Shown here: positions 1-64,000 of the stretch, one piece after another
How the letters are laid out: the number at the start of each line of letters is the position of its first letter
Position numbering within the stretch: position 1 is the stretch's first letter
NCBI RefSeq assembly: GCF_000266885.1
Contig: NC_018020.1
Span: 1,426,001 to 1,490,000 of the forward strand
Direction: 5' to 3'
Origin: Turneriella parva DSM 21527
GTDB taxonomy: Bacteria > Spirochaetota > Leptospiria > Turneriellales > Turneriellaceae
Length of the DNA: 64,000 nt
Notes under the pieces: model-generated
Told to the model about the DNA's origin: nothing
The model's database searches: none
What the model saw: the letters and a program-made list of their open reading frames with translations, nothing else
Program-made: the position numbers and the translations under genes

Positions 1-854
1 CGGGCCGCGAGCAGCGCGATGCGCAGAGCTATCTGCTTGAAGCTGACCGCCACAGGCATGAGCAGGATTTCGCACGTTCTGCGCAAAAACTGCAGCACGC
101 GCGCGAGCTCGAGCCCAATAACCCTCTGGTGAACCTGCGCTATGCGCAGCTCGCGCTGCAGAACGGCGCCGAAGAGAAAGCGGCTGCAGCGCTTGCGAAA
201 GCTTTTAACGAGCGCCGAAGTCTTGAAGACGTCAATGATTACCTGACGCTCGGTTCGTTGTACCTTGCCGCTAAGGTGCGCTCTCTGCCATCGCAGCCCA
301 AAGAGTTGCTCAAGGCGGGTACCGCCATTTTGACCTCGATGCGGCAATTCGAGAAAGATCTAGGCCAGTTTGGTAAAGACTTAACGCCGCCCAAATCGGC
401 GAGCTTTCGCCAAAAGCAGAGTCGGTTTTCGGCGGCGTACCATCTGCAGTATGGCGTTCTGCTCAGGCGAATCGCCGACAGCCTGCGTGAATATTCGCCC
501 GAAGCCATCAGTAACATTCTCAGTTATGCCGAGCGCGACGCCCTGTATGCGCCGATCGAGACGCGCGTCGCGCGTGAGCGAGTGCTTGCTCTGCCCCGCA
601 AAAAATGGGACAGAGCTTATGTCGACGCGGCGATTACCCATTTTGAAATTGCACTGAAGAAAGACCGGCACAGCGAGGCGGGTTTTGAAATTATCGACCT
701 CTGCGAACAGCTGTGGGTTTCAGCCGATAACAATCGGCGCGTGTATCTCAAAGAACTTGTCGAAAAATACTCGGGGCAATACCTCGAAGCGGCGCACGAC
801 GATCAGCGTATGGGTCGGGTGCGGCGGGCAGTCAGTAAAGTCAACCAGGCCTGA
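1..854 (+). CDS. TPR-like repeat protein, N-terminus outside window
   Basis: The reading frame is open from base 3, so the gene begins upstream of the window; an internal GTG at 129 is probably not the start. The first visible residues include ARELEPNNPLVNLRYAQLAL, typical of a tetratricopeptide helix pair, followed by more amphipathic helices rich in Ala, Leu and Arg. No catalytic motif is visible and the part seen is soluble. The last 52 bases overlap the convergent glycosyltransferase gene. TPR proteins usually act as protein-interaction scaffolds; the partner cannot be named here. Confidence 0.7.
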   Translation, partial: GREQRDAQSYLLEADRHRHEQDFARSAQKLQHARELEPNNPLVNLRYAQLALQNGAEEKAAAALAKAFNERRSLEDVNDYLTLGSLYLAAKVRSLPSQPKELLKAGTAILTSMRQFEKDLGQFGKDLTPPKSASFRQKQSRFSAAYHLQYGVLLRRIADSLREYSPEAISNILSYAERDALYAPIETRVARERVLALPRKKWDRAYVDAAITHFEIALKKDRHSEAGFEIIDLCEQLWVSADNNRRVYLKELVEKYSGQYLEAAHDDQRMGRVRRAVSKVNQA

Positions 855-1654
855 TAGCGCCTTGCGGCTTCGGGGCGCTGGTATTTCTGTGCACCTTTCA
901 CCAAAATCTGGCACTTGTAGATCGCCTCATCGAGCAGCGCTTCGGCCGCGCTTAATGCGAGGCCTGCCTTGCGTCTGTCGCGGTAGAAGCGGTGCAGCGC
1001 CAGCACACGGTAGCGGTCTGTTTCAGGTGTACTGCTCACTTGCGGCCAATCACCCGCCCGCTTAACGACCAGCGTCTCTTCGAGAAACCCAATCGGTGCG
1101 TCGGCAAGCATGCGTAACCACAGTTCGAAGTCACTGCAAACGGGAAAATGCGCATTAAAACCGCGATGTTTCTCGTAAAAGCCACGCCTGAACACCACAG
1201 CCGAATTGGCAATCAGGCACCGGCCAAAGGCGCGTTCAAGAAACGAGCCACCCTGTTTGCGGTGTTCGGCGCGTTGCGTCACCACTACACCGTGGCGCTG
1301 CCATTCTTCATTGCTATGCGTCCATTGCAGAGACGGTTCGGCTGAGAATTGCCGAACCTGTTTTTCAAGCTTCGTTTCACGCCAGAGGTCGTCGCTGTCG
1401 AGAAATGCGACCAGCGGCGCTCTGCCTGCTGATACACCCGCATTACGCGCGCCGCCGGGCCCCCGGTTTTTCTCTAACCTCACAAATCGCATTCGCCGGT
1501 CGGCGATCAAAACCCGCTCAGCCAGTGGCTGCGGTGAGGCATCATCGACGATAATAAGGTTCAAATCGGTGTGCGTCTGCGTGAGCACGCTCTGCGCGGC
1601 CTCAATCAACAGCTCAGCGCGCTCATAGGCCGCGATGATGACGTCAACCTGCAT
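803..1654 (-). CDS. Family 2 glycosyltransferase
   Basis: 283 residues, a single GT-A domain. The N-terminus MQVDVIIAAYERAELL is the usual GT2 opening, VDDAS (36-40) is the nucleotide-binding loop and D86-S-D88-D89 is the DxD-type metal/nucleotide-sugar site. No membrane segment follows, so it is probably a cytoplasmic enzyme adding a sugar to a surface polysaccharide or glycan; the acceptor is unknown. The ATG directly abuts the ribD stop, so it is the last gene of the membrane protein-cheW-ribD-GT2 operon. Its 3' end overlaps the convergent TPR gene. Confidence 0.85.
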   Translation of the reverse strand: MQVDVIIAAYERAELLIEAAQSVLTQTHTDLNLIIVDDASPQPLAERVLIADRRMRFVRLEKNRGPGGARNAGVSAGRAPLVAFLDSDDLWRETKLEKQVRQFSAEPSLQWTHSNEEWQRHGVVVTQRAEHRKQGGSFLERAFGRCLIANSAVVFRRGFYEKHRGFNAHFPVCSDFELWLRMLADAPIGFLEETLVVKRAGDWPQVSSTPETDRYRVLALHRFYRDRRKAGLALSAAEALLDEAIYKCQILVKGAQKYQRPEAARRYQAWLTLLTARRTRPIR

Positions 1655-2857
1655 CTACGCGTTCTTGATGAAAAAGAAGAACTCATCTGCCGGCCAGCTC
1701 GCGTGTTCGAGCAGCTGAAAGCCTTCAAGGTGCGGCATAGCGACTGTCGCCGCGAGCGCCCGGCTCATGGCATTACCCCGGCCGGGCTTTGACCAAAGCA
1801 TCGCATCGGATCGAATCTTTGAATGGTAGACGGCTACTGCATCGACAAGCCCCTGTGCGATCAGCAGCTCAGAGAACTGCGGGCCCGCCTCGATCAGCAC
1901 CGAATTATAGCCGTCTGCAGCCAGCTGCCTGAGGGTTGCTTTCAGACTTTCGGCGAAATTTGACTTTAATGCATGCCGGTTGACGGGGAGAATTTTGCTC
2001 GTCCCGGCGAGGGATGACTGCAGTGCCTTGACCTTTGCGCTTGTTTCGTCGTCGTCTTGTGCGACCATAAACGCCCTTGCCGGTGCCTTTGCAGTCTCAG
2101 AAGCAGCATTCAGCTGCAGCTCAGAATTGACGCTGTTTTGATAGAGCATTAACTCTTCGAAAAACGGTGACAGGCCCGAAGCGGAAAACCCCGAGGGATT
2201 GCCATCACCCAGGCGAACTGTTAACCTGGGCAGGTCGATCTGAACCACGCCCGGCGTTGCAACCGTGAGTTTGAAGAGTGAGCGCATTGCCGCGGTCGCA
2301 AACGCCGCCTGTTCGCCGCTGATGGGGCCTGAGCTCCCTTGAATCGGCGCCAGACTACCGTCAGCCGTTTGCGCCCATTTAAGAATAACATGCGGCATGC
2401 CCGATTTTCGCATGTCGAAGAAAGGTGCCGTCGTGAACCACTTCTCGCGCCCAAATAGCGTTTCAGGCAGAACTGAAACCTCAAGACCCGCGGCTTGCAA
2501 TAACGCCACCGATTCACCTTTCACCTCGGCTGCATAGTCACGCTCGCCGATCACCACCCGTCTGATTCGCCGATCGAGAACCGCTGTCGTACACGGCGGA
2601 GTTCTGCCAAAATGACAGCATGGTTCGAGCGTCACGTAGAGACTGCATTCGCCTAAATCTACGGAGGCAACTGCTTCAAGAGCGGCGCGCTCTGCGTGCG
2701 CATAACCCGCCCGCCGGGTATAGCCGGTTGAGACGATCTCGCCTGCCGGCGACACCACAACAGCACCGACGGCTGGGTTAGGGTCTGAGTTGCCGACTGC
2801 TTTCAGTGCCTCGGCATAAGCGAGGTGCATAAAATGCAGATCGCTGGTGGTTGTCAC
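1655..2857 (-). CDS. ribD: Bifunctional riboflavin biosynthesis deaminase/reductase RibD
   Basis: 400 residues, close to the usual RibD length. The N-terminal cytidine-deaminase-like domain carries the zinc site H54-A-E56 and the PCCHFGRTPPC segment (79-89, ligands C80 and C89), which deaminates the pyrimidine intermediate from GTP. The C-terminal part (about 145-400) is the NADPH-dependent reductase; its sequence is more divergent than the deaminase half. Translation is probably coupled to cheW by a 4-base ATGA overlap (2854-2857). No FMN riboswitch is expected directly upstream because the gene is internal to an operon. Confidence 0.9.
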   Translation of the reverse strand: MTTTSDLHFMHLAYAEALKAVGNSDPNPAVGAVVVSPAGEIVSTGYTRRAGYAHAERAALEAVASVDLGECSLYVTLEPCCHFGRTPPCTTAVLDRRIRRVVIGERDYAAEVKGESVALLQAAGLEVSVLPETLFGREKWFTTAPFFDMRKSGMPHVILKWAQTADGSLAPIQGSSGPISGEQAAFATAAMRSLFKLTVATPGVVQIDLPRLTVRLGDGNPSGFSASGLSPFFEELMLYQNSVNSELQLNAASETAKAPARAFMVAQDDDETSAKVKALQSSLAGTSKILPVNRHALKSNFAESLKATLRQLAADGYNSVLIEAGPQFSELLIAQGLVDAVAVYHSKIRSDAMLWSKPGRGNAMSRALAATVAMPHLEGFQLLEHASWPADEFFFFIKNA

Positions 2858-3321
2858 GGCGCAGCTTCGCGTGAGTCTTCTTCGCCGTAAAGAATTGCAA
2901 GATTCAAAAGAAAAATAACGCTGTCGACGTCGTCAATGTGAGCGACGCCACGAATGGCGCTCTGGTTATTCTGCCCGGCGAATTCGGGGTTCTCTTCAAT
3001 GTTCTTCGACGGGATAAACACGACGCGCTCCACAGAGTCGCAGACGATTCCCGTGAGTTTGCCCTCGTTGTGGCACACGATAATGCGTGTTTCAGCTGAT
3101 GCTTCTTGCGATTCGATCGCGAATTTTTCCCTGAGGCCGACGACAGGTATGATCTGGCCGCGCAAATTGATGACGCCCAGCACGTGGCGCGGCGCATGGG
3201 GAATCTTCTTCGGTAGCCTAAACCTCAACACCTCTTGAGTCTCGGCGATATCGACCGCGTAAGTCTCTGGCCCGATCTTGAACAGTACGAACTGGTTCTG
3301 TGGGCCGTTAGCCTGCATCAA
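2854..3321 (-). CDS. cheW: CheW-like chemotaxis coupling protein
   Basis: 155 residues, one CheW domain. FVLFKIGPETYAVDIAETQE followed by VLGVINLRGQIIPVVGLRE is the classic two-subdomain CheW signature. CheW bridges methyl-accepting receptors and the CheA kinase at the inner membrane. It overlaps the upstream membrane-protein gene and the downstream ribD by 4 bases each. No cheA or receptor gene lies in the window, so this is an orphan coupling protein serving a signalling array encoded elsewhere. Confidence 0.92.
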   Translation of the reverse strand: MMQANGPQNQFVLFKIGPETYAVDIAETQEVLRFRLPKKIPHAPRHVLGVINLRGQIIPVVGLREKFAIESQEASAETRIIVCHNEGKLTGIVCDSVERVVFIPSKNIEENPEFAGQNNQSAIRGVAHIDDVDSVIFLLNLAILYGEEDSREAAP

Positions 3322-3899
3322 ATGCGATTTTCGCGGCGCGGAGCATCGGGCAGACCGCCCTTTTCCTGGTTGTCACGCTTGTAAAAATAATAGAGCACTA
3401 GGCCGATCGCGACGAGCGCATTGAAGAAAACCCACAAGAAGCTCAGCGCATGGTAGAAACCATAGGCTACAAGTGACTGCGCTGCGATCGTCACACTCAA
3501 CCCAAAGAAAAATGTCGTGTCGTTTTCAATAAACTTGCGAACGAATGATGGCCATTGCATTTCATCGGCCTTGTCTTTGAGGTATGGTTGGCCGATAAAC
3601 CACAGGCCGGGCAACACAGCCGAATGGAAAAACGCAGATTCATAGTGTTCGCCATAAACACCACCGGTATAGCTGAGCATATAACCCAGCAATGCGCCGG
3701 CGGCCACACCCGCATAACTCGTTGCCGGGTCGACGCTGACAATGCGCTGCCATTCGTTCACGATAAAATTATGGGCGTAGATCAGTTCGTCACGCGGATA
3801 CTCGCGCCGGCCGTCGTTCAAGAGCCGGCGGTAATAGTTGAGCAACAAGACCAGCGCCCCGACAAAGGCGATCACCAGAAGTGACGCGACGAATTCCAT
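3318..3899 (-). CDS. Predicted membrane protein, unknown function
   Basis: About 193 residues from the ATG at 3899 (MEFVASLLVIAFVGALVLL); a TTG at 3932 would add 11 residues and is less likely. Hydrophobic stretches suggest one N-terminal helix and several more around residues 75-100 and 135-175, with the C-terminus charged and cytoplasmic. I do not recognise a family. It heads the operon with cheW, ribD and the glycosyltransferase, joined to cheW by a 4-base overlap. Confidence 0.65.
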   Translation of the reverse strand: MEFVASLLVIAFVGALVLLLNYYRRLLNDGRREYPRDELIYAHNFIVNEWQRIVSVDPATSYAGVAAGALLGYMLSYTGGVYGEHYESAFFHSAVLPGLWFIGQPYLKDKADEMQWPSFVRKFIENDTTFFFGLSVTIAAQSLVAYGFYHALSFLWVFFNALVAIGLVLYYFYKRDNQEKGGLPDAPRRENRI

Positions 3900-4004
3900 A
3901 AACCATTTCGCAGCGACTTCGCAGCTATTCAATCAAAATTCATTTATTGCCCGTTTGTCGCAAAATCACTTGCCAGAGCCTTGCCCCCCGCGACGCAGGC
4001 ATTG

Positions 4005-4322
4005 ATGAAGCGCTTTAGAGTCATTCTTTCTGCACTTGTGGTAATTCTCGCGATTGATGCCAGCGATGAAGTTCCCGCAGCGAGCCTCGTGACCGAGCTT
4101 TACACACGCGCCCTGCTGGCAGAAAGTTTTGCCGGGGCGCAGATCGAAAACGTGCTGCTCGGCGACCCCGAAGCGCATGCCGGAGTTTACCGGTATTCAA
4201 GCGAATTCACGGTGCGTGAAAAGGGTAAAACCAAACACTGCGAAGACTGGCATTTCAGAATAAAAAAGGCCCAGCGCACCTGGTATGTATCTGAAATTGC
4301 GAAGGGTCGCTGCAGTGGTTAA
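4005..4322 (+). CDS. Small exported protein, unknown function
   Basis: 105 residues from the ATG at 4005; a TTG 24 bases upstream is also possible. MKRFRVILSALVVILAIDAS is a signal peptide, so the product is probably periplasmic. The mature part has two cysteines (KHCEDWHF and the C-terminal GRCSG) that could form a disulfide. The end overlaps the start of the next lipoprotein gene, so the two are probably co-expressed and may share an envelope role. No family recognised. Confidence 0.6.
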   Translation: MKRFRVILSALVVILAIDASDEVPAASLVTELYTRALLAESFAGAQIENVLLGDPEAHAGVYRYSSEFTVREKGKTKHCEDWHFRIKKAQRTWYVSEIAKGRCSG

Positions 4323-5613
4323 GAAGCCAGTACCGGGCTCAATCCGCCGTGCGCTTCTTTTGGTCGGCTGTCTGGTCGGGCCGGTTCTGAGTACCGCGTG
4401 TTCGAAGTTTGTCTATGAACACGATGCTGGCCGGCTCTCGCGGGGTTCTTTTCTTTTCATGAAGAACATTTATTACCAGGGCCAGTTTGAAGAAGAAGAG
4501 ACTCTGGCCAAACGCAACCAGGCGATCGTCGATGATATGGCAACCGTCGAAGGCATCGGGGCGTTGGCTAAGAAGAAGGGCATTCTCGATGACCCTTCGT
4601 ACCCTGAATACATGTTTCGGCAAGAGCGGTCGCGGCATGCGAAGGCTGCAATCTGGTTCTGGCAGCAGAAATACAAAGAGAAATTCAACTGGCAAATGCT
4701 GTTTTCTGCCGAAAAACTGAGCTACGACGAAAAGAGTTTTGCCCGCTCAGTCGCCGAAGCCATTCGCTCGGCAAAGCCTATTGAAGATCTATACGTCGCG
4801 AGCTTCGAGGGCAAGCCGATCGTCTACAAAAACCTGCGCAGTGTGATGTCGGTCTCTGACTATGCGCAACTGCCCGCGCTCAACGAGGCCGCGATGCTCT
4901 CAGGCATGCGCGACGTGCTCAAAGCCTGGCTCGAAAAGCAGATTCATGATCGCGTTGCCTGGTCGATGAGCGCCGACGAGGCAGAGCTGCGGCGCTTTGA
5001 CCATAACCGCGTTTCAACTCTGTACTTGAAAGTCAGGTACGGCAAGGCCGGCAAAGGCATCTATCCCGGCTCGATGGACAAGATACCCCTCACTGCAACG
5101 GAAATCTATGATCATTACCATAAATTGCAGAACACGCTCGCAGACGTGCTCTGGGTGAGGGCCGCGTACACGGTTGTCGCCGATGACAACCGCGCAGAAG
5201 AAGTGATGGAAAAACTCGAGAAAGGCGCGAATTTAGCTGAACTGGCAGCGAAATACGCCAGCGAACCGAAATTCATCAAGACCGCAAGCCCCATGAAGAT
5301 CATGGGGTACGACCGGCGGCAGGGTGTCGACGCGCGCGAAAAGCGGGAATATTACGACCGTCTCATCATCGACATGGCCGCGCGCGACGTGGCCAAGCCC
5401 GAACCCTATTTGGGCAAAGACGGTGTCGTCATCGTCAAAATTTACGAAGTTTCACGTTCGCTTGAGAAGGTGAAGCTGCAAGATGTGTCGTGGAAAGTGG
5501 AGAACGACCTGAGAACCAAAATGCTGAACAGCATCTATGAGCCCGACATCAAAGACGCGCGCGACAAGCTGCGCTTTAGGTTTAACCAGAGACTGATAGA
5601 TCGGCTGAATTGA
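4315..5613 (+). CDS. Lipoprotein with parvulin (PpiC/SurA)-like region
   Basis: 432 residues from GTG 4315, which overlaps the preceding stop; an ATG at 4285 would give 442 but places residues before a normal signal peptide. The n-region KKPVPGSIRR, a hydrophobic core and lipobox LSTAC predict a lipoprotein. Around residues 285-380 the pattern AEEVMEKLEKGANLAELAAK and a later KDGVVIVKIYEV resemble parvulin prolyl isomerases, which act as periplasmic folding helpers. The catalytic region is divergent, so it may be a chaperone rather than an active isomerase. Inference is moderate; the N-terminal half is unassigned. Confidence 0.6.
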   Translation: MVKKPVPGSIRRALLLVGCLVGPVLSTACSKFVYEHDAGRLSRGSFLFMKNIYYQGQFEEEETLAKRNQAIVDDMATVEGIGALAKKKGILDDPSYPEYMFRQERSRHAKAAIWFWQQKYKEKFNWQMLFSAEKLSYDEKSFARSVAEAIRSAKPIEDLYVASFEGKPIVYKNLRSVMSVSDYAQLPALNEAAMLSGMRDVLKAWLEKQIHDRVAWSMSADEAELRRFDHNRVSTLYLKVRYGKAGKGIYPGSMDKIPLTATEIYDHYHKLQNTLADVLWVRAAYTVVADDNRAEEVMEKLEKGANLAELAAKYASEPKFIKTASPMKIMGYDRRQGVDAREKREYYDRLIIDMAARDVAKPEPYLGKDGVVIVKIYEVSRSLEKVKLQDVSWKVENDLRTKMLNSIYEPDIKDARDKLRFRFNQRLIDRLN

Positions 5614-5627
5614 CTCTAAGCCCGCTA

Positions 5628-5757
5628 CCAGCTGCATCGCCAGAATCCCAAGAGCCTCGTCGTTTGTGACCAAACGACTGCTAAAGCGGCCGACGCGGCC
5701 TGCTCTTTGCATTCTGGCTGCTGGCAGCGAGCTGCCGGTTTTCCTCGCGGAAAACCG
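5628..5757. terminator. Nested hairpins between convergent genes
   Basis: Between the lipoprotein stop and the rpsI stop there are four stems. They are an outer interrupted pair (5628-5657 with 5702-5724, sharing CCAGC, CAGAAT and AAGAGC blocks), an inner CGTTTG-TGAC-CAAACG (5661-5676), GGCAGC-GA-GCTGCC (5723-5736) and CGGTTTTCC-TCGC-GGAAAACCG (5736-5757) right after rpsI. No U-tract follows on either strand, so this is inferred to be a structured bidirectional end rather than a textbook intrinsic terminator. Confidence 0.5.
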
Positions 5758-6258
5758 TCAGCGCTTGCTGAACTGGGTTGCGCGGCGGGCTTTGTGCAAG
5801 CCGTATTTCTTACGCTCAACCATACGCGGGTCGCGGCGCAGCAGGCCTGCGGCTTTGAGTTTAGTGTGCTGTGTGTTGTCGGCGCGGTCAATGCTGCGCG
5901 CGATACCGAGAGAAACTGCCTGTGCCTGACCGGCGACACCGCCGCCGTACACATTGACATTGACGTCGATCTGGCCAACACGCTCCGTTACGACGAGCGG
6001 AGCCAAAACGGCCGCGCGCAGATCGGGTCGTGGAAAGTATTCATTGATGTCACGGTTATTGATCGTGATTTTGCCCGAGCCGGGCTTCAGCGACACGCGC
6101 GCGACCGCTGTTTTGCGGCGGCCCACGAACTGGTCGGTAGTCTTGCGTTCGCGGCGAACCTGAGCTTCAGCGCCGGCTGGCTTCAGTGCCGCCTTGCGTT
6201 TTGTCATTGATTCTGCGAGAGTCGGTGCTGCAGGGCGGCGTTCTTGTGGTTTTTCCAT
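5758..6258 (-). CDS. rpsI: 30S ribosomal protein S9
   Basis: 166 residues. The core from about residue 45 (VGRRKTAVARVSLKPGSGKI) to the C-terminal RKKYGLHKARRATQFSKR is canonical S9, whose tail reaches the P-site tRNA. S9 is usually near 130 residues, so the N-terminal ~35 residues (Pro/Ala/Lys-rich) are an extension; an internal ATG (MTKRKAAL) could be used instead. It lies 16 bases after rplM, the usual L13-S9 operon. Confidence 0.97.
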   Translation of the reverse strand: MEKPQERRPAAPTLAESMTKRKAALKPAGAEAQVRRERKTTDQFVGRRKTAVARVSLKPGSGKITINNRDINEYFPRPDLRAAVLAPLVVTERVGQIDVNVNVYGGGVAGQAQAVSLGIARSIDRADNTQHTKLKAAGLLRRDPRMVERKKYGLHKARRATQFSKR

Positions 6259-6274
6259 TTAATGTACCTTCGTG

Positions 6275-6715
6275 TTATTTCGCTACGGGCTGTTGGCCCT
6301 GCAGGTTATGCTCGGCTCCCGCAAATACGCGTACGCGTGTGAGCAGTTTGCGGCCATATTTTGTTTTCGGCAGCATGCCCTTGACAGTCAGCAATACCGC
6401 CTGGTCAGGTGCAATTTCCATTTGCTTCTTGTATGAGCGGGTTTTCATGCCACCGTAGTAGCGGCTGTGCCAGATATATTCTTTTTCAGCTTCTTTGTTG
6501 CCTGAAACCTTGACCTGTGAAGCATTGATGACGACAACATGGTCACCGACCAGCTGGCCGGGTTGGTAGTTGGTCTTGTTCTTGCCCATCAGTAACGAGG
6601 CAATTTTGGTGCTGACGCGGCCCAAGATCGCGTCTTTCGCGTCTACCACGACCCATTTATGTGTTAATTCGGCGCGCTTGGGAAAATGCGTACGCTGCCC
6701 TTTGAGAGGATCCAT
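6275..6715 (-). CDS. rplM: 50S ribosomal protein L13
   Basis: 146 residues, the normal L13 length. HKWVVVDAKDAILGRVSTKI, the GDHVVVINA block and GMLPKTKYGRKLLTRVRVF are family signatures. An early assembly protein of the large subunit. First gene of the rplM-rpsI operon; its upstream region is a 421-base stretch without a gene. Confidence 0.97.
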   Translation of the reverse strand: MDPLKGQRTHFPKRAELTHKWVVVDAKDAILGRVSTKIASLLMGKNKTNYQPGQLVGDHVVVINASQVKVSGNKEAEKEYIWHSRYYGGMKTRSYKKQMEIAPDQAVLLTVKGMLPKTKYGRKLLTRVRVFAGAEHNLQGQQPVAK

Positions 6716-7136
6716 CGCGCCAAAAAAGGAAAATCAGATAGAGCGTCGAGCAAATTGCGACCTGGCAGGCCGCACCGAGAACTCAGCCCGACCTGGGTCA
6801 GGTTACGGCTTCTGCGAGATGTGGGTCGCCGTGTCCAGCATTATGTCTCATTGTAGGATTTCGTAAGTACTAAAGACCGAAGCTGACCCGTGCCCACGGT
6901 GCTGAGGGAGCTGCGCGGCAGGTCGTAAAACGACAAAATTCAGGAAAAGTTCCGCGATTTTCAAAGCGAAAATCGCTCCATTAACGGGCCTAGGCCCGCT
7001 TTTCCCGAATTTCGTCGTCTCACTATAGCACTAAATTGTCGAATATGGCGACCTGCCGCGCAGCCCCCAGGGGCCCTTCTCGCCGACATCGGCTTTACGC
7101 CATTCAGCTCAAGTCAATGCAGGTATACTCCAGCAC
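6716..7136. other. 421-base non-coding interval with nested inverted repeats
   Basis: Between rplM and the potassium channel I see no gene. The stretch holds a 16-bp perfect inverted pair (6910-6925 and 7049-7064). Inside it are a second imperfect pair (6931-6949 with 7000-7018), a hairpin GCGATTTTC...GAAAATCGC (6954-6976) and the palindrome CGGGCCTAGGCCCG (6985-6998). It could be a miniature mobile element or a structured RNA. The left part (6716-6900) should contain the rplM promoter, but I could not place it with confidence. Confidence 0.7.
7124..7129 (+). promoter_or_regulatory. -10 element of the K+ channel gene
   Basis: TATACT lies 7 bases before the ATG at 7137, with no ribosome-binding site in between. 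If used, transcription would start at or next to the start codon. No convincing -35 is visible. Confidence 0.4.
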
Positions 7137-8051
7137 ATGGCCAAACGCATAAAAAAAATCAATCCGCCCCGAAAGGTTATGGCTGCACATGCGGCAGCCA
7201 AACCGATGAAAAAAGACTACAGCGAAGACTCTGACAAAGACAACCTCACCGGCTGGCGCGCGCGCGTGCACGAAATCGTCTACGAGGCCGACACGCCGGC
7301 CGGCAAGGCGTTCGATGTCACGCTGGTCTTTGCGATTATCGCCAGTGTACTCGTGCTGATGCTCGAGAGTGTGAGGCCCATTGAGGCGGCGTGGCACTGG
7401 CAGCTCAAAACCCTCGAGTGGATGTTCACGTTTTTTTTCACGGCCGAGTATCTGCTGCGCCTCTATTCGGTGACGCGGCCGCTCAAGTACGCGACCAGCT
7501 TTTTTGGTATCGTCGACCTCGTCGCGGTATTACCGACCTGGGTGAGCTTCTTTTTTCCCGGCAGCCAATATCTGCTTTCGGTGCGCGTGTTGAGGCTGCT
7601 CAGAATCTTTCGCATTTTGAAACTCGCGAATTATCTGTCGCAGGCAGAGATTCTGAAGCGTGCGCTGGCGAACAGCCGCCGCAAGATTATCGTTTTTCTG
7701 CTGACGGTGATGACGCTCGTCGTGATTATTGGTACCATCGTCTACGTCGTTGAAGGTGAAGAAAATGGTTTTACCAGCATACCAACCGGGGTCTACTGGG
7801 CCATTGTCACGCTGACGACCGTGGGTTATGGCGATATTTCTCCGAAGACCCCGTTGGGCCAGGCGCTCGCCTCTGTGGTGATGATTATGGGCTATGGCAT
7901 TATCGCCGTGCCAACAGGCATTGTCACCGCCGAACTCACACAAGACCAAGGCTCGCCCAAACCCGTCTCAACCCAGTCGTGCCGCGCATGCAGCGCAGAG
8001 GGCCACGACGTCGACGCAAAGTATTGCAAATATTGCGGCGATGAGTTGTAG
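7137..8051 (+). CDS. Voltage-gated-like K+ channel with C-terminal zinc ribbon
   Basis: 304 residues. After a basic N-terminus there are six hydrophobic segments; S4 (about 147-163) has arginines every third position (VRVLRLLRIFRIL). The pore carries TLTTVGYGD (225-233), the K+ selectivity filter. The protein ends in a four-cysteine knuckle, C282-x2-C285 and C297-x2-C300, followed by GDEL, a zinc-ribbon pattern. A Kv-type inner-membrane channel for membrane potential or K+ homeostasis. The zinc ribbon may serve as a cytoplasmic assembly or sensing module. Confidence 0.9.
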   Translation: MAKRIKKINPPRKVMAAHAAAKPMKKDYSEDSDKDNLTGWRARVHEIVYEADTPAGKAFDVTLVFAIIASVLVLMLESVRPIEAAWHWQLKTLEWMFTFFFTAEYLLRLYSVTRPLKYATSFFGIVDLVAVLPTWVSFFFPGSQYLLSVRVLRLLRIFRILKLANYLSQAEILKRALANSRRKIIVFLLTVMTLVVIIGTIVYVVEGEENGFTSIPTGVYWAIVTLTTVGYGDISPKTPLGQALASVVMIMGYGIIAVPTGIVTAELTQDQGSPKPVSTQSCRACSAEGHDVDAKYCKYCGDEL

Positions 8052-8055
8052 TTTT

Positions 8056-8089
8056 GCCATTACTCCGGGCAGAGCCCCGGAGTAATGGC
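8056..8089. terminator. 14-bp stem hairpin between convergent genes
   Basis: GCCATTACTCCGGG (8056-8069) pairs perfectly with CCCGGAGTAATGGC (8076-8089), loop of 6. It starts 5 bases after the channel stop and sits just past brnA on the other strand. A four-A run borders it only on one side, so it is a possible bidirectional terminator or an intergenic palindromic repeat. Confidence 0.5.
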
Positions 8090-8103
8090 GGGGCTAGACT
8101 GTA

Positions 8104-8379
8104 CTACCTCTTGCGTCTCTTCTCAGCCACCTTTTCGGCCAGCATGACCTTGATGTAAGATTGGTAAGGCACATCCTGGCGGTTTGCGAGTATCTTGATA
8201 TCGGCTAGCAGAGATTCGGGTAACCGCAAAGAGATCGTCCGGGTCGAAGGCTTCAAGTTAGGAAATTTGGCTTTAATACCTTTAGAAAAATCAAGAAAGT
8301 CAGTGAAGTCGTTTTTTGACCAGAATTCTCTTTCTTCGTTTTCATTCTTGAATTTAGGTATTTTCTTAAGTGTTTTCAT
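8104..8379 (-). CDS. brnA: BrnA-like (CopG-type) antitoxin
   Basis: 91 residues from the ATG at 8379 (MKTLKKIPKFKNENEEREFW); a longer frame exists upstream but overlaps the toxin. The N-terminal NEEREFWSKNDFTDF motif is typical of CopG/BrnA antitoxins, and the C-terminal part (TISLRLPESLLADIKILANR) is a ribbon-helix-helix DNA-binding domain that would repress the operon and bind the toxin. It overlaps the toxin gene by 14 bases in the usual toxin-first order. Confidence 0.85.
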   Translation of the reverse strand: MKTLKKIPKFKNENEEREFWSKNDFTDFLDFSKGIKAKFPNLKPSTRTISLRLPESLLADIKILANRQDVPYQSYIKVMLAEKVAEKRRKR

Positions 8380-8686
8380 ATTGCCTCTTTTCTTTTGCCG
8401 ACATATCGCGCGCAGAAACGACGCGAATTTTTCTATTGCGAATGATAAAGGTGATAGCCAGAAAGCGAAACTGGTTTGTTTTTCCGAACGCACTATAGCG
8501 ATCTTCTGTTTCAGAATGCAATAAATCAGGGAATATGAGCAGTGGCTCATTCAAAAAAACTTCTTCACATTCAGGGTTTGAGACATTATGCTTATCGAAG
8601 TTCTTATCGATATTACCAATATTCCACTCAAAGCCCTCTACAGCTTCAAAGTCTGGAATAATCACGTATATTTCTAACATATACAT
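8366..8686 (-). CDS. brnT: BrnT-like ribonuclease toxin (DUF497)
   Basis: 106 residues. FEWNIGNIDKNFDKHNVS, then D..HSETEDRYSAFG, then RKIRVVSARDMSAKEKRQYE follow the DUF497/BrnT pattern (FEWD..K...N..KH, hS.eE.R, IRvISAR). BrnT toxins cut RNA and are neutralised by BrnA, encoded just downstream. Two in-frame ATGs (8686 and 8680) are possible starts. Confidence 0.85.
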   Translation of the reverse strand: MYMLEIYVIIPDFEAVEGFEWNIGNIDKNFDKHNVSNPECEEVFLNEPLLIFPDLLHSETEDRYSAFGKTNQFRFLAITFIIRNRKIRVVSARDMSAKEKRQYENT

Positions 8687-8784
8687 ATGGGGTGTCTACA
8701 ATTTTCCAGAGGCAGACGGTCTGGGACATCATGCCCGCGACGAATTGACAGCCTGTGTGAAAGCGCCACCCAATTCTCCGAACG

Positions 8785-9690
8785 ATGCTGCGGGCCGCTT
8801 TTGTATCTGGCGTAATGGCGATTGCACTTTTTTCTGGTGTGAGTTATGCCGCCAGCGTCATGACCACCGCCGGCCCGGTGCAGGGAAAAATTCTGAGCGA
8901 GAATGCCGAAACTGTGACAGTGGCGGCCGAAACGGGTTCGACGCAGGTCATCAAGAGGCTAGATATCCTCATTATTTACGATGATGCCGGCCACGTACTT
9001 TGGCAAAACCCAGACATTGTATCCAGCGACACGACTCCAGAAACAAGGCCTGCCGCTGCCGAACTACCGCTCAGCCGCGAGTTCAGTGCCGAGTTGCGCG
9101 GGGGCATGGGCGTTTCAAGCCCGAGTTCAATTTTCAGCAGTTTCTATGCGAGCAGCGGGCCCGACTACCATTATGAAATCGTCGGCGAAGCGGCGGGGCT
9201 CTGGCATTTCACGAAAAGCGATGCGCTCGTTTTGGGCATCGGGTTCGCGCAACGCAATTTCACCGCCGCCGGCATCAACCTAAATGGCCAGCGTGGCTCA
9301 GCCACCTGGGCGATGCAATTTGTCGACACGCGCATCGGTTACAGGCTTCAAGGCAACCTGGGCTTTGCGGAGCTCGGTTTGTTATATGCCATGCCGCTCG
9401 GTACCGTCGCGGTTCAGCATCAATCGGGTACCGGCACTGCGATGGTAACCGCGCCGCAGATCGCGCAACAGTCTTATGCGGCAGTCTATCTGGCGGCGGG
9501 CATACAATGGATTCTGACCGACCGCATCGCCCTCTTGACCTTTGCCCGCATGGACCAGGGTATAGGTGCGGCTGTGCGCGGTGAAGTGGCGACGCAGGTT
9601 GACTTCGCCGGCAAAGCCGAGAGCACTGCGACGCTCGCGCTCGTGCCGTGGAGCTTGGGTTTGTATTTTGGGATCAACTACCATTTGTAG
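8785..9690 (+). CDS. Outer-membrane beta-barrel-like exported protein
   Basis: 301 residues with signal peptide MLRAAFVSGVMAIALFSGV...YA. After about 80 residues of extended soluble sequence come alternating polar/aromatic strands (FSAELRGGMGVSSPSS, YHYEIVGEAAGLWHF, TRIGYRLQGNLGFAELGLLY), and the protein ends in a strand-like GLYFGINYHL. This is the look of a small spirochaetal outer-membrane barrel. No specific family recognised. It stands alone between the BrnTA module and a palindromic repeat. Confidence 0.65.
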   Translation: MLRAAFVSGVMAIALFSGVSYAASVMTTAGPVQGKILSENAETVTVAAETGSTQVIKRLDILIIYDDAGHVLWQNPDIVSSDTTPETRPAAAELPLSREFSAELRGGMGVSSPSSIFSSFYASSGPDYHYEIVGEAAGLWHFTKSDALVLGIGFAQRNFTAAGINLNGQRGSATWAMQFVDTRIGYRLQGNLGFAELGLLYAMPLGTVAVQHQSGTGTAMVTAPQIAQQSYAAVYLAAGIQWILTDRIALLTFARMDQGIGAAVRGEVATQVDFAGKAESTATLALVPWSLGLYFGINYHL

Positions 9691-9736
9691 TCGTCGATCC
9701 AGGCGAAACTACTCGCCGCTAAATTTCAACCACATG

Positions 9737-9805
9737 GTCATTCCCGCGAAAGCGGGAATCTAATCTCGTTGATAAAAGGGAGATACCCGCTTGCGCGGGT
9801 ATGAC
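9737..9805. repeat. REP-like pair of palindromes
   Basis: Two related GC-rich hairpins, GTCATTCCCGCG...CGGGAATC (9737-9760) and GATACCCGC...GCGGGTATGAC (9782-9805), face each other in opposite orientation after the preceding gene. The motif resembles widespread bacterial intergenic palindromes. It could also stabilise or end transcripts. Confidence 0.7.
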
Positions 9806-9836
9806 CCTGCCGTTTGAGTACCCAGCAAAAGTTTGG

Positions 9837-10409
9837 TTATATTTCACCGTCTAACAGAAGGGAGACAACCCGCCTTGCTCCCAGTGGCAATTTTTCCGTC
9901 GCAGTCTCTGCCGTTGTCGTACCCGTGTCTTTCGCCGCTGCGATAACGCGCTTGGTGGCGATTTGGTAGAGAGCCGCATAGTGATCGACATTCGTCACCG
10001 GGCCCACGGCACCGGCTTTTTCGGCTGTGACGAAAATGATGTAATCGAATTTGACGCCAAACTTGCTGCCGGCTTTGAGTGTCGCGTTGAGCGCAAGCTG
10101 AGCCATCGGGTCGAGGTCTTTCGTGCCACTCTTGTCGAGGCCCAGCCTCGCGGCTGTGACTGGCAGTTCAAGTGCCGGTGCGGGCATCAGGGGCAGCACG
10201 TGAATTGAACCTGCTTTGTCGCCCGCTGCCGAACGGTAGAGCGCTTCGACGGCTGGTATAGCCGACACGCGGTCTTGCGCTGCAACGAGCACAGCTTTGC
10301 CCTTAAACGTGAAGCGGGTTTTGCCTGCAGGGTAGCGTTCGTAGCTGCTGCAGCCCACAGTGGCCATGAGCACAAGCAGTGTTAAGAGGCTAAAAAGAAT
10401 TCGTCGCAT
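9837..10409 (-). CDS. Lipoprotein, unknown function
   Basis: 190 residues. MRRILFSLLTLLVLMATVGC is a signal peptide with a cysteine lipobox. The mature region mixes short strands and helices (GKAVLVAAQDRVSAIPAVEA, FDYIIFVTAEKAG) without cysteine or recognisable catalytic motif. Likely periplasmic or outer-membrane attached. It reads away from the Hsp20 operon terminator. Confidence 0.65.
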   Translation of the reverse strand: MRRILFSLLTLLVLMATVGCSSYERYPAGKTRFTFKGKAVLVAAQDRVSAIPAVEALYRSAAGDKAGSIHVLPLMPAPALELPVTAARLGLDKSGTKDLDPMAQLALNATLKAGSKFGVKFDYIIFVTAEKAGAVGPVTNVDHYAALYQIATKRVIAAAKDTGTTTAETATEKLPLGARRVVSLLLDGEI

Positions 10410-10449
10410 AGACTCGGCGAATCTGAGACAACGGCCGATGCGAAAAGGG

Positions 10450-10487
10450 AAAAAGAAAAAACCCTGAGCACAGGTCGCGCCCAGGGT
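10450..10487 (-). terminator. Intrinsic terminator of the hsp20 operon
   Basis: On the minus strand, ACCCTG (10482-10487) pairs with CAGGGT (10461-10466), with extra GC pairing inside, and is followed by TTTTTCTTTTT (10450-10460). It lies 15 bases after the second hsp20 stop. A textbook rho-independent terminator. Confidence 0.85.
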
Positions 10488-10501
10488 TACAGAGCAACCG
10501 C

Positions 10502-10891
10502 TTACTTCACGGTTACAGCGATATTCTTTTTTGTGCTCGCCTTACGGGGCAGTGTTACCTGCAGCACACCATTGGCGATCTCTGCTGAAATTTTCTCAGC
10601 ATCGACATCGTCGCTCACCCGAAATGACCGCTCGTAGTTGGCGAAGCGAAATTCACGGCGAATGTGCTCAGCGTCGTTCGCTGCTGCCACAGACTGCGCT
10701 TTGAGCGTGACAACACCGTTTTCATAGGTGACGTTGACGCTGTCTTTATTCGCGCCGGGTACGTCGGCAAAGATGGTGTAACCAGCTTCACCCTCGGTAA
10801 TGTCAACCGCGGGCACATAGGTAACACCCGCCGATGCCTGGGCTTTTTCAGCCTGGGTTGTTTCGTCTTGTTTTTTGGTAATTCCGAACAT
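10502..10891 (-). CDS. Small heat-shock protein, Hsp20/alpha-crystallin family
   Basis: 129 residues. The alpha-crystallin domain runs from about 28 to 118 (PAVDITEGEAGYTIFADVPG ... GVLQVTLPRKAS), with the RREFRFANYERSFRV block before it. The N-terminal arm is short and Gln/Ala-rich. An ATP-independent holdase that keeps unfolded proteins soluble. Second gene of the operon, 11 bases after the first hsp20; the pair probably form mixed oligomers. Confidence 0.92.
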   Translation of the reverse strand: MFGITKKQDETTQAEKAQASAGVTYVPAVDITEGEAGYTIFADVPGANKDSVNVTYENGVVTLKAQSVAAANDAEHIRREFRFANYERSFRVSDDVDAEKISAEIANGVLQVTLPRKASTKKNIAVTVK

Positions 10892-10902
10892 GGTAGCCTC
10901 CG

Positions 10903-11316
10903 TTATTTTGCTGCGATTTCGATCTTGCGCGGTTTCGCTTCTTCAGCTTTTGGCAACGTGACAGTCAAGATGCCGTCTTTGACAACGGCTTCGATCTTGT
11001 CGGCCGCCAGTGCGTGGCGAAATGTGAATGAACGCTCAAAGCGCCCGGTTGCGCGCTCTTCACGCGCGTATTCGGCTTCAACGCGTTTATGTTCGCCGCT
11101 GATCGTCAGTTTACGACCTTCGAGTTCGATAGTGAGGTCGTCTTTTGCAAGGCCCGGTACCCGCGCCTGAATGACGTAAGCATCGTCATTCTCAGCAATG
11201 TTCACCGGTGGAAAATGGCCGCTCACACCGTCGCCAAGGCCCCGGCGGAAAAGGCGGTCAAATTCGTTCTGCACCTCTGCGAGGTCGTTCCAAAGTGTAT
11301 TTGTTCTTACTAACAT
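10903..11316 (-). CDS. Small heat-shock protein, Hsp20/alpha-crystallin family
   Basis: 137 residues from the ATG at 11316, chosen because AGGAGGG lies 5 bases upstream; a longer frame to 11388 runs through the promoter and is rejected. The alpha-crystallin domain (PPVNIAENDDAYVIQARVPG ... GILTVTLPKAEEA) is complete. First gene of the two-gene hsp20 operon, preceded by a sigma70 promoter with an overlapping CIRCE-like operator, which predicts HrcA-type heat-shock control. Confidence 0.93.
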   Translation of the reverse strand: MLVRTNTLWNDLAEVQNEFDRLFRRGLGDGVSGHFPPVNIAENDDAYVIQARVPGLAKDDLTIELEGRKLTISGEHKRVEAEYAREERATGRFERSFTFRHALAADKIEAVVKDGILTVTLPKAEEAKPRKIEIAAK

Positions 11317-11369
11317 AATCCCTCCTGGGTTGTTGTCTTGCGCTATATGGCGCTGTGTTTCTTTGACTG

Positions 11370-11396
11370 ATAGCACTCTATCAATCACATTGCTAA
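11370..11396 (-). promoter_or_regulatory. CIRCE-like HrcA operator
   Basis: ATAGCACTC (11370-11378), exactly nine bases, then CATTGCTAA (11388-11396). Against the CIRCE consensus TTAGCACTC-N9-GAGTGCTAA the halves match 8/9 and 7/9. It overlaps the -10 and the start-site region of the hsp20 promoter, the normal place for HrcA repression. The inner TGATAG-CACT-CTATCA (11368-11383) is also a palindrome. Confidence 0.75.
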
Positions 11397-11423
11397 TATA
11401 GTTAACAGGGTTTCAATCGTCAA
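11395..11423 (-). promoter_or_regulatory. Sigma70-type promoter of the hsp20 operon
   Basis: On the minus strand, -35 TTGACG (11418-11423), a 17-base spacer and -10 TATATT (11395-11400). The untranslated leader would be about 70 bases, with a strong ribosome-binding site before the ATG at 11316. Confidence 0.75.
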
Positions 11424-11443
11424 AATTTTTTGCAAGCTTCGTG

Positions 11444-11529
11444 GCTGTGTTTTTCCATAGCTATAGCCTCTTAAGAAAAAATTATGTCTCATCAATCTAT
11501 GCAGCGGACTAGCTATGGATTTTCACAGC
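11444..11529. repeat. Inverted repeat with reversed centre
   Basis: GCTGTG-TTTT-TCCATAGCTA (11444-11463) faces TAGCTATGGA-TTTT-CACAGC (11510-11529). The arms are complementary except for the four-base core, which reads TTTT in both on the plus strand. The TAGCTATGGATTT part recurs at 30036 and 40646. The interval 11424-11665 between the hsp20 promoter and the next gene holds nothing else that I recognise. Confidence 0.5.
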
Positions 11530-11665
11530 GGCAAAGCGGCTGGCTGATTAGACGCCAGGTTCATTAACTAACTAAATCCTCACCATTTGGGTTATCTTGG
11601 CTGCCATTCGGCTTGACGGGGCCGTGGCAAAACCCGGCGATCAGGTGCCTAGTTAAGGAAACCAC

Positions 11666-12541
11666 ATGAAAAAAGACGACCTCACCGCCATCTTCGCCAT
11701 ATTGATCGCCATCGCGATCGGTGCAGGCCTTGCCTGGGCCGGCGCCCAGCACGGCTGGGTGCTGCGCGATTTTCCTGTGATGTACTGGTGCGTCGCCGCC
11801 GCGTTCGGCATACAGTGGCTCGTATTCATACCGGCTTACCTCTTTAAGACTGAAAAGTTTTATGACCTCACCGGCAGCCTCACGTACCTCAGCATCACGC
11901 TCGGCGCGATTTCGCTCAACCCGCACAGCGACCTGCGTTCGAAGCTCATCGGCAGCTTCATCTGCATCTGGGCGATTCGTCTCGGCAGTTTTTTGTTCGT
12001 GCGTATATTGCGCGCGGGTGAAGACACGCGTTTCGCCAACGTGCGCGGCCGCTTCTGGCGTTTTCTCATGGCCTGGACCCTGCAAGGGCTTTGGGTCACG
12101 TTCTCGCTCGCGGCGGGCCTCACAGCGATCACGTCTCGACCCATTGCGATGGATGTCTTTGCGTATGCAGGTGCAGCACTCTGGTTAGCAGGATTCACCA
12201 TTGAAGCTCTGGCCGATCACCAGAAGAACGTCTTTCGCCGTGACGCTGCGAACAAGGGCCGCTTCATTTCGACAGGGCTCTGGTCATGGTCGCGCCACCC
12301 GAACTATTTTGGTGAAATCGTGTTGTGGTTTGGCATCGCGGTTATGGCTTTTCCCGTGCTGCAGGGTTGGCAGTACGCAACGCTCGTATCGCCCCTGTTC
12401 GTCACGCTGCTCTTAACCAAAATCAGCGGCATACCGCTGCTCGAAGAAGCCGCCGACAAGAAGTGGGGTGGTCAGGCAGACTACGAAGCGTACAAGAAAC
12501 GCACGTCGTCGCTGGTGCTGCTGCCGCCAAGGGCAAGTTAG
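11666..12541 (+). CDS. DUF1295 / steroid-reductase-like membrane protein
   Basis: 291 residues with about seven to eight hydrophobic segments. The C-terminal motif STGLWSWSRHPNYFGE, then ISGIPLLEE and Y-E-x-Y-K-K near the end, are signatures of the DUF1295 family, related to 5-alpha-reductases and isoprenylcysteine methyltransferases. An inner-membrane reductase of unknown lipid or sterol-like substrate is likely. AAGGA lies before the ATG. It stands alone between two reverse-strand units. Confidence 0.85.
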   Translation: MKKDDLTAIFAILIAIAIGAGLAWAGAQHGWVLRDFPVMYWCVAAAFGIQWLVFIPAYLFKTEKFYDLTGSLTYLSITLGAISLNPHSDLRSKLIGSFICIWAIRLGSFLFVRILRAGEDTRFANVRGRFWRFLMAWTLQGLWVTFSLAAGLTAITSRPIAMDVFAYAGAALWLAGFTIEALADHQKNVFRRDAANKGRFISTGLWSWSRHPNYFGEIVLWFGIAVMAFPVLQGWQYATLVSPLFVTLLLTKISGIPLLEEAADKKWGGQADYEAYKKRTSSLVLLPPRAS

Positions 12542-12571
12542 CCGTTCGCTGAGCGCAGTCGAAGCGCACGG

Positions 12572-13303
12572 CTAAAACAAGTTCTGTTGCCGCGGTTTAG
12601 GCGGCGTGTGCGTCTTGTCGTTGCCGATTTCTTCGAGCATCTCTGCTTCATATTCACCATCTTCGATGGGGCGAAGCAGCGTGAGAATTTTTTCAGAGTC
12701 TTGCAGTTGCGGGTTTAACCATTCGGGAACTATATCCTCATCCAGAAATACCGGCTGTCTGCCGGCGTTACCGCCGTGGTTGTGAATGTCGGTCATGAGC
12801 TTATTGCCGGGTTCGGTCAGAATGGAAACTTCAGCGACTTCTTCGCCAGAAGCGAGCTTGCGCTTCACATAGAGGCCGGCCAGGTACATATATTCGTGAC
12901 CGGTGCGTTTGATAATCCAGGGCACGTTGCGGTGTGCGTCTTCGCGGCGCTGCCATTCATAAAAGTGGCTGGCCGGCACCACGCAGCGCCGCTCTCTGAA
13001 GGCCTTGCCCCACATGCGGTTCTGCGCAGCGCCTTCTTTGCGGGTATTGATAATGGGCTTGCCGTTCGTCCATTCGGGTTGCCATCCCCATTTCATGCCG
13101 GTGGTTTCGTGTTTGCCGGTTGCGGGGTTAATGGTGAATACGTCGATGATTTGGGTGGGCCGAATGTCGAAGCGCGACCTGCCCAGAAATACCTTGCGCA
13201 GCTGCTCGATGTCGTCGAGCGCGCCCTTGCCTGTCCACATGCGGTAATAGCCGATGCTGCCGTCGGCGGTGGCGTATTTAATGAGCACGAGTCGCCCGCA
13301 CAT
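12572..13303 (-). CDS. SRAP-domain protein (YedK/HMCES family)
   Basis: 243 residues. The catalytic Cys2 (MCGRLV), INTRKEGAA with Asn-Thr-Arg, and SHFYEW with its glutamate are SRAP hallmarks; these proteins form a covalent bond with abasic sites in single-stranded DNA and shield them. The histidine motif is present as IHNHGGNAGRQPVFL, longer than the usual HdRMPvil. The C-terminus KTHTPPKPRQQNLF is a basic tail ending in a QxxLF motif that could be a sliding-clamp-binding peptide (inference). A small gene lies 48 bases upstream in the same direction. Confidence 0.9.
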   Translation of the reverse strand: MCGRLVLIKYATADGSIGYYRMWTGKGALDDIEQLRKVFLGRSRFDIRPTQIIDVFTINPATGKHETTGMKWGWQPEWTNGKPIINTRKEGAAQNRMWGKAFRERRCVVPASHFYEWQRREDAHRNVPWIIKRTGHEYMYLAGLYVKRKLASGEEVAEVSILTEPGNKLMTDIHNHGGNAGRQPVFLDEDIVPEWLNPQLQDSEKILTLLRPIEDGEYEAEMLEEIGNDKTHTPPKPRQQNLF

Positions 13304-13351
13304 GGGTCCATGACTAAGGCACCCAACGAGCGCGCAACCGATTCAGGGCAG

Positions 13352-13510
13352 TTAAGAAGCTATTTTTCGCGGAGAGATTTCTTCAATATTCGCGATCAAG
13401 TACGCTTCAAACGCGGCCGGGCTCATTTTGTCCTGGTAAAGCGACCACATCGCACTGCGCAGCTCTTCCATGGTCTCGAACTTCGCCCCGTCGATCTTAT
13501 AGGTTGTCAT
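13352..13510 (-). CDS. Small protein upstream of the SRAP gene
   Basis: 52 residues from the ATG at 13510, supported by GGGAG eight bases upstream; a longer frame to 13579 lacks such support. MTTYKIDGAKFETMEELRSA suggests a short strand and two helices. No family recognised. The same direction and 48-base spacing suggest co-transcription with the SRAP gene. Confidence 0.5.
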   Translation of the reverse strand: MTTYKIDGAKFETMEELRSAMWSLYQDKMSPAAFEAYLIANIEEISPRKIAS

Positions 13511-13616
13511 TTTATTACTCCCTTCGCATCGTGCCATGTTATGCACCTGCACCAGTAATGTACTATAAAAATTATGCAACGCACTAAAAAAAATAGCTGG
13601 TAGTCCCCACCCCCGG

Positions 13617-13640
13617 CCCCTCCCCGCTTGCGGGGAGGGG
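13617..13640. repeat. GC-rich intergenic palindrome
   Basis: CCCCTCCCCGC (13617-13627) pairs with GCGGGGAGGGG (13630-13640). It lies between divergent genes, within a wider CCCCACCCCCGGCCCC context resembling the palindrome at 37706. Confidence 0.6.
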
Positions 13641-13739
13641 ATCGAGTTTTACGCCCCGCAACCAACTTTTGACAAAATGCCCCGAAAACGTCAGCAGTTA
13701 AAACCATTGACACTTTGTTTTGGTATCGAAGCGCCCACC

Positions 13740-14534
13740 ATGCGCTATGCACTCATACCATTCGGGTTCGTCTTTTACCTGTGGTACCTCGTGATATTCA
13801 TACCGATCACGATTCTTTTCGCGATTACCGTCATGATTCTCGCGCCGGTTTGGCCAAAGAAATACAGCCGTGCGATGCGCGTTTTTCCCAAAGCCTGGGG
13901 GTGGATTGGTATCCGCATTGTTTTTTGTCCGGTGTATGTTTATGGGCGTGAGAAGATACACGACCAGCCGGGCATTATCATCAGCAACCATCAATCCCTC
14001 TTTGACATTCTCGCGGGTCTCGGCTTTTACCCGGTAGATTTTCTCTTTCTTGCGAAAAAAGAGGTCTTTCAGATTCCCCTTGTCGGCACGGCGATGCGCA
14101 AGCTCGGCTATATTTCGGTGAACCGCTCGAATGCGCGGCAGGCTTCGCGCTCTCTAGAGATTGTCGAAGAGCAGGTGCGGCAGAATAACCGCGTGCTCAT
14201 CTACCCCGAGGGTACGCGCAGTAAAGATGCGCGTAAACTCTTGCCGTTTAAGGCGGGCGCGTTTCAAGTTGCTGAGAAGGGTAAGTTTCCGATATTTCCC
14301 ATTGTGCTTTATGGCACGCAAGAGACGCGGCCGATGCACAGCAACGTGTTGCTTTTCCCACACCGCATAGCGATTCAGGTGCTCGACGCGATTACCGTTG
14401 AGAACGAGCTGCACCCCGCGAACGAAGGCAGCAGGCTGAGTGAAAAAGAAAAACTCGCGGGCATTCGCGCCGTCGTCGAAAAAGCTTACCTGCAGCTCGC
14501 AGACAACAAAGGCCTCAAAGCTGCCAACGTCTAA
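13740..14534 (+). CDS. plsC: 1-acyl-sn-glycerol-3-phosphate acyltransferase
   Basis: 264 residues from ATG 13740; an ATG at 13677 would add 21 atypical residues before the membrane segment. Two hydrophobic N-terminal stretches are followed by the HX4D motif NHQSLFD (H84, D89) and YPEGTRS (155-161), the two acyltransferase signatures. It adds the second acyl chain to lysophosphatidic acid to make phosphatidic acid at the inner membrane. The 3' end overlaps the next gene, so the two are probably coupled. Confidence 0.9.
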   Translation: MRYALIPFGFVFYLWYLVIFIPITILFAITVMILAPVWPKKYSRAMRVFPKAWGWIGIRIVFCPVYVYGREKIHDQPGIIISNHQSLFDILAGLGFYPVDFLFLAKKEVFQIPLVGTAMRKLGYISVNRSNARQASRSLEIVEEQVRQNNRVLIYPEGTRSKDARKLLPFKAGAFQVAEKGKFPIFPIVLYGTQETRPMHSNVLLFPHRIAIQVLDAITVENELHPANEGSRLSEKEKLAGIRAVVEKAYLQLADNKGLKAANV

Positions 14535-15234
14535 GAAGCTCTCGCTCGCGCGCGTCTTGTTCGCGCGCCTGCCCGAACGCGGCCGGGTAAAGACACGCCT
14601 CGCCGAAGACCTCGATGAAAACGGCGCGTACGAAATTTATCGTTGGCTGCTGCGCGTGCAGGCCCGGGCGATTGCCCGTGACGTGCCGCAGGGCCACAAG
14701 GTTTCAACCTATATCTATTACGCTCCTGAGTTGAACCGCCTCTCTGCGCGTGCAAAATTTCACCCGCACCTCAGGGGCCTGAATCTGAAATTCAGACCGC
14801 AGGTATCGGGAGATCTCGGTGCGAGGCTTGCTGCAGCCGTGCGTGAAGTTCTCGCGCGGCACGATGCTGCACTCATCTGGGGCGCCGACATACCCACGCT
14901 GCCGCAGCATATTTTTTCGCAGGGCGCCGCGCTGTACCCGCAGAGCGTCATTACCCTTGCGCGCGACGGCGGTTATGCATTTCTGTCGCTCGCGAAAGAG
15001 CATTTCACTCCCGCAGTTTTTGAGAACATTCGCTGGAGCACCGCGAATGCCGGCCGCGACCAGATACGCGCGCTGCAACGCACCGGCGTGCCTGTCGTGG
15101 TATCAGGCAAAGTTGCGGATCTCGACCGAGCCAAAGACTTCACGCGCATCGTGCGTGAACTCGAAGCTCATCAGAGAGTTGCCGACCTTGAAGATCTGAC
15201 GGCAACACTCCAGCGACTCTCGCTGGCAGTCTAG
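14440..15234 (+). CDS. DUF2064 / TIGR04282-type nucleotidyl- or glycosyltransferase
   Basis: Core residues VLFARLPERGRVKTRL at the N-terminus, then WGADIPTLP and ARDGGYAFLSL, match the DUF2064 transferase family (often next to radical-SAM systems, none here). The fold is GT-A-like. The start is uncertain: the only ATG in frame (14440) overlaps plsC by 95 bases and adds a Ser/Lys-rich leader, and the next option is TTG 14557, which would cut the first strand. Substrate unknown. Confidence 0.75.
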   Translation: MKKKNSRAFAPSSKKLTCSSQTTKASKLPTSKKLSLARVLFARLPERGRVKTRLAEDLDENGAYEIYRWLLRVQARAIARDVPQGHKVSTYIYYAPELNRLSARAKFHPHLRGLNLKFRPQVSGDLGARLAAAVREVLARHDAALIWGADIPTLPQHIFSQGAALYPQSVITLARDGGYAFLSLAKEHFTPAVFENIRWSTANAGRDQIRALQRTGVPVVVSGKVADLDRAKDFTRIVRELEAHQRVADLEDLTATLQRLSLAV

Positions 15235-15237
15235 TTG

Positions 15238-15277
15238 AGCCAAATTCTCTGTAGCGATCGCTACAAGATATTTGGCT
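15238..15277 (+). terminator. Nested-palindrome terminator
   Basis: AGCCAAAT (15238-15245) pairs with ATTTGGCT (15270-15277); inside is the perfect palindrome TGTAGCGATCGCTACA (15250-15265). TTTC follows. It starts 3 bases after the DUF2064 stop and probably ends the plsC unit. Confidence 0.65.
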
Positions 15278-15310
15278 TTTCGCACCGTCGCTTTTTCTTA
15301 AGTGTACGGC

Positions 15311-16510
15311 ATGAAAATGGAAAATGGCCCGCTGACGGGTGTCAAAGTTCTCGATCTGTCGCTGCTTTTACCCGGGCCGCTTTGCTCGCAGCATCTCGCC
15401 GACATGGGCGCCGAAGTCATTAAAGTAGAAAATCCGCGCATGGGCGACCTCACGCGCTACATGAGCACCAAGGTGACGAAGGGTGACTTTGCCGAGTCGG
15501 GCATTTTTCTGCAGCTCAACCGCAACAAGTCTTCGATAACGGTCAACATCAAGCGCGAGGGCGGGCGCGAGGTGATTATGCGCCTGCTGAAAGACTGCGA
15601 CATTCTGCTCGAAGGCTTTCGCCCCGACACGCTGAACGAACTGGGTATCGGCTACGAACAATTGAAGCAAAAGTTTCCGCGGCTCATCTACTGCGCGATC
15701 TCGGGTTATGGCGCGACGGGCCGCTACAAAGAGCATGCGGGCCATGACGCGAACTATATCGCGCGCGCGGGCCTGTTGGCATTGAATGGCGAGAAAGGCG
15801 GGCCGCCGGTTGTGCCCGGTTTTCAGGTTGCGGATATAGCAGGGGGCACACTCACCGCGCTGGCGGGAATTTTGGCGGCTCTTTACGCGCGTGAAAAAAC
15901 CGGTAAGGGCCAGTTCGTCGATGTTTCGATGCAAGACGGCGCCGTGCCGTTTCTCTCGCTCAATCTCGGCGAATACATCGCGACCAAAAAAGAGCCCGAA
16001 CGCGGCAACGACATGCTCTCAGGCATGCTGCCCAACTACCGCGTGTACGAAACCAAAGACGGTAAGTACGTGATGCTCGCGGCGCTCGAAGAGAAATTCT
16101 TTCAAACGTTCTTGCGCCAGATTGACCGTGAAGATATTCTGAAAAACATGCCGCGCGATGCGTCGGGTTTCGAAGCGGCCATCAAAGAAATGACCGCGAT
16201 CTTCAAGAGCAAAACTTACGCCGAGTGGGCGCCGCTTTTTGAAAACGAAGACAGCTGCTTTTCTGGCCTAAGCTCGCTCGCTGAAGTGCTCGAAGATGGC
16301 CATCTGCGCGACCGCGGTATGGTACGCGAGATCGACCACCCGAAACTCGGCAAGGTGCCGGTAATCGGTTCGCCGTTTCATTTTTCAGAGACGCCGGTAT
16401 CTTACCGGTCGGCACCACCGGAGCAGGGCGCGCATACCGACGCGGTGTTAAAGGCCGCAGGCTTCACAGACGCCGAACTCGAGCAACTCAAAAAAGACAA
16501 ATGCATCTGA
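15311..16510 (+). CDS. Family III CoA-transferase, alpha-methylacyl-CoA racemase-like
   Basis: 399 residues from ATG 15311 (a GTG at 15302 is possible). GVKVLDLSLLLPGPLCSQHL and ADMGAEVIKVE are CaiB/BaiF-family features. The segment AGHDANYIARAG matches the racemase GHDxNY site, whose Asp acts with an upstream His, so racemisation of 2-methylacyl-CoA is more likely than CoA transfer. A MaoC hydratase follows 33 bases later, which supports a role in branched fatty-acid degradation. Confidence 0.85.
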   Translation: MKMENGPLTGVKVLDLSLLLPGPLCSQHLADMGAEVIKVENPRMGDLTRYMSTKVTKGDFAESGIFLQLNRNKSSITVNIKREGGREVIMRLLKDCDILLEGFRPDTLNELGIGYEQLKQKFPRLIYCAISGYGATGRYKEHAGHDANYIARAGLLALNGEKGGPPVVPGFQVADIAGGTLTALAGILAALYAREKTGKGQFVDVSMQDGAVPFLSLNLGEYIATKKEPERGNDMLSGMLPNYRVYETKDGKYVMLAALEEKFFQTFLRQIDREDILKNMPRDASGFEAAIKEMTAIFKSKTYAEWAPLFENEDSCFSGLSSLAEVLEDGHLRDRGMVREIDHPKLGKVPVIGSPFHFSETPVSYRSAPPEQGAHTDAVLKAAGFTDAELEQLKKDKCI

Positions 16511-16543
16511 TCGACATCGCGTCGCCAAAATCGAGGTAAACCC

Positions 16544-16972
16544 ATGTACGAAAAAGGCAAAACATTCGAGCAGATTCAGATCGGCGACACCGCCAGTTTT
16601 TCGAAGACGATCACCGAAACCGATGTGTATCTCTTCGCCGGTATCAGCGGCGATTTTAATCCGCTGCACGTCAATGAAGAGTATGCAAAACAATCCCCCT
16701 TTAAAACCCGCATTGCCCACGGCGGGCTCGCCGCTTCACTTCTGGCGAATGTGCTCGGCATGAAGCTGCCTGGCCTGGGAACAATTGCCCTGGAGGTCAC
16801 GCAAAAGTTTCGCAACCCGGTGTATTTTGGCGACACCGTGACCTGCGCCGTGACCATTTCAAAGAAGATCGAGCGCATGAAAATAGTCGAAATGCAGATT
16901 CTCTGGTCGAACCAGCGCGGCGAAACCGTGAGTAAGGGTTCATGCCGCGTTATGCCGCCGGCGGCAGACTAA
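16544..16972 (+). CDS. MaoC-like (R)-enoyl-CoA hydratase
   Basis: 142 residues, a single hot-dog domain. The catalytic motif appears as SGDFNPLHVNEEYA (Asp and His), followed by RIAHGGLAASLLANVLG. It hydrates trans-2-enoyl-CoA to the (R)-3-hydroxy form. GAGG lies upstream of the ATG. Probably co-transcribed with the racemase-like gene. Confidence 0.88.
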   Translation: MYEKGKTFEQIQIGDTASFSKTITETDVYLFAGISGDFNPLHVNEEYAKQSPFKTRIAHGGLAASLLANVLGMKLPGLGTIALEVTQKFRNPVYFGDTVTCAVTISKKIERMKIVEMQILWSNQRGETVSKGSCRVMPPAAD

Positions 16973-17073
16973 CGGCTTGACATCCCCCTCGGGGTTTGTT
17001 TTTCTTGCCGACCCAACGCGCCCGGTCATCAAAAACATCTGGCTGCAAATTCGGGAAACTCAGGAGATTGAAC

Positions 17074-17487
17074 ATGAAAAAAACAGGTATGGCGGTCGTT
17101 GCAGCAGTTTTTATGCTGGCGGCTTGCGGCGGCAAGAATGCTGCCGTGAAAGATTTCGGCGAACTTTTTGACGGAGCGACGAAAGACCTTACGGCAATCG
17201 GCAACGATCTGAAAGAAGCCAAAGATTCTAAAGAAGTCGCCGCTGCTCTGAACAAGGTTTACGACGTCATGACAGCCATGAAGGCGAAGGGCGAAGAGCT
17301 CGAGAAGAAGCACGGCATGCGTGCGAAGGGCGAAATGCCACCAGAACTCAAGGCAAAAAGCGAAGCCTTTCAAGCCGCTGTCAAAGGTGTGTTTTCAGAC
17401 TCGCTGGTGAATGCCGTCAAGAAGCATGGTTCAAAACCAGAAGTTATGGAAGCGCTGAACAAAATCAAAAGCCTCAAAGGCGGCTGA
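17074..17487 (+). CDS. Small helical lipoprotein
   Basis: 137 residues from ATG 17074, chosen because AGGAG lies seven bases upstream and the signal peptide MKKTGMAVVAAVFMLAAC then begins normally; the longer frame from 16996 is rejected. Lipobox LAAC. The mature part is almost all charged helix (Lys/Glu/Ala), possibly coiled coil. No known family. A hairpin follows the stop. Confidence 0.75.
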   Translation: MKKTGMAVVAAVFMLAACGGKNAAVKDFGELFDGATKDLTAIGNDLKEAKDSKEVAAALNKVYDVMTAMKAKGEELEKKHGMRAKGEMPPELKAKSEAFQAAVKGVFSDSLVNAVKKHGSKPEVMEALNKIKSLKGG

Positions 17488-17501
17488 CCTTCATTTAAAC
17501 T

Positions 17502-17530
17502 CATCTGCCTTGCCAAGAGCGGGGCAGATG
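17502..17530 (+). terminator. Hairpin after the lipoprotein gene
   Basis: CATCTGCC (17502-17509) pairs with GGCAGATG (17523-17530). T-rich sequence follows only further on, so it is a possible terminator. Confidence 0.45.
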
Positions 17531-17549
17531 CAGTTCTCATGCCTTTATC

Positions 17550-17576
17550 TTGACAGGCTCTCTTTGACTGAATAAT
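17550..17576 (+). promoter_or_regulatory. Possible promoter of the receiver/ATPase gene
   Basis: TTGACA (17550-17555), then a 15-base spacer and AATAAT (17571-17576), 13 bases before the ATG at 17590. The spacer is shorter than ideal. Confidence 0.4.
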
Positions 17577-17589
17577 CGCTGACAGTTTC

Positions 17590-18492
17590 ATGCAGAAACC
17601 ACCAGTTCTCATTATTGATCCCGATCTCGCGCTGCAAGAGATACTTGGTGAAATTCTGAAAAACCGTTTCAGAATCTTTGTTGCGAATAGCATCGATGAA
17701 AGCCAGAATATAATGCAGGGTGAAGACCCGCACCTCATTTTCATCGAGCTTCAGTTGCCGGGTGAAGACGCGATTGAATTCATCGAACGCTCGAAACGCA
17801 GCAAGTCGAATACGCAGTTCATCGTCATTACCGACAACGCGACGGTAGAAAACGCGGTTACCGCGCTGCGCCACGGGGCCCTCGACTTTTTGAAGAAGCC
17901 TTTTGAAATCGACGACATCGCGCGCATAGTTGAAAAGTTTTTCTCGCTCACGGCGAATCGTGAAGCTGACTACGATATCTATTCAAGCATCGTTGAAGAG
18001 GCGCGCACGTTTGAACTCGCGACCGATTTTTCGATCGTCTCGACTTTCATGTCAGAGATTATGCACATTATCTCGCGTTTCGCCCGCATCGACAAAAAAA
18101 CCACACTCACGATCAGACTCTCGCTTTACGAAATGCTCGTGAACGCGATGGAGCACGGCAATCTTGAAATTAACTATGACATGAAGAAAAACCTGCTCGA
18201 AGAAGTGATGGATTACCAGCGTTACCTGACCGATCGCGCGAATGAAGTACCCTTTAAAGACCGCAAGGTTCGGGTTTCGTACAAATTCGATACAAAATCC
18301 ATTTCTTTCACGATTACCGACGAGGGTAAAGGCTTTGATGTCAGCAAGGTACCAAACCCCCACGCGACCGAGAATCTCGAACGGCTCAACGGCCGCGGCA
18401 TCTTCATCTCACGCGTGAATATGACAAGTGTCACCTACAACGAAAAAGGCAACTCTGTGACGCTCTACAAAGAGCTGGCCCCACCGGCGTAA
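17590..18492 (+). CDS. Pseudo-receiver fused to RsbW-like ATPase domain
   Basis: 300 residues. Residues 5-118 form a CheY-like receiver with D10/D12, T81 and K103, but the phospho-acceptor position is Glu53 (FIELQLPGED) rather than Asp. Residues 145-297 form a GHKL ATPase of the anti-sigma/serine-kinase type, with the N box E181..N185..H189, the G1 box DEGKGF (244-249) and the G2 box GRGIF (268-272). A partner-switching regulator is likely, kinase or binder of an anti-sigma antagonist. The Glu suggests a fixed active-like state or control without phosphorylation. A SpoIIE-type phosphatase is encoded at 58223. Confidence 0.85.
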   Translation: MQKPPVLIIDPDLALQEILGEILKNRFRIFVANSIDESQNIMQGEDPHLIFIELQLPGEDAIEFIERSKRSKSNTQFIVITDNATVENAVTALRHGALDFLKKPFEIDDIARIVEKFFSLTANREADYDIYSSIVEEARTFELATDFSIVSTFMSEIMHIISRFARIDKKTTLTIRLSLYEMLVNAMEHGNLEINYDMKKNLLEEVMDYQRYLTDRANEVPFKDRKVRVSYKFDTKSISFTITDEGKGFDVSKVPNPHATENLERLNGRGIFISRVNMTSVTYNEKGNSVTLYKELAPPA

Positions 18493-18518
18493 CCCGGTTC
18501 TACTGAGTAAACAATCCA

Positions 18519-19418
18519 TTACCGTATGCGTTCGAGAATTCTGAGCCGCGCCGATCGCGCGCGGGGGTTTTCGGCGATTTCTTTTTCATTGGGCGTGATG
18601 CCGCCGGGCTCCACTAGCCTGTAATCGCCCGGTTTGAAGTTACTCTTCGCAGTCGGATCTGTTTCTTTGATGAAAGCACGGTCGCGAAAGGCATGCTTGA
18701 CCAGCCTGTCTTCAAGCGAGTGAAAGCTTAAGATCGCCAACCTGCCGCCGACAGACAGCTGATCGGGCGCAAATTTGAGTGCCGATGCGAGTGCGTCGAG
18801 TTCGCCGTTCACAGCGATACGCAGTGCCTGAAACACCCGGGTTGCCGGGTATCGGTCGGCGTGCCCCTTTGCCTTGTACTTCGGCGGATAAACATGCTCA
18901 CAGATTTCGGTCAACTCGCGCGTGGTAGTGATCGGGGCTACCTTGCGTCGCTCCACGATTTCCCGCGCAATACGCCGTGAAAGCTTTTCTTCGCCAAATT
19001 CAAAGAAGATGCGGGCGAGCTCTTTCTCTTCAGCTGTGGCAAGTAATCTTGCCGCTGAGATGCCAGATTCAGCATTCATGCGCATGTCGAGTGGTTGGTC
19101 GAAACGAAAGCTGAAGCCGCGTTCGAAGAAATCAAAGTGCGCTGATGAAATACCGAGGTCGAAGAAAATAAACGCGAACGGTGCTTTGTCTCTGAAAGGG
19201 TTCTCGCCGAAATTTCCCTGGCGGTACTCTGTGATCTTACCGCCGGCTCTCTCGCGCGCCAGCTTCAGCATCTCTGCGTCGGCGTCTGAAGCATAGAGCG
19301 AAGCTTTCGGGTAAGCTGCAGCAAGAAGCAGCAGATGGCCTGCGAGGCCGGTCGTGCCGTCCCATACGCGCTGAGCGTCTGGGGCTAAGCTATTGAGGCA
19401 ACTTGCCGCCTCAACCAC
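18519..19418 (-). CDS. rsmH: 16S rRNA (cytosine-1402 N4)-methyltransferase
   Basis: 299 residues from GTG 19418. DGTTGLAGHLLLLAA (SAM loop), FDLGISSAHFD, RGFSFRFDQPLDMRMN and LSFHSLEDRLVKHAF are RsmH signatures. The usual N-terminal HxPVLLxE segment is encoded upstream in frame as FHLSILPEAV (19445-19416), but no ATG, GTG or TTG precedes it before clpC. Either a rare start (for example ATT) is used or the protein is slightly shortened. The family methylates C1402 in the ribosomal P site. Confidence 0.9.
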   Translation of the reverse strand: MVEAASCLNSLAPDAQRVWDGTTGLAGHLLLLAAAYPKASLYASDADAEMLKLARERAGGKITEYRQGNFGENPFRDKAPFAFIFFDLGISSAHFDFFERGFSFRFDQPLDMRMNAESGISAARLLATAEEKELARIFFEFGEEKLSRRIAREIVERRKVAPITTTRELTEICEHVYPPKYKAKGHADRYPATRVFQALRIAVNGELDALASALKFAPDQLSVGGRLAILSFHSLEDRLVKHAFRDRAFIKETDPTAKSNFKPGDYRLVEPGGITPNEKEIAENPRARSARLRILERIR

Positions 19419-19462
19419 AGCCTCGGGCAGAATGCTGAGGTGAAACGGCCTCTTCTCAGAGC

Positions 19463-22057
19463 TTATTTCTGTGTTACCTCGGGCTCGGCCTGCGATTCTG
19501 CTTCGCCCTCTTCATTGTTCTCGAGAATCGAATTTTCCCAGATTTCATCGATTGTGGCCTGGTCTTCGAAGTAATCTCCCTTGATTTCGAGAAACTTTTC
19601 TGCGCTCAGATTTTCAAAGGTAAACGACAGTTTCTTCGCACCTTCTTTCTCTTCGGTACCGATGCGTATTTCGACGGGCTGGGTAATTTTCTTTTCGAGC
19701 AGCATCATCGCGAGTTCGTCTTCAATCTCTCGCTGCACGAGGCGCTTTAACGGCCTTGCGCCATATTTTTCGCTATAGCCCTTTTCTGCCAGATAACTCT
19801 TTGCGTCGTCGTTCAGCGTCAGGTAAATATTCTTCTGCAGCGCGTTGAAGTTAATTTCGTCGATTGTCAACGAAACAATCTCTTGAATCTCTTCTTTGCT
19901 AAGCGGGTCGAAAATGATGACATCGTCGATACGGTTCAAGAACTCTGGTGAGAAATGTTTGCGCAGCTCTTCAAGAACCTGTTCCCGTTTGGAGTCTTGT
20001 CGGTTCTCAGCGTCACCGCTGAAGCCCAGCTTGCCGCCTTTCTGCAGAAAACGCGCGCCGATGTTCGACGTCAGAATAATGATGGTTTCTTTGAAATCCA
20101 CATGGTGGCCCGAATTATCCGTGAGTTCACCCTCATCGAGCACCTGCAGCAGAATATTCTGTATCTCAGCGTGTGCCTTCTCGATTTCGTCAAAAAGCAG
20201 CACTGAGTGCGGGTGGCGGCGAATCGCTTCGGTCAGCTGGCCCCCGTCTTCATGGCCGACATAACCTGGGGGCGACCCGATGAATTTTGAAACCGAATGC
20301 ATTTCCATGTATTCGCTCATGTCAAAGCGAATGAGCGCCTCTTCGTCGCCGAACATAAATTCGGCCAGGGCTTTTGCAAGCTCGGTCTTACCCACGCCCG
20401 TTGGTCCGAGAAAGACAAAGCTGCCGATTGGTCGGCGCGTTGACTTAAGCCCTGTACGTGCGCGGCGCACCGCGCGCGAAATCTGTTCGATTGCCGCCTT
20501 CTGGCCGACAACGCGGTCGGCGAGCTCTTCGTGCATTTTGATGAGGCGTTCGTTTTCGCTTTCTTCAAGCTGCTGCAGGGGAATGCCAGTCCAGTCTGAG
20601 ATGACGCGTGAAATATCTTCTGCACCGATTTCGACGCGCGCCTCTTTCTGGCTGCGGCGCCATGAGCTCATCGCGTCGGCGAGCTTCTGGTTCGCTTCGC
20701 CGATCTGGTCGCGCAATTTCGCCGCCTTTTCGTATTCTTGCTGGCGCACCATTTCATTCTTATCGCGCGTCAGTTGCTGCACTTCGCGTTCGATATCTTT
20801 GATCTCGTCGGGTATCACCGCCGATTTCAGGCGCGCGTGCGAGCCGGCTTCGTCTATGATGTCGATCGCCTTGTCAGGCAAGAAACGATCTTTAATGTAA
20901 CGGTCTGAAAGTTTCACAGCTGCGATAATCGCTTCTTTGCTGAAAGATACCGCGTGGTGTTTCTCATACGCATGCCTGAGACCGGCGAGTATACGAATCG
21001 CATCTTCAACCGACGGCTCTTCGACCATAACCGACTGAAAGCGGCGTTCAAGAGCTGAGTCGCGTTCGATATAACGCTTGTACTCACGCAGCGTGGTGGC
21101 ACCGATACACTGTATCTCGCCGCGCGCCAACGCTGGCTTCAAAATATTCGCGGCGTCGACCGCGCCTTCTGCTGCGCCAGCGCCGATGATTGTGTGCACC
21201 TCATCGATAAACAGAATCACATCTTTATTCGTGCGAATCTCTTTCATGATCTTTTTGATGCGGTCTTCAAATTCACCGCGGTACTTGGTACCGGCAATAA
21301 GCGCCGCAACGTCGAGCGAATAGACCTGGCGGTTGAACATCGGCTCGGGCACACGCTTCTGCGCGATACGCTGCGCCAGACCTTCAGCGATTGCTGTTTT
21401 GCCGACGCCCGCTTCGCCAATCAGAATCGGGTTGTTTTTGGTCTTGCGCGAAAGTATCTGTATCACGCGTTCGATCTCATGGTCACGCCCAATGACCGGG
21501 TCGGTGAGTTTCTCTTCGGCCATACGCGACAGGTTACGCGCAAACTCGTCGAGCATCGGGGTTTTCGAAGCTTCTTTCTTCGGCTGCGCCGCTGACGCTG
21601 TTTTTTGGGTCGTTGTTGCCTGCGGCAACCCCAGAGTCGCGTTTAGCTCGTTGCGAATAACCTGGTAGTTAATCTGAAAAGATTGTAGGGCATTGGCGAC
21701 AATGCCGCTCGTGTCGCGCAGCAGCGCCAGCAGTACGTGCTCAGAGCCGATGTAACTGTGGCGCATTTTGCGCGCCTCATCGCGCGAGAGCTCGAGAATG
21801 CGCTGCACCTTGTCTTTGGTTGTCGGGTCGATCACCATCGTCGCGCTGTCTTGCTCGGCACGTTTTTCGATCTCTTTTTTCAGCTCGCCCAGGTCGATAC
21901 CCAGGTTCATCAGCATCTTCACAGCTACCGAGTCTTGTGCCTTCAAGAGCCCCAGCAGAATATGCTCTGGCCCTAAAAACTCATGGCCGAGGCGCTTGGC
22001 CTCGCGGGGCGCGTATTCGTTAATAATCTTCTTAACGCGGTTTGTGAAGTCGAACAT
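19463..22057 (-). CDS. clpC: ClpC-type AAA+ unfoldase
   Basis: 864 residues. Clp N-repeats occupy 1-150 ([20 protein letters not shown]), AAA-1 has Walker [10 protein letters not shown] and the UVR-like coiled region [15 protein letters not shown] lies between the domains. AAA-2 has [16 protein letters not shown] and [13 protein letters not shown]. Feeds unfolded proteins to ClpP. The tail is acidic (Glu-rich). The promoter has perfect -35/-10 spacing and only six bases before the ATG, predicting a leaderless mRNA. rsmH follows 44 bases after the stop. Confidence 0.95.
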
Positions 22058-22063
22058 AAGGAT

Positions 22064-22092
22064 ATTATAGTTTCGGCAGACATGACCGTCAA
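22064..22092 (-). promoter_or_regulatory. clpC promoter, leaderless type
   Basis: Minus strand: TTGACG (22087-22092), 17 bases, TATAAT (22064-22069), then six bases to the ATG at 22057. No Shine-Dalgarno can fit. Confidence 0.75.
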
Positions 22093-22180
22093 TAAAAACA
22101 ATCCTTCAGGTTATTCGCAGCACCAGGCGCCGAGTCTGCTGTTGCGGCTTTTGTGGCCAAGCCCCTCAATTTAGATTAGG

Positions 22181-22534
22181 ATGCATAACGAACCTGAATC
22201 CTCAACTATGTTCTTTAAACGCCGCACAAAGAATCTTCATGGCACCATCGCCGAGGCCGAAGCACCGTGGCAGAACTGCATCGGTGTCTGTAGCAAGTGT
22301 GCCCGAAAACTCAAAGCCATGGAAGGTGACAAAACCCGGCTGCGCGTCGCTCTAAAGGCGCTCGTGGCTGAGCGGGGGCTCAAAAAGAAAGTGCGCGCAG
22401 TCGATGTCACCTGCCTCGATGTTTGTCCCGAAAACAGTATCACTGTTGCGCACTTTACCAGATCGTCCATTCGCGTGATGAACGTGGGCGGTGGCGCGGC
22501 ACCCGAAGCGATACTTCAAGAATTCGGCTACTGA
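22181..22534 (+). CDS. Thioredoxin-like [2Fe-2S] ferredoxin-type protein
   Basis: 117 residues from ATG 22181 (ATG 22208 also possible). Cysteines C33, C37, C40, C78 and C82, in NCIGVCSKC and TCLDVCPENS, resemble the C...C / CxxxC cluster of thioredoxin-fold ferredoxins. Probably a cytoplasmic electron carrier or iron-sulfur protein. It ends 10 bases before the convergent RND pump gene. Confidence 0.65.
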   Translation: MHNEPESSTMFFKRRTKNLHGTIAEAEAPWQNCIGVCSKCARKLKAMEGDKTRLRVALKALVAERGLKKKVRAVDVTCLDVCPENSITVAHFTRSSIRVMNVGGGAAPEAILQEFGY

Positions 22535-22544
22535 AAAGCCACAG

Positions 22545-25500
22545 TTATTTTCGCCCCTCTTCAAGCAACTTGTAGAACGAGGGCAAGAACAGCAACGTCA
22601 TGAGTGTCGCGCTGACAAGACCGCCCAGCACCACGAGGGCGAGCGGCCTTTGCACCTCTGCGCCGATGCCGGTGTTCAAGACCATCGGCAAGAAGCCGAG
22701 GCTCGCGACGAGCGCCGTCATGAGCACGGGGCGCAGACGACCGAGTGCACCGAGTTTCACCGCTTCGGCAACACTATGCCCTTCGGCCACGAGATCGTTC
22801 AGGTACTTTACCTTCACGAGGCCGTTCAGAACTGCGAGGCCCGAGAGCGCGATAAAGCCGATCGCGGCTGAAACGGTGAAGTTCATCTTCGCCAGGTACA
22901 GTGAAACCACGCCGCCCGTCCAGGCGAAGGGTATCGTGAGAAAAATCAATACGGTCTGCCGCATCGAGCCGAAGGTTCGCCACACGAGGTAGAATATCAA
23001 TGCCAGAACGAGCGGCACCACGATGATGAGTCGCAGCCGGGCGCGTTCGAGATTTTTGAACTGCCCACCCCACTGCAGGCGAAAATCGGCGGGTAAGCCA
23101 AGTTCGGTCTTGATGCGTGCCTGCGCTTCTTGCACAAACGACAGCGTATCGCGCTCACCCAAATAAACCGCGATGCCTGCGTAACGGTTCATGCCGCTGC
23201 GCGAAATCGAAGTGATCGTCGTTCGCTCTTCAAAATCGGCGAGTTCGCCCAAAGCAATCGTGCCACCTGCGGGCAATGCAATCGGCAGCCGGCGAATGAG
23301 CGCCACGTTGCGCCGGCTTTCATCGTCGATTTTCACGATGATACCGAATCTCCAGTCATTCTCATAATAGCTGCCGACCATTCTGCCAACCATCGCGGCC
23401 TGAAATCCCTCGTTTACTGCGGCTACGGAGAGCCCGTAATAATTAATCTTGTCGTATTTGAGTTTCAGGTGCACGACCGCGCTGCGCCGCAGAGCGGTGA
23501 GCGCATCGAGCGACACCGCTTTGGTACCCGGTATACTTTCCATAATCGCCACGGCCTTCTCTTGCAGCGCAAAGAGCGATTCGAGATCGCGGCCATAGAT
23601 GCGCAGCGAAACGTCGGCGCGGCTGCCTTCGAGAATTTCGTTAAACCGCATCGCAATGGGCTGCGTCTGCGCGAGCTCAGATTCGGCAAGCACCGGCGTC
23701 TTCGCGAGAATCGGGGCGAGGTCGTTCTGCATCTGCGTGAAAAGTTCGTCGGTCGTCAGCGTTTTTCCGCGGGAATTCTTGCGCCAACGCGACTGGTCTT
23801 TGTTGAGGATTACGAAAAGGTCTGTGAGATTCACCCCCATCGGGTCGGTCGCCGCCTCACTCGTGCCAATGCGGCCGAAGACGCGAGTGACTTCGGGGTA
23901 AGCCGCGATAATCTTTTCAGCCCGACGCTCGCGGTCGATGGATTCGGTGAGCGAGATGCGTGCATCGTGCAGCAGGTTCAGCGTCATGTCGCCTTCATTG
24001 AGTGGCGGCATGAAGTCTGCCCCAAGCCGGGTAAAAAGCCACGCACAGGCTGCGAAAACGAGCACAATCGGCAGAATGAACCGTTTGGCATGCTTCAGCG
24101 GAAAGTTCAGCACCGGCTCATAGACTGCGTAGAGCGCAGTGATGAACCGGGTCTTATGCGGTTTGAACTTGGGTGCAAGGTAAATGCCCAAAACGGGCAT
24201 CACGAGCACCGCGACGATGAGAGCTCCCCCCAAGGCAAATAGAACCGTGACTGCCATCGGGTAATAGAGCTTGCCTTCGATACCCTCGAGACTCAGAATC
24301 GGCAGATAGACTGCCATGATGATGATCATGCCGGTGGTCATCGGCCCCATAATCTGCAGCGTCGCTTCTTTGGCCTGCGCCAGGCGCTGCGCGAAATTTT
24401 TGGGCGGGTCGTGCTCGATGCGGGTCAGAAGGTTTTCCATCATCACGATCGAGCCGTCGACAATGAGACCGAAATCGAGCGCGCCCAGACTCATCAGGTT
24501 GGCTGATATGCCGAAAATCTTCATGCCCAAGAGCGCCATCGCCATCGACACCGGTATTGCGAGCGCGACGAAGAACGCAGCGCGCATATTACCCAAAAAC
24601 AGAAACAGAATGAGCACGACGATCGCCGCCCCCTCGCCGAGGTTTTTTACAATTGTTTTCACCGTCGCGTTCACCAAAAAACTGCGTGAATACAGAACCT
24701 GCGTCTCGACGTCTTCTGGCAGCGGAGCGTGCTTTAGCGCCTCTTCGGCGTGCAGGGCGACTTCACGGCTGTTCTGGCCCGAGAGCATGAGCACCGTGCC
24801 CAGCACTGTTTCTTCACCGTTATAGGTTGCCGCACCGATTCGCTGCGCATGGTAGTTGCCGATGCGCGCGACCTGCTTAAGGCGAATCGGGCTACCATTC
24901 CAGTTAACACGCAGCGGCAGTTCCTTTACCTGATCGAGATTTAACCCCGCATAGGTGCTGACGATGAACTGCTGCTTGTTCTTCTCTATGTAACCGCCAC
25001 CATAGTTGTCGCCAAGGCTCTTGAGGCTTTCAGAGATATGGTTGAAAGTGATGCCAAATTCTTCCATCTTAAGGGGATAACTCTCGATATGCACCTGCCG
25101 TTCATAACCGCCGAGTGAATCGACTTCTGCCACGCCGGCAATATTCGATTTGAGATACGGCCTGATGACGAAATGCTGAATCGTGCGCAAATAGACGAGC
25201 CGATCGATTTCAGGTTTCTTCGCGAGCGCCGAACCGGGTTTTGGAACCAACGCATACATAAAAACTTCGCCGAGCCCGGTGGTGATCGGCGCCATTTCTA
25301 GCACCACGCCCGCAGGCACCGCTGCCGAAGCCTTGATGATTTTCTCTGCGACCTGTTGCCTTGCCCAGTAGATATTCGTATCGTCGTGAAAAATCACAAC
25401 CGTCTGAGAGAGCCCAAAGCGCGAAAGCGATCTGACTTCTTTCACCTGCGGCAAACCCGCCATCTCGGTTTCGACAAAATAGGTGACCGACTTTTCAACC

Positions 25501-25679
25501 TGTTGTGGGTCTAAGCCCCCTGTCTTGGCATTGATAATCACCTGCACATTGGTGATATCGGGCACCGCGTCGACGGGCAATCTGAGCGCCGCCAACAAGG
25601 CGACTGCGAGTGTCGCCGCAATTGCCAGTACCACCGTGCCCCGGTTCGCCAGCGCAAATTCCAATAACTTCTTTAGCAT
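22545..25679 (-). CDS. Heavy-metal efflux RND transporter, CzcA/CusA family
   Basis: 1044 residues, full length for HME-RND pumps. LPVDAVPDITNVQVIINA near the N-terminus and GALDFGLIVDGSIVMMENLL in TM4 are diagnostic of the heavy-metal branch; twelve membrane segments and two large periplasmic loops are evident. It exports divalent or monovalent metal ions across the envelope using protons. Upstream is a His-rich exported protein and a Fur-like operator. The usual periplasmic adaptor (CzcB) and outer-membrane channel (CzcC) genes are not adjacent, so partners must come from elsewhere. Confidence 0.93.
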   Translation of the reverse strand: MLKKLLEFALANRGTVVLAIAATLAVALLAALRLPVDAVPDITNVQVIINAKTGGLDPQQVEKSVTYFVETEMAGLPQVKEVRSLSRFGLSQTVVIFHDDTNIYWARQQVAEKIIKASAAVPAGVVLEMAPITTGLGEVFMYALVPKPGSALAKKPEIDRLVYLRTIQHFVIRPYLKSNIAGVAEVDSLGGYERQVHIESYPLKMEEFGITFNHISESLKSLGDNYGGGYIEKNKQQFIVSTYAGLNLDQVKELPLRVNWNGSPIRLKQVARIGNYHAQRIGAATYNGEETVLGTVLMLSGQNSREVALHAEEALKHAPLPEDVETQVLYSRSFLVNATVKTIVKNLGEGAAIVVLILFLFLGNMRAAFFVALAIPVSMAMALLGMKIFGISANLMSLGALDFGLIVDGSIVMMENLLTRIEHDPPKNFAQRLAQAKEATLQIMGPMTTGMIIIMAVYLPILSLEGIEGKLYYPMAVTVLFALGGALIVAVLVMPVLGIYLAPKFKPHKTRFITALYAVYEPVLNFPLKHAKRFILPIVLVFAACAWLFTRLGADFMPPLNEGDMTLNLLHDARISLTESIDRERRAEKIIAAYPEVTRVFGRIGTSEAATDPMGVNLTDLFVILNKDQSRWRKNSRGKTLTTDELFTQMQNDLAPILAKTPVLAESELAQTQPIAMRFNEILEGSRADVSLRIYGRDLESLFALQEKAVAIMESIPGTKAVSLDALTALRRSAVVHLKLKYDKINYYGLSVAAVNEGFQAAMVGRMVGSYYENDWRFGIIVKIDDESRRNVALIRRLPIALPAGGTIALGELADFEERTTITSISRSGMNRYAGIAVYLGERDTLSFVQEAQARIKTELGLPADFRLQWGGQFKNLERARLRLIIVVPLVLALIFYLVWRTFGSMRQTVLIFLTIPFAWTGGVVSLYLAKMNFTVSAAIGFIALSGLAVLNGLVKVKYLNDLVAEGHSVAEAVKLGALGRLRPVLMTALVASLGFLPMVLNTGIGAEVQRPLALVVLGGLVSATLMTLLFLPSFYKLLEEGRK

Positions 25680-25733
25680 ATTTCTCTCCCCTGTGAATTG
25701 CTGAATTGGGGTTCAGCGGCCCCGGCTAATCGC

Positions 25734-26126
25734 TCAGGCAGCCGGCGGCGCGCGTAGTGAGGGGGGAGATTTAACGAATCGGAAAAAAGGCGACGTGTCG
25801 CTGGTAGACCTGACCTTTGCTATGGCAAAAATGACAACAGGCGTTACCGCTGCCGTGTTGAGCAGCGCCATGCTGGCTAAATCGGGTGCGAGATAGCAGA
25901 CTGATTTTTCGACATTGCCGTTTTCAAAGGTGTATTCGAAGAGAGACTCTTGCCCTGCGTGCGTGGCCTCGTGTTCGTGGGGCAAATCGGCATGGCAGCT
26001 GGCGCTGATCTCATTGCCGACGCAAACCTGATCATGACTTCCGCCGTGGTCGATGTGCACCGTAGAAAGCGCCGAGCTCGCCACGAATGCGAGATAAAGC
26101 AGATTGATTGTCGCAAACCGCCGCAT
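25734..26126 (-). CDS. His-rich exported protein, DUF2946-like
   Basis: 130 residues from ATG 26126 (26141 possible). A signal-like segment (INLLYLAFVASSALSTVHI) is followed by a His/Asp/Cys-rich stretch (HIDHGG, CHADLPHEHEATHAG) and a membrane helix. The C-terminal SLRAPPAA recalls the RxPP tails of DUF2946 proteins. Probably binds metal in the periplasm; it lies 54 bases before the RND pump gene in the same direction. Confidence 0.6.
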   Translation of the reverse strand: MRRFATINLLYLAFVASSALSTVHIDHGGSHDQVCVGNEISASCHADLPHEHEATHAGQESLFEYTFENGNVEKSVCYLAPDLASMALLNTAAVTPVVIFAIAKVRSTSDTSPFFRFVKSPPSLRAPPAA

Positions 26127-26136
26127 CGCTTCACAT

Positions 26137-26165
26137 AGCATGTGAAATCTTTTTCAGGCTGTCAA
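26137..26165 (-). promoter_or_regulatory. Possible promoter of the metal-efflux operon
   Basis: Minus strand: TTGACA (26160-26165), 17 bases, CATGCT (26137-26142). The -10 is weak. Confidence 0.4.
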
Positions 26166-26186
26166 AAAAAATCGCAATACCTGCCT

Positions 26187-26205
26187 GAGAATGAAAATCA
26201 TTCGG
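26187..26205. promoter_or_regulatory. Fur-family-like operator
   Basis: GAGAATGAAAATCATTCGG matches the 19-bp Fur consensus at 14 positions and contains the exact inverted repeat GAATGA-AAA-TCATTC (26189-26203). It sits about 20 bases upstream of the presumed -35, suggesting metal-dependent control by Fur, Zur or PerR. Confidence 0.5.
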
Positions 26206-26239
26206 GTAAGACGTTGAGAAGCCATGAGCGGCCCCGGTC

Positions 26240-27532
26240 TCAGCGCAGCTTAATCCACAGCAGCGCAGGTTGGTGGTCTGAAATTTGTTGATCGCCGTGA
26301 TCAATAATGTCGGCCAGCCAACTGCCACGCGCTGAATGTAACCAGGCTTCAAAACTGCCGTTGACCACGAGGTGATCAATAGTCGAGCTGTAAGGAATGT
26401 TTGTGAAGCGCGTCGTGTCCACCGTCGGTGATTGTGTCAGAAATTTAACATTTGAATTCGTTTCAATCGCATTCAGTGTGTCGATTGATGTGCAGATGCC
26501 AACCCCCGGCTTCACCTCATCGTTGAGGTCGCCGAGCAGCAGCGTTGGCATCGTGTTCGTTGACGAAACGTATGCGCTCAGGTCGTCGGCCTGCGATTGG
26601 CGGGTGGCGCATGAGGTCGAATCGGTCAAAGCCTTGAGATGCACATTGATCAGCCTGAACTGGCGGTCTGAATGTTTTGCCTGAAAAACGGCCTGCAGCG
26701 GTCGGCGCAGGCAACCATCCCAATCACCGTTGTTGAATGGCGATGTCGCAAGCTCTTCTTGCGAGACGAGCTTCACGAGTGAACGCTTGTAAATATAGGC
26801 GACGCGCGCGCTGCAGCCCGACGATGCGAGCAGGTACGCCCAATCAGACCCAAGATGGCTTGTAACCCACGAGGTGAAGACCGACGCGTCTTTGATCTCT
26901 TGCAGTGCCACTATGTCGAGACCATTATTGAGAACGATATTCGCGACACCCGTTTGTTTCGCCGTTTGGCGCGAAGTGCTGTACGTGCCGTCGAATCCGC
27001 TCGTGAAATATTCGAGGTTAAAGGTGGCAATTTGCAGACAGTCCGCGTCGGCTGCATTATCGCACGCAATTGTTGCATTCGACGGGGACGCCGAAACGGT
27101 CGCGCCCGATGCAGCGTTGCCCGTCTGGTCATAAGCGATGAGTCGGTACCAGTACGTCTGTCCATTTGTTAATGAGGCATCAGTGACGGGGTCGCTGCAA
27201 TTTTCGCACACGAGGGTGCGGGTCGCAGAACTATCGAGATCGGCAGAGCTCGCCGCGCGGTAAATGCGCGTCGCTTTGTAATCACTCTGCGGCGGTGTCT
27301 CCCAGCTGATGCGCAGATTCTGGTTACCCGGTGTGAGCAATACCGATGTCACGTTTGCGGGTGGTGTTGTATCAACGACAGGCGCAGGCGGAGTGTAGGG
27401 CGTGCTCGCGGCTTCTGGCGTGTCTTGCGCATTTACGCGGTTGTTATAGGCGCAGCTTACCGCGCCCAACCCGGCTATCGCGAAAACTGTGGCCGCGCCG
27501 AACCTGCCCCCCATGGCTTTGCGTCGGCCCAC
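26240..27532 (-). CDS. Lipoprotein with fibronectin III and endonuclease/exonuclease/phosphatase domains
   Basis: 430 residues (GTG 27532, or ATG 27514). Lipobox GAVSC. A Pro-rich linker, then a fibronectin type III domain (about 55-150: PPANVTSVLLTPGNQNLRIS), then an EEP domain with IATFNLEYF, VALQEI, LINVHLKAL, LLGDLND, STIDHLVV and SDHQPAL. These hold the expected metal and catalytic Asn, Glu, Asp and His residues, so phosphodiesterase or nuclease activity outside the cytoplasm is likely; the substrate (DNA, lipid, nucleotide) is open. Confidence 0.85.
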   Translation of the reverse strand: MGRRKAMGGRFGAATVFAIAGLGAVSCAYNNRVNAQDTPEAASTPYTPPAPVVDTTPPANVTSVLLTPGNQNLRISWETPPQSDYKATRIYRAASSADLDSSATRTLVCENCSDPVTDASLTNGQTYWYRLIAYDQTGNAASGATVSASPSNATIACDNAADADCLQIATFNLEYFTSGFDGTYSTSRQTAKQTGVANIVLNNGLDIVALQEIKDASVFTSWVTSHLGSDWAYLLASSGCSARVAYIYKRSLVKLVSQEELATSPFNNGDWDGCLRRPLQAVFQAKHSDRQFRLINVHLKALTDSTSCATRQSQADDLSAYVSSTNTMPTLLLGDLNDEVKPGVGICTSIDTLNAIETNSNVKFLTQSPTVDTTRFTNIPYSSTIDHLVVNGSFEAWLHSARGSWLADIIDHGDQQISDHQPALLWIKLR

Positions 27533-27570
27533 AGCGCATGCCGTGTAAAGATTATTTAGGCCTGTGTCAG

Positions 27571-28143
27571 CTAAAGCCGCAGCACTGCGCGAAAGCCCCG
27601 CGCTGCATAATAAGACTCGGCGCCGTTGTGGTATGTGAATACCTGATCGTAGCGCCGGTCGCAGAATAATGCCCCTCCGAGTGCTCGCACGCCGGGGGGT
27701 GTTAGAATCCAGCTTGAGGTCTTCAGATCGAACTCACCACACTCTTGCAGCGCACGGTATTCTTCTTCGCTGAGAATCTCGACGCCCATCGATTTCGCCA
27801 TGGCCATTGCGCTGTTCTTCGGCCTGTGTTCTTTGCGCGATTCGAGCGCTTTCTGGTCGTAACACACGCTGCGCCTACCGGCCGGGCTTTCGGCGCTGCA
27901 GTCTACAAAGCAGATCGCGGTCGCCTTTTTCCCGAGTGTCACCACGTCGGGTTCGCCCCCGCTTGTTTCCATCGCGGCGAGAGCTGCGACTTTCGCAGGG
28001 CTCGCCTCCAGTTTTTGGGCGACCTGTTGCCAGCTAATGCCCTTATGCCGCGAGCTGTTCTTCTCAAAGCGCTCGCGCAATGTCTCAAGCAGAGCGCCAT
28101 TCTTGCCGCCCCCTGTGCTGGGTTTTGCTGCTGACTTTGCCAT
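27571..28143 (-). CDS. DUF4256 family protein
   Basis: 190 residues. METSGGEPDVV, DCSAESPAGRRSVCYD, TSSWILTPPGVRALGGALF and YHNGAESYYAARGFR are the conserved blocks of DUF4256. Its function is not known. Soluble, with conserved Cys, Asp and Arg that could form an active site. It ends a reverse-strand unit downstream of the PDZ-thioredoxin gene, separated by 3 bases. Confidence 0.9.
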   Translation of the reverse strand: MAKSAAKPSTGGGKNGALLETLRERFEKNSSRHKGISWQQVAQKLEASPAKVAALAAMETSGGEPDVVTLGKKATAICFVDCSAESPAGRRSVCYDQKALESRKEHRPKNSAMAMAKSMGVEILSEEEYRALQECGEFDLKTSSWILTPPGVRALGGALFCDRRYDQVFTYHNGAESYYAARGFRAVLRL

Positions 28144-28146
28144 GCT

Positions 28147-28941
28147 CTATTTCTCCCGGCTATTTTTGGCAAGGCGCGTCGCCGTTGCCAGCGCTTCTTC
28201 AAGCCCCCCGCCCGAGGCAAACCCGGCGAAGCGCACCACACCCTCTTGATCGATTACCACGAGCGTCGGGTAACCGGCAACGCGGTACTTTAGACCAATG
28301 TCGTTTGCCGCATCGATCAAAATCGCATAAGGCGGATTTCTATTTCGGTAGAATGCTTTTACCGTCGCCATGTCTTCATTCGTAATGCCTGCAATTTCAA
28401 CCGCCGTGTTTTCTTTCTTTCGTCTGAAATCCTCAAGTGCATGCCGCACACTCTCACAGGGGCCGCACCAGGTCGCCCAAAAGTCGAGAATCACAACCTT
28501 GCCTTTGGGCAGCGACCACGTTGATTTGCCGTTCAAGAGTGGCAGCGCGATTACCGGCGCACGTTCACTCACGAGCGACGTGGCATCGAGGCGTTCGCCA
28601 AGAGCAACCTGCAGCGTTTCAATGCGAGTGCGCCGCATGTATTCAATGGCGACGACAGTACCCGCGTTATATTTCTGAATTTCGGTGAATAGCTGGCGCG
28701 TGTTCAGAATCTCGACCTTGTTGACCGACAAGATCACATCACCCGCCTTGAGACCCGCGCGCTCAGCCGCCGAATCAGGCATGATTTTCTGTATCAACAC
28801 ACCTCTCGGCGCCTGCGTGTGCACAACGCCGAGCAACGGTTTGCGCACCTTGTCGTCGGTGCCTGTTTTTTCTGCCGCCAAATCCGGGGCCCACAGCGCG
28901 ACAAAAACAAAGCTGCATGCCATAAATTTCATGTTGCTCAT
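28147..28941 (-). CDS. Exported PDZ-thioredoxin (TlpA-like) fusion
   Basis: 264 residues. Signal peptide (MKFMACSFVFVALWAPDLAA), PDZ domain about 35-115 (GVLIQKIMPDSAAERAGLKA), TlpA-type thioredoxin domain about 125-255 with the redox site WATWCGPC (155-162) and cis-Pro in AGYPTLVV. Probably a periplasmic thiol reductant, with the PDZ domain choosing C-terminal peptides of clients. Overlaps the upstream membrane protein by 4 bases. Confidence 0.88.
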   Translation of the reverse strand: MSNMKFMACSFVFVALWAPDLAAEKTGTDDKVRKPLLGVVHTQAPRGVLIQKIMPDSAAERAGLKAGDVILSVNKVEILNTRQLFTEIQKYNAGTVVAIEYMRRTRIETLQVALGERLDATSLVSERAPVIALPLLNGKSTWSLPKGKVVILDFWATWCGPCESVRHALEDFRRKKENTAVEIAGITNEDMATVKAFYRNRNPPYAILIDAANDIGLKYRVAGYPTLVVIDQEGVVRFAGFASGGGLEEALATATRLAKNSREK

Positions 28942-29336
28942 GTGATGGTCACCTTACCGGCAAACGCGGCTTCAAACCCGTCGCGTCCACTTAACCAAAC
29001 TTCGATTCTCTGCGGGTATTCCGTATTCGTGTGGTAAATGCGATAACCCTTGCGGAACAAAAAGTTGCGCCGCTCGATTTTGGTGATCATAGTGAAGGGT
29101 AGGTAATACTGTTTGTCGCAGCTCACGATCACGAAATCGCTATAAACCGCCAATCTGATAAACGGGCCCTTGTAGGTTAACCAACCAATGACCCCTGCGC
29201 AGGTTTCGGTGAAAAGGGGCTTCTTGCCTGCCTCGCTCGCGTGCATGCGGTCCTTGCGCCGAAAGATATACGCGAAGATGCCCCCGACTATCAATAAGAT
29301 CAGAATCGGAAACGCCGCAAAATAATCTGTCGACAT
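28938..29336 (-). CDS. Small membrane-anchored protein, unknown function
   Basis: 132 residues from ATG 29336. One N-terminal membrane helix (FAAFPILILLIVGGIFAYIF) is followed by RRKDR and a soluble, strand-rich domain (YLPFTMITKIERRNFLFRKG) that looks like a PH-type fold. The ATGA overlap with the PDZ-thioredoxin gene suggests a shared envelope role. Confidence 0.6.
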   Translation of the reverse strand: MSTDYFAAFPILILLIVGGIFAYIFRRKDRMHASEAGKKPLFTETCAGVIGWLTYKGPFIRLAVYSDFVIVSCDKQYYLPFTMITKIERRNFLFRKGYRIYHTNTEYPQRIEVWLSGRDGFEAAFAGKVTIT

Positions 29337-29416
29337 GCATAACGGCAAACCTACGAAGCGCGGCGTCCAGCGAATTTGTCAGAATATCGCATACAGCGTA
29401 CAGTTCGCGACATCTC

Positions 29417-29992
29417 TCAGACCTCTGTAGCGGTCGGTGCAGCACACGCGATAATAAACGCATGGCGCTGCGGGTATTGGTCGAGCTCGACGTGGCGAAT
29501 CTGGCAGCCGAGTTGTATCAACAGGCGTAGGTTCTCATTAACGCCGATTGAACCATAGGGAAACTCGTCTCCATGCCATTTTGATCGATGGTTGCCGACA
29601 GCATCGCCCAGTGAGTAGATGAGAATGCCCTCTTCGCTTAGCATACCATGTAGTTGTCTGATCACACTCTCATGCTCGTGCAGAAGCAAGTGAAAGATGC
29701 TGTCCCATGCGATTATAAGGTCGTATGAATTATCGCTCCTCCAACTTCTTATGTCTGCAACTTCGAGCTGCGCATCAGAATGTTGTTGCGCGGCGAGCCG
29801 TACCATCTCAGCAGAGGCGTCGATGCCGCTGACCTTAAAGCCCTGCTCACCCAGCAGTCGAAAAATTCGGCCGCCGCTACCACAACCGACGTCGAGGGCG
29901 TTGCGCCGATTCTGACAATATCCATCAAAGTGCCTCTGCGAAATCTCTTTCTTGCGTCAAAGCGATTCTAAACAGGAGGAATCCCCCTTCAT
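29417..29992 (-). pseudogene. SAM-dependent methyltransferase, disrupted 5' end
   Basis: Motif I NALDVGCGSGGRIFRLLGEQ and SGIDASAEMVRLAA are class I methyltransferase hallmarks and continue to VRLAAQQHSD... and the C-terminus at 29417. The first usable ATG in the uninterrupted frame (29806) lies after motif I. An upstream ATG (29992) is in the same frame, but codon 12 is TGA (29957-29959). Either the gene is inactivated or a rare start between the two is used. The N-terminal helix common in the family is missing. Confidence 0.6.
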
Positions 29993-30116
29993 GTGACATA
30001 ATGCGCTTTTGGCTTGGCGGCCTGTCTGCTGACCGTAGCTATGGATTTCCCGAGCTGCAGAGCCCTTCTGCCCTCATAATACTTTACACCCTGTCGCGCG
30101 CTACAAATTTGCATCC

Positions 30117-30287
30117 ATGAAACGGACATGGCAGCCCGCAAACAAGAAACGCAACCGCACACACGGTTTTCGCGCGCGCAATGAGACTGCCGCAGGTCGT
30201 GACGTATTGCGTCGCCGCCGGCAAAAAGGCCGCTGGAAGCTGACCGTTTCTGACGAACGCCGCCGCTGGGATATCGTAAAGCGCTAA
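30117..30287 (+). CDS. rpmH: 50S ribosomal protein L34
   Basis: 56 residues, [18 protein letters not shown] to WDIVKR. The start MKRTWQP and R-rich middle [20 protein letters not shown] are unmistakable L34. A bit longer than the usual 44-46 residues at the C-terminus. Followed by rnpA after a structured 104-base gap. TTTACA lies 28 bases before the ATG. Confidence 0.95.
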
Positions 30288-30308
30288 GGAGGTACTGCAG
30301 GTACCTCC
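30288..30308 (+). promoter_or_regulatory. Hairpin masking a Shine-Dalgarno-like sequence
   Basis: GGAGGTAC (30288-30295) pairs perfectly with GTACCTCC (30301-30308) across TGCAG, immediately after the rpmH stop. No start codon is suitably placed after it, so the AGGAGGT may be a mimic or a processing signal. Confidence 0.5.
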
Positions 30309-30311
30309 GGG

Positions 30312-30420
30312 GCTGACCGTTGAAGCCGCGTTGCACGGAAAGCAGCGTAGCGCTTTAGCAGCAGTTCGCCCTGCGAACTGCGAGGCTTTCCGTGCATGCG
30401 GATACACTTCAACGGTCAGC
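30312..30420 (+). promoter_or_regulatory. Nested inverted repeats in the rpmH-rnpA gap
   Basis: GCTGACCGTTGAAG (30312-30325) pairs with CTTCAACGGTCAGC (30407-30420). Inside, GCACGGAAAGC (30333-30343) pairs with GCTTTCCGTGC (30385-30395), and GCAGTTCGC-CCT-GCGAACTGC forms 30361-30381. The structure covers the likely rnpA GTG start (30392) and its GAGG (30382-30385). Confidence 0.65.
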
Positions 30421-30793
30421 AGACAATAAGAATTTCAAGCGCTCTGATTTCTTCACAAGTCTCAAGCTTAAAAAGCGAATGGACCACCTCTTCAAGAGCG
30501 GTGGCAAAGCCTTCGGCAAAAGCCTCATGCTTCGGTTCGATCGTAGTAAAGAGGTAGATCCCTCTTTTCAGGTCGTTTTTGCAGTCAGCCGCAAACTCGG
30601 CGATGCACACGTGCGCAACCGCATCAAGCGGCGCCTGCGCGAGGCGCTCTTTCACCTTCTTAAACAAAAAACAGTGAAACAATCGGGCTTTGAACTGGCG
30701 ATCATTCCCAAGAAAGAGGTTGCGGATATCGAATTTTCTGATCTGGTCGCCGATTTGCAGTCGGCATTGAAGCGGTTACCCAAAAATCCATAA
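30392..30793 (+). CDS. rnpA: Ribonuclease P protein component
   Basis: 133 residues from GTG 30392. The core FAVSRKLGDAHVRNRIKRRLREAL is the RnpA RNR motif that contacts P RNA; FKRSDFFTSLKLKKR opens the fold. The N-terminal ~15 residues are encoded inside an inverted-repeat structure; no better start exists before the conserved region. Matures tRNA 5' ends with the catalytic RNA. yidD, usually next, is at 38087. Confidence 0.92.
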   Translation: MHADTLQRSADNKNFKRSDFFTSLKLKKRMDHLFKSGGKAFGKSLMLRFDRSKEVDPSFQVVFAVSRKLGDAHVRNRIKRRLREALFHLLKQKTVKQSGFELAIIPKKEVADIEFSDLVADLQSALKRLPKNP

Positions 30794-30861
30794 CATCGGC
30801 TGCGAGCTCGGCGTTTTCGATGCGGCGACGGGCAGCAGGGGTAATATCGCAAAGATATCTG

Positions 30862-30890
30862 TTTACGAGACAAGCCCGCCCGGTTAACGT
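30862..30890 (+). promoter_or_regulatory. Leaderless-type promoter of the EAL gene
   Basis: TTTACG (30862-30867), 17 bases, TAACGT (30885-30890), then six bases to ATG 30897. Confidence 0.45.
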
Positions 30891-30896
30891 TTCCCG

Positions 30897-32747
30897 ATGC
30901 CCTTTCAACCGGCAAATCTAACGACGCTTGCGGCGCGCCACCAGCGCCTTATGCAGATTCGTTATGGCGAAGAGAGCCATGGCCTCGGCACCGAACAAAA
31001 GTTGCAGCGTATATTGCAGTATTGTGCAGAAGAGCTCGACGTTGCCCGTGTCGCCATTTGGCGGTTCAACGCCGCGGCCGACACGATTGTGCACACCATG
31101 CAGCATGAACGCGGACGTTACCATGACAAAATCGGCAGCGAACTTCGCGCCGAAGAGTTTCCCCGCTATTTTACAGCGCTCAATCAAGACCGCATCATCA
31201 ATGCCAATGACGCCTATGCAGACGCACGCACCGCAGAGTTTGTGGAGCAATATCTAAAGCCTCTTCATATCAGAGCGTTGCTCGATGCCCCGGTATTTGC
31301 CGGTGGCAAGCTGGCAGGTGTGCTCTGTATCGAAGTCGAAGAACATGTTCGCGAGTGGTCGCTGCTCGATATTTCATTCGCCGCCGCCGCTGCCGACTCG
31401 GTGTCAGCCATCAACGAACAGAACTTATGGGAAGAAGAACGCCGTTATAACGGCTTTCTCGAACAGTTTGATTCACTCACAGGCCTTATCAACCGCCGCG
31501 GCTTTCAACAGCATGTCTTTCGCGACATAGCGTCAGAACCCGAAGCGCGCCACGTGCTCGCGCTGCTCGGGCTCGATGCCTTTACCGCTGTGAACGACAA
31601 ATATGGCCAGTTCGTCGCGAACAACTCGCTGAAGCTGCTCGGCGAACGTGCGCTGCGTGTCTGCGCGCAGCACGGTAGTCTTTCAGGGCGCATCACCGGC
31701 GATACCCTGGGCTTCTGGCTTGCGCACCCAAAAGACCAGGCGCAGGTCGACCGCTTTCTCGATGACATACGTGCGATTGTTGCCACCCCCGTAGTTACCG
31801 AATATGGTATCAGCATTTCTATCGGCGGCACGACGGGCGTGTATGTCCATGCCGCCGGTGAACGGGCAGCACCAGACCCAATTCTCGCCGCTGAGATCGT
31901 ACTCAAGAACACGAAGCGCGAGAACAAAGGTGGTGTCGGGTTTTTCACTGAAAGCGGCTACCGGCTGCTGCAAGACAAAACGCGCATGATCGACGACATA
32001 CAGAGCGCGTTGGCGAAAGGGCAGTTTTCTGCATGGTACCAACCGATCTTTGATGCGCGTACGAAACTCTATATCGGCGTCGAGGCGCTCGTGCGCTGGC
32101 ACCACCCTGACTTTGGGCTGCTCGCACCCGCGCGCTTTCTGCCGCTCGTCGTCGAGAGCGGTAAGTCCCGGGTGCTCGGCCAGTTTATGCTGGCGCAGGC
32201 CTGCCAAGATGCAGCTAGTCTGCTCGGCGAAGGCCTCGACGTGGGCCGCGTTTCGGTCAACCTGTCGGCAGACCAGCTTTACGACCTGCAATTGGTGCCC
32301 GACATCGCGCAGCTGCTCGCCAAAAACTCGCTGCCAGGGGCAAATCTCGAGCTCGAAGTCATCGAAGAGCTGATCGGTGGCAACTTTGATTTGGTGCACG
32401 CGCAGCTGACTCGACTGCGTGAAGCCGGTATCGGCATCAGCGTCGACGACTTCGGCACGGGCTATTCGTCGCTTTCCCGTCTCAAGCTGTTACCAGTGCA
32501 GAAAATCAAGATCGATAAATCGTTCATCGACGGTCTGCCACATTCGGGTAACGACGCTTCAATCGTGCGCTCGATTATTGCGCTGGGCCGTGCGCTGCAG
32601 CTCGAACTCGTCGCAGAGGGTGTTGAAACAGCAGAGCAATCAGCCTGGCTCGAACGCGAAGGTGTCGATTATTTGCAGGGCTTCTTTTATGCGAAGCCCC
32701 TCAGTGCAGAGGGCCTGCGCGAGTTTTTGAGAAAACGTGTCGCCTGA
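30897..32747 (+). CDS. GAF-GGDEF-EAL protein, likely c-di-GMP phosphodiesterase
   Basis: 616 residues. GAF sensor about 30-175; GGDEF-like domain 185-350 with the signature degraded to TGDTL (267-271), so no cyclase activity is expected. EAL domain 365-612 keeps E396-A-L, VNLS (454-457), DDFGTGYSS (517-525), KIDKSFI (539-545) and AEGVET (573-578), the metal and catalytic residues. Predicted to hydrolyse c-di-GMP in the cytoplasm in response to a GAF ligand. The inactive GGDEF may bind GTP allosterically. Confidence 0.92.
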   Translation: MPFQPANLTTLAARHQRLMQIRYGEESHGLGTEQKLQRILQYCAEELDVARVAIWRFNAAADTIVHTMQHERGRYHDKIGSELRAEEFPRYFTALNQDRIINANDAYADARTAEFVEQYLKPLHIRALLDAPVFAGGKLAGVLCIEVEEHVREWSLLDISFAAAAADSVSAINEQNLWEEERRYNGFLEQFDSLTGLINRRGFQQHVFRDIASEPEARHVLALLGLDAFTAVNDKYGQFVANNSLKLLGERALRVCAQHGSLSGRITGDTLGFWLAHPKDQAQVDRFLDDIRAIVATPVVTEYGISISIGGTTGVYVHAAGERAAPDPILAAEIVLKNTKRENKGGVGFFTESGYRLLQDKTRMIDDIQSALAKGQFSAWYQPIFDARTKLYIGVEALVRWHHPDFGLLAPARFLPLVVESGKSRVLGQFMLAQACQDAASLLGEGLDVGRVSVNLSADQLYDLQLVPDIAQLLAKNSLPGANLELEVIEELIGGNFDLVHAQLTRLREAGIGISVDDFGTGYSSLSRLKLLPVQKIKIDKSFIDGLPHSGNDASIVRSIIALGRALQLELVAEGVETAEQSAWLEREGVDYLQGFFYAKPLSAEGLREFLRKRVA

Positions 32748-32761
32748 GCGAATCTTGCCGA

Positions 32762-33535
32762 TCAGATTACACCGGCAGCCAATGCGACAGCCAGCGCAAA
32801 CACCAGCACTGAAACAGTGTACTGCACGAAAGCCAGAGTGACCTTCTTTAATAGCTGGCTGCCGAGCCAGGCGCCGGCAAAGGCGGCCGCGATCGCAGAA
32901 AAGAGCAGAACCATATTCTCTTGCACCAGCGTGACACTCAGCCGCGTCGAATAGATGCCGAGCCGCGTGATGTCGATCGCGCACGCAATCACAACCCCGG
33001 TCGCCACAAACGCTTCTTTACTTAATCCGCATTTTATCAAAAAGGCGCTGCGCAGGGCGCCCTGGTGCCCGGTGAGCCCGCCAAAAAAACCACTCAGCGC
33101 CCCGCCGAGCATCAGTTTATTTCTATCGAACTGCAAAGCGCGCAACCTCGGCAGAAGTTCGAACAGCACGAACACAATCATGAGCGCAGCAACAATCAGC
33201 TTCAACAGGCGGATCTCAAACGTCTTCGTGCCGGCCTGCCAGACGAAAAGTGCGGTCTGGTTCGGTATCAGCCCGAGCAGCAAAGCGCCTATTGCCGCCC
33301 CCACAATCGCGGTCACACCGAAGCGCAGCACAACCGGCCAGTCGACATGCCGGCGCACGAGTGCAAATTTGAACAGATTGTTGAGCAGGTGCACGATACC
33401 CGTCAGTGCTATCGCCGTCTCAACCGGAAAAAAGATCGCCATGAACGGCGTCAGAATCGTGCCGAGCCCGAACCCCGAGAAGAAGGTGAGCACCGAAGCA
33501 GCGAGCGCGACGAACGTGATGAGGGTTATTTCCAT
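32762..33535 (-). CDS. TauE/SafE-family permease
   Basis: 257 residues, about eight membrane segments. The two halves carry the family's glycine-rich repeats: FFSGFGLGTILTPFMAIFFP near the start and ALSGFFGGLTGHQGALRSAF in the middle. The family exports sulfite, organosulfonates or similar anions; the substrate is not deducible. Convergent with the EAL gene, 14 bases apart. Confidence 0.88.
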   Translation of the reverse strand: MEITLITFVALAASVLTFFSGFGLGTILTPFMAIFFPVETAIALTGIVHLLNNLFKFALVRRHVDWPVVLRFGVTAIVGAAIGALLLGLIPNQTALFVWQAGTKTFEIRLLKLIVAALMIVFVLFELLPRLRALQFDRNKLMLGGALSGFFGGLTGHQGALRSAFLIKCGLSKEAFVATGVVIACAIDITRLGIYSTRLSVTLVQENMVLLFSAIAAAFAGAWLGSQLLKKVTLAFVQYTVSVLVFALAVALAAGVI

Positions 33536-33696
33536 GTGTTTCTTGGAAAAGTGAAACAGTATATTTTCTGGCTCGTCAATTGTTTTCGGTTTTCTTCAAG
33601 AGAAGAGCCACCCCGGCCGTTGGCGACACCTTCTCAACGAGGCGAGGAGAGGGGCGTGCTGTGATTTGCATGCTTGGGTGAGACTTTAGGCCCTGC

Positions 33697-34425
33697 CTAG
33701 AGAGATCTTTGCATCACTCGAAAAGATTTAATCGCCGCAGGCTTGGCAATGCCTTTGTAAGACCAAAATGCCGTTAGTGAATCAACGAGTATCTCCATCG
33801 TTGCGGATAAATAGCCTTTCAAGTGTACAGGGTTAAAAGCAGGGTGCAATAGCATGCTTTTGGCTTGTCCATTTGAGATTGGCGCATAAGATTTATCGAG
33901 CATTTTTGGACTGGTGTGGACATATTTACTCAAAAAGGCATATAAGCTGTCATAATCAGTTTCGCTACCTAGGTCTCTGAAGACATGCTTTATTGACTGG
34001 TGTTTTTTTAAGCCTAATTCCTTGGCTCGCAATTCGGCCCTTTCGAACTCAGCGAGTATAGCTTGAATTGATTCTTCCGAGTCATATAAGCTTCTAAGCA
34101 GTGAGTCTTGAGGTGCTGCCCTCGCATTTACGGCAGCGGTTCTTTCTCGCTTCAATTCTTCAAAGAAAAGCTGTTTCAGATGCTTCTCATCTTTCAGGTG
34201 AAGTTTCAAATCATTTGAGGCTTCATATATGCTGCGCATCAAAATAGGTATGCCGGTTAAGGTTTCGCGTCGACCTAATATTTCTACAGAGTAAGCTAAG
34301 TCGAATTGCTTTGCGAGCATCGTGCCAGCAATGTGGTCACGCGCGGATGGGCCGTCAAATACCAAGCATGCTAATTCAGATTTGTACTCTTCTAGAAACT
34401 TTCCGTACTTATCGATCAAAAGCAT
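33697..34425 (-). CDS. DUF5677-like protein next to the nuclease-helicase gene
   Basis: 242 residues, all-helical, no membrane segment. ETLTGIPILMRSIYEASNDL and LYAFLSKYVHTSPKML (Tyr-Val-His in a late helix) resemble DUF5677 proteins, which I associate with defence neighbourhoods; this recollection needs checking. Function unknown. It follows the nuclease-helicase gene by 81 bases on the same strand and shares its A+T-rich composition, so the two may form one unit. The preceding gap (33536-33696) shows only a weak GC-rich repeat remnant. Confidence 0.6.
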   Translation of the reverse strand: MLLIDKYGKFLEEYKSELACLVFDGPSARDHIAGTMLAKQFDLAYSVEILGRRETLTGIPILMRSIYEASNDLKLHLKDEKHLKQLFFEELKRERTAAVNARAAPQDSLLRSLYDSEESIQAILAEFERAELRAKELGLKKHQSIKHVFRDLGSETDYDSLYAFLSKYVHTSPKMLDKSYAPISNGQAKSMLLHPAFNPVHLKGYLSATMEILVDSLTAFWSYKGIAKPAAIKSFRVMQRSL

Positions 34426-34506
34426 ATATTGTCCTATAGCCTAGCAATGATCTGTCTCGCAGGCATTAGTATTGCAAGCATTATGGTGCACGAAATACTC
34501 AGTTTT

Positions 34507-37500
34507 CTATTGGATCTTCGCGCGGTCAATCGGTGCGGCACCAAGCCAATCGGCAATACCTTGCCAACCTGATGCACGATAAACAGCCTTCGGGTTCGCC
34601 GGAATATCATTCGGCTTTTTACCAGACTTACAGTACTCTAGCCATTCTGCACTATTTTTTAATTTCAATGCGTGAACAAAATCTCGGGCATCGGCAAACT
34701 CCCGATAAATCATGTTTTGTGGCGCAATTGTACCAGTGCCTAGCCAATCACCCATACTTTTCCAGCCCGATTCTGCGTAAGTACTCCGTGGGGTAGCCGG
34801 AATATCGCCGGGTTTAGCCGAAGATTTACAATAAATTTTCCATTCGCGACCACTCTGCAATTTCAGGGAGTGAACAAATTTTCGGGCTGCCATAAATGGT
34901 CTATATCTCTTACGAAAATTTGCGATCGAACCGGTACCTAACCAATCACCATAACCCTGCCAACCACTATTTTTGTACGTACGGTTAGGATTTGCTGATA
35001 TATCAACCGGCCTGTTACCAGATTTGCAGTATTCTTTCCACTCTCTCAGGTTTTTCAGTTTTAGATTCTGAACAAAGTGTCTCGCTTCTACAAACGGAAG
35101 GAACTCTCTTTTGAAAGCGGCTACAGAATTTGTACCCAACCAATCCCCCCAGCTAACCCAACCTTTCTCTTTGTAGAATGGGTACGGGTTACTTGGTATG
35201 TCCCGCGGCTTTTTTTCGGAGCGAGCAAATTCGTACCACTCTGATTGGCTCTTGAATCCTAAGGTTCGAGCAAAATTCCGTGCAGCGGCAAATGGCCGGT
35301 AAGTACGAGTTGCGGTAGCTAGGGTACCAGTTCCCAGCCAATCACCCCAACTTAACCACTCACTTTGGTAAATTTGATGAGGCGCGGATGGAATATCTAA
35401 AGGTCGCTTCGGTGATCTTGAATAATTGAACCATTCAGATGCGTTCTTTAGCTTAAGCGCATGCACAAATTTTTTGGCATCGGCGAATTTCTTGTATTCT
35501 CTGTATCGAACAGCGATCGTGCCCGTGCCAAGCCATTCACCCATGCTCGTCCAGCCTGATTTCTTATATAATTTGCTGGGGGTTGCCGGTATGTCAGGTG
35601 GCTTCTTACTAGATTTGCTGTATCCTCGCCATTCCGCTTCATTTTTTAACTTTAATGAGCGCACAAAATCCCGCGCTTCCTCAAACGGCCGCCAGTTGAG
35701 CTTTGCAAGCCGGTTCCATGTACGCACCTCGAGCTCGCGAATAAATTGCTGCTCATCAATCTTGAGCGGCGCATTGACATCGATATCAAAGTCGATCAGC
35801 CTGCCGCGCGGCTTTTTGCCTTTCGATACGTCGCGAAAATATTCGACGATGCGTTCGTCGTTCGAGGCGAGTGCGCGCAGCGTGTTGATGATTTCTTTGA
35901 ACTCGTCGCTTTCGAGAATCTCGTCGCCGGTTGCGTCGCCCGTGAATAGCGGTAGAATGACGTAACCGAATTTTTTACCAGGGCTTTTGCGCAGCGCGCG
36001 GCCGACGGCCTGCACGATGTCAACGGTGCTGCGGCGTGGGTCGGCAAATAGCACAGCGTCAATGCCCGGTACATCGACCCCTTCGGTCAGGCATTTGGCG
36101 TTGGTGATGAGTGATTTGGGGGCTTTGGCAAAATCGGCGATGATTTTGCTGCGCGCCGCTGTAGGCATTTTTCCTGAAACAAAGAAGGTGTCGATGGGTG
36201 AAAAGGCGGGGTTTTGTTGCGTAAATGTATCCTGATCGCTCTTAAAAGCTTCGGCTTTCGCGATACTGCCGTGAAACGAAACGGCGTGGCGAATCGGGTA
36301 TTTCTTCATCGCCTTTCTTAGGGCAATCAGAGCAGCATAACTGCGTGCCTCGACGCCGGCTTTGAGCAGGGCGTTGTCTTTCACGGCATCGACAATATCT
36401 TGATTGCTGACTGCGAGGGTGATAATTTTGTAATCGCTCAAGATACTCGTGTCGACGGCGTGCGCAAACGACATGTGATCGAACGTTTCGCCGAATAGAT
36501 TTACGTCTTCCATGCTGGCGATGTCGTTAGACGAGCCCCGGTAGAACCGCTCAGTTGCGGTCATAAAAATACGGCGTTTAATCTGAATGTTCTTGTCGTA
36601 GAGCAGGTGACTGAACAGCTTATCGTTTGCACCAACCGTCTTGTGGGCTTCATCAAGAATTGCGAGATCAAATGTTGCCTTGGCCTTTTGGGCAGCCTGG
36701 CCCAGCGTGCGACCGCTCTGGTACGTGGTAAAGACGACAGCTTTATGGCTTTTGTTCTTCTTGAGCCATTCGGTAATTTGTTTAATGTCCGTTACACAGG
36801 GAATGCCGATATCTTGCGTGTGAATGGCTATATCGTCGTTTTTGCCGATGCCCTCATCGCTGCAGACGCAGAGCCAGCGCATATTCTCTTTGTTCGCCGC
36901 AGCTTCTCGCAGATAAACTTCAAGGGTCTGCTTCACGAGGGCGAGACTGGGCACCGCCACAACGACAGACTTCACTTTAAGTGTGTTCGCAATCCAATAT
37001 CCAGCAAGGCTCTTGCCCGCACCGCAGGGAAAAATCAGTTTTCCACGCGAATTCTTCTGGGTAACGAAATGTGTTACTGCGTTGCGGATTGCCTGCTGTT
37101 GATGCGGCCGGGGTTTTAGGGGTAATAACTTTGCTGGCTTTTTGCTGACGAGTCTGGCGCGAACATAGTCAAAGAAGGTTTTGTCCAGCTTGTTCCATTC
37201 ATCAGACAAAACAAAGCCGATATTGGGCTTACCCCGATACAGCGCTGCGTAATCATCGACAGTGGTGGCGACGAGTCCGTAGGTGATGTTCTCCGCCAGG
37301 CCAAATGACAGGCTCATGAAGGTGGATATCTTGCGGTGCGAGATTTTCTGGTTCTCATCGCTGGCATACTTGCACTGAATACTCCAGTATTCGCCTTCGA
37401 TGGTTTCGGCGATCAGGTCGATACCCTGATCTGTCGCCGGCAAGTGGAGTCTTTTAACTACTGCTGACGGTACTTCTCTAAACAGCCAGACATGCTTCAA

Positions 37501-37647
37501 CTTTGTCGCGTATTTGGGGTCTGAGAGTAAATAATATTGGGTTGTAAGCTCGAAGACATCACCCTTGGTCTTATTGTCTGCTTTATCGAGCTTCAGCGTG
37601 AGCTGTTTCCAGCTATCAACAGACTTGATGAAATCAGCAAAATTCAT
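34507..37647 (-). CDS. Mrr-like nuclease, SF2 helicase and six-repeat C-terminal array
   Basis: 1046 residues. N-terminal restriction-type domain (about 25-130) with D77 in GIDLIA and Q91-C-K93, the D...QxK nuclease site. SF2 helicase 175-620 with FPCGAGKS (206-213), DEAH (332-335), FMTATER (361-367) and QAVGRALR (546-553). Residues 652-1046 are six ~66-residue repeats (F..AR.FV..LKLK...EW..Y.KS..KP.DIP..P...Y..SGW..WGDWLGTG). The repeat resembles what Pfam calls a phage-integrase repeat unit. Type ISP restriction enzymes begin the same way but then carry a methylase; none is present. Possibly a modification-dependent or methylase-independent defence enzyme. Confidence 0.85.
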   Translation of the reverse strand: MNFADFIKSVDSWKQLTLKLDKADNKTKGDVFELTTQYYLLSDPKYATKLKHVWLFREVPSAVVKRLHLPATDQGIDLIAETIEGEYWSIQCKYASDENQKISHRKISTFMSLSFGLAENITYGLVATTVDDYAALYRGKPNIGFVLSDEWNKLDKTFFDYVRARLVSKKPAKLLPLKPRPHQQQAIRNAVTHFVTQKNSRGKLIFPCGAGKSLAGYWIANTLKVKSVVVAVPSLALVKQTLEVYLREAAANKENMRWLCVCSDEGIGKNDDIAIHTQDIGIPCVTDIKQITEWLKKNKSHKAVVFTTYQSGRTLGQAAQKAKATFDLAILDEAHKTVGANDKLFSHLLYDKNIQIKRRIFMTATERFYRGSSNDIASMEDVNLFGETFDHMSFAHAVDTSILSDYKIITLAVSNQDIVDAVKDNALLKAGVEARSYAALIALRKAMKKYPIRHAVSFHGSIAKAEAFKSDQDTFTQQNPAFSPIDTFFVSGKMPTAARSKIIADFAKAPKSLITNAKCLTEGVDVPGIDAVLFADPRRSTVDIVQAVGRALRKSPGKKFGYVILPLFTGDATGDEILESDEFKEIINTLRALASNDERIVEYFRDVSKGKKPRGRLIDFDIDVNAPLKIDEQQFIRELEVRTWNRLAKLNWRPFEEARDFVRSLKLKNEAEWRGYSKSSKKPPDIPATPSKLYKKSGWTSMGEWLGTGTIAVRYREYKKFADAKKFVHALKLKNASEWFNYSRSPKRPLDIPSAPHQIYQSEWLSWGDWLGTGTLATATRTYRPFAAARNFARTLGFKSQSEWYEFARSEKKPRDIPSNPYPFYKEKGWVSWGDWLGTNSVAAFKREFLPFVEARHFVQNLKLKNLREWKEYCKSGNRPVDISANPNRTYKNSGWQGYGDWLGTGSIANFRKRYRPFMAARKFVHSLKLQSGREWKIYCKSSAKPGDIPATPRSTYAESGWKSMGDWLGTGTIAPQNMIYREFADARDFVHALKLKNSAEWLEYCKSGKKPNDIPANPKAVYRASGWQGIADWLGAAPIDRAKIQ
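34510..35703 (-). repeat. Six tandem ~198-base coding repeats
   Basis: The 3' part of the nuclease-helicase gene encodes six units of about 66 codons. Protein identity between units is high at the EW, KP.DIP, Y, GW and DWLGTG positions, while the DNA has diverged, so the array is old or under selection. Units start near W652-R-P-F and recur at YKKF, YRPF, FLPF, YRPF and YREF. Confidence 0.8.
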
Positions 37648-37705
37648 TTGTTAGAATGACAAATATTCAGATGGCGATGATGAAGTCTACACTTTGTTAC
37701 AGTCT

Positions 37706-37729
37706 CCCCCTCTCCTCAAGGAGAGGGGG
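37706..37729. repeat. GC-rich intergenic palindrome
   Basis: CCCCCTCTCCT (37706-37716) pairs with AGGAGAGGGGG (37719-37729), followed by CTGGGGGGTGAGG. It is between the nuclease-helicase gene and the ABM gene. Similar in style to the copy at 13617. Confidence 0.6.
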
Positions 37730-37793
37730 CTGGGGGGTGAGGTCTCCCGTATTTGCTCGACGGACTCAGTAAATCTGACCATTAGCCAAAATA

Positions 37794-38087
37794 GTGATTC
37801 TCGAACTCGCAATTCTCGACGTTAAACCCGGCAGAGAAGCCGAATTCGTCGCCGCATTCGCAGAGGCCCAGCAATATATTATGCGCATTGAAGGTTATAT
37901 ATCCCACTCGCTGCAGAAATGCATCGAGAGGCCCGGCCGCTACCTGTTGCTCGTCAACTGGCACACACTCGAGGCGCACACTGTCGGCTTTCGCGCGTCT
38001 CCCGAATATGCTGAATGGAAAAAACTGCTGCACCATTTTTATGAGCCTTTCCCTACTGTTGAGCACTATGAGAAGGTATTGGGCTGA
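37794..38087 (+). CDS. ABM-family monooxygenase-like protein
   Basis: 97 residues from GTG 37794. [33 protein letters not shown] and the central Tyr/His pattern match the antibiotic-biosynthesis-monooxygenase ferredoxin-like fold. Members oxidise small aromatics or act as structural dimers; the substrate is unknown. The stop overlaps the yidD start. Confidence 0.8.
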
Positions 38088-38302
38088 TGCGTCGCTTCTT
38101 TATAGTGCTCATTCGATTCTACCAGTACACATTCGCTGCGCTTCTCGGTGGCCAGTGCCGCTTTCACCCGACCTGTTCTGAATATGCAGTCGAAGCGTTT
38201 GAGAGGCTACCGATGTGGCGCGCGTTCTATCTGACGCTTTGGCGCATTCTGCGCTGCCAGCCGTTCGCGAAAAGCGGGTATGACCCGGTGCCGAAAGAAT
38301 AG
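38087..38302 (+). CDS. yidD: Membrane protein insertion efficiency factor YidD
   Basis: 71 residues. [20 protein letters not shown], then EYAVEAF and [14 protein letters not shown], are the YidD signature. A small membrane-associated helper of YidC-dependent insertion. Normally between rnpA and yidC; here it is 7.3 kb away from rnpA and coupled by TGATG to an ABM gene. Confidence 0.95.
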
Positions 38303-38303
38303 C

Positions 38304-39401
38304 CTATTTCAACGACATCACGCGCCAGTGCGATATGCTGCGCAGTAACCATTCAAGCGGGCCGGTTGAAAACGTGCGAAGCCAGAGAATAGAAAAGCAC
38401 ACTGTCGTCACGTAGATGGCCGTCGCCGCTATCAGCAATCCATCATAGCTGATCTTGTTATAGAGGCCGAAGCCATAGCCATGAAAAACGACGCCTGCAA
38501 AGAGCGACTGCAGCACATAGTTCGTGAGCGACAAACGCCCTGCGGCGGTCAGCGCCCTGGTAACGAGGCCGTGGCCTTTGCCCGCAAGTGTCAGTATCGC
38601 CTGTGAATAAAACAGCGACAAAATAGGAGCGCTCACTGCCATGAGCAACATGGCATATTGCATGGCTTGCTTCCATTGCCACGTGGCGGCGTTCGCGTAG
38701 AGCGCACTGCCCCCTATACCCGCGAGCAGGTAAAGGGCAGAAGCGGGTGTCAGGCGCATGTGTTTGAACCAACCCTTGCGCTCTGCCATGTAGCCGAGGC
38801 AGATCATCGCGAGCGCGCCCGGCCAGTTGAAGAGCATCACATAAATCAACGACAGCGGATACACTTTGAGATTGCTCAACAATGCTGTGCCATAACCGTG
38901 TGAGTAATCGGTTTGCGGCAGTGGCGTATTCGCCTGGCTCATCGCGCCCAAGAGCGTGTACGTCATCGCCGAAATCGCGAGACAGAAGACGGCTGTGACC
39001 AAAATTGCGCGATGGTGCATGCGGCTGAGCGGCAGAAAGACGAGGCCCAAGAGCCCATAGCTCAGAAGAATATCACCCGGAAAAAGCAAGATTGCATGCG
39101 CAGCGCCCAAAATCATCAGGCCCAAAAACCGCCGCAGCAAAAATGCGGTGCCTTCGCGGTTCTGCAAAACTGCGATGCCAACGCCAAAAAGAAACGAAAA
39201 TAACGTGAAAAATTTCGCTTCGAACAGCAACGAATTGACAAACAGCGCAGCGCGCGCGGTGCTCGTTTCGGGCATCTGCCGGTACGATTCGAGGCTGCGC
39301 GCAATGAGCGGCAGGTTAACGACGCAGATACCCCACAGCGCAAAACCGCGCAGGGCATCTAGCCCTTGAATGCGATCGGGCGCTTTCGAGTCTGTTGCCA
39401 T
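38304..39401 (-). CDS. DUF418 (YeiB-type) membrane protein
   Basis: 365 residues, about ten hydrophobic segments. RIQGLDALRGFALWGICVVN is the DUF418 N-terminal signature, with the C-terminal domain LSLTNYVLQSLFAGVVFHGYG also typical. Related to acyltransferase-3 proteins; function not established. Adjacent to an MFS gene on the same strand (sharing base 39401). Confidence 0.85.
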   Translation of the reverse strand: MATDSKAPDRIQGLDALRGFALWGICVVNLPLIARSLESYRQMPETSTARAALFVNSLLFEAKFFTLFSFLFGVGIAVLQNREGTAFLLRRFLGLMILGAAHAILLFPGDILLSYGLLGLVFLPLSRMHHRAILVTAVFCLAISAMTYTLLGAMSQANTPLPQTDYSHGYGTALLSNLKVYPLSLIYVMLFNWPGALAMICLGYMAERKGWFKHMRLTPASALYLLAGIGGSALYANAATWQWKQAMQYAMLLMAVSAPILSLFYSQAILTLAGKGHGLVTRALTAAGRLSLTNYVLQSLFAGVVFHGYGFGLYNKISYDGLLIAATAIYVTTVCFSILWLRTFSTGPLEWLLRSISHWRVMSLK

Positions 39402-40642
39402 TATCCCTTATGATCCTGGTGCATCACGAGCCGGTGTATGGTGTACATCATGACAATTGTAATCAGCATCGCGCTGATGACGACGTAGCCGAGAATATCG
39501 TACCGCGCCAAAGCGCCCGAGCTGGTTTTCACGACGATCGCGCCTGCGACAGCCGAGGCGATGCCGCCTGAGATCTGCTGAAACGCCGAACTGACGCCCA
39601 TAAAGGCCCCGCGGTCTTGTGGCGCAGGCACTCCGCTCATGAGCGCCGATGCACCCACGATGCGCGCAGTAATCGCCGCAAACAGTGCGGCCGTGATCAG
39701 CGTCACGAGCCAAAGCGGGCTCACACCGAGGTTCGTGTAGATAAGAACGAGCACCATGCCGAGTGTCGAACCCGCCACAAATACCTTGTATTTGCCAACC
39801 GCATCGCTGAGTCTGCCGGCAATCGGGCCGGCGATCATCGCGGTGATGCCTGTCACCATGTAGAGTGTCGGCAGGTCGTCGGTACTGAGACCCAGGTTAC
39901 CGGTACCAAATGCGCTGCCGAAAGGCATTAGCATGAAGCCGCCGGTTGCGAGCAGAGTCGTGGCCGCGAAGCCGCGCAGGTAACGGGGTTTCGTAACGGT
40001 TGCATAGAGGTGGTGCAATGGGTGCCGGTCTAGCTTCAGTTTGAGATGGCTGTCGACAGGGCGCATTTTCAGAACAATGATCAATCCGACTGGTAACCCC
40101 AGAGCGACAATCATCAAGAACGGTGAATGCCAGCCGAACTTATTGGCCGCGTACAGCCCAACCGGAATACCGAGCACCTGGCTCGAGGCGAACGCCATCT
40201 GTAGAAAGCCCATAACACGCCCGCGCACCTGCATTGCGAAGATGTCGGTCACAATCGCAAAGCAGATCGAGCTGATGACGCCGCCAAAAATGCCGGTGAC
40301 AATGCGCGCACCGAGCAGCAGGTAGTAGTCGGGCGCAATGCCGCAGAGCAGAGTGCCGCCGAGAAAGCCCGCATAGAAGACGATCAGCATGCGCTTGCGG
40401 TCGAAACGATCTGCAAAACCTGCGGCGAGAAGACCCGAGGCGCCGGCGCTGAACGCGTAAGCTGAAACTACCCAACCGAACTGCTGCGGGTCGATTGCCA
40501 GTGCGGGCATGAGAATCGCGCCAAGCGGCGACAAGACCATGAAGTCGAGAATTACGGTGAATTGTAAGACGGTGAGGATTGCGATGAGAAACTTTTCATA
40601 GCCGCTGAATGCGGTCTTGGGCGCTTTTTCTGCGACGGTCAT
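39401..40642 (-). CDS. MFS transporter
   Basis: 413 residues, twelve membrane segments. GLLAAGFADRFDRKRMLIVF is the A-motif between TM2 and TM3; GRVMGFLQMAFASSQVLGIP and IAGRLSDAVGKYKVFVAG fit the drug/sugar-efflux DHA1 subgroup. Substrate unknown. TAGCTATGGATTTTC (40646-40660, seen on the plus strand) lies right before its ATG. Confidence 0.88.
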   Translation of the reverse strand: MTVAEKAPKTAFSGYEKFLIAILTVLQFTVILDFMVLSPLGAILMPALAIDPQQFGWVVSAYAFSAGASGLLAAGFADRFDRKRMLIVFYAGFLGGTLLCGIAPDYYLLLGARIVTGIFGGVISSICFAIVTDIFAMQVRGRVMGFLQMAFASSQVLGIPVGLYAANKFGWHSPFLMIVALGLPVGLIIVLKMRPVDSHLKLKLDRHPLHHLYATVTKPRYLRGFAATTLLATGGFMLMPFGSAFGTGNLGLSTDDLPTLYMVTGITAMIAGPIAGRLSDAVGKYKVFVAGSTLGMVLVLIYTNLGVSPLWLVTLITAALFAAITARIVGASALMSGVPAPQDRGAFMGVSSAFQQISGGIASAVAGAIVVKTSSGALARYDILGYVVISAMLITIVMMYTIHRLVMHQDHKG

Positions 40643-40721
40643 GCGTAGCTATGGATTTTCAGAACAGGGGGTAAGGCGTTTTTCAAGGTTTACGGCTGCG
40701 GTTCATGCGCATAGCTGCACT

Positions 40722-41114
40722 ATGCAAGTGCTACAGGCGGCCTTTTCGTTTCCCGTGGCCGACGCAAAACGCACCCACGATTTTTACAAAGGGGTTTTCG
40801 GCGCCGACGCCTGCGAGAGGGATGCAGAAGTCGTCACAGTCACACTACCGGGTTCGCAGATCTTCTTTATTCAAACCGATGAGTTTAACTTTCTGTTGAA
40901 GCCTGCAGAAGTCGAAGCTGTGCTGGCGCCGGGTCTCAACGCGGCGATGCTCAGCGTCACCGTCGCCACACGTGATGATGCATATGCGATCTTGAAACTG
41001 GCAGCCGATGCCGGTGGCAAACCCTGCGGGCAGGCGGTGCCTTACCCTTGGGGGCTGGCGGCATATTTCACCGACCCTGATGGGCATTTGGTTGAGGCAA
41101 TCTGGAGGGGGTAG
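40722..41114 (+). CDS. VOC (glyoxalase/bleomycin-resistance fold) protein
   Basis: 130 residues from ATG 40722; an earlier frame start overlaps the MFS gene and is rejected. AAFSFPVADAKRTHDFYKGV at the N-terminus and AAYFTDPDGHLVEAIW at the C-terminus are the VOC pattern; the terminal Glu and upstream residues could bind a metal. Possibly a resistance or lyase protein. Confidence 0.85.
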   Translation: MQVLQAAFSFPVADAKRTHDFYKGVFGADACERDAEVVTVTLPGSQIFFIQTDEFNFLLKPAEVEAVLAPGLNAAMLSVTVATRDDAYAILKLAADAGGKPCGQAVPYPWGLAAYFTDPDGHLVEAIWRG

Positions 41115-41137
41115 AAAATTTCGCCGAAACAATAAAA

Positions 41138-41157
41138 GTATATATCTTAGTATATAT
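41138..41157 (+). promoter_or_regulatory. Direct repeat overlapping the vapB start
   Basis: AGTATATAT occurs at 41138-41146 and 41149-41157, one helical turn apart; the second copy runs into the ATG at 41156. A candidate VapB operator and/or -10 region. Confidence 0.5.
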
Positions 41158-41389
41158 GAACACGGCAAAACTCTTCAAGAACGGCGAAAGTCAGGCTGTG
41201 CGCCTACCAAAAGAATATCGCTTCAAGGGTAGCGAAGTCTATATTACGAAACACTCGAACGTGGTGATGCTGATACCAAAGTCGAAAAACACATGGGATA
41301 TCATGAAAGAGGCAGTCGGCGAATTCAGTGAAGATATCTTTGCCGAAGGCAGGCAGCAACCTGAAGAGCAGGTGCGTTCAGGTCTCTGA
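41156..41389 (+). CDS. vapB: VapB-type antitoxin (AbrB fold)
   Basis: 77 residues. NTAKLFKNGESQAVRLPKEY is the SpoVT/AbrB swapped-hairpin DNA-binding motif of VapB antitoxins; the C-terminus (EFSEDIFAEGRQQPEEQ) would wrap the toxin. It shares one base with the vapC start. No ribosome-binding site precedes the ATG. Confidence 0.92.
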   Translation: MNTAKLFKNGESQAVRLPKEYRFKGSEVYITKHSNVVMLIPKSKNTWDIMKEAVGEFSEDIFAEGRQQPEEQVRSGL

Positions 41390-41787
41390 TGTATTTGCTC
41401 GACACGAATATCTGCATCTACACTATCAAGCAACGCTCAACCACATTCATCGACAAATTCAAAGCAGCGAAGCTACAAGGTCGCGTTGGCATTTCGGCGA
41501 TCACCTACGCTGAACTTCAATATGGCATTCAAAAAAGCCAGCGCCGCAGCGAAAATCAGGTGGCTCTCGCGCAATTTTTGGTACCGCTCAAGACATTCGA
41601 ATTTGACGAAAAGGCGGGCATACTCTTTGGCGAAATCAAAACTGCGCTCGAAAAAATGGGTACACCGATAGGCTCTTATGACATGCTGATCGCGGCGCAT
41701 GCGTTGTCGCTCGATGCGACGCTCATCACGAACAACGAGGGCGAATTTCGGCGAGTACCAGGGCTAAAGGTAGAGAATTGGCTGTAA
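41389..41787 (+). CDS. vapC: VapC-type PIN-domain ribonuclease toxin
   Basis: 132 residues. MYLLDTNICIY has the first acidic residue, AITYAELQYG the second, and GSYDMLIAAHAL plus ITNNEGEFRRVPGL the remaining ones. Cleaves specific RNAs (often tRNA or rRNA) unless bound by VapB. The 3' end overlaps the next gene by ten bases. Confidence 0.93.
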   Translation: MYLLDTNICIYTIKQRSTTFIDKFKAAKLQGRVGISAITYAELQYGIQKSQRRSENQVALAQFLVPLKTFEFDEKAGILFGEIKTALEKMGTPIGSYDMLIAAHALSLDATLITNNEGEFRRVPGLKVENWL

Positions 41788-42596
41788 GGCAACTATTCTC
41801 AGGCCCCGCCCGTTTCTTTGTTGCCCTGACACTCGTGATCGCAGTCATCTCTGTGCTCGCCATGCCATTTCGCGGCGCACTTACCCGACCTTTGGTTTTT
41901 CCCGCGCCGAATTATCGTTTTACGCCTGCATTGCCCGGCGGCAAAATTGTCACGGCCAGAACATCGCGCATTGCATACGGTTACTATGCGAAGGCAGGGC
42001 AGAAACTCGTTGTGCTCTTTCACGGCAATGGTGAGGTGATGGGCTCGATGCAAGGCATCGCAGAGTTGCTCTTGCGCGAGGGTTACAGCGTGCTCATGAC
42101 CGAATATCCTGGTTATGGTTTCGCCGCAGAGTACCCAGTGAGCGAGCAGAATATCTACGAAGACACAGCAGCGCTTCTGAAACTCATGCGCGAGGCGTAC
42201 AACCATACGGCGAAAGACACAATTCTGTGGGGCTTTTCTCTCGGTACCGGCGTTGCCACCGAAATGGCGGCGCAAAAGTTGGGCGAGAAGTTAATCCTCA
42301 TGGCGCCGTTTACTTCGGCACCCGACACGGCAGCGCACCACTTTTTTTCATTGGCCCGCCACCTTGTGGTGGATGTATTTAATAACAAAGCGAAGGCGCC
42401 GCTCATTGAAATGGCGACGCTGATCGTTCACGGGTCTGCCGACAGCGTGATTCCGGTTTCGATGGGTCAAGAGCTGTCCACCCTGTTTCGATCCAACGAA
42501 CTGATCATCGTGCCGAACGCAGACCACAACGACCTCTTGGCGAGGTTAACCCCCGGGCATTGGCAAAAGATTCTCCGATTCGTGCGGGCCGCATAA
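41778..42596 (+). CDS. Alpha/beta hydrolase with N-terminal membrane anchor
   Basis: 272 residues from TTG 41778, which overlaps vapC. A hydrophobic N-terminus (FFVALTLVIAVISVLAMPF) is followed by FHGNGE (oxyanion region), GFSLGTG (nucleophile Ser), a late Asp in HGSADSVIP and NADHNDL (catalytic His). This resembles BEM46-type serine hydrolases. Substrate unknown. Confidence 0.85.
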   Translation: MAVRQLFSGPARFFVALTLVIAVISVLAMPFRGALTRPLVFPAPNYRFTPALPGGKIVTARTSRIAYGYYAKAGQKLVVLFHGNGEVMGSMQGIAELLLREGYSVLMTEYPGYGFAAEYPVSEQNIYEDTAALLKLMREAYNHTAKDTILWGFSLGTGVATEMAAQKLGEKLILMAPFTSAPDTAAHHFFSLARHLVVDVFNNKAKAPLIEMATLIVHGSADSVIPVSMGQELSTLFRSNELIIVPNADHNDLLARLTPGHWQKILRFVRAA

Positions 42597-43460
42597 ATGC
42601 AGTTCACAGTTAAAGCAGCCGCCCCGCTGATGGATTTTCTCATGCAGGCGCTGCATGGCAAGAGCCGCACCGGAGTCAAATCTCTACTCAGCAAAAAGCT
42701 CGTCACGGTCGACGGCGAGCTCATAACAAGATTCGATCACCCGCTGAGCGAAGGGCAGGTAGTCGGCATCGGCAAAAAGCCTCAGGGCAAAACGACCGCA
42801 CTGCGTGGCCTCAAGATCATCTACGAAGATGAGGCAGTGATTGTGATCGACAAAGAGGCCGGTTTGCTTTCGGTTTCAACCGACCTGGGCAAAGAGCGTA
42901 CAGCACACGGTTTGGTGAGCGCATACGTGAAAAGAAGAAATCCTAAAACGAAGGTGCTGGTGGTTCACCGTCTCGACCGCGACACTTCGGGCATTATGAT
43001 GTTCGTCAAAGACAAAGACCTGCAGCGCCACCTGCGGCAAAACTGGCAGCAGAGCATCGAGACACGCAGCTATCTCGTGGTCGTTGAAGGCATTGTCGAA
43101 AAAGACAGCGGCACAATCGAATCGTTCATGCATGGCACCGATTCGCTGCGCAGTTATTCGTCGAAGAGGCAAGAGGGCGGACAAAAAGCGGTGTCGCGGT
43201 ACAAGGTTTTGAAGCGCGGCAAAGACCACACTCTGCTCGAGGTCGAACTCGAAACCGGGCGTAAGAACCAGATTCGCGTACACATGCAAGACATCGGCCA
43301 CCCTGTGGCAGGTGATTCAAAATACGGCGCGCAGGGCGACAAGCTTGGGCGACTCGGCCTGCACGCGCACGTGCTCGCGTTTACCCACCCGGTGACCGAG
43401 AAGCCAATGTCGTTTCAATCACCGGCGCCGGCAGAGTTTCTTAAACTTTTTGCACCATGA
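42597..43460 (+). CDS. RluA-family pseudouridine synthase
   Basis: 287 residues. An S4-like N-terminus (SLLSKKLVTVDGELI), VVHRLDRDTSGIMMF with the catalytic Asp, and LETGRKNQIRVHMQDIGHPV with the family motif. Isomerises uridine in rRNA or tRNA; the exact site cannot be told. Starts directly after the hydrolase stop. Confidence 0.93.
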   Translation: MQFTVKAAAPLMDFLMQALHGKSRTGVKSLLSKKLVTVDGELITRFDHPLSEGQVVGIGKKPQGKTTALRGLKIIYEDEAVIVIDKEAGLLSVSTDLGKERTAHGLVSAYVKRRNPKTKVLVVHRLDRDTSGIMMFVKDKDLQRHLRQNWQQSIETRSYLVVVEGIVEKDSGTIESFMHGTDSLRSYSSKRQEGGQKAVSRYKVLKRGKDHTLLEVELETGRKNQIRVHMQDIGHPVAGDSKYGAQGDKLGRLGLHAHVLAFTHPVTEKPMSFQSPAPAEFLKLFAP

Positions 43461-43790
43461 TTACTGGCTAAGGCGCTCAATACAAAATTCATTGAGGCTC
43501 TTGCCACTTTTGAAGGCGCGTATCGCAAGATTTTTATGTAAGGTCTCGCCGGCACGCAAAACAAATTGCCCTGAGTACTTATGTTTGATGATTGCATCGG
43601 GAAGCTTTCGTCCGTCTTTGTCCAGAATTTCTATAGCCTCGTCAATTACCTGTGTTAAGGCTTTATGCACGGCGATTTCATCTTTGCCGTGGACACCCCC
43701 TACCAACAGCTCGGGGCATTCACCAATAAAACATTTGTCTTCGTCAGACCATTGAATCAGACGGGTGTATTGTTTTGCTTCTGTTCTCAT
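43461..43790 (-). CDS. hicB: HicB-type antitoxin
   Basis: 109 residues. WSDEDKCFIGECPELLVGGV is the degraded RNase-H-like HicB fold, followed by a ribbon-helix-helix region (LAIRAFKSGKSLNEFCIERL) that binds the operator. Overlaps hicA by ATGA. Confidence 0.88.
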   Translation of the reverse strand: MRTEAKQYTRLIQWSDEDKCFIGECPELLVGGVHGKDEIAVHKALTQVIDEAIEILDKDGRKLPDAIIKHKYSGQFVLRAGETLHKNLAIRAFKSGKSLNEFCIERLSQ

Positions 43791-43990
43791 TTTTGACCCT
43801 TTGTGAGATCTAGCGCCTTCTTCACAGCTTTCTCTTGGTATGGTAGAGCATCGTCACCATTCTTGCCAGAGATTGTCACAATCTGCTGCATCGCTGGGTG
43901 CGTAAAATTGCGGTGGCTGCCTTTACCGCCCCGGTCTTTGAACCCTGCGCGCTCAAGATCGGCAATCAACTCCCTGATTTTGCGTGGCAC
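43787..43990 (-). CDS. hicA: HicA-type mRNA interferase toxin
   Basis: 67 residues from GTG 43990. LIADLERAGFKDRGGKGSHRNFTHP has the catalytic His in GSHRNF of a double-stranded-RNA-binding-like fold; ISGKNGDDALP follows. Cleaves mRNA. The GTG lies five bases after the -10, so the mRNA is probably leaderless. Confidence 0.92.
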   Translation of the reverse strand: MPRKIRELIADLERAGFKDRGGKGSHRNFTHPAMQQIVTISGKNGDDALPYQEKAVKKALDLTKGQK

Positions 43991-43995
43991 CGCTT

Positions 43996-44024
43996 ATAGT
44001 ACTAAAATAGTATCAATTCGTCAA
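43996..44024 (-). promoter_or_regulatory. hicAB promoter with internal palindrome
   Basis: Minus strand: TTGACG (44019-44024), 17 bases, TACTAT (43996-44001), five bases to GTG. The palindrome TACTA-TTT-TAGTA (44000-44012) lies between -35 and -10, a good place for HicB autorepression. Confidence 0.7.
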
Positions 44025-44094
44025 GTTTTTCCAAATTCCATTTCGCCTGAGTATAACAAGAAATGAGAACGAGCAAATATACACTAAATGGTGT

Positions 44095-44370
44095 TCAATT
44101 TCCTGGTGTATCATCAATCACACGCACATTCTTGTCTTGCTGCCTCTTCAGGCAGGCCTGATAGTTTCTGTCACAGCGAATGTCACACTGGCTGATGCTC
44201 TGGTGCGCCGTTTTCGAATTGTCAAAGCCTGCATTGCTGCTCGAGCAACCTCGATGGCAGCTGCGGTTGTTCTCTTCGCAGACCGCCATGGCCTTGTCGG
44301 TCGTGCGGCAGCCTGTACTGATTGCGCCTGCAGCCGCGATTGCGAGGAAAATCCACACTTTCTTATTCAT
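44095..44370 (-). CDS. Cysteine-rich small lipoprotein
   Basis: 91 residues from ATG 44370. MNKKVWIFLAIAAAGAISTGC is a signal peptide with lipobox STGC. The mature part has paired Cys (VCEENNRSCHRGC, CDIRCDRNYQAC), probably two disulfide-linked helices. No known family. It converges with the mntA gene. Confidence 0.65.
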   Translation of the reverse strand: MNKKVWIFLAIAAAGAISTGCRTTDKAMAVCEENNRSCHRGCSSSNAGFDNSKTAHQSISQCDIRCDRNYQACLKRQQDKNVRVIDDTPGN

Positions 44371-44440
44371 GGCTCTCGGTTTGTGCCTCAGGTAGGCTGG
44401 CAACCAGAACTGGTTCGCCGATGGGTAATTCAAATCTCGA

Positions 44441-44469
44441 TTGACGGGCCGGTTTGTCAGGGCAAATAT
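44441..44469 (+). promoter_or_regulatory. mntA promoter, near-leaderless
   Basis: TTGACG (44441-44446), 17 bases, AAATAT (44464-44469), seven bases to ATG 44477. Confidence 0.5.
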
Positions 44470-44476
44470 AGCCCAG

Positions 44477-44785
44477 ATGGATGCTGGTCTCAAACAGACA
44501 ATAAATGAGATAAATCAGATTTATGCGCCAGAGGGGTTCACAATTGTCGGCGTTTTTGGCTCACATGCCCGGGGTGACAGCACGATTCAAAGTGATATCG
44601 ACTTTCTCTACCGCCTTAGTGAAAAAGCAATCAACAAATATCCAGGCTGGGACATCTTTCTGCTTTATGAGCGTGTAAAAAATGATTTAGAACTGCGCAC
44701 AGGCAAGAGAGTTGATCTTGCCGACGAAAACGGACTTAGCAAGACGGGTCAAAGGTTCATTTTGCCAGCCGTCGAATATGTCTGA
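44477..44785 (+). CDS. MntA-type nucleotidyltransferase antitoxin
   Basis: 102 residues from ATG 44477, chosen from the promoter position; an upstream TTG (44441) lies in the -35. GVFGSHARGDSTIQSDIDF is the minimal nucleotidyltransferase motif GSxARG..S.xD; a third acidic residue appears in KRVDLAD. MntA antitoxins inactivate HEPN toxins by adding AMP to a tyrosine. Overlaps the HEPN gene by eight bases. A+T-rich relative to neighbours. Confidence 0.88.
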   Translation: MDAGLKQTINEINQIYAPEGFTIVGVFGSHARGDSTIQSDIDFLYRLSEKAINKYPGWDIFLLYERVKNDLELRTGKRVDLADENGLSKTGQRFILPAVEYV

Positions 44786-45122
44786 CGAATCTGATATCGC
44801 AAAGCTGAATTTTATCAGCGAACTCATTTCAGATATTGAACTGATTATCAATAGACACTCGGGGAGTGCAAAAGCGCTGGCAGATATAGAAGGCAAACAT
44901 GCCTTGTTGATGTGCTTACAGCAAATTGGCGAGACGTTAGGCAAAATCAAAAAGCCATTATGGCAGGCCTTACTCGAAACACATCAGGCCAATGCAATGC
45001 GCAACGTTATAGCACACAACTACCTAGGTATTGATCCACGCATTGTGCTTAGCACGCTCGACTTGAAAATTCCTCAGCTTAAAGAAAAGATCGATATAAT
45101 ATTAGCACAGGGTGCGAACTGA
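44778..45122 (+). CDS. HepT-type HEPN ribonuclease toxin
   Basis: 114 residues from ATG 44778. All-helical, with the RNase motif RNVIAHNY (R-x4-H) near the end; the final Tyr is the position AMPylated in characterised HepT proteins. Pairs with the upstream MntA-type gene. Confidence 0.88.
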   Translation: MSDESDIAKLNFISELISDIELIINRHSGSAKALADIEGKHALLMCLQQIGETLGKIKKPLWQALLETHQANAMRNVIAHNYLGIDPRIVLSTLDLKIPQLKEKIDIILAQGAN

Positions 45123-45168
45123 TCGCGGGCAGCTGAGAATAGTTTGTCGTATTTCATCGCCTAGCGCC

Positions 45169-46065
45169 TCATGGCTTCTTGAAAAGATTTGGCATTAATT
45201 TACCCGTCCACTTCGCGCGCACAACGGCATTGCTGTTGTTGTTAGCGGGGTCTGTATCCCAAAAATTCAACCCAAATTTCTCGCGGTGAAACCACGGGCC
45301 CACGTGACCGCCCCAGAAACCTTCGGCGGCAAGCGTGTTACAGAATGCTCGTGACCACTTAATCGACCACGGAATATTAGACTTGGGTCCGCTGAAAACC
45401 CCCTCTGCGCCCTGCTGGGCTTTGCAACCGGGGTGCCCTTCGGGCAGGTATGGTGCCTGATCGGCATTGTCAGGTAAAAACGTGGCACCGCAGTGCGCAT
45501 TCTTAGAACCAAGGCATGGCCCCGCCGCAGAGCCGAGCTTGCCGGGATATTTTGAATCCCACTTGTTCGTAAACCTACGCTCATCGCCCCACAGCGCGCG
45601 CGCGAACATGCAATGGTCTTTCTTCACCTGCCGGTCTTCGCTGGTGTAACCGACGAGCGCACGCACATGGTTGATCGCGATGCGGTGCCATTCATCTATT
45701 TCTGCCTTCGTGGGGTTCTTATTATCAGCAAAGGGTTTGTGTTTGTAAAAGACCTCGCGCAGGCCTCGCACACGATCAACACCGGGGCAGATGGCCGCCG
45801 CAAATTGCTTCTTTGTCATTTTGGTAGGATCGTAAACCGTGCCGTCCCATTTCGCCGCATCCCATTGGTCACGCTTTATCCAGCCTACGCCATCGGGGTC
45901 ATGCGCTGTGTTGGTGCCGCCCGCAAATGGCTTTGTGGCGAAAGTTTTCCAGTTAGCCTGGTTGGGGGTGTACTGCTGCGCTTTGCCGAGACCGTTGTCG
46001 TTGGCATAGGTAGTGATGCCGGCGAGGGCACACAGAGTGAGGATTTTGAAGGGCGAATGTTTCAC
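45169..46065 (-). CDS. Exported Trp/Cys-rich protein, unknown family
   Basis: 298 residues from a GTG (MKHSPFKILTLCALAGITTY, signal peptide). The mature protein has many Trp, His and Cys (DEWHRIAINHVRALVGY, HCMFARALW, NAHCGATFLP, FWGGHVGPWFHREKFGLNFW), looking like a folded secreted enzyme or binding protein. I do not recognise it. A possible promoter (TTGACC, 46094-46099) gives a start codon 28 bases on. Confidence 0.6.
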   Translation of the reverse strand: MKHSPFKILTLCALAGITTYANDNGLGKAQQYTPNQANWKTFATKPFAGGTNTAHDPDGVGWIKRDQWDAAKWDGTVYDPTKMTKKQFAAAICPGVDRVRGLREVFYKHKPFADNKNPTKAEIDEWHRIAINHVRALVGYTSEDRQVKKDHCMFARALWGDERRFTNKWDSKYPGKLGSAAGPCLGSKNAHCGATFLPDNADQAPYLPEGHPGCKAQQGAEGVFSGPKSNIPWSIKWSRAFCNTLAAEGFWGGHVGPWFHREKFGLNFWDTDPANNNSNAVVRAKWTGKLMPNLFKKP

Positions 46066-46140
46066 GGCAGCATCGTGGCATGAGCTGCCCGTCGGTCAAT
46101 TAGATTGCGGAAAAAGGTGGGCCAATTTATTGCAGGGCCT

Positions 46141-46170
46141 CGTAGGGGTAGACTTTAGTCTACCCCTACG
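46141..46170. repeat. Perfect 14-bp-arm palindrome, copy 1
   Basis: CGTAGGGGTAGACT, TT, AGTCTACCCCTACG. A near-identical palindrome is at 49637-49672. It lies between the divergent promoters of the exported-protein and RelE-type genes. Confidence 0.8.
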
Positions 46171-46195
46171 GGATAGGTGCCGTAGCAAAAAATGA

Positions 46196-46224
46196 TTGCC
46201 ACTGGCAAACGAGCGGCATATATT
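46196..46224 (+). promoter_or_regulatory. Leaderless-type promoter of the RelE module
   Basis: TTGCCA (46196-46201), 17 bases, TATATT (46219-46224), six bases to ATG 46231. Confidence 0.65.
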
Positions 46225-46230
46225 TGTAAC

Positions 46231-46446
46231 ATGGCAATCGCCTTTCACGAAGTCATGGCAGAAATCAAGAGCTACGACCACGCAGGGAAAGTGATGATTA
46301 AAGAGTATTGCGAAAGTCTGCTGGCTGATGAAGCGCGCGCTGAATTTGCGCGAGAGGTCGAAGAAGGCATGCAAGAATTTGCGGCCGATAGACTCAAGGC
46401 TCACACAAGTGTGAAAGACCTGCGAGCTTCTTTAGATGCTGATTAG
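46231..46446 (+). CDS. Antitoxin partner of a RelE-type toxin
   Basis: 71 residues from ATG 46231, fixed by the promoter. Mostly helical and acidic (EFAREVEEGMQEFAADRLKA), with C-terminal HTSVKDLRASLDAD typical of short antitoxins. No clear DNA-binding motif. Overlaps the toxin by 11 bases. Confidence 0.75.
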   Translation: MAIAFHEVMAEIKSYDHAGKVMIKEYCESLLADEARAEFAREVEEGMQEFAADRLKAHTSVKDLRASLDAD

Positions 46447-46705
46447 GCATTCGGCTGCCTTCAAAAAGGCTTATAAGAAGCGCATCAAGAATAACCCTGA
46501 GCTCAGAGAGTTGTTCTGGGATGCAATCGAAATATTCGCCGCAGATCCGTATAATGCCGGTCTCAAGACCCATCCCTTAAAAGACCAGCTTGAGGGAAAA
46601 TGGGCGTTCAGTGTTGATTATGACTGTCGTGTCGTTTTCCACTTTGTTTCCGAAACTGAAATCGTGCTCTTAAACATCGGTACACATCAACAAGTGTATC
46701 GATAG
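46436..46705 (+). CDS. RelE/StbE-family mRNA interferase toxin
   Basis: 89 residues. FKKAYKKRIKNNPELRELFW, THPLKDQLEGKWAFSVDYDCRVVF and VLLNIGTHQQVYR follow the YafQ/RelE fold, with the Arg and late His/Tyr placed for ribosome-dependent mRNA cleavage. The fourth toxin-antitoxin module in 5.6 kb. Confidence 0.88.
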   Translation: MLIRHSAAFKKAYKKRIKNNPELRELFWDAIEIFAADPYNAGLKTHPLKDQLEGKWAFSVDYDCRVVFHFVSETEIVLLNIGTHQQVYR

Positions 46706-46721
46706 AAACGGCTGTGAATAT

Positions 46722-46931
46722 CTATGCAGTAGCTGCGGATTCATGAATGCTGCGATTCAGTACCTGATATGCCCATTGCGTAACCGGCTGCGTGGGTTCT
46801 GTATTCTCTGCTTGTGGTGCGGGGGCCACTTGAGCCGGTACGGCTTCTTTCTTCGCGGGCTTCGCAGCTTTTTTTGCCTGCGCAAAGACCGGCAGACCGG
46901 CCATCGTCATGATCAGTAGTATTTTCTTCAT
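46722..46931 (-). CDS. Short exported Ala/Lys/Pro-rich protein
   Basis: 69 residues. MKKILLIMTMAGLPVFAQA is a signal peptide; the rest is low-complexity Ala, Lys, Pro and Gln. Function unknown. It follows the gene at 46976 on the same strand, 44 bases on. Confidence 0.5.
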   Translation of the reverse strand: MKKILLIMTMAGLPVFAQAKKAAKPAKKEAVPAQVAPAPQAENTEPTQPVTQWAYQVLNRSIHESAATA

Positions 46932-46975
46932 TCTCTTTTCCTTAAGTTGTTTGTTGTTTGTATCTTATGATACGG

Positions 46976-47650
46976 TCATAGCGGCGGCGGGGTGGTGTCC
47001 CCCTCCGCCCTTACGGGCGCCCCCCCCGCAAGCGGGCGAGCGCTTGCGGCAGGCGAAGCCTGCGGGGCGGAGGACTGGGCTTTCTTTCGGTTCTCTTCGG
47101 CGCGGCGTTTGGCGGTGTTGATGATGGTCCAGTCGGGAGTTTTGCCCCAGGCAGACTGTCCTCGATAATTGAGCTCAATGAACTTGTCTATGTCGACGCC
47201 TTCGATCTCGGAAGCATTCTGCAACAATATTTCGCTGAGCTCCCCCACGGCGAATCTTTCCCCGAGTTTTACCAGATCAATATGGGTGAAAAAGTAATTA
47301 TTCCGGCCCCTCATTTTATATTCGATTTTGATGGCATGTTTGCTAGCCCAGAATCTTCCGATGGCAATAATGTCAGACAAGGGAATTCTTTTCCTTCGAT
47401 TCAGGTGAAAAGTTGCAATTAGAATTTCTGGATTTATTTCGATAGTCCGGGGTGCTTTGAGTTGAAGCCAAAGAGAGCTTGTAAACAGAAAGCTCCCGCC
47501 GATGGCCATGAGACCGAAAAGCAAATAACTGCCTAGATCATTCTGTGCGGTAATAATTTTTATGGGCAGAACAATAGTAAGTGTCATGGAAAAAAAATAC
47601 GAGCCGATGAGCGGCAAGAAATTGGACACATTTTGTGTGAATAGTTTCAT
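46976..47650 (-). CDS. Membrane protein with a repeat-encoded tail
   Basis: 224 residues from ATG 47650. Two membrane helices near the start (FLPLIGSYFFSMTLTIVLPI, LLFGLMAIGGSFLF), then a strand-rich soluble part and a Lys/Arg helix. The last ~30 residues (Ala/Pro/Gly-rich) are encoded by a GC-rich palindromic repeat (46977-47075). Function unknown. Confidence 0.6.
   Translation of the reverse strand: MKLFTQNVSNFLPLIGSYFFSMTLTIVLPIKIITAQNDLGSYLLFGLMAIGGSFLFTSSLWLQLKAPRTIEINPEILIATFHLNRRKRIPLSDIIAIGRFWASKHAIKIEYKMRGRNNYFFTHIDLVKLGERFAVGELSEILLQNASEIEGVDIDKFIELNYRGQSAWGKTPDWTIINTAKRRAEENRKKAQSSAPQASPAASARPLAGGAPVRAEGDTTPPPL
46977..47075. repeat. GC-rich palindromic repeat within a gene end
   Basis: Contains CCGCCC..GGGCG, CCCGC-AA-GCGGG, GCGCTTGCGGC and CAGGC-GAA-GCCTG blocks. 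It differs sharply from the A+T-richer sequence before it and extends the reading frame to a late stop. Confidence 0.6.
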
Positions 47651-47660
47651 TTCTTGCCTT

Positions 47661-48977
47661 TCAAGGCTTAGGCCACAATAGTCCATTCATGACATTAAAC
47701 GGCATTGCCATCCAACCTGCCGTTGTTTCAGCAGTGGTCGCAAATGGTTTGCCATAGGCACCAAAACTTGAGCTCTGCATATGACTTGAGAATGCGACGC
47801 CACCAGCGGTTAACAAGCCGGCCCCAAACACTTGTCCTTTCTTGACCTGACTCCAGTCCCAATCATTTTGATAGCCTTGAGCGAGTGTGTCTGCAATCAT
47901 GCCATAAGCTAACCCGTACCCACTTTTCCGTAGAATGCTACCGGTTGGCCCACTTAGCGGCGTACCGAAGCCCATTGTACCCATGCCAATCATGACATTC
48001 TCGGCAAGCCCACCCCACGTATGGTTTGTTGTGCCACCGATGTAACTCATACCGCTGGTTATACCACCAGTTAGCATATTTGTGCCATAGGGGACAAGCT
48101 CGGCCCCGATTTTGCTCCAATTCACAGCATTCTGGCCCTGAGTACTCATCTGCGACCAGCGACCCGACAACATGGCGATCTTGTCATACTGGCTCATCTG
48201 GCCACCGGTTGTCAGTTCGGCCAGAGACCGCGATCCTGCCGCGACCATTGACCCGCTTAGCATCATACCCGACGCCATCGGCATGCTATCAATACCCTGC
48301 GCCAAACCTCGCGCGGCGCCCCAGTCTTCGGGCATCAGATCGCTCACAGCCTTGCCGACACTCGGGTACGAAGTGAATTCGCCCTGAAGCGCACTATACC
48401 AGTTGCGAGCATTCGCCGCCGCGTTGGTATACGCCGTCGCAGCCATCGCGTTCGTCGTGTACGCAATTCCCGGTGCCGGCACGGCGTAGAGCGTTGTCGC
48501 AATGTTGTTCAGCACACCCGCAGTTGCGTTCAACGTGAACTGCCCGGCCTGCTGCCACATGTAGGCAGACCTCGCGATTTCAAACTGCGCCTGCCGAGCC
48601 GCTGCTTCGCGTTCTGCTCTCACCTCGGGCGCAATTTTCGCCAGAGCTTTTTCCATCTCGAACGCCTGCGCCGGGGTCAAATTGAGCGGTTGTCTGCCGG
48701 TGATAGTGTTCATACCCAGCAAGAAACCCGTGCTGTTGGTAACTCCTGCTGTATTCTGCAACTGCGCCATCGCAGCCGCCGCCCGCGCCGCGCGAGTCTT
48801 ATCATACCCAAACTGCTTATCGGTCTGCCCGGTGTACTCGCCCACACCCGTCGGCATGTTGATCGTCACGCCGCCTTTTTCGATCTTGGCGCGCAGGTTG
48901 TCGCGCGCGGCTGCGTAGGCGTCGCCGTCGTTCGGGTCAAGGCCTGGGTTGTTTGCCATGACGTAGCGAAACTCCAT
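47661..48977 (-). CDS. Probable 3' fragment of a large leptospiral protein
   Basis: 438 residues, Ala/Gly/Met/Thr-rich with glycine-rich hydrophobic segments (MASGMMLSGSMVAAGSRSLA, GLAENVMIGMGTMGFGTPLS), no signal peptide. The start MEFRYVMANNPGLDPNDGDA reads like the middle of a protein. It begins 18 bases after the Uma2 stop and in the same frame, so a longer gene may have been interrupted. Resembles, from memory, C-terminal parts of large leptospiral proteins or polymorphic toxins; not confirmed. Confidence 0.5.
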   Translation of the reverse strand: MEFRYVMANNPGLDPNDGDAYAAARDNLRAKIEKGGVTINMPTGVGEYTGQTDKQFGYDKTRAARAAAAMAQLQNTAGVTNSTGFLLGMNTITGRQPLNLTPAQAFEMEKALAKIAPEVRAEREAAARQAQFEIARSAYMWQQAGQFTLNATAGVLNNIATTLYAVPAPGIAYTTNAMAATAYTNAAANARNWYSALQGEFTSYPSVGKAVSDLMPEDWGAARGLAQGIDSMPMASGMMLSGSMVAAGSRSLAELTTGGQMSQYDKIAMLSGRWSQMSTQGQNAVNWSKIGAELVPYGTNMLTGGITSGMSYIGGTTNHTWGGLAENVMIGMGTMGFGTPLSGPTGSILRKSGYGLAYGMIADTLAQGYQNDWDWSQVKKGQVFGAGLLTAGGVAFSSHMQSSSFGAYGKPFATTAETTAGWMAMPFNVMNGLLWPKP

Positions 48978-48995
48978 CTCTTCGCTGCTCGCGGC

Positions 48996-49571
48996 TCATG
49001 GGTTCTTTGGGAAAATCGTTTGAACTTGCACGTCTTTGCCATGTACCAGCAAAACCGCATCGTTACTCATTACTGAGGTCACCGAATAGCCATCGCCTTC
49101 TGGTTTTCGGTAGATCTCTACCGTGTGGTTGTCTGCCCGTACAATCCAGACTTCAGGTATTTGCGCCAGCGCATAGCCTCGCAATTTGGCGCGATCAAGC
49201 GGCAATGAGCTAACTGCAACCTCAACGACGACTTCTGCAGTGTGCGGGTGAGCGTTGAGAAAATCGTCTTTTGTGCCCCGAACCACGCATAGATCGGGTT
49301 CGGGTTCAGATTGCAGGGCCGGTATCGAAAGCGGTTGTTCTTGCCTAACCAGGTATCCGGCCTTGAAGGCACTTGCCAGAATTTCGCGCAATGTCTCTAT
49401 GAGATAGACGTGCAAAGGTGATTTTGGCATTTTATTGATAATCACTCCTTCGATCAATTCGGTTCGTTGATCGATCTGCCAGTTGTCGGCGAGACGGTGA
49501 TATTCGTTGAGGGTGAACCGGTGTATCTGGCCGACAACGACCGGATCATCGAGCAGTGCGGCGCCACTCAT
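48996..49571 (-). CDS. Uma2-family (DUF820) endonuclease-like protein
   Basis: 191 residues. TELIEGVIINKMPKSPLHVY, EPEPDLCVVRG, EVVVEVAVSS and DRAKLRGYALAQIPEVWIV are Uma2 blocks with a PD-(D/E)xK-type core (Asp in PDL, Glu in VEV, Lys in AKL). Often found as multiple copies in accessory regions; its biological role is unclear. Promoter of the leaderless kind. Confidence 0.88.
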   Translation of the reverse strand: MSGAALLDDPVVVGQIHRFTLNEYHRLADNWQIDQRTELIEGVIINKMPKSPLHVYLIETLREILASAFKAGYLVRQEQPLSIPALQSEPEPDLCVVRGTKDDFLNAHPHTAEVVVEVAVSSLPLDRAKLRGYALAQIPEVWIVRADNHTVEIYRKPEGDGYSVTSVMSNDAVLLVHGKDVQVQTIFPKNP

Positions 49572-49578
49572 GTGCAGA

Positions 49579-49606
49579 ATTGTCAGCAGCTGAAATCTCC
49601 CGTCAA
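49579..49606 (-). promoter_or_regulatory. Uma2 promoter, leaderless type
   Basis: Minus strand: TTGACG (49601-49606), 16 bases, GACAAT (49579-49584), seven bases to ATG 49571. Confidence 0.6.
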
Positions 49607-49636
49607 CAGATTTCGCTCGATGCCTGATTCATCTGG

Positions 49637-49672
49637 TTCTGTAGGGGTAGACTTAAGTCTACCCCTACAGAA
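49637..49672. repeat. Perfect 36-bp palindrome, copy 2
   Basis: Arms TTCTGTAGGGGTAGACTT and AAGTCTACCCCTACAGAA with no loop. Sits midway between the divergent Uma2 and SDR promoters. Confidence 0.85.
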
Positions 49673-49702
49673 CCTAACTAATGACACAAATGTCATTTTT
49701 TG

Positions 49703-49731
49703 TTGACGCCTCGTTCGACCTTGTGTAGGTT
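49703..49731 (+). promoter_or_regulatory. SDR-gene promoter, leaderless type
   Basis: TTGACG (49703-49708), 17 bases, TAGGTT (49726-49731), six bases to ATG 49738. Confidence 0.55.
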
Positions 49732-49737
49732 TGGCCT

Positions 49738-51096
49738 ATGAAAGAACTGAGAGATAAAGTCGTCTTGATCACTGGCGCTGCCGGTGGCATCGGTCTCAAC
49801 ACAGCTGGTTTCTTTGCTGAAGCCGGTTCGCGCCTGGTGCTCACCGACATCAACGAAATGGCGCTTGAGAATGCGAAGCAGCGCCTTGCGAAACACGGCG
49901 TCGATATTCTCACCAAGGTCGTCGACGTCACCGACCTCAAGGCCGTCGAAAGCCTGCGCGACGATGTCGTGAAGAAATTCGGCAAGCTCGACGTGCTGAT
50001 CAACAATGCCGGCATCGGCTATAACGCTGAAATCGCCGACACGCCGCTCAGCAAATGGCAACAGCTGATGAACATCAACTTCTGGGCGCCGCTCTACCAT
50101 ATCCAAACGTTTCTGCCGCTCATGAAAGAAAAGAAGTCGGGCCATATCGTCAACGTCTCGAGTGGCCAGGCATACTTTCGCGCACCAACATGGGGAGCGT
50201 ATTCGGTGACGAAGCTCGCCGTCGGTGCGATGTCTGAGATCATGAACGTCGAAGTTGCGCGCGACAATATCAAAGTGACCACTGTGTATCCGTTTCTGGT
50301 GAACACGGGTTTCTACGATACCGCGACCGCCAACTCAATCGGCGAGCAGCTGTTCTTTATGTTCATGCCGCTCTATTCAGACAAACCTGAAACGGTAGCA
50401 CGCATGATCTTTGATTCGGTGCGCGAAGAGAAGGATGTAGAAATGGTGAGCATTCTGAACCAGTTCTTCAAGTATATCCGCGTTTTACCCACGGCTGCCG
50501 GCGTGATGGATAAAACGACGCACACTTTCATGTCGAAGCAACAGCAAGAGTCTTTGGGCCTCGGCGGCATCGTCGATAAGCTGGGGTCTATCCTCAATTC
50601 GATTATGGACACCGCGAAGAAAGGTGTGCCCGAAAAAGGTTTTGTGATTCACGAGGTCATGTCAGGCGAGCACGAGTTCGTCGACGGTTTTGGCCCTGCG
50701 GGCAAACACAAATTTGAATTTAAAGCCGACTGGGGCCCGAAGAACCTCGTCGATTTCGTAAACCCAGGGCAAGACAAGTTCATGCTGAGCGAGCTCGCGG
50801 GCACGGTGACGATCGGCGGCATGTGCGAAAACATGCCAGTCTATGGCACGCTGCAGCTGCGCTATTTTCAAGACCAGAAAATTCGCTACACATTCGACTT
50901 CAGCGTCGACGGTGAACCGTACCAGTACGTCGGCGAGAAGCAGCAGATTTATCCATGGAACCTGCCATATTCACACACCACATGCTTTGGCGAAGTGAAG
51001 AACCTGCGCACAGGCAAAGTCATCTCAAAGTCGATCACGCACTTTGACATGAATGACTTGCCCGAGTTCTTGGGCACGTTCAAGCTAACGGGTTAA
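49738..51096 (+). CDS. SDR oxidoreductase with extra C-terminal domain
   Basis: 452 residues. Residues 1-250 are a classical short-chain dehydrogenase: GAAGGIG (cofactor), NNAG, catalytic Ser in NVSSGQAYF and Y-x3-K in AYSVTKLAVG. Residues about 300-452 are an added domain beginning EVMSGEHEFVDG, strand-rich, unassigned; it may bind a lipid substrate. Single-gene unit ending at a palindrome. Confidence 0.88.
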   Translation: MKELRDKVVLITGAAGGIGLNTAGFFAEAGSRLVLTDINEMALENAKQRLAKHGVDILTKVVDVTDLKAVESLRDDVVKKFGKLDVLINNAGIGYNAEIADTPLSKWQQLMNINFWAPLYHIQTFLPLMKEKKSGHIVNVSSGQAYFRAPTWGAYSVTKLAVGAMSEIMNVEVARDNIKVTTVYPFLVNTGFYDTATANSIGEQLFFMFMPLYSDKPETVARMIFDSVREEKDVEMVSILNQFFKYIRVLPTAAGVMDKTTHTFMSKQQQESLGLGGIVDKLGSILNSIMDTAKKGVPEKGFVIHEVMSGEHEFVDGFGPAGKHKFEFKADWGPKNLVDFVNPGQDKFMLSELAGTVTIGGMCENMPVYGTLQLRYFQDQKIRYTFDFSVDGEPYQYVGEKQQIYPWNLPYSHTTCFGEVKNLRTGKVISKSITHFDMNDLPEFLGTFKLTG

Positions 51097-51103
51097 TGAT
51101 TTT

Positions 51104-51132
51104 GTAGAGACGCCCTTTAAGGGCGTCTCTAC
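51104..51132 (+). terminator. Palindromic repeat after the SDR gene
   Basis: GTAGAGACGCCCTT, T, AAGGGCGTCTCTAC. A partial second copy (ACGGGCGTCTCTGCG) follows. Probably also ends transcription. Confidence 0.6.
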
Positions 51133-51250
51133 GATATCAAACGGGCGTCTCTGCGACTGTCGCGCCTGCGTTAGGCGCTTCGGGTTGATATGGGTCAGGG
51201 TATGGTTCTGTTTGGCATAGGACAAAAATACGCTTTACAGATGGAGCTTC

Positions 51251-53068
51251 ATGCCTCGCGACTTTTCGATGGCACAGACCAACCGGCAGCGGAATATCTG
51301 GCCTGCAAATCAGTCGTCTTTCTCTCGCAAATTGCTCACTACGCAGCTCTTGCTTCTCTGCGGAGCCATGGCGTTCACCCATTGCCGTAACTTCAATTGG
51401 CCGGCAGAAATGTCTGAGGTCAAGACTGATGTACCCACATTACCACAGATGGCAGCGCCTTCGATGGCTCCGGCAGGTGGTTTGTACATTTCAACACAGA
51501 ATGTGACAATTACGACCACGCCCGCGGCCGATGCAATTTGTTATTCCACCGATGGCGTGACCACGCCCGCCTGCACCGGCACCACCTGCACCTCCGGAAG
51601 CAGTTACTCTGCGGCTGTCTCCGTATCGGCAAATCAGAATTTACAGGCGATAGCCTGTGCGTCAGGGTACACTGCTTCTGCCGTAGCATCAGAAACATAT
51701 ACTTTTGATCTCGTGCTGCCGACAGTACTTTCTTCGACACCAGCAGACGCGATGACTAACGTAGCGCCGTGTTCAGGCGCTCCGTGCAGAGCGGCAATTG
51801 TGCTCATCTTCAGCGAGAGCATGAACACGACTCTCACTCAGACGCTCACGACAGAAATATTCGATGGCGCTTCGTACGTGAGTGCGCCTGATAGCTCGCC
51901 AACCTATACCTGGTCTACAGGCACATTTACCAACGACACCCTGACGATACAGGTTGGCTGGTATTGGTTTCCTGAGTTTTCGCAGATTCGCTATACCTTG
52001 CCCATCGCGGGGTTTCAAGACCTTGCGGGCAATTTCATCGCTGCGCAGGTACAGAGAAGTTTCACTACGACGAAAGCCAATCAGGCTTACCCTCTCGCTG
52101 ACACCGGGTATACATCGTGCCATAACGACGCGGGAGTCACAGCCTGCGGTGACCCGGGCTGGCCCGGGCAAGATGGCGATTTTTTAAATGTTCCCGCTGC
52201 ACGTAGTTTCACCGGCCCGTCGATGCACGCCACCTACAATTCTGATTTCACAACAGTAGACAATGTCACTGGCCTCACCTGGAAAGCCTGCTCCGAGGGC
52301 CGATCAGGGGCCACCTGCGCAGTGGGTGCGAACGGTACTTATACGTGGGCAAATGCAATCTCGCAGTGCTCAGCGCTGAATGCAGCCAATTCGGGGGCTG
52401 GTTACGCCGGTATCAACGAATGGCGCCTGCCGACGATGCAAGAGATCGAGACGCTGCTTCGTTTCTGGGGCTCGCCTGCGGTTGAGGCGGTGCATTTTCC
52501 TCAGACGGCAGGTGCGGCCTACTGGTCATCAACGGCAAGATTTAGCTCGCCAACGAACGCCTGGCGTGCAAATTTCAGTTTCGATCCGGTGTATTATTCG
52601 CTGAAGACCACGGCGGGCAATATTCGCTGTGTAGCGAGCAGTACGAGCGCATCACGGGTATTCTCTGACAACGGCGATGGCACGATAACCGACAACAGTA
52701 CAAACCTCAGGTGGCAAAAATGCGCCAGGGGAAAAGCCAACGATGCAACTTGCAGCGGCGCAGCGACTACGGGGGTCTGGTCGACCGCTCTAAACTATTG
52801 CGATACCCTCAATCTAGGCAGTTTCGGAAATTCGAACAACTGGCGTCTGCCGAACCCTGTTGAACTCAATAGCCTAATCAACCGCGCTGTAGTTGCCCCG
52901 CTGGTGCAGTCGGGATTTTTTCCCGGTACTACGGTGGGCGACTATTGGACTTCAATGCCCTACTCAACGCCGACCGGAGCATGGGCCTTGAGTTTTTCTA
53001 CGGGCTATACCAGTGGATACGCGAAGACGAACCCATTCTACACTCGTTGCGTGGCAACAGGGCCTTAG
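51251..53068 (+). CDS. Lipoprotein with Ig-like and two DUF1566 domains
   Basis: 605 residues. Lipobox AFTHC after a hydrophobic segment (LLTTQLLLLCGAMAF). A chitobiase-type Ig-like repeat about 65-150 (CYSTDGVTTPACTG), a Big-5-type region about 155-275 (LSSTPADAMTNVAPCS, VLIFSESMN), then two DUF1566 domains (about 340-465 and 475-605) with matching blocks GLTWKACSEG / NLRWQKCARG and NEWRLPTMQE / NNWRLPNPVE. Probably exposed on the cell surface. DUF1566 folds resemble C-type lectins, so ligand binding is plausible. Confidence 0.88.
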   Translation: MPRDFSMAQTNRQRNIWPANQSSFSRKLLTTQLLLLCGAMAFTHCRNFNWPAEMSEVKTDVPTLPQMAAPSMAPAGGLYISTQNVTITTTPAADAICYSTDGVTTPACTGTTCTSGSSYSAAVSVSANQNLQAIACASGYTASAVASETYTFDLVLPTVLSSTPADAMTNVAPCSGAPCRAAIVLIFSESMNTTLTQTLTTEIFDGASYVSAPDSSPTYTWSTGTFTNDTLTIQVGWYWFPEFSQIRYTLPIAGFQDLAGNFIAAQVQRSFTTTKANQAYPLADTGYTSCHNDAGVTACGDPGWPGQDGDFLNVPAARSFTGPSMHATYNSDFTTVDNVTGLTWKACSEGRSGATCAVGANGTYTWANAISQCSALNAANSGAGYAGINEWRLPTMQEIETLLRFWGSPAVEAVHFPQTAGAAYWSSTARFSSPTNAWRANFSFDPVYYSLKTTAGNIRCVASSTSASRVFSDNGDGTITDNSTNLRWQKCARGKANDATCSGAATTGVWSTALNYCDTLNLGSFGNSNNWRLPNPVELNSLINRAVVAPLVQSGFFPGTTVGDYWTSMPYSTPTGAWALSFSTGYTSGYAKTNPFYTRCVATGP

Positions 53069-53124
53069 CCGCAACCAAAGACACGCATTACTTTCCCCCC
53101 TGTCGCGCCCGGCGATTATGTCGC

Positions 53125-54426
53125 ATGTATTCGCGCTATAAAGCGTTCATCTTTCTGACTGCGTTTATTTTCGCCGTGTTCGGGGCAACGGTCTGGTTTC
53201 AGAACCGTTCGGCGAATATTCCCGAAACACCCGGGCCTGAAGCTCAGCCTGCGGGGGCTGCCGCAGACCTCGCCGAAGCACCGCCCGCGCAACTCGTCTC
53301 TGCGTCTATGGCTGAATCTGCACCTGACCCAGCGCTTCAAACTTCAGAGATACCCGCCAACTGGCGTGAAGATTTGGGGGTGCCGATTCTCTGCTACCAC
53401 CAGATCGTGACCGAAGAACAGTACCGCGAAAGACCCACCCCTTACGCCGTGACCGTAAAACAGTTTCGCGAACAGATGCAGTGGCTGGCTGACAAGAACT
53501 TCTATGCCATATTGCCCGATGAGTTATTGCTCTATGTGCGTGGCCAGAAGAAGCTCGACTTTACGAATGGGCGCCGGCCGATCATGATCACATTCGACGA
53601 CGGCAATAACGATTTCGTCAATCATGCGCAGAAGATTCTCGACCAGCATGGTTTCAAGAGTGTGCTCTATATTTACCCCACCTACATCATGGCCCGCAAA
53701 GAACGATCGCTCACCTGGGCGCAGATTCAGGCTGTGCGCAAGGCAGGCCATGCGATCGAGAGCCATACGATGTGGCACCCGATGCTGAGCACGATGACCG
53801 ACGCAGAACAGCGCGCGCAGTTCGCTGATTCGAAACGCATTCTGAACGAAAAGAGCGGCGCTGATGTGAAGCACCTGGCATACCCATTTGGCATTTATAC
53901 ATCCTCAAGTTTGCGCTTACTCAGAGAGCTCGGCTACCAGACCGCTGGCACGACTTTTCACGGGGCCAACCAGGTCGGTGAAGACCCGTATCTTTTGAGG
54001 CGTTTCTTGATCGTGAAAGGTGATGGTGAAAAGCAGTTCGCGCAGAAGACGTTCGCGCGCTCGCTACCACTGCGCTACCTGAACAGCGAGCCTGGCCAGG
54101 TGATCGAAAACCAGACGGCGGTGAAGTTTAAAATACCTGCGGGGCTTGAGAAATCTAACTTTAAGGTTCGGGTTTTTTCAACGGCGCAAGACTTTAGCTA
54201 TGACAAAGAAACCGGCACGCTCAGCGTTCAGGTTGCGCCTTCTAAGAAACGCCTCAGCGTTCTGGAAATTCTTTACAAAGAAGGTTCGGTTGAATACCGT
54301 GCCAACGCACTCTTCAATCACAAACGTGCCTCGCTCGCAAGCGCGGTGGTGGCAAAAGAGAAGCCTGCAAAGGGAAAGGCCAAAAAGAAGAAGCGCAAGA
54401 AAAAGCGAAAGGCCGCCGAAGAATAA
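53125..54426 (+). CDS. Polysaccharide deacetylase (NodB) with Lys-rich tail
   Basis: 433 residues from ATG 53125. One N-terminal membrane helix (FIFLTAFIFAVFGATVWF), a Pro/Ala linker, then a NodB domain with PILCYHQI, MITFDDGNND (metal Asp) and ESHTMWHP (metal His). The C-terminal domain is strand-rich and ends in a Lys/Arg-rich tail (KGKAKKKKRKKKRK). Acts on peptidoglycan or another N-acetylated glycan in the periplasm. GATTAT lies five bases before the ATG. Coupled to the next gene by TAATG. Confidence 0.9.
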   Translation: MYSRYKAFIFLTAFIFAVFGATVWFQNRSANIPETPGPEAQPAGAAADLAEAPPAQLVSASMAESAPDPALQTSEIPANWREDLGVPILCYHQIVTEEQYRERPTPYAVTVKQFREQMQWLADKNFYAILPDELLLYVRGQKKLDFTNGRRPIMITFDDGNNDFVNHAQKILDQHGFKSVLYIYPTYIMARKERSLTWAQIQAVRKAGHAIESHTMWHPMLSTMTDAEQRAQFADSKRILNEKSGADVKHLAYPFGIYTSSSLRLLRELGYQTAGTTFHGANQVGEDPYLLRRFLIVKGDGEKQFAQKTFARSLPLRYLNSEPGQVIENQTAVKFKIPAGLEKSNFKVRVFSTAQDFSYDKETGTLSVQVAPSKKRLSVLEILYKEGSVEYRANALFNHKRASLASAVVAKEKPAKGKAKKKKRKKKRKAAEE

Positions 54427-55181
54427 TGAAAAAATTGCCCACGAAAAAATCTGCACCGGCTCGTGCTACGAGCGCAAGGCCGTCGGGCAAAGAATTCTTT
54501 ACGGCGCCCAGAAAGACCGTCAGCGAAACCATAAGCCCCATGGCTGCGCGGGTGCGTTTGGGTGGAGTGCCGCTCGAGCACAAAGCGGGCTTTGAGCTGA
54601 TCTCATACCGCATTCGCCAGCTTCTTCTCGGCAAACCCGAGGCATGGGAAGAGATCGATCGTGAAGAGGCCGGTTCATTCTGGTCGCTGTTTCGCAAATA
54701 CCATCTGCCGCTGCTGCTGCCTTGCTTTGTCTTTTATGCAATTCGTGAGCTGATACATTTTCACAACCTGGCGCTGTTCTTGCGCCATTGCTTTATCGTT
54801 TTTCCTCTGGGTGTTGCCTTCTATGCCGGTTACATCTTTCTGTTAGGAGTGATCGCCGAAGAGACCGCCGAACACTCTGGCGGCAGATTTTCACCGCAAA
54901 GCGGAATGCGCATTGCACTGTTCTCGACACTGATCGTGAGCTGCCTCTCGGTTTTACTCTTTCTGCCGGTACTCGGTGCGCCGCTACTGATGCTTGCGAT
55001 TGTCTGGCATTATCGCCAGCTATTCGCTGGCGCGCGGCAGGTGCTCAACATCGCCGAAAGCAGCTATAAGGTTTATCGTCTCAGCCACATCATTGTGTGG
55101 TTGCTCATGGGTCTCACCGCATTCGTCGGTCTGAGCCTTGTGAGCTTCTTGGCCGCGAAGCTCGGTATCGCCGCAATTTAA
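54426..55181 (+). CDS. Membrane protein (Yip1-like), unknown function
   Basis: 251 residues; a basic N-terminus, then five or so hydrophobic segments (LPLLLPCFVFYAIRELI, FIVFPLGVAFYAGYIFLLG, ALFSTLIVSCLSVLLFLPVL). Resembles Yip1-type domains. It shares a base with the deacetylase stop, so they act together, perhaps in envelope glycan handling. Confidence 0.6.
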   Translation: MKKLPTKKSAPARATSARPSGKEFFTAPRKTVSETISPMAARVRLGGVPLEHKAGFELISYRIRQLLLGKPEAWEEIDREEAGSFWSLFRKYHLPLLLPCFVFYAIRELIHFHNLALFLRHCFIVFPLGVAFYAGYIFLLGVIAEETAEHSGGRFSPQSGMRIALFSTLIVSCLSVLLFLPVLGAPLLMLAIVWHYRQLFAGARQVLNIAESSYKVYRLSHIIVWLLMGLTAFVGLSLVSFLAAKLGIAAI

Positions 55182-55411
55182 ATCTCTTCTACCTCGATAT
55201 CTGCTTCGCGCAGAAACAGAATGCCGCTTTCAATATCATGCGGTCTGCCCGAAACCTCGACGACCATCGACCCGCAGCGGTCGGGGCCGAGGTTCGCCTC
55301 GATAATGTTCGGCTGCAGGTTGTAGCCTGTGACCATGCGGTACATAAAGGGTTCTTTCACACGCTCGGCAGGCACGTTGAGGCGCAGCGTCTTGACCACC
55401 CGGCAACGCAC
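55178..55411 (-). CDS. NIL-domain protein
   Basis: 77 residues from GTG 55411. VVKTLRLNVPAERVKEPFMY and VVEVSGRPHDIESGILFLRE match the NIL domain found at the C-terminus of methionine ABC transporters and next to ferredoxins. A small ligand-binding or regulatory domain. It overlaps the converging gene by four bases. Confidence 0.8.
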   Translation of the reverse strand: MRCRVVKTLRLNVPAERVKEPFMYRMVTGYNLQPNIIEANLGPDRCGSMVVEVSGRPHDIESGILFLREADIEVEEI

Positions 55412-55554
55412 CCCGCAGTAAAGCCTCTGTCAACCAGATTGCACCCTTGTGTCGGGGTCGGTTTACTTGTGGTGAGCAGGCCGAACCAAACCTACCCCGA
55501 CGCAAAATCGCAAGATAATGCCAAAAAAAAAACCTTTTTTTCCGTTCGGTGAGA

Positions 55555-55570
55555 AAAAACCGCGGTTTTT
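55555..55570. repeat. A/T-armed palindrome
   Basis: AAAAACCGCGGTTTTT, perfect. It follows an A8-10/T7 stretch. The 222-base gap between the NIL gene and the next gene shows nothing else except a GGAG site before ATG 55634. Confidence 0.5.
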
Positions 55571-55633
55571 GGGTATTTAATCTATAGAGGGGCTCTGGCA
55601 TCAGGGCGCCTGAATTCAGCGTGTGGAGCTCTT

Positions 55634-56548
55634 ATGAGCAACAGGTTTTGGCCACTTCTGATAGTTGGCTCGCTTTCTTCGGTTACTTCAGCCTTTGCGT
55701 TAACGGCACGCCTGGGCCACGAAACAGGCAGCGCCGATGCGGCGCGACAGATTGGCGCCGAGACATTCGATCTCGAGAACGTGTCGGGGCCGTTCGCTTT
55801 CACGGCGTATGCCCGGCGCGATGCGCTCGCACCTGACCGCAATCTGACAAATGCCATTGCGCTCGCCTCTGCGGGCTTCGAACTCGAGGGTCATCGGTTT
55901 CAATTTGGGTTGGGTTCGCACTACCGCCACGAAAAGCTGAGTGCACGGCAGAATACACCCGGTAACTTCTACCCGGCATTCGGCTTCTTGTGGTCGCACG
56001 CTGTTTTTCGCAGTGAAGTCTTCGGCTCACAATATGCGACTAAGGCCTCAGGCTCATTTCTGCTTGAGCTGCCCGTTGCACTCGAACTCAATTCAGAATT
56101 TGAATATTTGCACTCGCAGCCATACCGCTGGTCGGCTCAGGTTTTTGCCTTCGTCTCAAAATACGGCGGATTGATTTTGGGTTATGAGCCACTCAGCGAG
56201 CGCGCTCGCCTCGGCGCGTGGCTCGCGCCTACGCAGAGCATAAGGCTGAGCGCGCTCGCGCGATTCGCCCCTGCCGGTGAAGCGTTTCTCGAATTCTCGC
56301 TACAATACTCTCTCGATATTGCGCCAGAAACCGCCCGCCACGAAGCAGAGCCGTATATACCGAAGCGGCCTCGCGTGCAGAAGCGTAAGCTACCGCAGAA
56401 GGTGCCCGAGTTTTCGACGCTCATCAAGTGGGGCCTGACACCGGTTGAGGCATTGCGTTTCACCCGTGAAAGAGACGCCTGCGCACTCAGCGAATCGGCC
56501 CGCGCCTCGCTGGCGCGCAAGAACTGGGGGTGCCGCGATGCTGCGTAA
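55634..56548 (+). CDS. Exported barrel-like protein, first of a pair
   Basis: 304 residues; signal peptide MSNRFWPLLIVGSLSSVTSAFA. The mature part has alternating strands (FAFTAYARRDALA, FELEGHRFQFGLGSHYRH), then a Pro/Lys-rich region and a soluble tail with two Cys. Likely an outer-membrane protein. GGAG before the ATG. Overlaps the next gene by 11 bases. Confidence 0.6.
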   Translation: MSNRFWPLLIVGSLSSVTSAFALTARLGHETGSADAARQIGAETFDLENVSGPFAFTAYARRDALAPDRNLTNAIALASAGFELEGHRFQFGLGSHYRHEKLSARQNTPGNFYPAFGFLWSHAVFRSEVFGSQYATKASGSFLLELPVALELNSEFEYLHSQPYRWSAQVFAFVSKYGGLILGYEPLSERARLGAWLAPTQSIRLSALARFAPAGEAFLEFSLQYSLDIAPETARHEAEPYIPKRPRVQKRKLPQKVPEFSTLIKWGLTPVEALRFTRERDACALSESARASLARKNWGCRDAA

Positions 56549-57716
56549 GGTTTTCGCAATTGTTTGCCTTTGCGGAGTTTGCGGCCGCGCGCTCTCGCAC
56601 CAGATACAATTTCAGACCGGCCGATTGAAACAAGATATCGCTCCCTCTGCTGACTTTGGGGCGGCCGTCTATCGGCACAAAGAATTTCGCGTCGGTGCAT
56701 ACACTGCGCCTTCGGCCAGAGGGGTAATGGCATCGTTTTCTTCGACGGCGACTCCCTTTTTGCTTGAAGTTGGCCAGCGCGAGCGGTCGCTCGACTTTGG
56801 CTTTCTCATCAGCAACGGCGCCTACCTGCCATGGACACGCAATTTTGCGTTCGCCGAACCTGCCGGTGTGCGCCTCGGTTACCAGAGTAAATACCTCTTC
56901 ACCGACAGCCAATATTATCAGCTGGAGCAGAACAACGTCGCCGCGCTGCGTGTCGGCGCAATCCCGGCTTCGTGGGTGCGCTTTTCGGCGGGGGCTGCCG
57001 CCTTTGACGTCCATAACAACGAACAGCCCATTGCCATCGGCTCGCTGCAGTTCGGGGCGATCGAAAGTCGCGATGGTTTCGCCGCTGGCTTAGAAATGGC
57101 GGGCCCTGGCAATCTCTTGGCGTCGCTTCGCTACGACGGTGGGTTCTCGATGCGCGCAATTGCGTTTGAGCGCTCTGAACCCCATGGCCTCGCCAGCGGT
57201 GTCTTCGAAGCCAGGCAGGGTTTCGTCGGGCAACTCTTCTCAAAGCAATGGTTCGCGCAATATTTTGCCACAGGTTCCCATTATGCCATGCTCAGATACG
57301 CAGGTGCGTATCTCACCGGCGTTGTTGTCTACGAGCAGCGAAACCAATTAGCGGGATTTTCAGTGCGAAACTCAGAGACCGGCTTTCATCTGCGCACCGG
57401 CGCCACTCTTTCGGCTGACAGCTCGCTGCAAACGCTCGCAGGTCTCGGCTACGCAGATTATCTGTTTGTGGGTGGCGGTCACTACCAACTGTATTCAGAC
57501 CAGCCGCTAGAGCCGATCATATTTCCCTCAGAGTGGTATTCTTCGATTCTTCTGCAATCCTCATCGATGCGTATCAAGAACAGCGGCTACAAGATCATGG
57601 CGCTTGTGAATACTGGTGTCGTACAGGGCTTCGTCGCATTGACGTACGCCGAAGACAGTCGCCAGCGTGAAAATTTCGGCTTCTTCATGCGGTTGGCGGG
57701 TAGTCTGTCGTTCTGA
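56538..57716 (+). CDS. Exported barrel-like protein, second of a pair
   Basis: 392 residues from ATG 56538 (signal peptide MLRKVFAIVCLCGVCGRALS); a start at 56445 is rejected. Many alternating strands (FGAAVYRHKEFRVGAYTAPS, LRVGAIPASWVRFSAGAAAF) and a terminal FFMRLAGSLSF that ends in Phe, the classic barrel end. Probably works with the preceding protein at the outer membrane. Confidence 0.65.
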   Translation: MLRKVFAIVCLCGVCGRALSHQIQFQTGRLKQDIAPSADFGAAVYRHKEFRVGAYTAPSARGVMASFSSTATPFLLEVGQRERSLDFGFLISNGAYLPWTRNFAFAEPAGVRLGYQSKYLFTDSQYYQLEQNNVAALRVGAIPASWVRFSAGAAAFDVHNNEQPIAIGSLQFGAIESRDGFAAGLEMAGPGNLLASLRYDGGFSMRAIAFERSEPHGLASGVFEARQGFVGQLFSKQWFAQYFATGSHYAMLRYAGAYLTGVVVYEQRNQLAGFSVRNSETGFHLRTGATLSADSSLQTLAGLGYADYLFVGGGHYQLYSDQPLEPIIFPSEWYSSILLQSSSMRIKNSGYKIMALVNTGVVQGFVALTYAEDSRQRENFGFFMRLAGSLSF

Positions 57717-57746
57717 GGCGTAGATAGGCAAAAAGTCTTAAAAAAC

Positions 57747-57775
57747 TTGACTTCACGTTCAGGCACTCCGAAATT
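57747..57775 (+). promoter_or_regulatory. Leaderless-type promoter
   Basis: TTGACT (57747-57752), 17 bases, GAAATT (57770-57775), six bases to ATG 57782. The -10 is poor. Confidence 0.4.
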
Positions 57776-57781
57776 ATATTG

Positions 57782-58081
57782 ATGGACTGGTCTCAGATAA
57801 TGGTGCGCACCCTGCAAGAGGGTAGCATTCGCGAACTGCATCTCTACCAGGTTCCAGTGCTGAAGAACGTCGAAAACTGGAACCAGGTGAAAGAAATCGG
57901 CAAGGTCGATTTTCGCGGTAAACATTCTGATTACAAGGGCGCGATTGTTCAGTACGGTTCAAACTACTTCTTCTTGCCCAATGCGCGCATCGACGCACTT
58001 TCGGTTTATCGTAAGTGGAACTTCAAAAAGACCATCAAGGTCGTGACCGAAGTCGAACACAAGAAAAAACCCGTAGCCTGA
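57782..58081 (+). CDS. Small conserved-looking protein, unknown function
   Basis: 99 residues from ATG 57782. Basic, strand-rich: LQEGSIRELHLYQVPVLKNV, YGSNYFFLPNARIDALSVY. No membrane segment or known motif. A hairpin follows. Confidence 0.55.
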   Translation: MDWSQIMVRTLQEGSIRELHLYQVPVLKNVENWNQVKEIGKVDFRGKHSDYKGAIVQYGSNYFFLPNARIDALSVYRKWNFKKTIKVVTEVEHKKKPVA

Positions 58082-58092
58082 TTCATTCGCAC

Positions 58093-58111
58093 TTTCACCC
58101 GCCGGGTGAAA
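58093..58111 (+). terminator. Hairpin after the small gene
   Basis: TTTCACCC-GCC-GGGTGAAA, eleven bases after the stop. No strong U-tract. Confidence 0.5.
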
Positions 58112-58123
58112 ATGTGTATAAAT

Positions 58124-58141
58124 AATGAACACTTGTTCATT
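58124..58141. promoter_or_regulatory. Palindromic operator candidate
   Basis: AATGAACA-CT-TGTTCATT, perfect 8-bp arms, in the leader of the SpoIIE-type gene; the style fits TetR-family sites. A second palindrome CACGATATCGTG lies at 58177-58188. Confidence 0.5.
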
Positions 58142-58222
58142 TATTGACTCTCTGATTTAACCATCTGTCTTGACCTCACGATATCGTGTCTTAAATGCCG
58201 ATAATCAAACTCAGGAGCACCT

Positions 58223-60190
58223 ATGGCCATTTTCGCGCGTTCGATTGATAAGTTGGTAAAACCCGAATTTGTGCAGCATGTGCACGACACGCTCGTGCGC
58301 GAAATGTTCTGGAACGTGCGGCTTGCCATTGTTGGCCTTGTGCTCGCGATGCTGCTCTATTACGCGATGCTGATGATCGATTCAACGATTCAGCAGCACC
58401 TTCCCTGGTTTATCGCCGAAATGGTTGCTTCTGTGCCGATTCTGATTTTCTATTTTTTTGGCGAAAACTGGATCAAGAACATGCACACGCGCGCTCTCGT
58501 CGCGAATGGTCAGGCATTTTTCATCGCCCTTTTAATCGGAGTGGGGTTCTATTTTCAGTTACCTGAAATCAAGAACCAAAGTATTAAACTAACATCGTTT
58601 GCCCTCATTATCGGCGTTACGGGTGCTGCTGCATTTACGTTCGCCTGCAATCGTTTTACGTTTATACTCTTTGCGGTGCCCTGGCTTCTGCCGATTACAC
58701 TCTATTTCTTTTTCGGCGCGTCCGATGTCGGCTCAATTGCGCTCGGCGGCATGGTGATGCCTTATTTGGGCGTGCTGACTTTTCTTTGCCTTAAAGACTA
58801 TGAGCGCCGCGTCGAGCTCATTCGCTCAGAACTCAGTCTGCTCGAAGAGAAAGAGCAGGTGATCACAGCTTCGAAGAAACTCAAGACCAGTCTCGATCTC
58901 GTCAACGAACTCAAGACGCAGCAAGACGGTGACTATTACCTGACTTCTCTGCTTTTGAACCCGTTGGGAGTGAATGCCGTAGACGAAGGTCTCAACGTCG
59001 ATGTGGATTTCTTTACCAAACAGAAGAAGCACTTTGAGTTCAAAAATCAGAAACGCAATATCGGCGGTGATATTTCGATTGCGCATACCCTGCAGTTCGC
59101 AACGGGCACTTCGACTGTCTTTTTAAACGCCGACGCCATGGGTAAGTCAATGCAAGGTGCGGGTGGTTCGCTGGTCTTGGGTGCGGTCTTTCAGTCGATT
59201 GTCGAGCGCACGCGTCTGCAGACGCAGGTAGATCCCGAAAGCTGGCTGAAAGCTACCTTTCTCGAGCTACAGAAAGTTTTCGAAAGCTTTGACTGCTCGA
59301 TGCTCGTCTCTATCTATATCGCAGTGCTCGAGAATGTCAGCGGCAAACTCTATTACCTCAACGCTGAACACCCCTGGGGCGTGCTTTACCGCGACGGCAA
59401 GGCCGTGTTTCTGCAAAACCGCAGCTATTACCGTAAACTAGGTACGCCTGGTTTGCAAGATGACATCGCCATCGACCAGATTCAGCTGCAGCCCAACGAC
59501 GTCATCTTGCTTGGCTCAGACGGTCGCGATGATATCGCACTGCCCGGTCACGAGGGTAATGTGAGGGTCATCAACGAAGACGAGAGCATATTCTTGAAAC
59601 ACGTTGAAACCGCCGAAGGCAGATTAAATGAAATCTATGAGCTGATTGCGGCCTCGGGCGAGATTACCGACGACCTATCGCTTGTTCGCGTGAAGTATAA
59701 TTCAGCCAAAGACGTAACGCCTGCCAAAGAAAAGCAGACGGCGTCGGTTCTGCTCCGCGATGCGAAGCAGCTTGTTGATTCAGGTAAACACGCCGAAGCG
59801 ACACAACTGCTGCGCCGTGCGAACAACTCTTCGACTGCCGGGCCAAGGGCTCTGCGGGCCGCGCTGAATCTCGCCATGCAGATCAAAGAATACAGCCTTG
59901 CTCTGGCGATCGCCGAAAAACTACTCGCAGCGCAGGCCGACGACTTCGAAGTCATGTACCTTGCGGCATTCGCCGAGCGCAAGCTCAACCACCTGGACAA
60001 AGCATTGCACTATTCTGAGACGATCAGAAACGAAGACCCCAACACGAACGCCATGAACCTGAACCTGCTCGCAGAAATTTATATTGCTCTGCAAGACCGC
60101 GTCAAGGCAAACGTCGTACTAGACGAGATACTCACCGTAGACCCACTGAATGCCCGGGCACGGCGGCTGAGAGACGAATTACCGGGATAA
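58223..60190 (+). CDS. Membrane SpoIIE-type protein phosphatase with TPR tail
   Basis: 655 residues. Five or six N-terminal membrane helices (to about 195), a coiled linker (RVELIRSELSLLEEKEQVI), then a PP2C/SpoIIE domain about 265-490 (NIGGDISIAHTL, FLNADAMGKSMQGAG, LNAEHPWGVLYRDG, LLGSDGRDDI, ITDDLSLVRVKY) with the metal Asp residues, and TPR-like helices to the end. Dephosphorylates anti-sigma-factor antagonists in partner-switching. AGGAG before the ATG. Confidence 0.9.
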   Translation: MAIFARSIDKLVKPEFVQHVHDTLVREMFWNVRLAIVGLVLAMLLYYAMLMIDSTIQQHLPWFIAEMVASVPILIFYFFGENWIKNMHTRALVANGQAFFIALLIGVGFYFQLPEIKNQSIKLTSFALIIGVTGAAAFTFACNRFTFILFAVPWLLPITLYFFFGASDVGSIALGGMVMPYLGVLTFLCLKDYERRVELIRSELSLLEEKEQVITASKKLKTSLDLVNELKTQQDGDYYLTSLLLNPLGVNAVDEGLNVDVDFFTKQKKHFEFKNQKRNIGGDISIAHTLQFATGTSTVFLNADAMGKSMQGAGGSLVLGAVFQSIVERTRLQTQVDPESWLKATFLELQKVFESFDCSMLVSIYIAVLENVSGKLYYLNAEHPWGVLYRDGKAVFLQNRSYYRKLGTPGLQDDIAIDQIQLQPNDVILLGSDGRDDIALPGHEGNVRVINEDESIFLKHVETAEGRLNEIYELIAASGEITDDLSLVRVKYNSAKDVTPAKEKQTASVLLRDAKQLVDSGKHAEATQLLRRANNSSTAGPRALRAALNLAMQIKEYSLALAIAEKLLAAQADDFEVMYLAAFAERKLNHLDKALHYSETIRNEDPNTNAMNLNLLAEIYIALQDRVKANVVLDEILTVDPLNARARRLRDELPG

Positions 60191-60191
60191 C

Positions 60192-61055
60192 ATGCGCCAC
60201 AACTATATCCGCATTAACACTCTTGCCGATATAGACACCTCGCGCATCACTCTGCGCAGCATCGAAAACCGTTATGTCGATGCGCAGGGGCGCCGTTTCG
60301 CGACGCGCTTCAATCTTCGCACTCGGCGCATCGAAATTGTGCCGATTGCTCTGGGTAAAGAAGAGGCGCTGATGACGCGGCGGCTTTTGGCTGCCTCGGG
60401 TAACGGGGATGAGAGGCAAGACTCAGGCAATGGCGCACAGCGTCGGGTGCACCCGATGCCGATGAAGCTGCCCGCCTGGGTTACTGAACTCAACATAGAA
60501 CCCGACATGTCGGTTTCAGAAATGCATGGCTTTCTCGTCAATGCGGAGCGCGAAATACAGCGCAACGGCGAACGCTACCGCGGTCTGATACAGAGTCTCA
60601 AGATGTCTTCAGTGCTCGAAGAGATGAAAGACGGCAACCAGCACGATGCGGTGCTCGGTTTGACCAATGCCTACGAGCGAGATATTCAGGCGCATGCGTC
60701 GCGCGTGCAGGCGATGGTCGTCGAATTCTTGCGTTTCCCGAAACCCCTCGCGAGTTATCTGGGGCAGGTTGATCGCAATTGCAAGAAATACGTCGAGAAA
60801 CTCGACATTGATAAGCAAAAGCGGTATTGTATGGCATATTTGCTCGCGAGTGAAATGTTCAGCGTTTTTAAAGGCTGTAAAGAGCTGATGGAGATGATTG
60901 AGAAATTCACCGTCGATGCGAAGCCCGAGCGCTTAAATTACGATCGCAAAGGTGCATTCGAATCGGCGATGCAGACGATGAAATACCTGAAAGAATCGCT
61001 CGACGACGAAATCGCAAAATTTCTGGGCGTGTTGTCAGCAGCCGACGTGATCTAA
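60192..61055 (+). CDS. Soluble helical protein, unknown function
   Basis: 287 residues, directly after the phosphatase stop (one base between), so probably the same operon. N-terminal strands (ITLRSIENRYVDAQGRRFAT), then mainly helices (EREIQRNGERYRGLIQSLKM, CKKYVEKLDIDKQKRYCMAY). No recognised family. Confidence 0.6.
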   Translation: MRHNYIRINTLADIDTSRITLRSIENRYVDAQGRRFATRFNLRTRRIEIVPIALGKEEALMTRRLLAASGNGDERQDSGNGAQRRVHPMPMKLPAWVTELNIEPDMSVSEMHGFLVNAEREIQRNGERYRGLIQSLKMSSVLEEMKDGNQHDAVLGLTNAYERDIQAHASRVQAMVVEFLRFPKPLASYLGQVDRNCKKYVEKLDIDKQKRYCMAYLLASEMFSVFKGCKELMEMIEKFTVDAKPERLNYDRKGAFESAMQTMKYLKESLDDEIAKFLGVLSAADVI

Positions 61056-61156
61056 GCGCTCCGCTGCTTTCCATTCTTTCGGCTCAGCAGGATACGTTGA
61101 GCGTTGAAAACGCTCTAGCGCGTCGCCCGGATTGCATCCTTGCAAGCGGCGAGCTT

Positions 61157-61172
61157 GGGCCATCCATGGCCC
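61157..61172. terminator. Short palindrome between convergent genes
   Basis: GGGCCAT-CC-ATGGCCC, just after the end of the double CNB gene on the minus strand. An AGCGTT-GAAA-ACGCT hairpin lies earlier in the gap. Confidence 0.4.
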
Positions 61173-62378
61173 TTAGCCCATTTTCGCGGCTTCGCGCTGG
61201 CGTTCTGCCGCTGCGCGCTTGCGAATGAATTGTACCTGTTTCTCGAGTTCGGCAAGGTCTTTGCAGATGAACTTGCCCTGATCGAGACGCAGGTTCTTGT
61301 CGCTGAGCATCGTGATCAGATACTCTTCGCCCTTTTCTGGCGGGTAACCGAGCATTTTGAGAATTTCTTGAGAACCAATGTCGAACACATAGCTCGTCTT
61401 CGGCTGAATCGCAACTTTCTTCTTCTGCACCTGCGTTAGCAGCGTATCGTACATGCGGCCCACCGGGTCGGCGATGAGCAGGTTCGCGAGCTGTCGGTAC
61501 GCAAGCCAGATGCGCTCGCTGAGAAGCGTGATCAGCTTCGTCGCCAGCTGCGGTTGTGCCTGTACCATGCCCTCAAAGTTCTGCTTGTTGATCGCCAGCG
61601 TCGTCACGTTACCGAACGCTGCTGCCGAGGCAGAACGCGGCTTATTCTCGAGCAGGGCCATTTCGCCGAAGATGTCGCCGGGGTTGAGAACTGCGAGCAG
61701 AACCTCGTTATCATTCACAACCTTGGTGATCTTGACCTTACCGCCCTGAATGATGTAGAGTTCGTTGCCGGGTTCGTGTTCGATGAAGATCATCTGCCCG
61801 TCGGCGAAAGAGCGCGCGAGTGCATTGCCGCCGGGTGCAGGCACCGACATCGGGGCGCTCATGTTCTGCAGCGCCATCTTGGCCTGAGGAGCGTGCGGGC
61901 CGTTGGGGTAAAACTGCAGGTAACGCTGGTAGGCGTATGCAGCGTGCTTCATTTCTTGTTTTGCGTAATAGAACTGCGCGATATTGAACATCAGCTGCGG
62001 GTCTTCTTCGACCGTGCTGTGAAAAGTCAGCTTGGTGATCGCGCGGTCAATGATGCGCAGCCGCTGCGAAAAGTAGCGAATGATCTTCATCGCGATCGGC
62101 GCGTTTTTTTGAATCAACACGCCAAATTGGTCACGCCCCACATTGATCATCGACGTGTTCGCAAGGCACTGTGCCGTCTCAATATGCGGGTGGCCACTCA
62201 TCGAAGATACCACCCCGAAGAAGTCGCCAGGGTTAAGAATCAGGTTGGGTTCTTCGCCGGGTATCGGCATCTCGGCCGTAAGGCGTACTTTGCCCTGCCG
62301 AACGATGTAAAAGCCCGGTGCGGCTTTGCCTTCGACAATTACAAAGGCATTTTGCTGAAAATTGGCGATCTGAAACAT
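61173..62378 (-). CDS. Protein with two cyclic-nucleotide-binding domains
   Basis: 401 residues. CNB-1 about 1-115 (GFYIVRQGKVRLTAEMPI, NPGDFFGVVSSMSG), a TPR-like segment about 128-165 (FYYAKQEMKHAAYAYQRYLQ), CNB-2 about 185-300 (NELYIIQGGKVKITKVVNDN, NPGDIFGEMALLENKPRSA) with the phosphate-cassette-like GEMALLENKPRSA. The C-terminal ~90 residues resemble a Crp-type helical part without an obvious helix-turn-helix. Probably a cAMP-type sensor; CNB-1 lacks the Arg, so it may not bind ligand. Confidence 0.88.
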   Translation of the reverse strand: MFQIANFQQNAFVIVEGKAAPGFYIVRQGKVRLTAEMPIPGEEPNLILNPGDFFGVVSSMSGHPHIETAQCLANTSMINVGRDQFGVLIQKNAPIAMKIIRYFSQRLRIIDRAITKLTFHSTVEEDPQLMFNIAQFYYAKQEMKHAAYAYQRYLQFYPNGPHAPQAKMALQNMSAPMSVPAPGGNALARSFADGQMIFIEHEPGNELYIIQGGKVKITKVVNDNEVLLAVLNPGDIFGEMALLENKPRSASAAAFGNVTTLAINKQNFEGMVQAQPQLATKLITLLSERIWLAYRQLANLLIADPVGRMYDTLLTQVQKKKVAIQPKTSYVFDIGSQEILKMLGYPPEKGEEYLITMLSDKNLRLDQGKFICKDLAELEKQVQFIRKRAAAERQREAAKMG

Positions 62379-62485
62379 ATGTCGGCGAGTTTATCCCTCT
62401 TAATTATCGGCACATGCCTTGGCAAGGTGAAGAACAGATTAGGTGTTTTTGGTTTTCGGCATATGGTGGCGATTGCCGGTCGGCC

Positions 62486-62917
62486 ATGCGAAGGGCCGGC
62501 CTGCTCATTTTTATTGCTGCATTTCAGGTGCTCTGCGCCAAACCCTATTCACAGCGCATCAAACTCGCCGATGAGACGCTGGTGCAGGCCCGCGACCAGG
62601 GTATACCCTATGAGGCTATGCTCGATGCAGCCTTAGACAAGGGGCCAGAAGCATTTGAGAGGTATATCCTACTGATGCGAAAACTCGACACATCGGGCGC
62701 ATATTTTCATTTCTTTCATGTCTATGAAGCCGCCGAAATCGCAGGCGATGCGAAATTTGCCCCCGCGACCTCGAAGCTGAAAGCCGACGATGCCAAAATG
62801 CTGGTGCAGGGGCTCGGAGAGGCGCATGGTTGGCTCAAAAGAAAGACGGCATTCGCGGCGCGTTTTCCCAAGGCGGCGAATCAGTTTCGCGCTTTGGGTA
62901 TCAAGGTGGATTTCTGA
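62486..62917 (+). CDS. Small exported helical protein
   Basis: 143 residues from ATG 62486 (signal peptide MRRAGLLIFIAAFQVLCA); a longer frame from 62318 is rejected. All-helical mature part. Unknown function. Overlaps the permease reading frame by four bases. Confidence 0.6.
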   Translation: MRRAGLLIFIAAFQVLCAKPYSQRIKLADETLVQARDQGIPYEAMLDAALDKGPEAFERYILLMRKLDTSGAYFHFFHVYEAAEIAGDAKFAPATSKLKADDAKMLVQGLGEAHGWLKRKTAFAARFPKAANQFRALGIKVDF

Positions 62918-64000
62918 CATTCACGAACCCTGCGGCACCTCGCAGGGCATTGGGGCTCTTCACCGCAATCAGTCTCGTTGCCGGCTGCATGATCGGCACG
63001 GGTGTTTTTCTGAAGCCCGCGATCATGGCGCAGCACGCCGGTAGCGTGGCGATCGTGCTTCTGGCTTGGCTCGTGGCGGGTTTGCTTTCATACGCGGGTG
63101 CACTCACGTACGCTGAACTCTGTTCGCGCATGCCCGAAGCAGGTGGCGAGTATGCGATCTTGCGCAATGTCTATGGCAGGTTTCCCGCTTACATGTATGG
63201 CTGGATGCGCTTCACCATCGGCGCACCGGGCAGCGCCGCTTCTTATGCAGTCGGCGCGGCAGCGTTTCTGCATGTGGTTGTGCCCTATTCGGCAATGGGC
63301 ATCAAGGTTTGGCAGATGGCCGTGGTATTCATCGCGCTCTTCACGATTATCAACAGCCTCACGATATTCGTGAGCTCTTCGGTGCAGGTGACGCTCACCG
63401 CAATCAAGATCATTAGCCTCAGCGTGCTCGTCGGCACGCTGTTTTTTCTCGCCCCCGAAGCGGCCCGTGATGCCGCGCCGGTAAAATGGCCTGGCATGGT
63501 GTCTTTTTCTGCCGCGCTCTTGGCGGCGCTCTGGGCCTATGACGGCTGGAACAACCTGCCGATGCTCGGTGGCGAAGTCAAGAATGCGCAGCGCAACCTG
63601 CCTATCGCTCTCGCCGTCGGTCTTGGCCTCGTGATCGTTGTCTATCTGCTGGTGAACCAGGCGTTCTTTCATGTTCTCACCTTTAACGAAGTGCTCGCCG
63701 CCAACCCTTCGGTGAAACCCGATGCCGAACCCGTTGCCACCGCTGCGATGCACAAGGTTATATCCGATGCGAGCGTGAAGGTCATCGCAGCAATGATGGT
63801 CGTGTCAGCGCTCGGCGCGATGAGCGGTTCGATTCTCGCGAGTGCGCGTGTGCCATATGCAATGGCGCATGACGGAGTCTTCTTCAAACCGCTCGGCCGT
63901 CTTTCGCCGGTGAATGCGATTCCGGTTGTGTCGACGATCACGCAGGGTTCAATCGCCGCGTTGCTCGCCGTCTCGGGCACTTTCGACGAACTCACCGATT
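62914..64000 (+). CDS. APC-family amino-acid permease, 3' end outside window
   Basis: At least 360 residues, open to the window edge. LGLFTAISLVAGCMIGTGVF is the APC TM1 with the unwound GxIGxG region; TYAELCSRMPEAGGEYAIL and LLAALWAYDGWNNLPMLGGE follow. Start unclear: CTG 62914, TTG 62950 or TTG 62830 in the same frame, no ATG. Transports amino acids across the inner membrane. Confidence 0.88.
   Translation, partial: MTFTNPAAPRRALGLFTAISLVAGCMIGTGVFLKPAIMAQHAGSVAIVLLAWLVAGLLSYAGALTYAELCSRMPEAGGEYAILRNVYGRFPAYMYGWMRFTIGAPGSAASYAVGAAAFLHVVVPYSAMGIKVWQMAVVFIALFTIINSLTIFVSSSVQVTLTAIKIISLSVLVGTLFFLAPEAARDAAPVKWPGMVSFSAALLAALWAYDGWNNLPMLGGEVKNAQRNLPIALAVGLGLVIVVYLLVNQAFFHVLTFNEVLAANPSVKPDAEPVATAAMHKVISDASVKVIAAMMVVSALGAMSGSILASARVPYAMAHDGVFFKPLGRLSPVNAIPVVSTITQGSIAALLAVSGTFDELTD

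Follow-up and report, generated by a model that had tools for sequence, protein, structure and literature searches.

LvrC is a Leptospira response regulator of the Rec-anti-sigma type that was published in April 2026 and is phosphorylated at D53 (PMC13269768). It is encoded by lic11110 of Leptospira interrogans, is highly similar to RsbW and SpoIIAB, and has been deposited as PDB 9QIH, where the molecule is named SenB (PMC13269768). A released Rec domain has been proposed for the phosphorylated protein, and the effect of this release on the target is likewise a proposal (PMC13269768). A D56E substitution renders LvrB, a receiver-controlled kinase, constitutively active (PMC13269768). The lvrA and lvrB genes are reported to be pathogen-specific, with saprophytic Leptospira giving only matches of less than 30% identity (PMC5863495).

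Receivers that depart from the canonical pocket form a second body of work. A pseudo-receiver (PsR) is defined as a receiver lacking at least one of the residues DD1, DD2, D, T and K, and an aspartate-less receiver (ALR) as one lacking D (PMC12632262). Among ALRs the missing Asp is most often replaced by Glu (26%), and ALRs are enriched on the rarer outputs (PMC4395418). How bacterial pseudo-receivers are activated or inactivated was termed a mystery in a 2025 review (PMC12632262). The gene considered here, from Turneriella parva, brings these two subjects together.

A receiver and an RsbW-type ATPase in one chain

The gene lies in the window, the whole 64,000-nucleotide stretch of T. parva DNA that was analysed, and is an open reading frame with an ATG start (Table 1). 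It had been read from the DNA as a receiver with Glu at the phospho-acceptor position, fused to an anti-sigma-type (RsbW-like) ATPase; E53 and two Pfam matches, each above Pfam's curated cut-off, confirm this reading. The HATPase_c_2 domain carries the ATP-binding boxes expected of RsbW and SpoIIAB, for which we presume that the names N-box, G1 box and G2 box apply to the residue ranges in Table 1. A search of the genome (4,409,302 bases, two contigs) with the 300-residue protein gave 19 matches; apart from the gene itself none was full length, each covering the ATPase part or the receiver part only.

Table 1. Features of the gene and its upstream region, in window coordinates
Feature	Position	Strand	Remarks
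Putative promoter, TTGACA - 15 nt - AATAAT	17550..17576	+	ends 13 nt before ATG; hexamers by eye
LvrC-like pseudo-receiver/RsbW-type HATPase gene	17590..18492	+	300 aa; stop codon inside end coordinate
Receiver domain, residues 6-114	17605..17931	+	PF00072, E 3.3e-17
Acidic-pair codons D10 + P11 (DD1 kept, DD2 lost)	17617..17622	+	LvrC alignment
E53 codon (GAG), phospho-acceptor position	17746..17748	+	
T81 (T of Y/T switch)	17830..17832	+	
F100 to K103 (switch aromatic, conserved Lys)	17887..17898	+	
HATPase_c_2 (RsbW/SpoIIAB-type Bergerat) domain, residues 155-294	18052..18471	+	PF13581, E 7.7e-17
N-box region, residues 181-191	18130..18162	+	E181, N185, H189 invariant in 15/15 orthologues
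G1 box DEGKGFD, residues 244-250	18319..18339	+	
G2 box GRG, residues 268-270	18391..18399	+	

The best solved relative of the protein was 9qih (phmmer E 2.1e-42, residues 6-296). When LvrC was searched against the T. parva genome, this gene was recovered at E 1.5e-42 with 32% identity over 288/289 residues, and the second of the 37 matches was partial (1.1e-10). The reciprocal best match indicates that the protein shares its ancestry with LvrC and not with other Rec-HATPase families, and the architecture is of the LvrC type, with an N-terminal receiver, a C-terminal RsbW-type HATPase and an end-to-end alignment with LvrC. Over 288 or 289 LvrC residues, identity to LvrC was 40% for two homologues from outside the order to which T. 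parva belongs (L023 and L024) and 27-34% for 15 order members. An AlphaFold2 model, computed from an alignment of six rows, was of modest quality (mean pLDDT 72.6, pTM 0.51), and pocket geometry was therefore left unread. Its top fold match was again 9qih (Foldseek E 1.4e-23), with a whole-chain TM of only 0.48 and an rmsd of 16.6; the model does not recover the domain placement of the crystal.

In family f1, TTGAC occurs 33-40 nt upstream of the ATG in all 11 orthologues, a set drawn from five genera whose members are not independent; none of six others examined has it. This conservation suggests that the gene is transcribed from a promoter of its own, with a very short leader. The hexamer pair given in Table 1 is not listed by the consensus scan because that scan allows spacers of 16-18 nt only. 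No obvious Shine-Dalgarno sequence was seen by eye ahead of the ATG, and a leaderless or very short-leader transcript is possible.

The acceptor site across the order

Alignment with LvrC places the query residues IIDPD over FLDDE, so that position 11 (DD2), a direct Mg2+/metal ligand of receivers (PMC12632262), is Pro in the T. parva protein. The original prediction had taken D10 and D12 as the acidic pair. Both residues are present, but the pair occupies positions 10-11 and D12 follows it; T81 and K103 are retained as described. The canonical Asp53 and DD pair of LvrC-type regulators are thus replaced by E53 and P11, for which reason the protein was classed as an LvrC relative with a pseudo-receiver and not as a phosphorylatable response regulator.

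The search covered 18 genomes of the order and, at a threshold of E up to 1e-30, gave 16 orthologues, 15 of them full length and one (G002) truncated at a contig end. The two genomes without a match were G007, which is 54% complete, and G013, whose best match is a HATPase protein with an aligned part that starts after the receiver and was excluded from the count. Position 53 is Glu in 13 of the 15 full-length orthologues and in the G002 fragment, i.e., in 14/16, and Asp (codon GAC) in both genomes of genus g3. Asp in orthologues had been proposed as the sign of a strain-specific change; with only 2/16 carrying it, a strain-specific E53 mutation is ruled out. The canonical set of five receiver residues is incomplete in every full-length order orthologue (three of the five in 12, four in three), whereas it is complete in LvrC and in L023 and L024, the nearest homologues of the same class from outside the order. 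Judged by these aligned residues, the pseudo-receiver form of LvrC is therefore common to the whole order: by the published definitions 15/15 full-length orthologues are PsRs and 13/15 are ALRs. This count omits four proteins of family f5 (L029, L031, L032 and L035), which have Glu at the aligned column but are of a different, strongly degenerate type, and two sequences (L038 and L039) whose contigs equal those of L009 and L010 in length.

The remainder of the pocket shows both retention and loss. DD2 is Pro or Ser in 13/15 full-length orthologues, and in family f3 this position is still acidic (Glu); in genus g3, D53 stands alongside Pro11, DD2 not having been restored. Residues D10, K103, P104, F105, E181, N185, D244, G246, G248, G268 and G270 are invariant in 15/15, position 53 is acidic in 15/15, and the switch aromatic F/Y100 is likewise present in all. 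T81 is kept in 13/15 (Ala in one, Ser in one) and D12 in 14/15, the D+4 Pro is absent in 6/15, and T+1 is D, E, R or Y in 9/15. Position 53 is one of 27 among 120 receiver columns in which at least 13/15 residues are identical. The receiver drifts faster than the ATPase, with a mean pairwise identity of 0.466 vs 0.588.

The origin of Glu53 was examined in trees. With five outgroup sequences the Glu and Asp states required two changes and the order formed one group (97/94); with LvrC and one distant outgroup, two changes were again required and the order was supported at 85/79. Counting of changes alone cannot separate gain from loss of Glu, and the most parsimonious account has Glu gained once, on the stem of the order, and reverted once, in genus g3, so that, most simply, the receiver became a pseudo-receiver in the ancestor of the order. 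A single origin of Glu at position 53 is likely but not firm, because a wider tree that includes more distant, long-branched rows does not resolve how family f3 joins the other order members. In that tree LvrC falls with L023/L024 (100/99) and outside the order, five f6 proteins make up a separate group (100/100), and the placements of L025, L029/L032, L026 and L040 are weakly supported. Since DD2 is still Glu in family f3, loss of the phospho-Asp may have preceded loss of DD2.

Two further HATPase_c_2 proteins (L029:1252-2547 and L061:507-1799) have a C-terminal cyclic-nucleotide-binding domain. Their receiver-like N-terminus is barely recognised in L029 and unrecognised in L061, and the aligned acceptor column holds Glu and Asn, respectively.

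Genomic surroundings and candidate partners

The T. parva genome contains 33 SpoIIE, 22 STAS, 14 HATPase_c_2 (ten over the cut-off) and 3 Sigma70_r3 matches. None of the STAS, SpoIIE or Sigma70_r3 matches pairs by position with the gene, the nearest STAS match lying ~225 kb away. The original prediction had pointed to a SpoIIE-type protein in the window as a possible opposing partner. This protein (gene 58223-60190, domain 59108-59698) is one of 33 in the genome and lies ~40 kb away; with 0.48 SpoIIE domains expected per 64 kb, the probability of meeting at least one by chance is ~0.38. Its position is unremarkable and the scanned neighbours of the orthologues lack SpoIIE, and a role as dedicated partner is not supported. 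The protein itself is 655 aa in length, with a C-terminal TPR match and an N-terminus that looks hydrophobic by eye.

A Pfam scan of 20 proteins flanking orthologues in 13 genomes found no STAS, sigma, SpoIIE or HATPase match; 11 of these proteins matched some Pfam family and nine matched none. No conserved operon partner was found, as the genes directly upstream vary among genera and the neighbours differ across families. The upstream gene is MaoC-like in four genomes and lipoprotein-like in three genus g1 genomes including T. parva (by eye), and in G009, G012, G008 and G017 it encodes 637-647 aa, the G009 and G017 copies being without a Pfam match. Other family names among the flanking proteins are aminopeptidase P (family f3, one of two scanned) and a PDZ protein (family f5, one of two scanned). 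Downstream genes of 299 aa and 864 aa, which we take to be rsmH-like and clpC-like, have homologues in 10 of 21 regions, T. parva included. The gene directly upstream in T. parva (16996-17484) encodes a 163-aa, lipoprotein-like protein (by eye) without a Pfam match, with relatives in two of the 20 other regions compared, both from the same genus.

Two sites elsewhere in the genome (G000:C1, beyond the window) are candidate loci for classical partner switching: at 1962417-1963757 a SpoIIE match adjoins HATPase_c_2 and STAS matches, and at 3252015-3252828 STAS adjoins HATPase_c_2. Two further genome loci, guessed to be Rec-histidine kinases, were rejected by eye.

A receiver without its phosphosite: interpretation and comparison

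With Glu in place of the usual phosphosite, the control domain has probably lost its response to phosphorylation. The reading that we favor, at a probability of about 0.5, is that the pseudo-receiver of this LvrC lineage is fixed in a phosphorylation-independent state, probably like that of phosphorylated LvrC, with the ATPase/anti-sigma domain enabled. Phosphorylation of residue 53 by a histidine kinase would be abolished, and the carboxylate at this position would pair with Lys103 to hold the receiver in its fixed state. This state would most likely resemble phosphorylated LvrC with Rec released and would leave the ATPase/anti-sigma domain permanently enabled, with activity set by expression level and by the binding partner, either a sigma factor or a STAS protein together with PP2C phosphatases. 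Absence of canonical receiver phosphorylation is well supported at the level of sequence; phosphate mimicry and an enabled output are what we infer beyond it. The original prediction had raised the possibility of an ATPase that is locked on; such constitutive activation is plausible, but the loss of DD2 in 13/15, shared by the two D53 copies, makes the case weaker than first put. The constitutive D56E variant of LvrB provides a precedent, and the T+1 residues, unlike the Ala or Gly usual in receivers (PMC12632262), also count in favor. Lower conservation of the receiver than of the ATPase, the changes at T81 and the loss of the D+4 Pro count against this reading, as does the fact that the effect of released LvrC on its target is itself a proposal. 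D53 alongside Pro11 in genus g3 fits any acid at position 53 and not a strict phosphomimic.

That latter combination, with DD2 still lost, is also what would be expected if the pseudo-receiver were a structural or dimerisation module in which acid 53 forms a salt bridge with Lys103 and mimics no phosphate, leaving a plain RsbW-type kinase/anti-sigma with a dead input. ChxR, which has a natural Glu and retains DNA binding after its change to Asp or Ala (PMC4395418), is a precedent for such a module and counts against mimicry, and the invariant acid at 53, D10 and K103 agree with it. The dimer face of LvrC includes I86, I90, L93 and F100, with position 102 (Ile) likewise on the interface (PMC13269768); the T. 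parva equivalents of the first four are V86, V90, L93 and F100, and these positions are hydrophobic in 14, 15, 15 and 15 of 15 orthologues. Position 102, however, is Lys in T. parva and variable among orthologues, and a purely structural role leaves the retention of Glu over Asp in 14/16 unexplained; we regard this explanation as somewhat unlikely. A ligand, a protein partner or a modification at a different residue might move the Y/T switch in place of Asp phosphorylation. This would account for the largely kept switch residues, and alternative inputs have been proposed for aspartate-less receivers as a class (PMC4395418), but the genes next to the orthologues yielded no candidate partner, and such sensing appears distinctly improbable. 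Phosphorylation at another acid, e.g., the widely kept D12, or at D53 in genus g3, is very improbable, given that the metal-binding DD2 (PMC12632262) is replaced by Pro or Ser in 13/15, both D53 copies included.

Extended to the whole order, the favored reading would describe a hard-wired LvrC switch, i.e., a natural D53E, DD2-less, permanently Rec-released and input-independent anti-sigma/serine kinase under dose and partner control; we put this forward tentatively, as a possibility somewhat short of an even chance. The LvrC lineage extends beyond Leptospira, into the order of a free-living spirochaete, and offers a natural series within one orthologous family: canonical forms (LvrC, L023 and L024) vs three order variants, namely Glu with an acid at DD2 (family f3), Glu without DD2 (11 of the 13 remaining order members) and, in genus g3, Asp without DD2. 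This series and the solved family structure make the question of whether a natural Glu mimics phosphate directly testable.

The T. parva protein shares with LvrC the same Rec and Bergerat layout, a near-whole-length alignment and the numbering of acceptor 53 and switch 100; LvrC, a substrate of LvrB, carries the pair D10-D11 together with D53, whereas the T. parva protein has Pro11 and Glu53. It resembles RsbW and SpoIIAB in its HATPase_c_2 family match but differs in carrying an N-terminal pseudo-receiver, with no STAS match closer than ~225 kb and no Sigma70_r3 match nearby. We know of no RsbW-like HATPase output among the characterised bacterial pseudo-receivers RitR, ChxR and FrzS. The protein is like the described ALRs and PsRs in lacking the phospho-Asp and DD2 (PMC4395418, PMC12632262), and the term HATPase does not occur in the main texts of these two papers. 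LvrC and aspartate-less receivers were each already known; an aspartate-less LvrC is apparently undescribed, as we found no description in a literature search whose coverage left out most subscription journals. A further relative, from an Aminicenantes MAG, is a single polypeptide made up of a receiver, an HATPase_c_2 domain and a SpoIIE phosphatase (L040:4992-6689). This protein shares the LvrC-like Rec and HATPase_c_2 domains with that of T. parva, but its acceptor column holds Asp and, with the SpoIIE phosphatase fused on, it is 566 aa long.

Follow-up and report, generated by a model that had tools for sequence, protein, structure and literature searches.

The 1046-residue protein encoded in the window, the whole 64,000-nt stretch of Turneriella DNA that was analysed, is best explained as a restriction-like nuclease-translocase built on the chassis of the type ISP enzymes, methylase-free and probably reading DNA with an array of INT_rpt repeats at its C-terminus, with the adjoining DUF5677 gene as a separate accessory; we give this reading a probability of roughly 0.55. 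Its nuclease and motor have been kept and the methylase and target-recognition half has been exchanged for repeat arrays, which raises the questions of what is recognised and how self DNA is spared. The features concerned are as follows.

34507..37647, minus strand: Mrr nuclease, SF2 helicase and INT_rpt array protein, 1046 aa (ORF; Pfam; seven relatives of the same architecture)
37249..37524, minus strand: Mrr-like PD-(D/E)xK nuclease core, residues 42-133, with D77 and Q91-x-K93 (Mrr_cat_2, 5.9e-20)
36553..37119, minus strand: first RecA-like domain of the SF2 helicase, residues 177-365, with Walker A GAGKS, DEAH and TAT (ResIII, 1.5e-16; motifs)
35986..36294, minus strand: second RecA-like domain of the SF2 helicase, residues 452-554, with motif VI QAVGRALR (Helicase_C, 3.8e-12; motifs)
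34510..35688, minus strand: six tandem INT_rpt (PF14882) repeats, residues 654-1046 (Pfam, repeat analysis, AlphaFold2)
35491-35688, minus strand: INT_rpt repeat 1
35296-35490, minus strand: INT_rpt repeat 2
35098-35295, minus strand: INT_rpt repeat 3
34900-35097, minus strand: INT_rpt repeat 4
34702-34899, minus strand: INT_rpt repeat 5
34510-34701, minus strand: INT_rpt repeat 6
34426..34506, minus strand: 81-bp gap between the two genes (ORF coordinates)
33697..34425, minus strand: DUF5677 (PF18928) protein, 242 aa (Pfam, 1.9e-21; neighbourhoods)

The preliminary description of this DNA had proposed a 1046-residue chain with an Mrr-like D77...Q91xK93 site and a complete SF2 helicase, and the open reading frame, the Pfam matches, the intact helicase motifs and the alignment of D77, Q91 and K93 with type ISP enzymes all agree with it; E33 lies just N-terminal of the nuclease core. 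The 242-residue gene that it placed 81 bp downstream on the same strand is likewise where it was said to be, and both genes are A+T-richer than their surroundings, with GC3 values of 0.537 for the large gene and 0.432 for the DUF5677 gene against 0.654 +/- 0.037 for the 28 other genes of the window. Both genes have foreign codon usage. The large gene is surrounded by housekeeping genes with no integrase around it, the window yielded no tRNA gene, and an INT_rpt-type relative was present in none of the six other genomes of the genus that were searched. One genome of the genus (G001) differs around the position of the large gene, and in the closest relative (G003) the contig stops shortly short of that position.

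Type ISP restriction-modification enzymes such as LlaBIII and LlaGI (PDB 4xqk, 5ffj; PMC4666363, PMC4872093) share with the Turneriella protein a single chain in which an Mrr-family nuclease comes first and is followed by an SF2 helicase-like ATPase. In the PDB search, residues 25-617 matched crystallised LlaBIII (2e-62) and residues 170-658 matched LlaGI (2.2e-49), while the best PADLOC model, REase_MTase_IIG (1.9e-93), was covered over only the first 643 of its 1646 positions. Beyond this point the two architectures part, since type ISP enzymes continue with ISP_coupler, methyltransferase and Type_ISP_C domains, whereas the Turneriella protein lacks all three and has the INT_rpt array instead. 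The coupler PF22240 gave no match up to E = 1 (6.7e-49 and 1.6e-49 in type ISP controls), Type_ISP_C PF18135, the C-terminal target-recognition domain, gave none either (8.3e-92 in the control L087), and no N6-adenine methyltransferase was matched by Pfam. The earlier suggestion that the repeat array replaces the methylase and target-recognition domains is upheld.

In motor-bearing restriction enzymes the host is normally safeguarded by a methylase, either built in or supplied by a partner. The absence of a methylase, also proposed earlier, extends beyond the Turneriella chain: the N6/N4 motif IV pattern [ND]PP[YFW] is missing from every INT_rpt-type chain and from every chain of a cousin type with HA repeats, and a motif scan of the window and of the searched flanks of seven relatives detected no methylase signature.

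Seven further Mrr-SF2-INT_rpt proteins (L016-L019, L110, L111, L116) belong to four phyla and carry 5-12 repeats, with 5 in L116, 10 in L019 and 12 in L111; the family has spread horizontally. The nuclease residues, on whose conservation in homologues the preliminary description had made its proposal depend, are kept in all relatives (8/8 INT_rpt-type proteins), and every INT_rpt-type chain that could be read has intact E33, D77, Q91xK93, Walker A, TAT and motif VI. In most INT_rpt-type neighbourhoods no defence gene occurs among the neighbours examined; a BglII-like restriction nuclease gene adjoins L111, which like L019 has an integrase nearby, and no integrase was seen by eye among the listed ORFs around L110 and L116. 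Viral contigs yielded no relative with a single-protein query and, with an alignment query, repeat arrays but no Mrr-SF2-INT_rpt protein, and no full-length relative of the large protein was found in phages and plasmids. The PF14882 Pfam model used as a genome query was blank even on Turneriella's own genome, and absence by this query was not used.

The same Mrr-SF2 chassis, again without a methylase motif and with a tandem C-terminal repeat array, was also found in five proteins (L058, L074, L076, L112, L115) whose repeat is HA (PF03457) and not INT_rpt, with 5-8 copies counted in L058, L074 and L076; HA repeats gave no match up to E = 1 in the Turneriella protein. The INT_rpt-type proteins L018 and L116 are grouped in the tree with the HA-type L058 at 100/100 support, so the type of repeat has been exchanged at least once on this chassis, and the type ISP rows form a single clade of their own (100/100), on a branch separate from the INT_rpt type. 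Mrr-SF2-HA proteins are annotated as 'DEAD/DEAH box helicase' or 'Helicase associated domain protein', two of them (L074, L076) being Rhodococcus plasmid proteins, and no characterisation of them was found either.

The six repeats of about 66 residues noticed earlier are real, measuring 66/65/66/66/66/64 residues over 654-1046 and recurring at the DNA level as six copies spaced 195-198 nt apart. They belong to an already known Pfam family, INT_rpt (PF14882), which matched the protein at 2.4e-12 with 47.4 bits against a curated cut-off of 26.5, and for which almost no literature was found in the one library searched. AlphaFold2 predicted four short helices per repeat for repeats 3-5 (pLDDT 86), with a pTM of 0.43 for this three-repeat model because the repeat-to-repeat orientation is uncertain; the full-length model had a mean pLDDT of 67.8. 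No credible match to the three-repeat model was obtained from the PDB by fold, and neither sequence nor fold search found a solved relative of INT_rpt.

Variability within the repeats is concentrated at the same few columns in nearly every array (17, 18, 21, 35, 36, 38-40, 47, 49, 57, 60, 61), where pN/pS is 0.72-1.25 with intervals that mostly include 1, approximately the synonymous rate, while the repeat framework is strongly constrained (0.20-0.51; 0.32 in the array of the window). A ratio near 1 at the variable columns fits an unconstrained surface as well as it fits specificity residues. Positive selection on these columns is not claimed, pN exceeding pS only in L053 and L055 with intervals that include 1.

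The company kept by INT_rpt elsewhere strengthens the earlier suggestion that the array may recognise DNA, for it is joined to Integrase_2, an HNH nuclease, other SF2 helicases and jumbo-phage proteins, in bacteria, plasmids and viral contigs, and the integrase, HNH and helicase partners all act on DNA. The VPA1269-family integrase of gamma-mobile-trio (GMT) elements, encoded between gmtY and gmtX, carries such an array (8 repeats in Marinobacter pMAQU02; PF14882 2.6e-73) on an Integrase_2 / tyrosine recombinase catalytic part, for which the Mrr-SF2 protein of Turneriella gave no match. Jumbo-phage and giant-virus helicases (L053, L054 and, by fold, a Klosneuvirus SF2 helicase) likewise combine an INT_rpt-like array with an SF2 helicase but have no Mrr nuclease; in L053 and L054 the array is N-terminal, and L053 also has a Methyltransf_8 domain.

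On the preferred reading, the array would bind particular DNA, most likely as a long composite sequence with a short stretch for each repeat, whereupon the SF2 motor would hydrolyse ATP and move along or remodel the DNA, and the Mrr domain, as in LlaBIII/LlaGI, would nick or cut once the motor stalled or ran into another enzyme. We propose that so long a target would seldom or never occur in the host genome, making a methylase unnecessary. In nature the protein would most likely serve to keep out phage or other mobile DNA. A bolder and tentative extension is that each 66-residue unit reads its short DNA stretch through the variable residues, the number and order of units setting a long target, so that the Mrr-SF2 protein would be a methylase-free machine of long specificity and the same reader would guide integrases, HNH nucleases and viral helicases by a TALE-like code distinct from those already known. 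If the variable residues do encode specificity, INT_rpt would constitute a new modular DNA-reading scaffold.

Reading of modified bases or glucosylated phage DNA by the array, as in a modification-dependent, type IV-like enzyme, would also explain the missing methylase, in the protein and in the searched flanks alike, and type IV systems also combine a nuclease with an NTP-driven motor. This is nevertheless unlikely, since known modified-base readers (SRA, YTH, EVE) went unmatched in Pfam scans of four full-length relatives and of the Turneriella protein, and an array of 5-12 units that vary among themselves suits the reading of a sequence better than that of a single modified base. Comparably improbable is that the protein serves a mobile element and not the host, by excluding rivals or by homing-like cutting of the uninserted site: the GMT-element integrases, the jumbo-phage and other viral-contig proteins with INT_rpt, the integrases near L111 and L019 and the patchy distribution over four phyla point that way, but the Turneriella copy lies among housekeeping genes with no integrase, no tRNA gene turned up in the window, and L110 and L116 have no integrase among the ORFs inspected by eye.

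A host DNA-repair or genome-maintenance helicase-nuclease, RadD- or XPB-like and gripping nucleic acids generally through the array, would account for the weak resemblance of the helicase to RadD (3.5e-09) and RAD25/XPB (3.3e-05) seen in the PDB search and NCBIfam; the type ISP similarity is stronger by more than 50 orders of magnitude, and the gene is rare, patchy and foreign in codon usage, unlike housekeeping repair genes, which makes this account quite improbable. Least probable, and largely refuted, is the decay of a type ISP enzyme, with loss of the methylase half and chance gain of a repeat tail. The chassis is indeed homologous to type ISP and truncated type ISP-like chains exist (L088, 721 aa), yet the architecture is kept in seven independent genomes with catalytic motifs intact, the repeat framework is under the strong constraint given above, and the type ISP enzymes form their own clade.

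The downstream gene was rightly called DUF5677-like, as its PF18928 match attests, and no terminator-like site was found in the 81-bp gap. The proposal that the two genes form a conserved unit did not survive: DUF5677 adjoins none of the 12 relatives whose flanks were searched (seven INT_rpt-type, five HA-type), which is the first of the outcomes that the preliminary description had named as refuting it, and a fixed helicase-DUF5677 pair is rejected. Among ten other DUF5677 genes, four lie inside type I restriction loci (in L078 and L079 next to a RhuM-like gene, called by eye) and another adjoins an AIPR gene. Accessory toxins of the HEPN class that sit within restriction operons, including PrrC/RloC and other clades (PMC3710099), take a similar place. 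HEPN RNases have an R-x4-6-H motif, whereas DUF5677 has R64-x3-E68 and Y162-x7-H170; in the DUF5677 alignment H170 and R64/E68 are conserved, no arginine stands 5-7 residues before H170, and assignment to classical HEPN was rejected. The protein had no PDB match and, in the one library searched, no relevant literature. Judged from its neighbourhoods, DUF5677 is best read as a mobile restriction accessory and not a fixed partner of the helicase, probably acquired alongside it and possibly acting as a back-up effector, and its repeated siting in type I restriction loci offers a functional lead.

The protein at the centre of this locus can be described, judging from its sequence, as a type-ISP-like nuclease-motor carrying an exchangeable repeat array and no methylase, with a putative function. 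It lies 81 bp from a second ORF on the same strand, and both ORFs had been accurately placed in the preliminary description:

34507-37647, minus strand, ORF of 1046 aa with Mrr_cat_2, ResIII, Helicase_C and INT_rpt domains
33697-34425, minus strand, ORF of 242 aa with a DUF5677 domain

The best solved relative of the 1046-aa protein by sequence was LlaBIII (residues 25-617, 2e-62), followed by LlaGI (residues 170-658, 2.2e-49), with RadD and XPB-like helicases as far weaker matches, while PADLOC matched only positions 1-643 of the 1646 in its REase_MTase_IIG model. The nuclease-motor chassis is shared with these type ISP enzymes, in which it is followed by a coupler, a methyltransferase and a TRD (PMC4666363); however, none of the three was detected by Pfam in the window protein, whereas ISP_coupler, N6_Mtase and Type_ISP_C were all detected in the type ISP control L087. 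Likewise, motif scanning found no motif IV ([ND]PP[YFW]) in any chain of the window protein's group. The earlier architectural claim, a type-ISP-like nuclease-motor followed by repeats in place of a methylase, is thereby strengthened; the nuclease-motor was already known from type ISP, and what is new is that it is combined here with repeat arrays that can be exchanged and lacks a methylase. On the Planococcus plasmid L088, a 721-aa Mrr-SF2 protein has neither methylase nor repeats, and the intervals 476-1264 and 3965-6130, ~2.7 kb apart, hold a SMODS nucleotidyltransferase (CBASS-type) gene and the Mrr-SF2 gene.

Genome-wide searches yielded seven proteins of the same architecture, which together with the window protein cover four phyla:

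L016, Akkermansiaceae, INT_rpt-type, interrupted
L017, Lentisphaerae, INT_rpt-type
L018, Legionellales, INT_rpt-type
L019, Desulfobacteraceae, INT_rpt-type
L110 and L111, same phylum as L016, INT_rpt-type
L116, same phylum as L018, INT_rpt-type

E33, D77, Q91xK93, Walker A, TAT and motif VI are retained in every readable INT_rpt-type protein. The repeats number 6 in the window protein and 7, 5, 10, 10, 7, 12 and 5 in the relatives, the seven of L016 being those of its readable part. The Akkermansiaceae copy (L016 2109-6723) is split into several frames, reflecting either decay or an assembly error. Most of these loci have ordinary neighbours. The clearest departure is L111, where the adjoining genes encode a BglII-like restriction nuclease and an HNH-WYL protein and a tyrosine integrase lies within 6 kb; a tyrosine integrase is also found ~1.3 kb from the L019 gene.

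Among 393 genomes of the window's phylum, just one other protein, L058, scored far above the level of type ISP proteins, and its repeats are HA (PF03457), not INT_rpt. HA replaces INT_rpt in five relatives, assigned by Pfam in L058, L074 and L076 and by eye from sequence in L112 and L115; key nuclease and helicase residues are lost in L074. In a tree inferred by maximum likelihood from the Mrr-SF2 part only, whose midpoint root gives no direction of change, type ISP formed a single clade (100/100), while the INT_rpt-type proteins fell into two groups, L018 and L116 grouping with HA-type L058 (100/100). Given the well-supported branches, the INT_rpt label must have changed at least twice, and hence the C-terminal reader has been swapped on a common Mrr-SF2 chassis. 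Both types occur at separate loci of one genome in two cases (L112 8047-11565 with L016; L115 4771-7629 with L019), which suggests that INT_rpt and HA readers serve different targets.

The array of the window protein spans residues 654-1046 in six repeats of 64-66 residues, visible in the DNA as a periodicity of 195-198 nt. The same kind of array occurs in the GMT element on pMAQU02, where the gene between gmtY and gmtX encodes eight INT_rpt repeats attached to a different catalytic part, an Integrase_2/tyrosine recombinase. On viral contigs, four repeats are fused to an HNH endonuclease domain (L056 7899-9152), and on a 379-kb contig (L053 7992-12221) a single chain of 1409 aa combines eight near-identical repeats with a Methyltransf_8 domain and an SF2/SNF2-like helicase. 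Four consecutive ORFs of viral contig L054 (5440-10791), slightly overlapping in different frames, hold 2, 5, 3 and 6 copies, and in the first of them the repeats are joined to an SF2 helicase that weakly matches HA; array-only ORFs also occur. In view of the fusions to integrase, HNH and helicases, the array probably recognises DNA. No PDB match to it was obtained by sequence or by fold, and a survey of repeat families from 2021 (PMC8078820) had no structural template for INT_rpt (PF14882); the fold search of a viral library gave a Klosneuvirus SF2 helicase (5.2e-04). AlphaFold2, applied to three repeats with 47 aligned triplets, predicted four short helices per repeat (pLDDT 86) in uncertain relative placement.

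Across 95 repeats from 15 ORFs, W20, P30, P34, Y41, W46, D51, W52, L53 and G54 were near-invariant, and the recurrently varying columns were mainly 17, 18, 21, 35, 36, 38-40, 49, 57, 60 and 61. When columns were picked from the other arrays and compared with 2000 random draws of 12 columns per array, no draw reached the observed nonsynonymous divergence in eight of ten arrays, the exceptions being L055, another INT_rpt array (2/2000), and L116 (127/2000). With pN/pS of 0.20-0.51 for the framework and 0.72-1.25 for the variable columns (intervals mostly including 1), the repeat is a constrained scaffold bearing free positions. These fit specificity residues and unconstrained surface equally, so a repeat-based DNA code is put forward as a hypothesis.

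Neither N6/N4 nor C5 methylases were found in the window or the flanks of the seven relatives (up to ~10 kb, less at contig ends) by a motif scan, which is cruder than a profile search. The favoured explanation of how the host would be spared is a long composite target absent from its own DNA; the main rival is that the enzyme acts only on modified DNA.

Turneriella parva, whose type strain H^T is a free-living spirochaete (PMC3746428), has a genome of 4,409,302 bp in two contigs, and by eye the locus is surrounded by housekeeping genes. Both genes are A+T-rich, as initially noticed, with atypical third-position GC (0.537 in the helicase gene and 0.432 in the DUF5677 gene, against 0.654 +/- 0.037), a sign of horizontal acquisition; as the two values differ, the genes may have arrived together or separately.

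The proposal that the two genes form a unit did not hold, as a profile from eleven members found no DUF5677 in the relatives' flanks. Among the genomes of L016-L019, supported DUF5677 was present only in that of L019 (2e-18), away from the helicase locus and adjoining an AIPR gene. Among ten other copies in the window's phylum, four lie in type I loci:

L078 4686-5612, with HsdS
L079 4703-5614, with HsdM and HsdS
L080 4110-5582, with HsdM, HsdS and HsdR
L081 4855-5703, with HsdM, HsdS and HsdR

In L081 the DUF5677 gene overlaps the hsdR start by a few bases, and in L078 and L079 a RhuM-like gene (by eye) comes next. The family is thus restriction-linked in this small sample of eleven loci of one phylum and one other genome. 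HEPN toxins sit in such restriction operons, some with RhuM, and are read as second-line effectors (PMC3710099); DUF5677, for which no functional paper came up in the literature searched, shares this setting but not the HEPN motif, and by analogy, with no claim of membership, could be a back-up effector. Its conserved residues are R64, E68, Y162 and H170.

About 4 kb from the two genes, a small gene directly followed by a PIN-domain gene (VapC-like, by eye) at 41156-41787 is a probable type II toxin-antitoxin pair. The intergenic region upstream of the helicase gene contains the palindrome CCCCTCTCCTCAAGGAGAGGGG (37707-37728), a REP- or MITE-like element. Exact copies of its core CCTCTCCTNNAGGAGAGG number 10 genome-wide, and 13 with one mismatch, compared with none for the reversed sequence used as a control.
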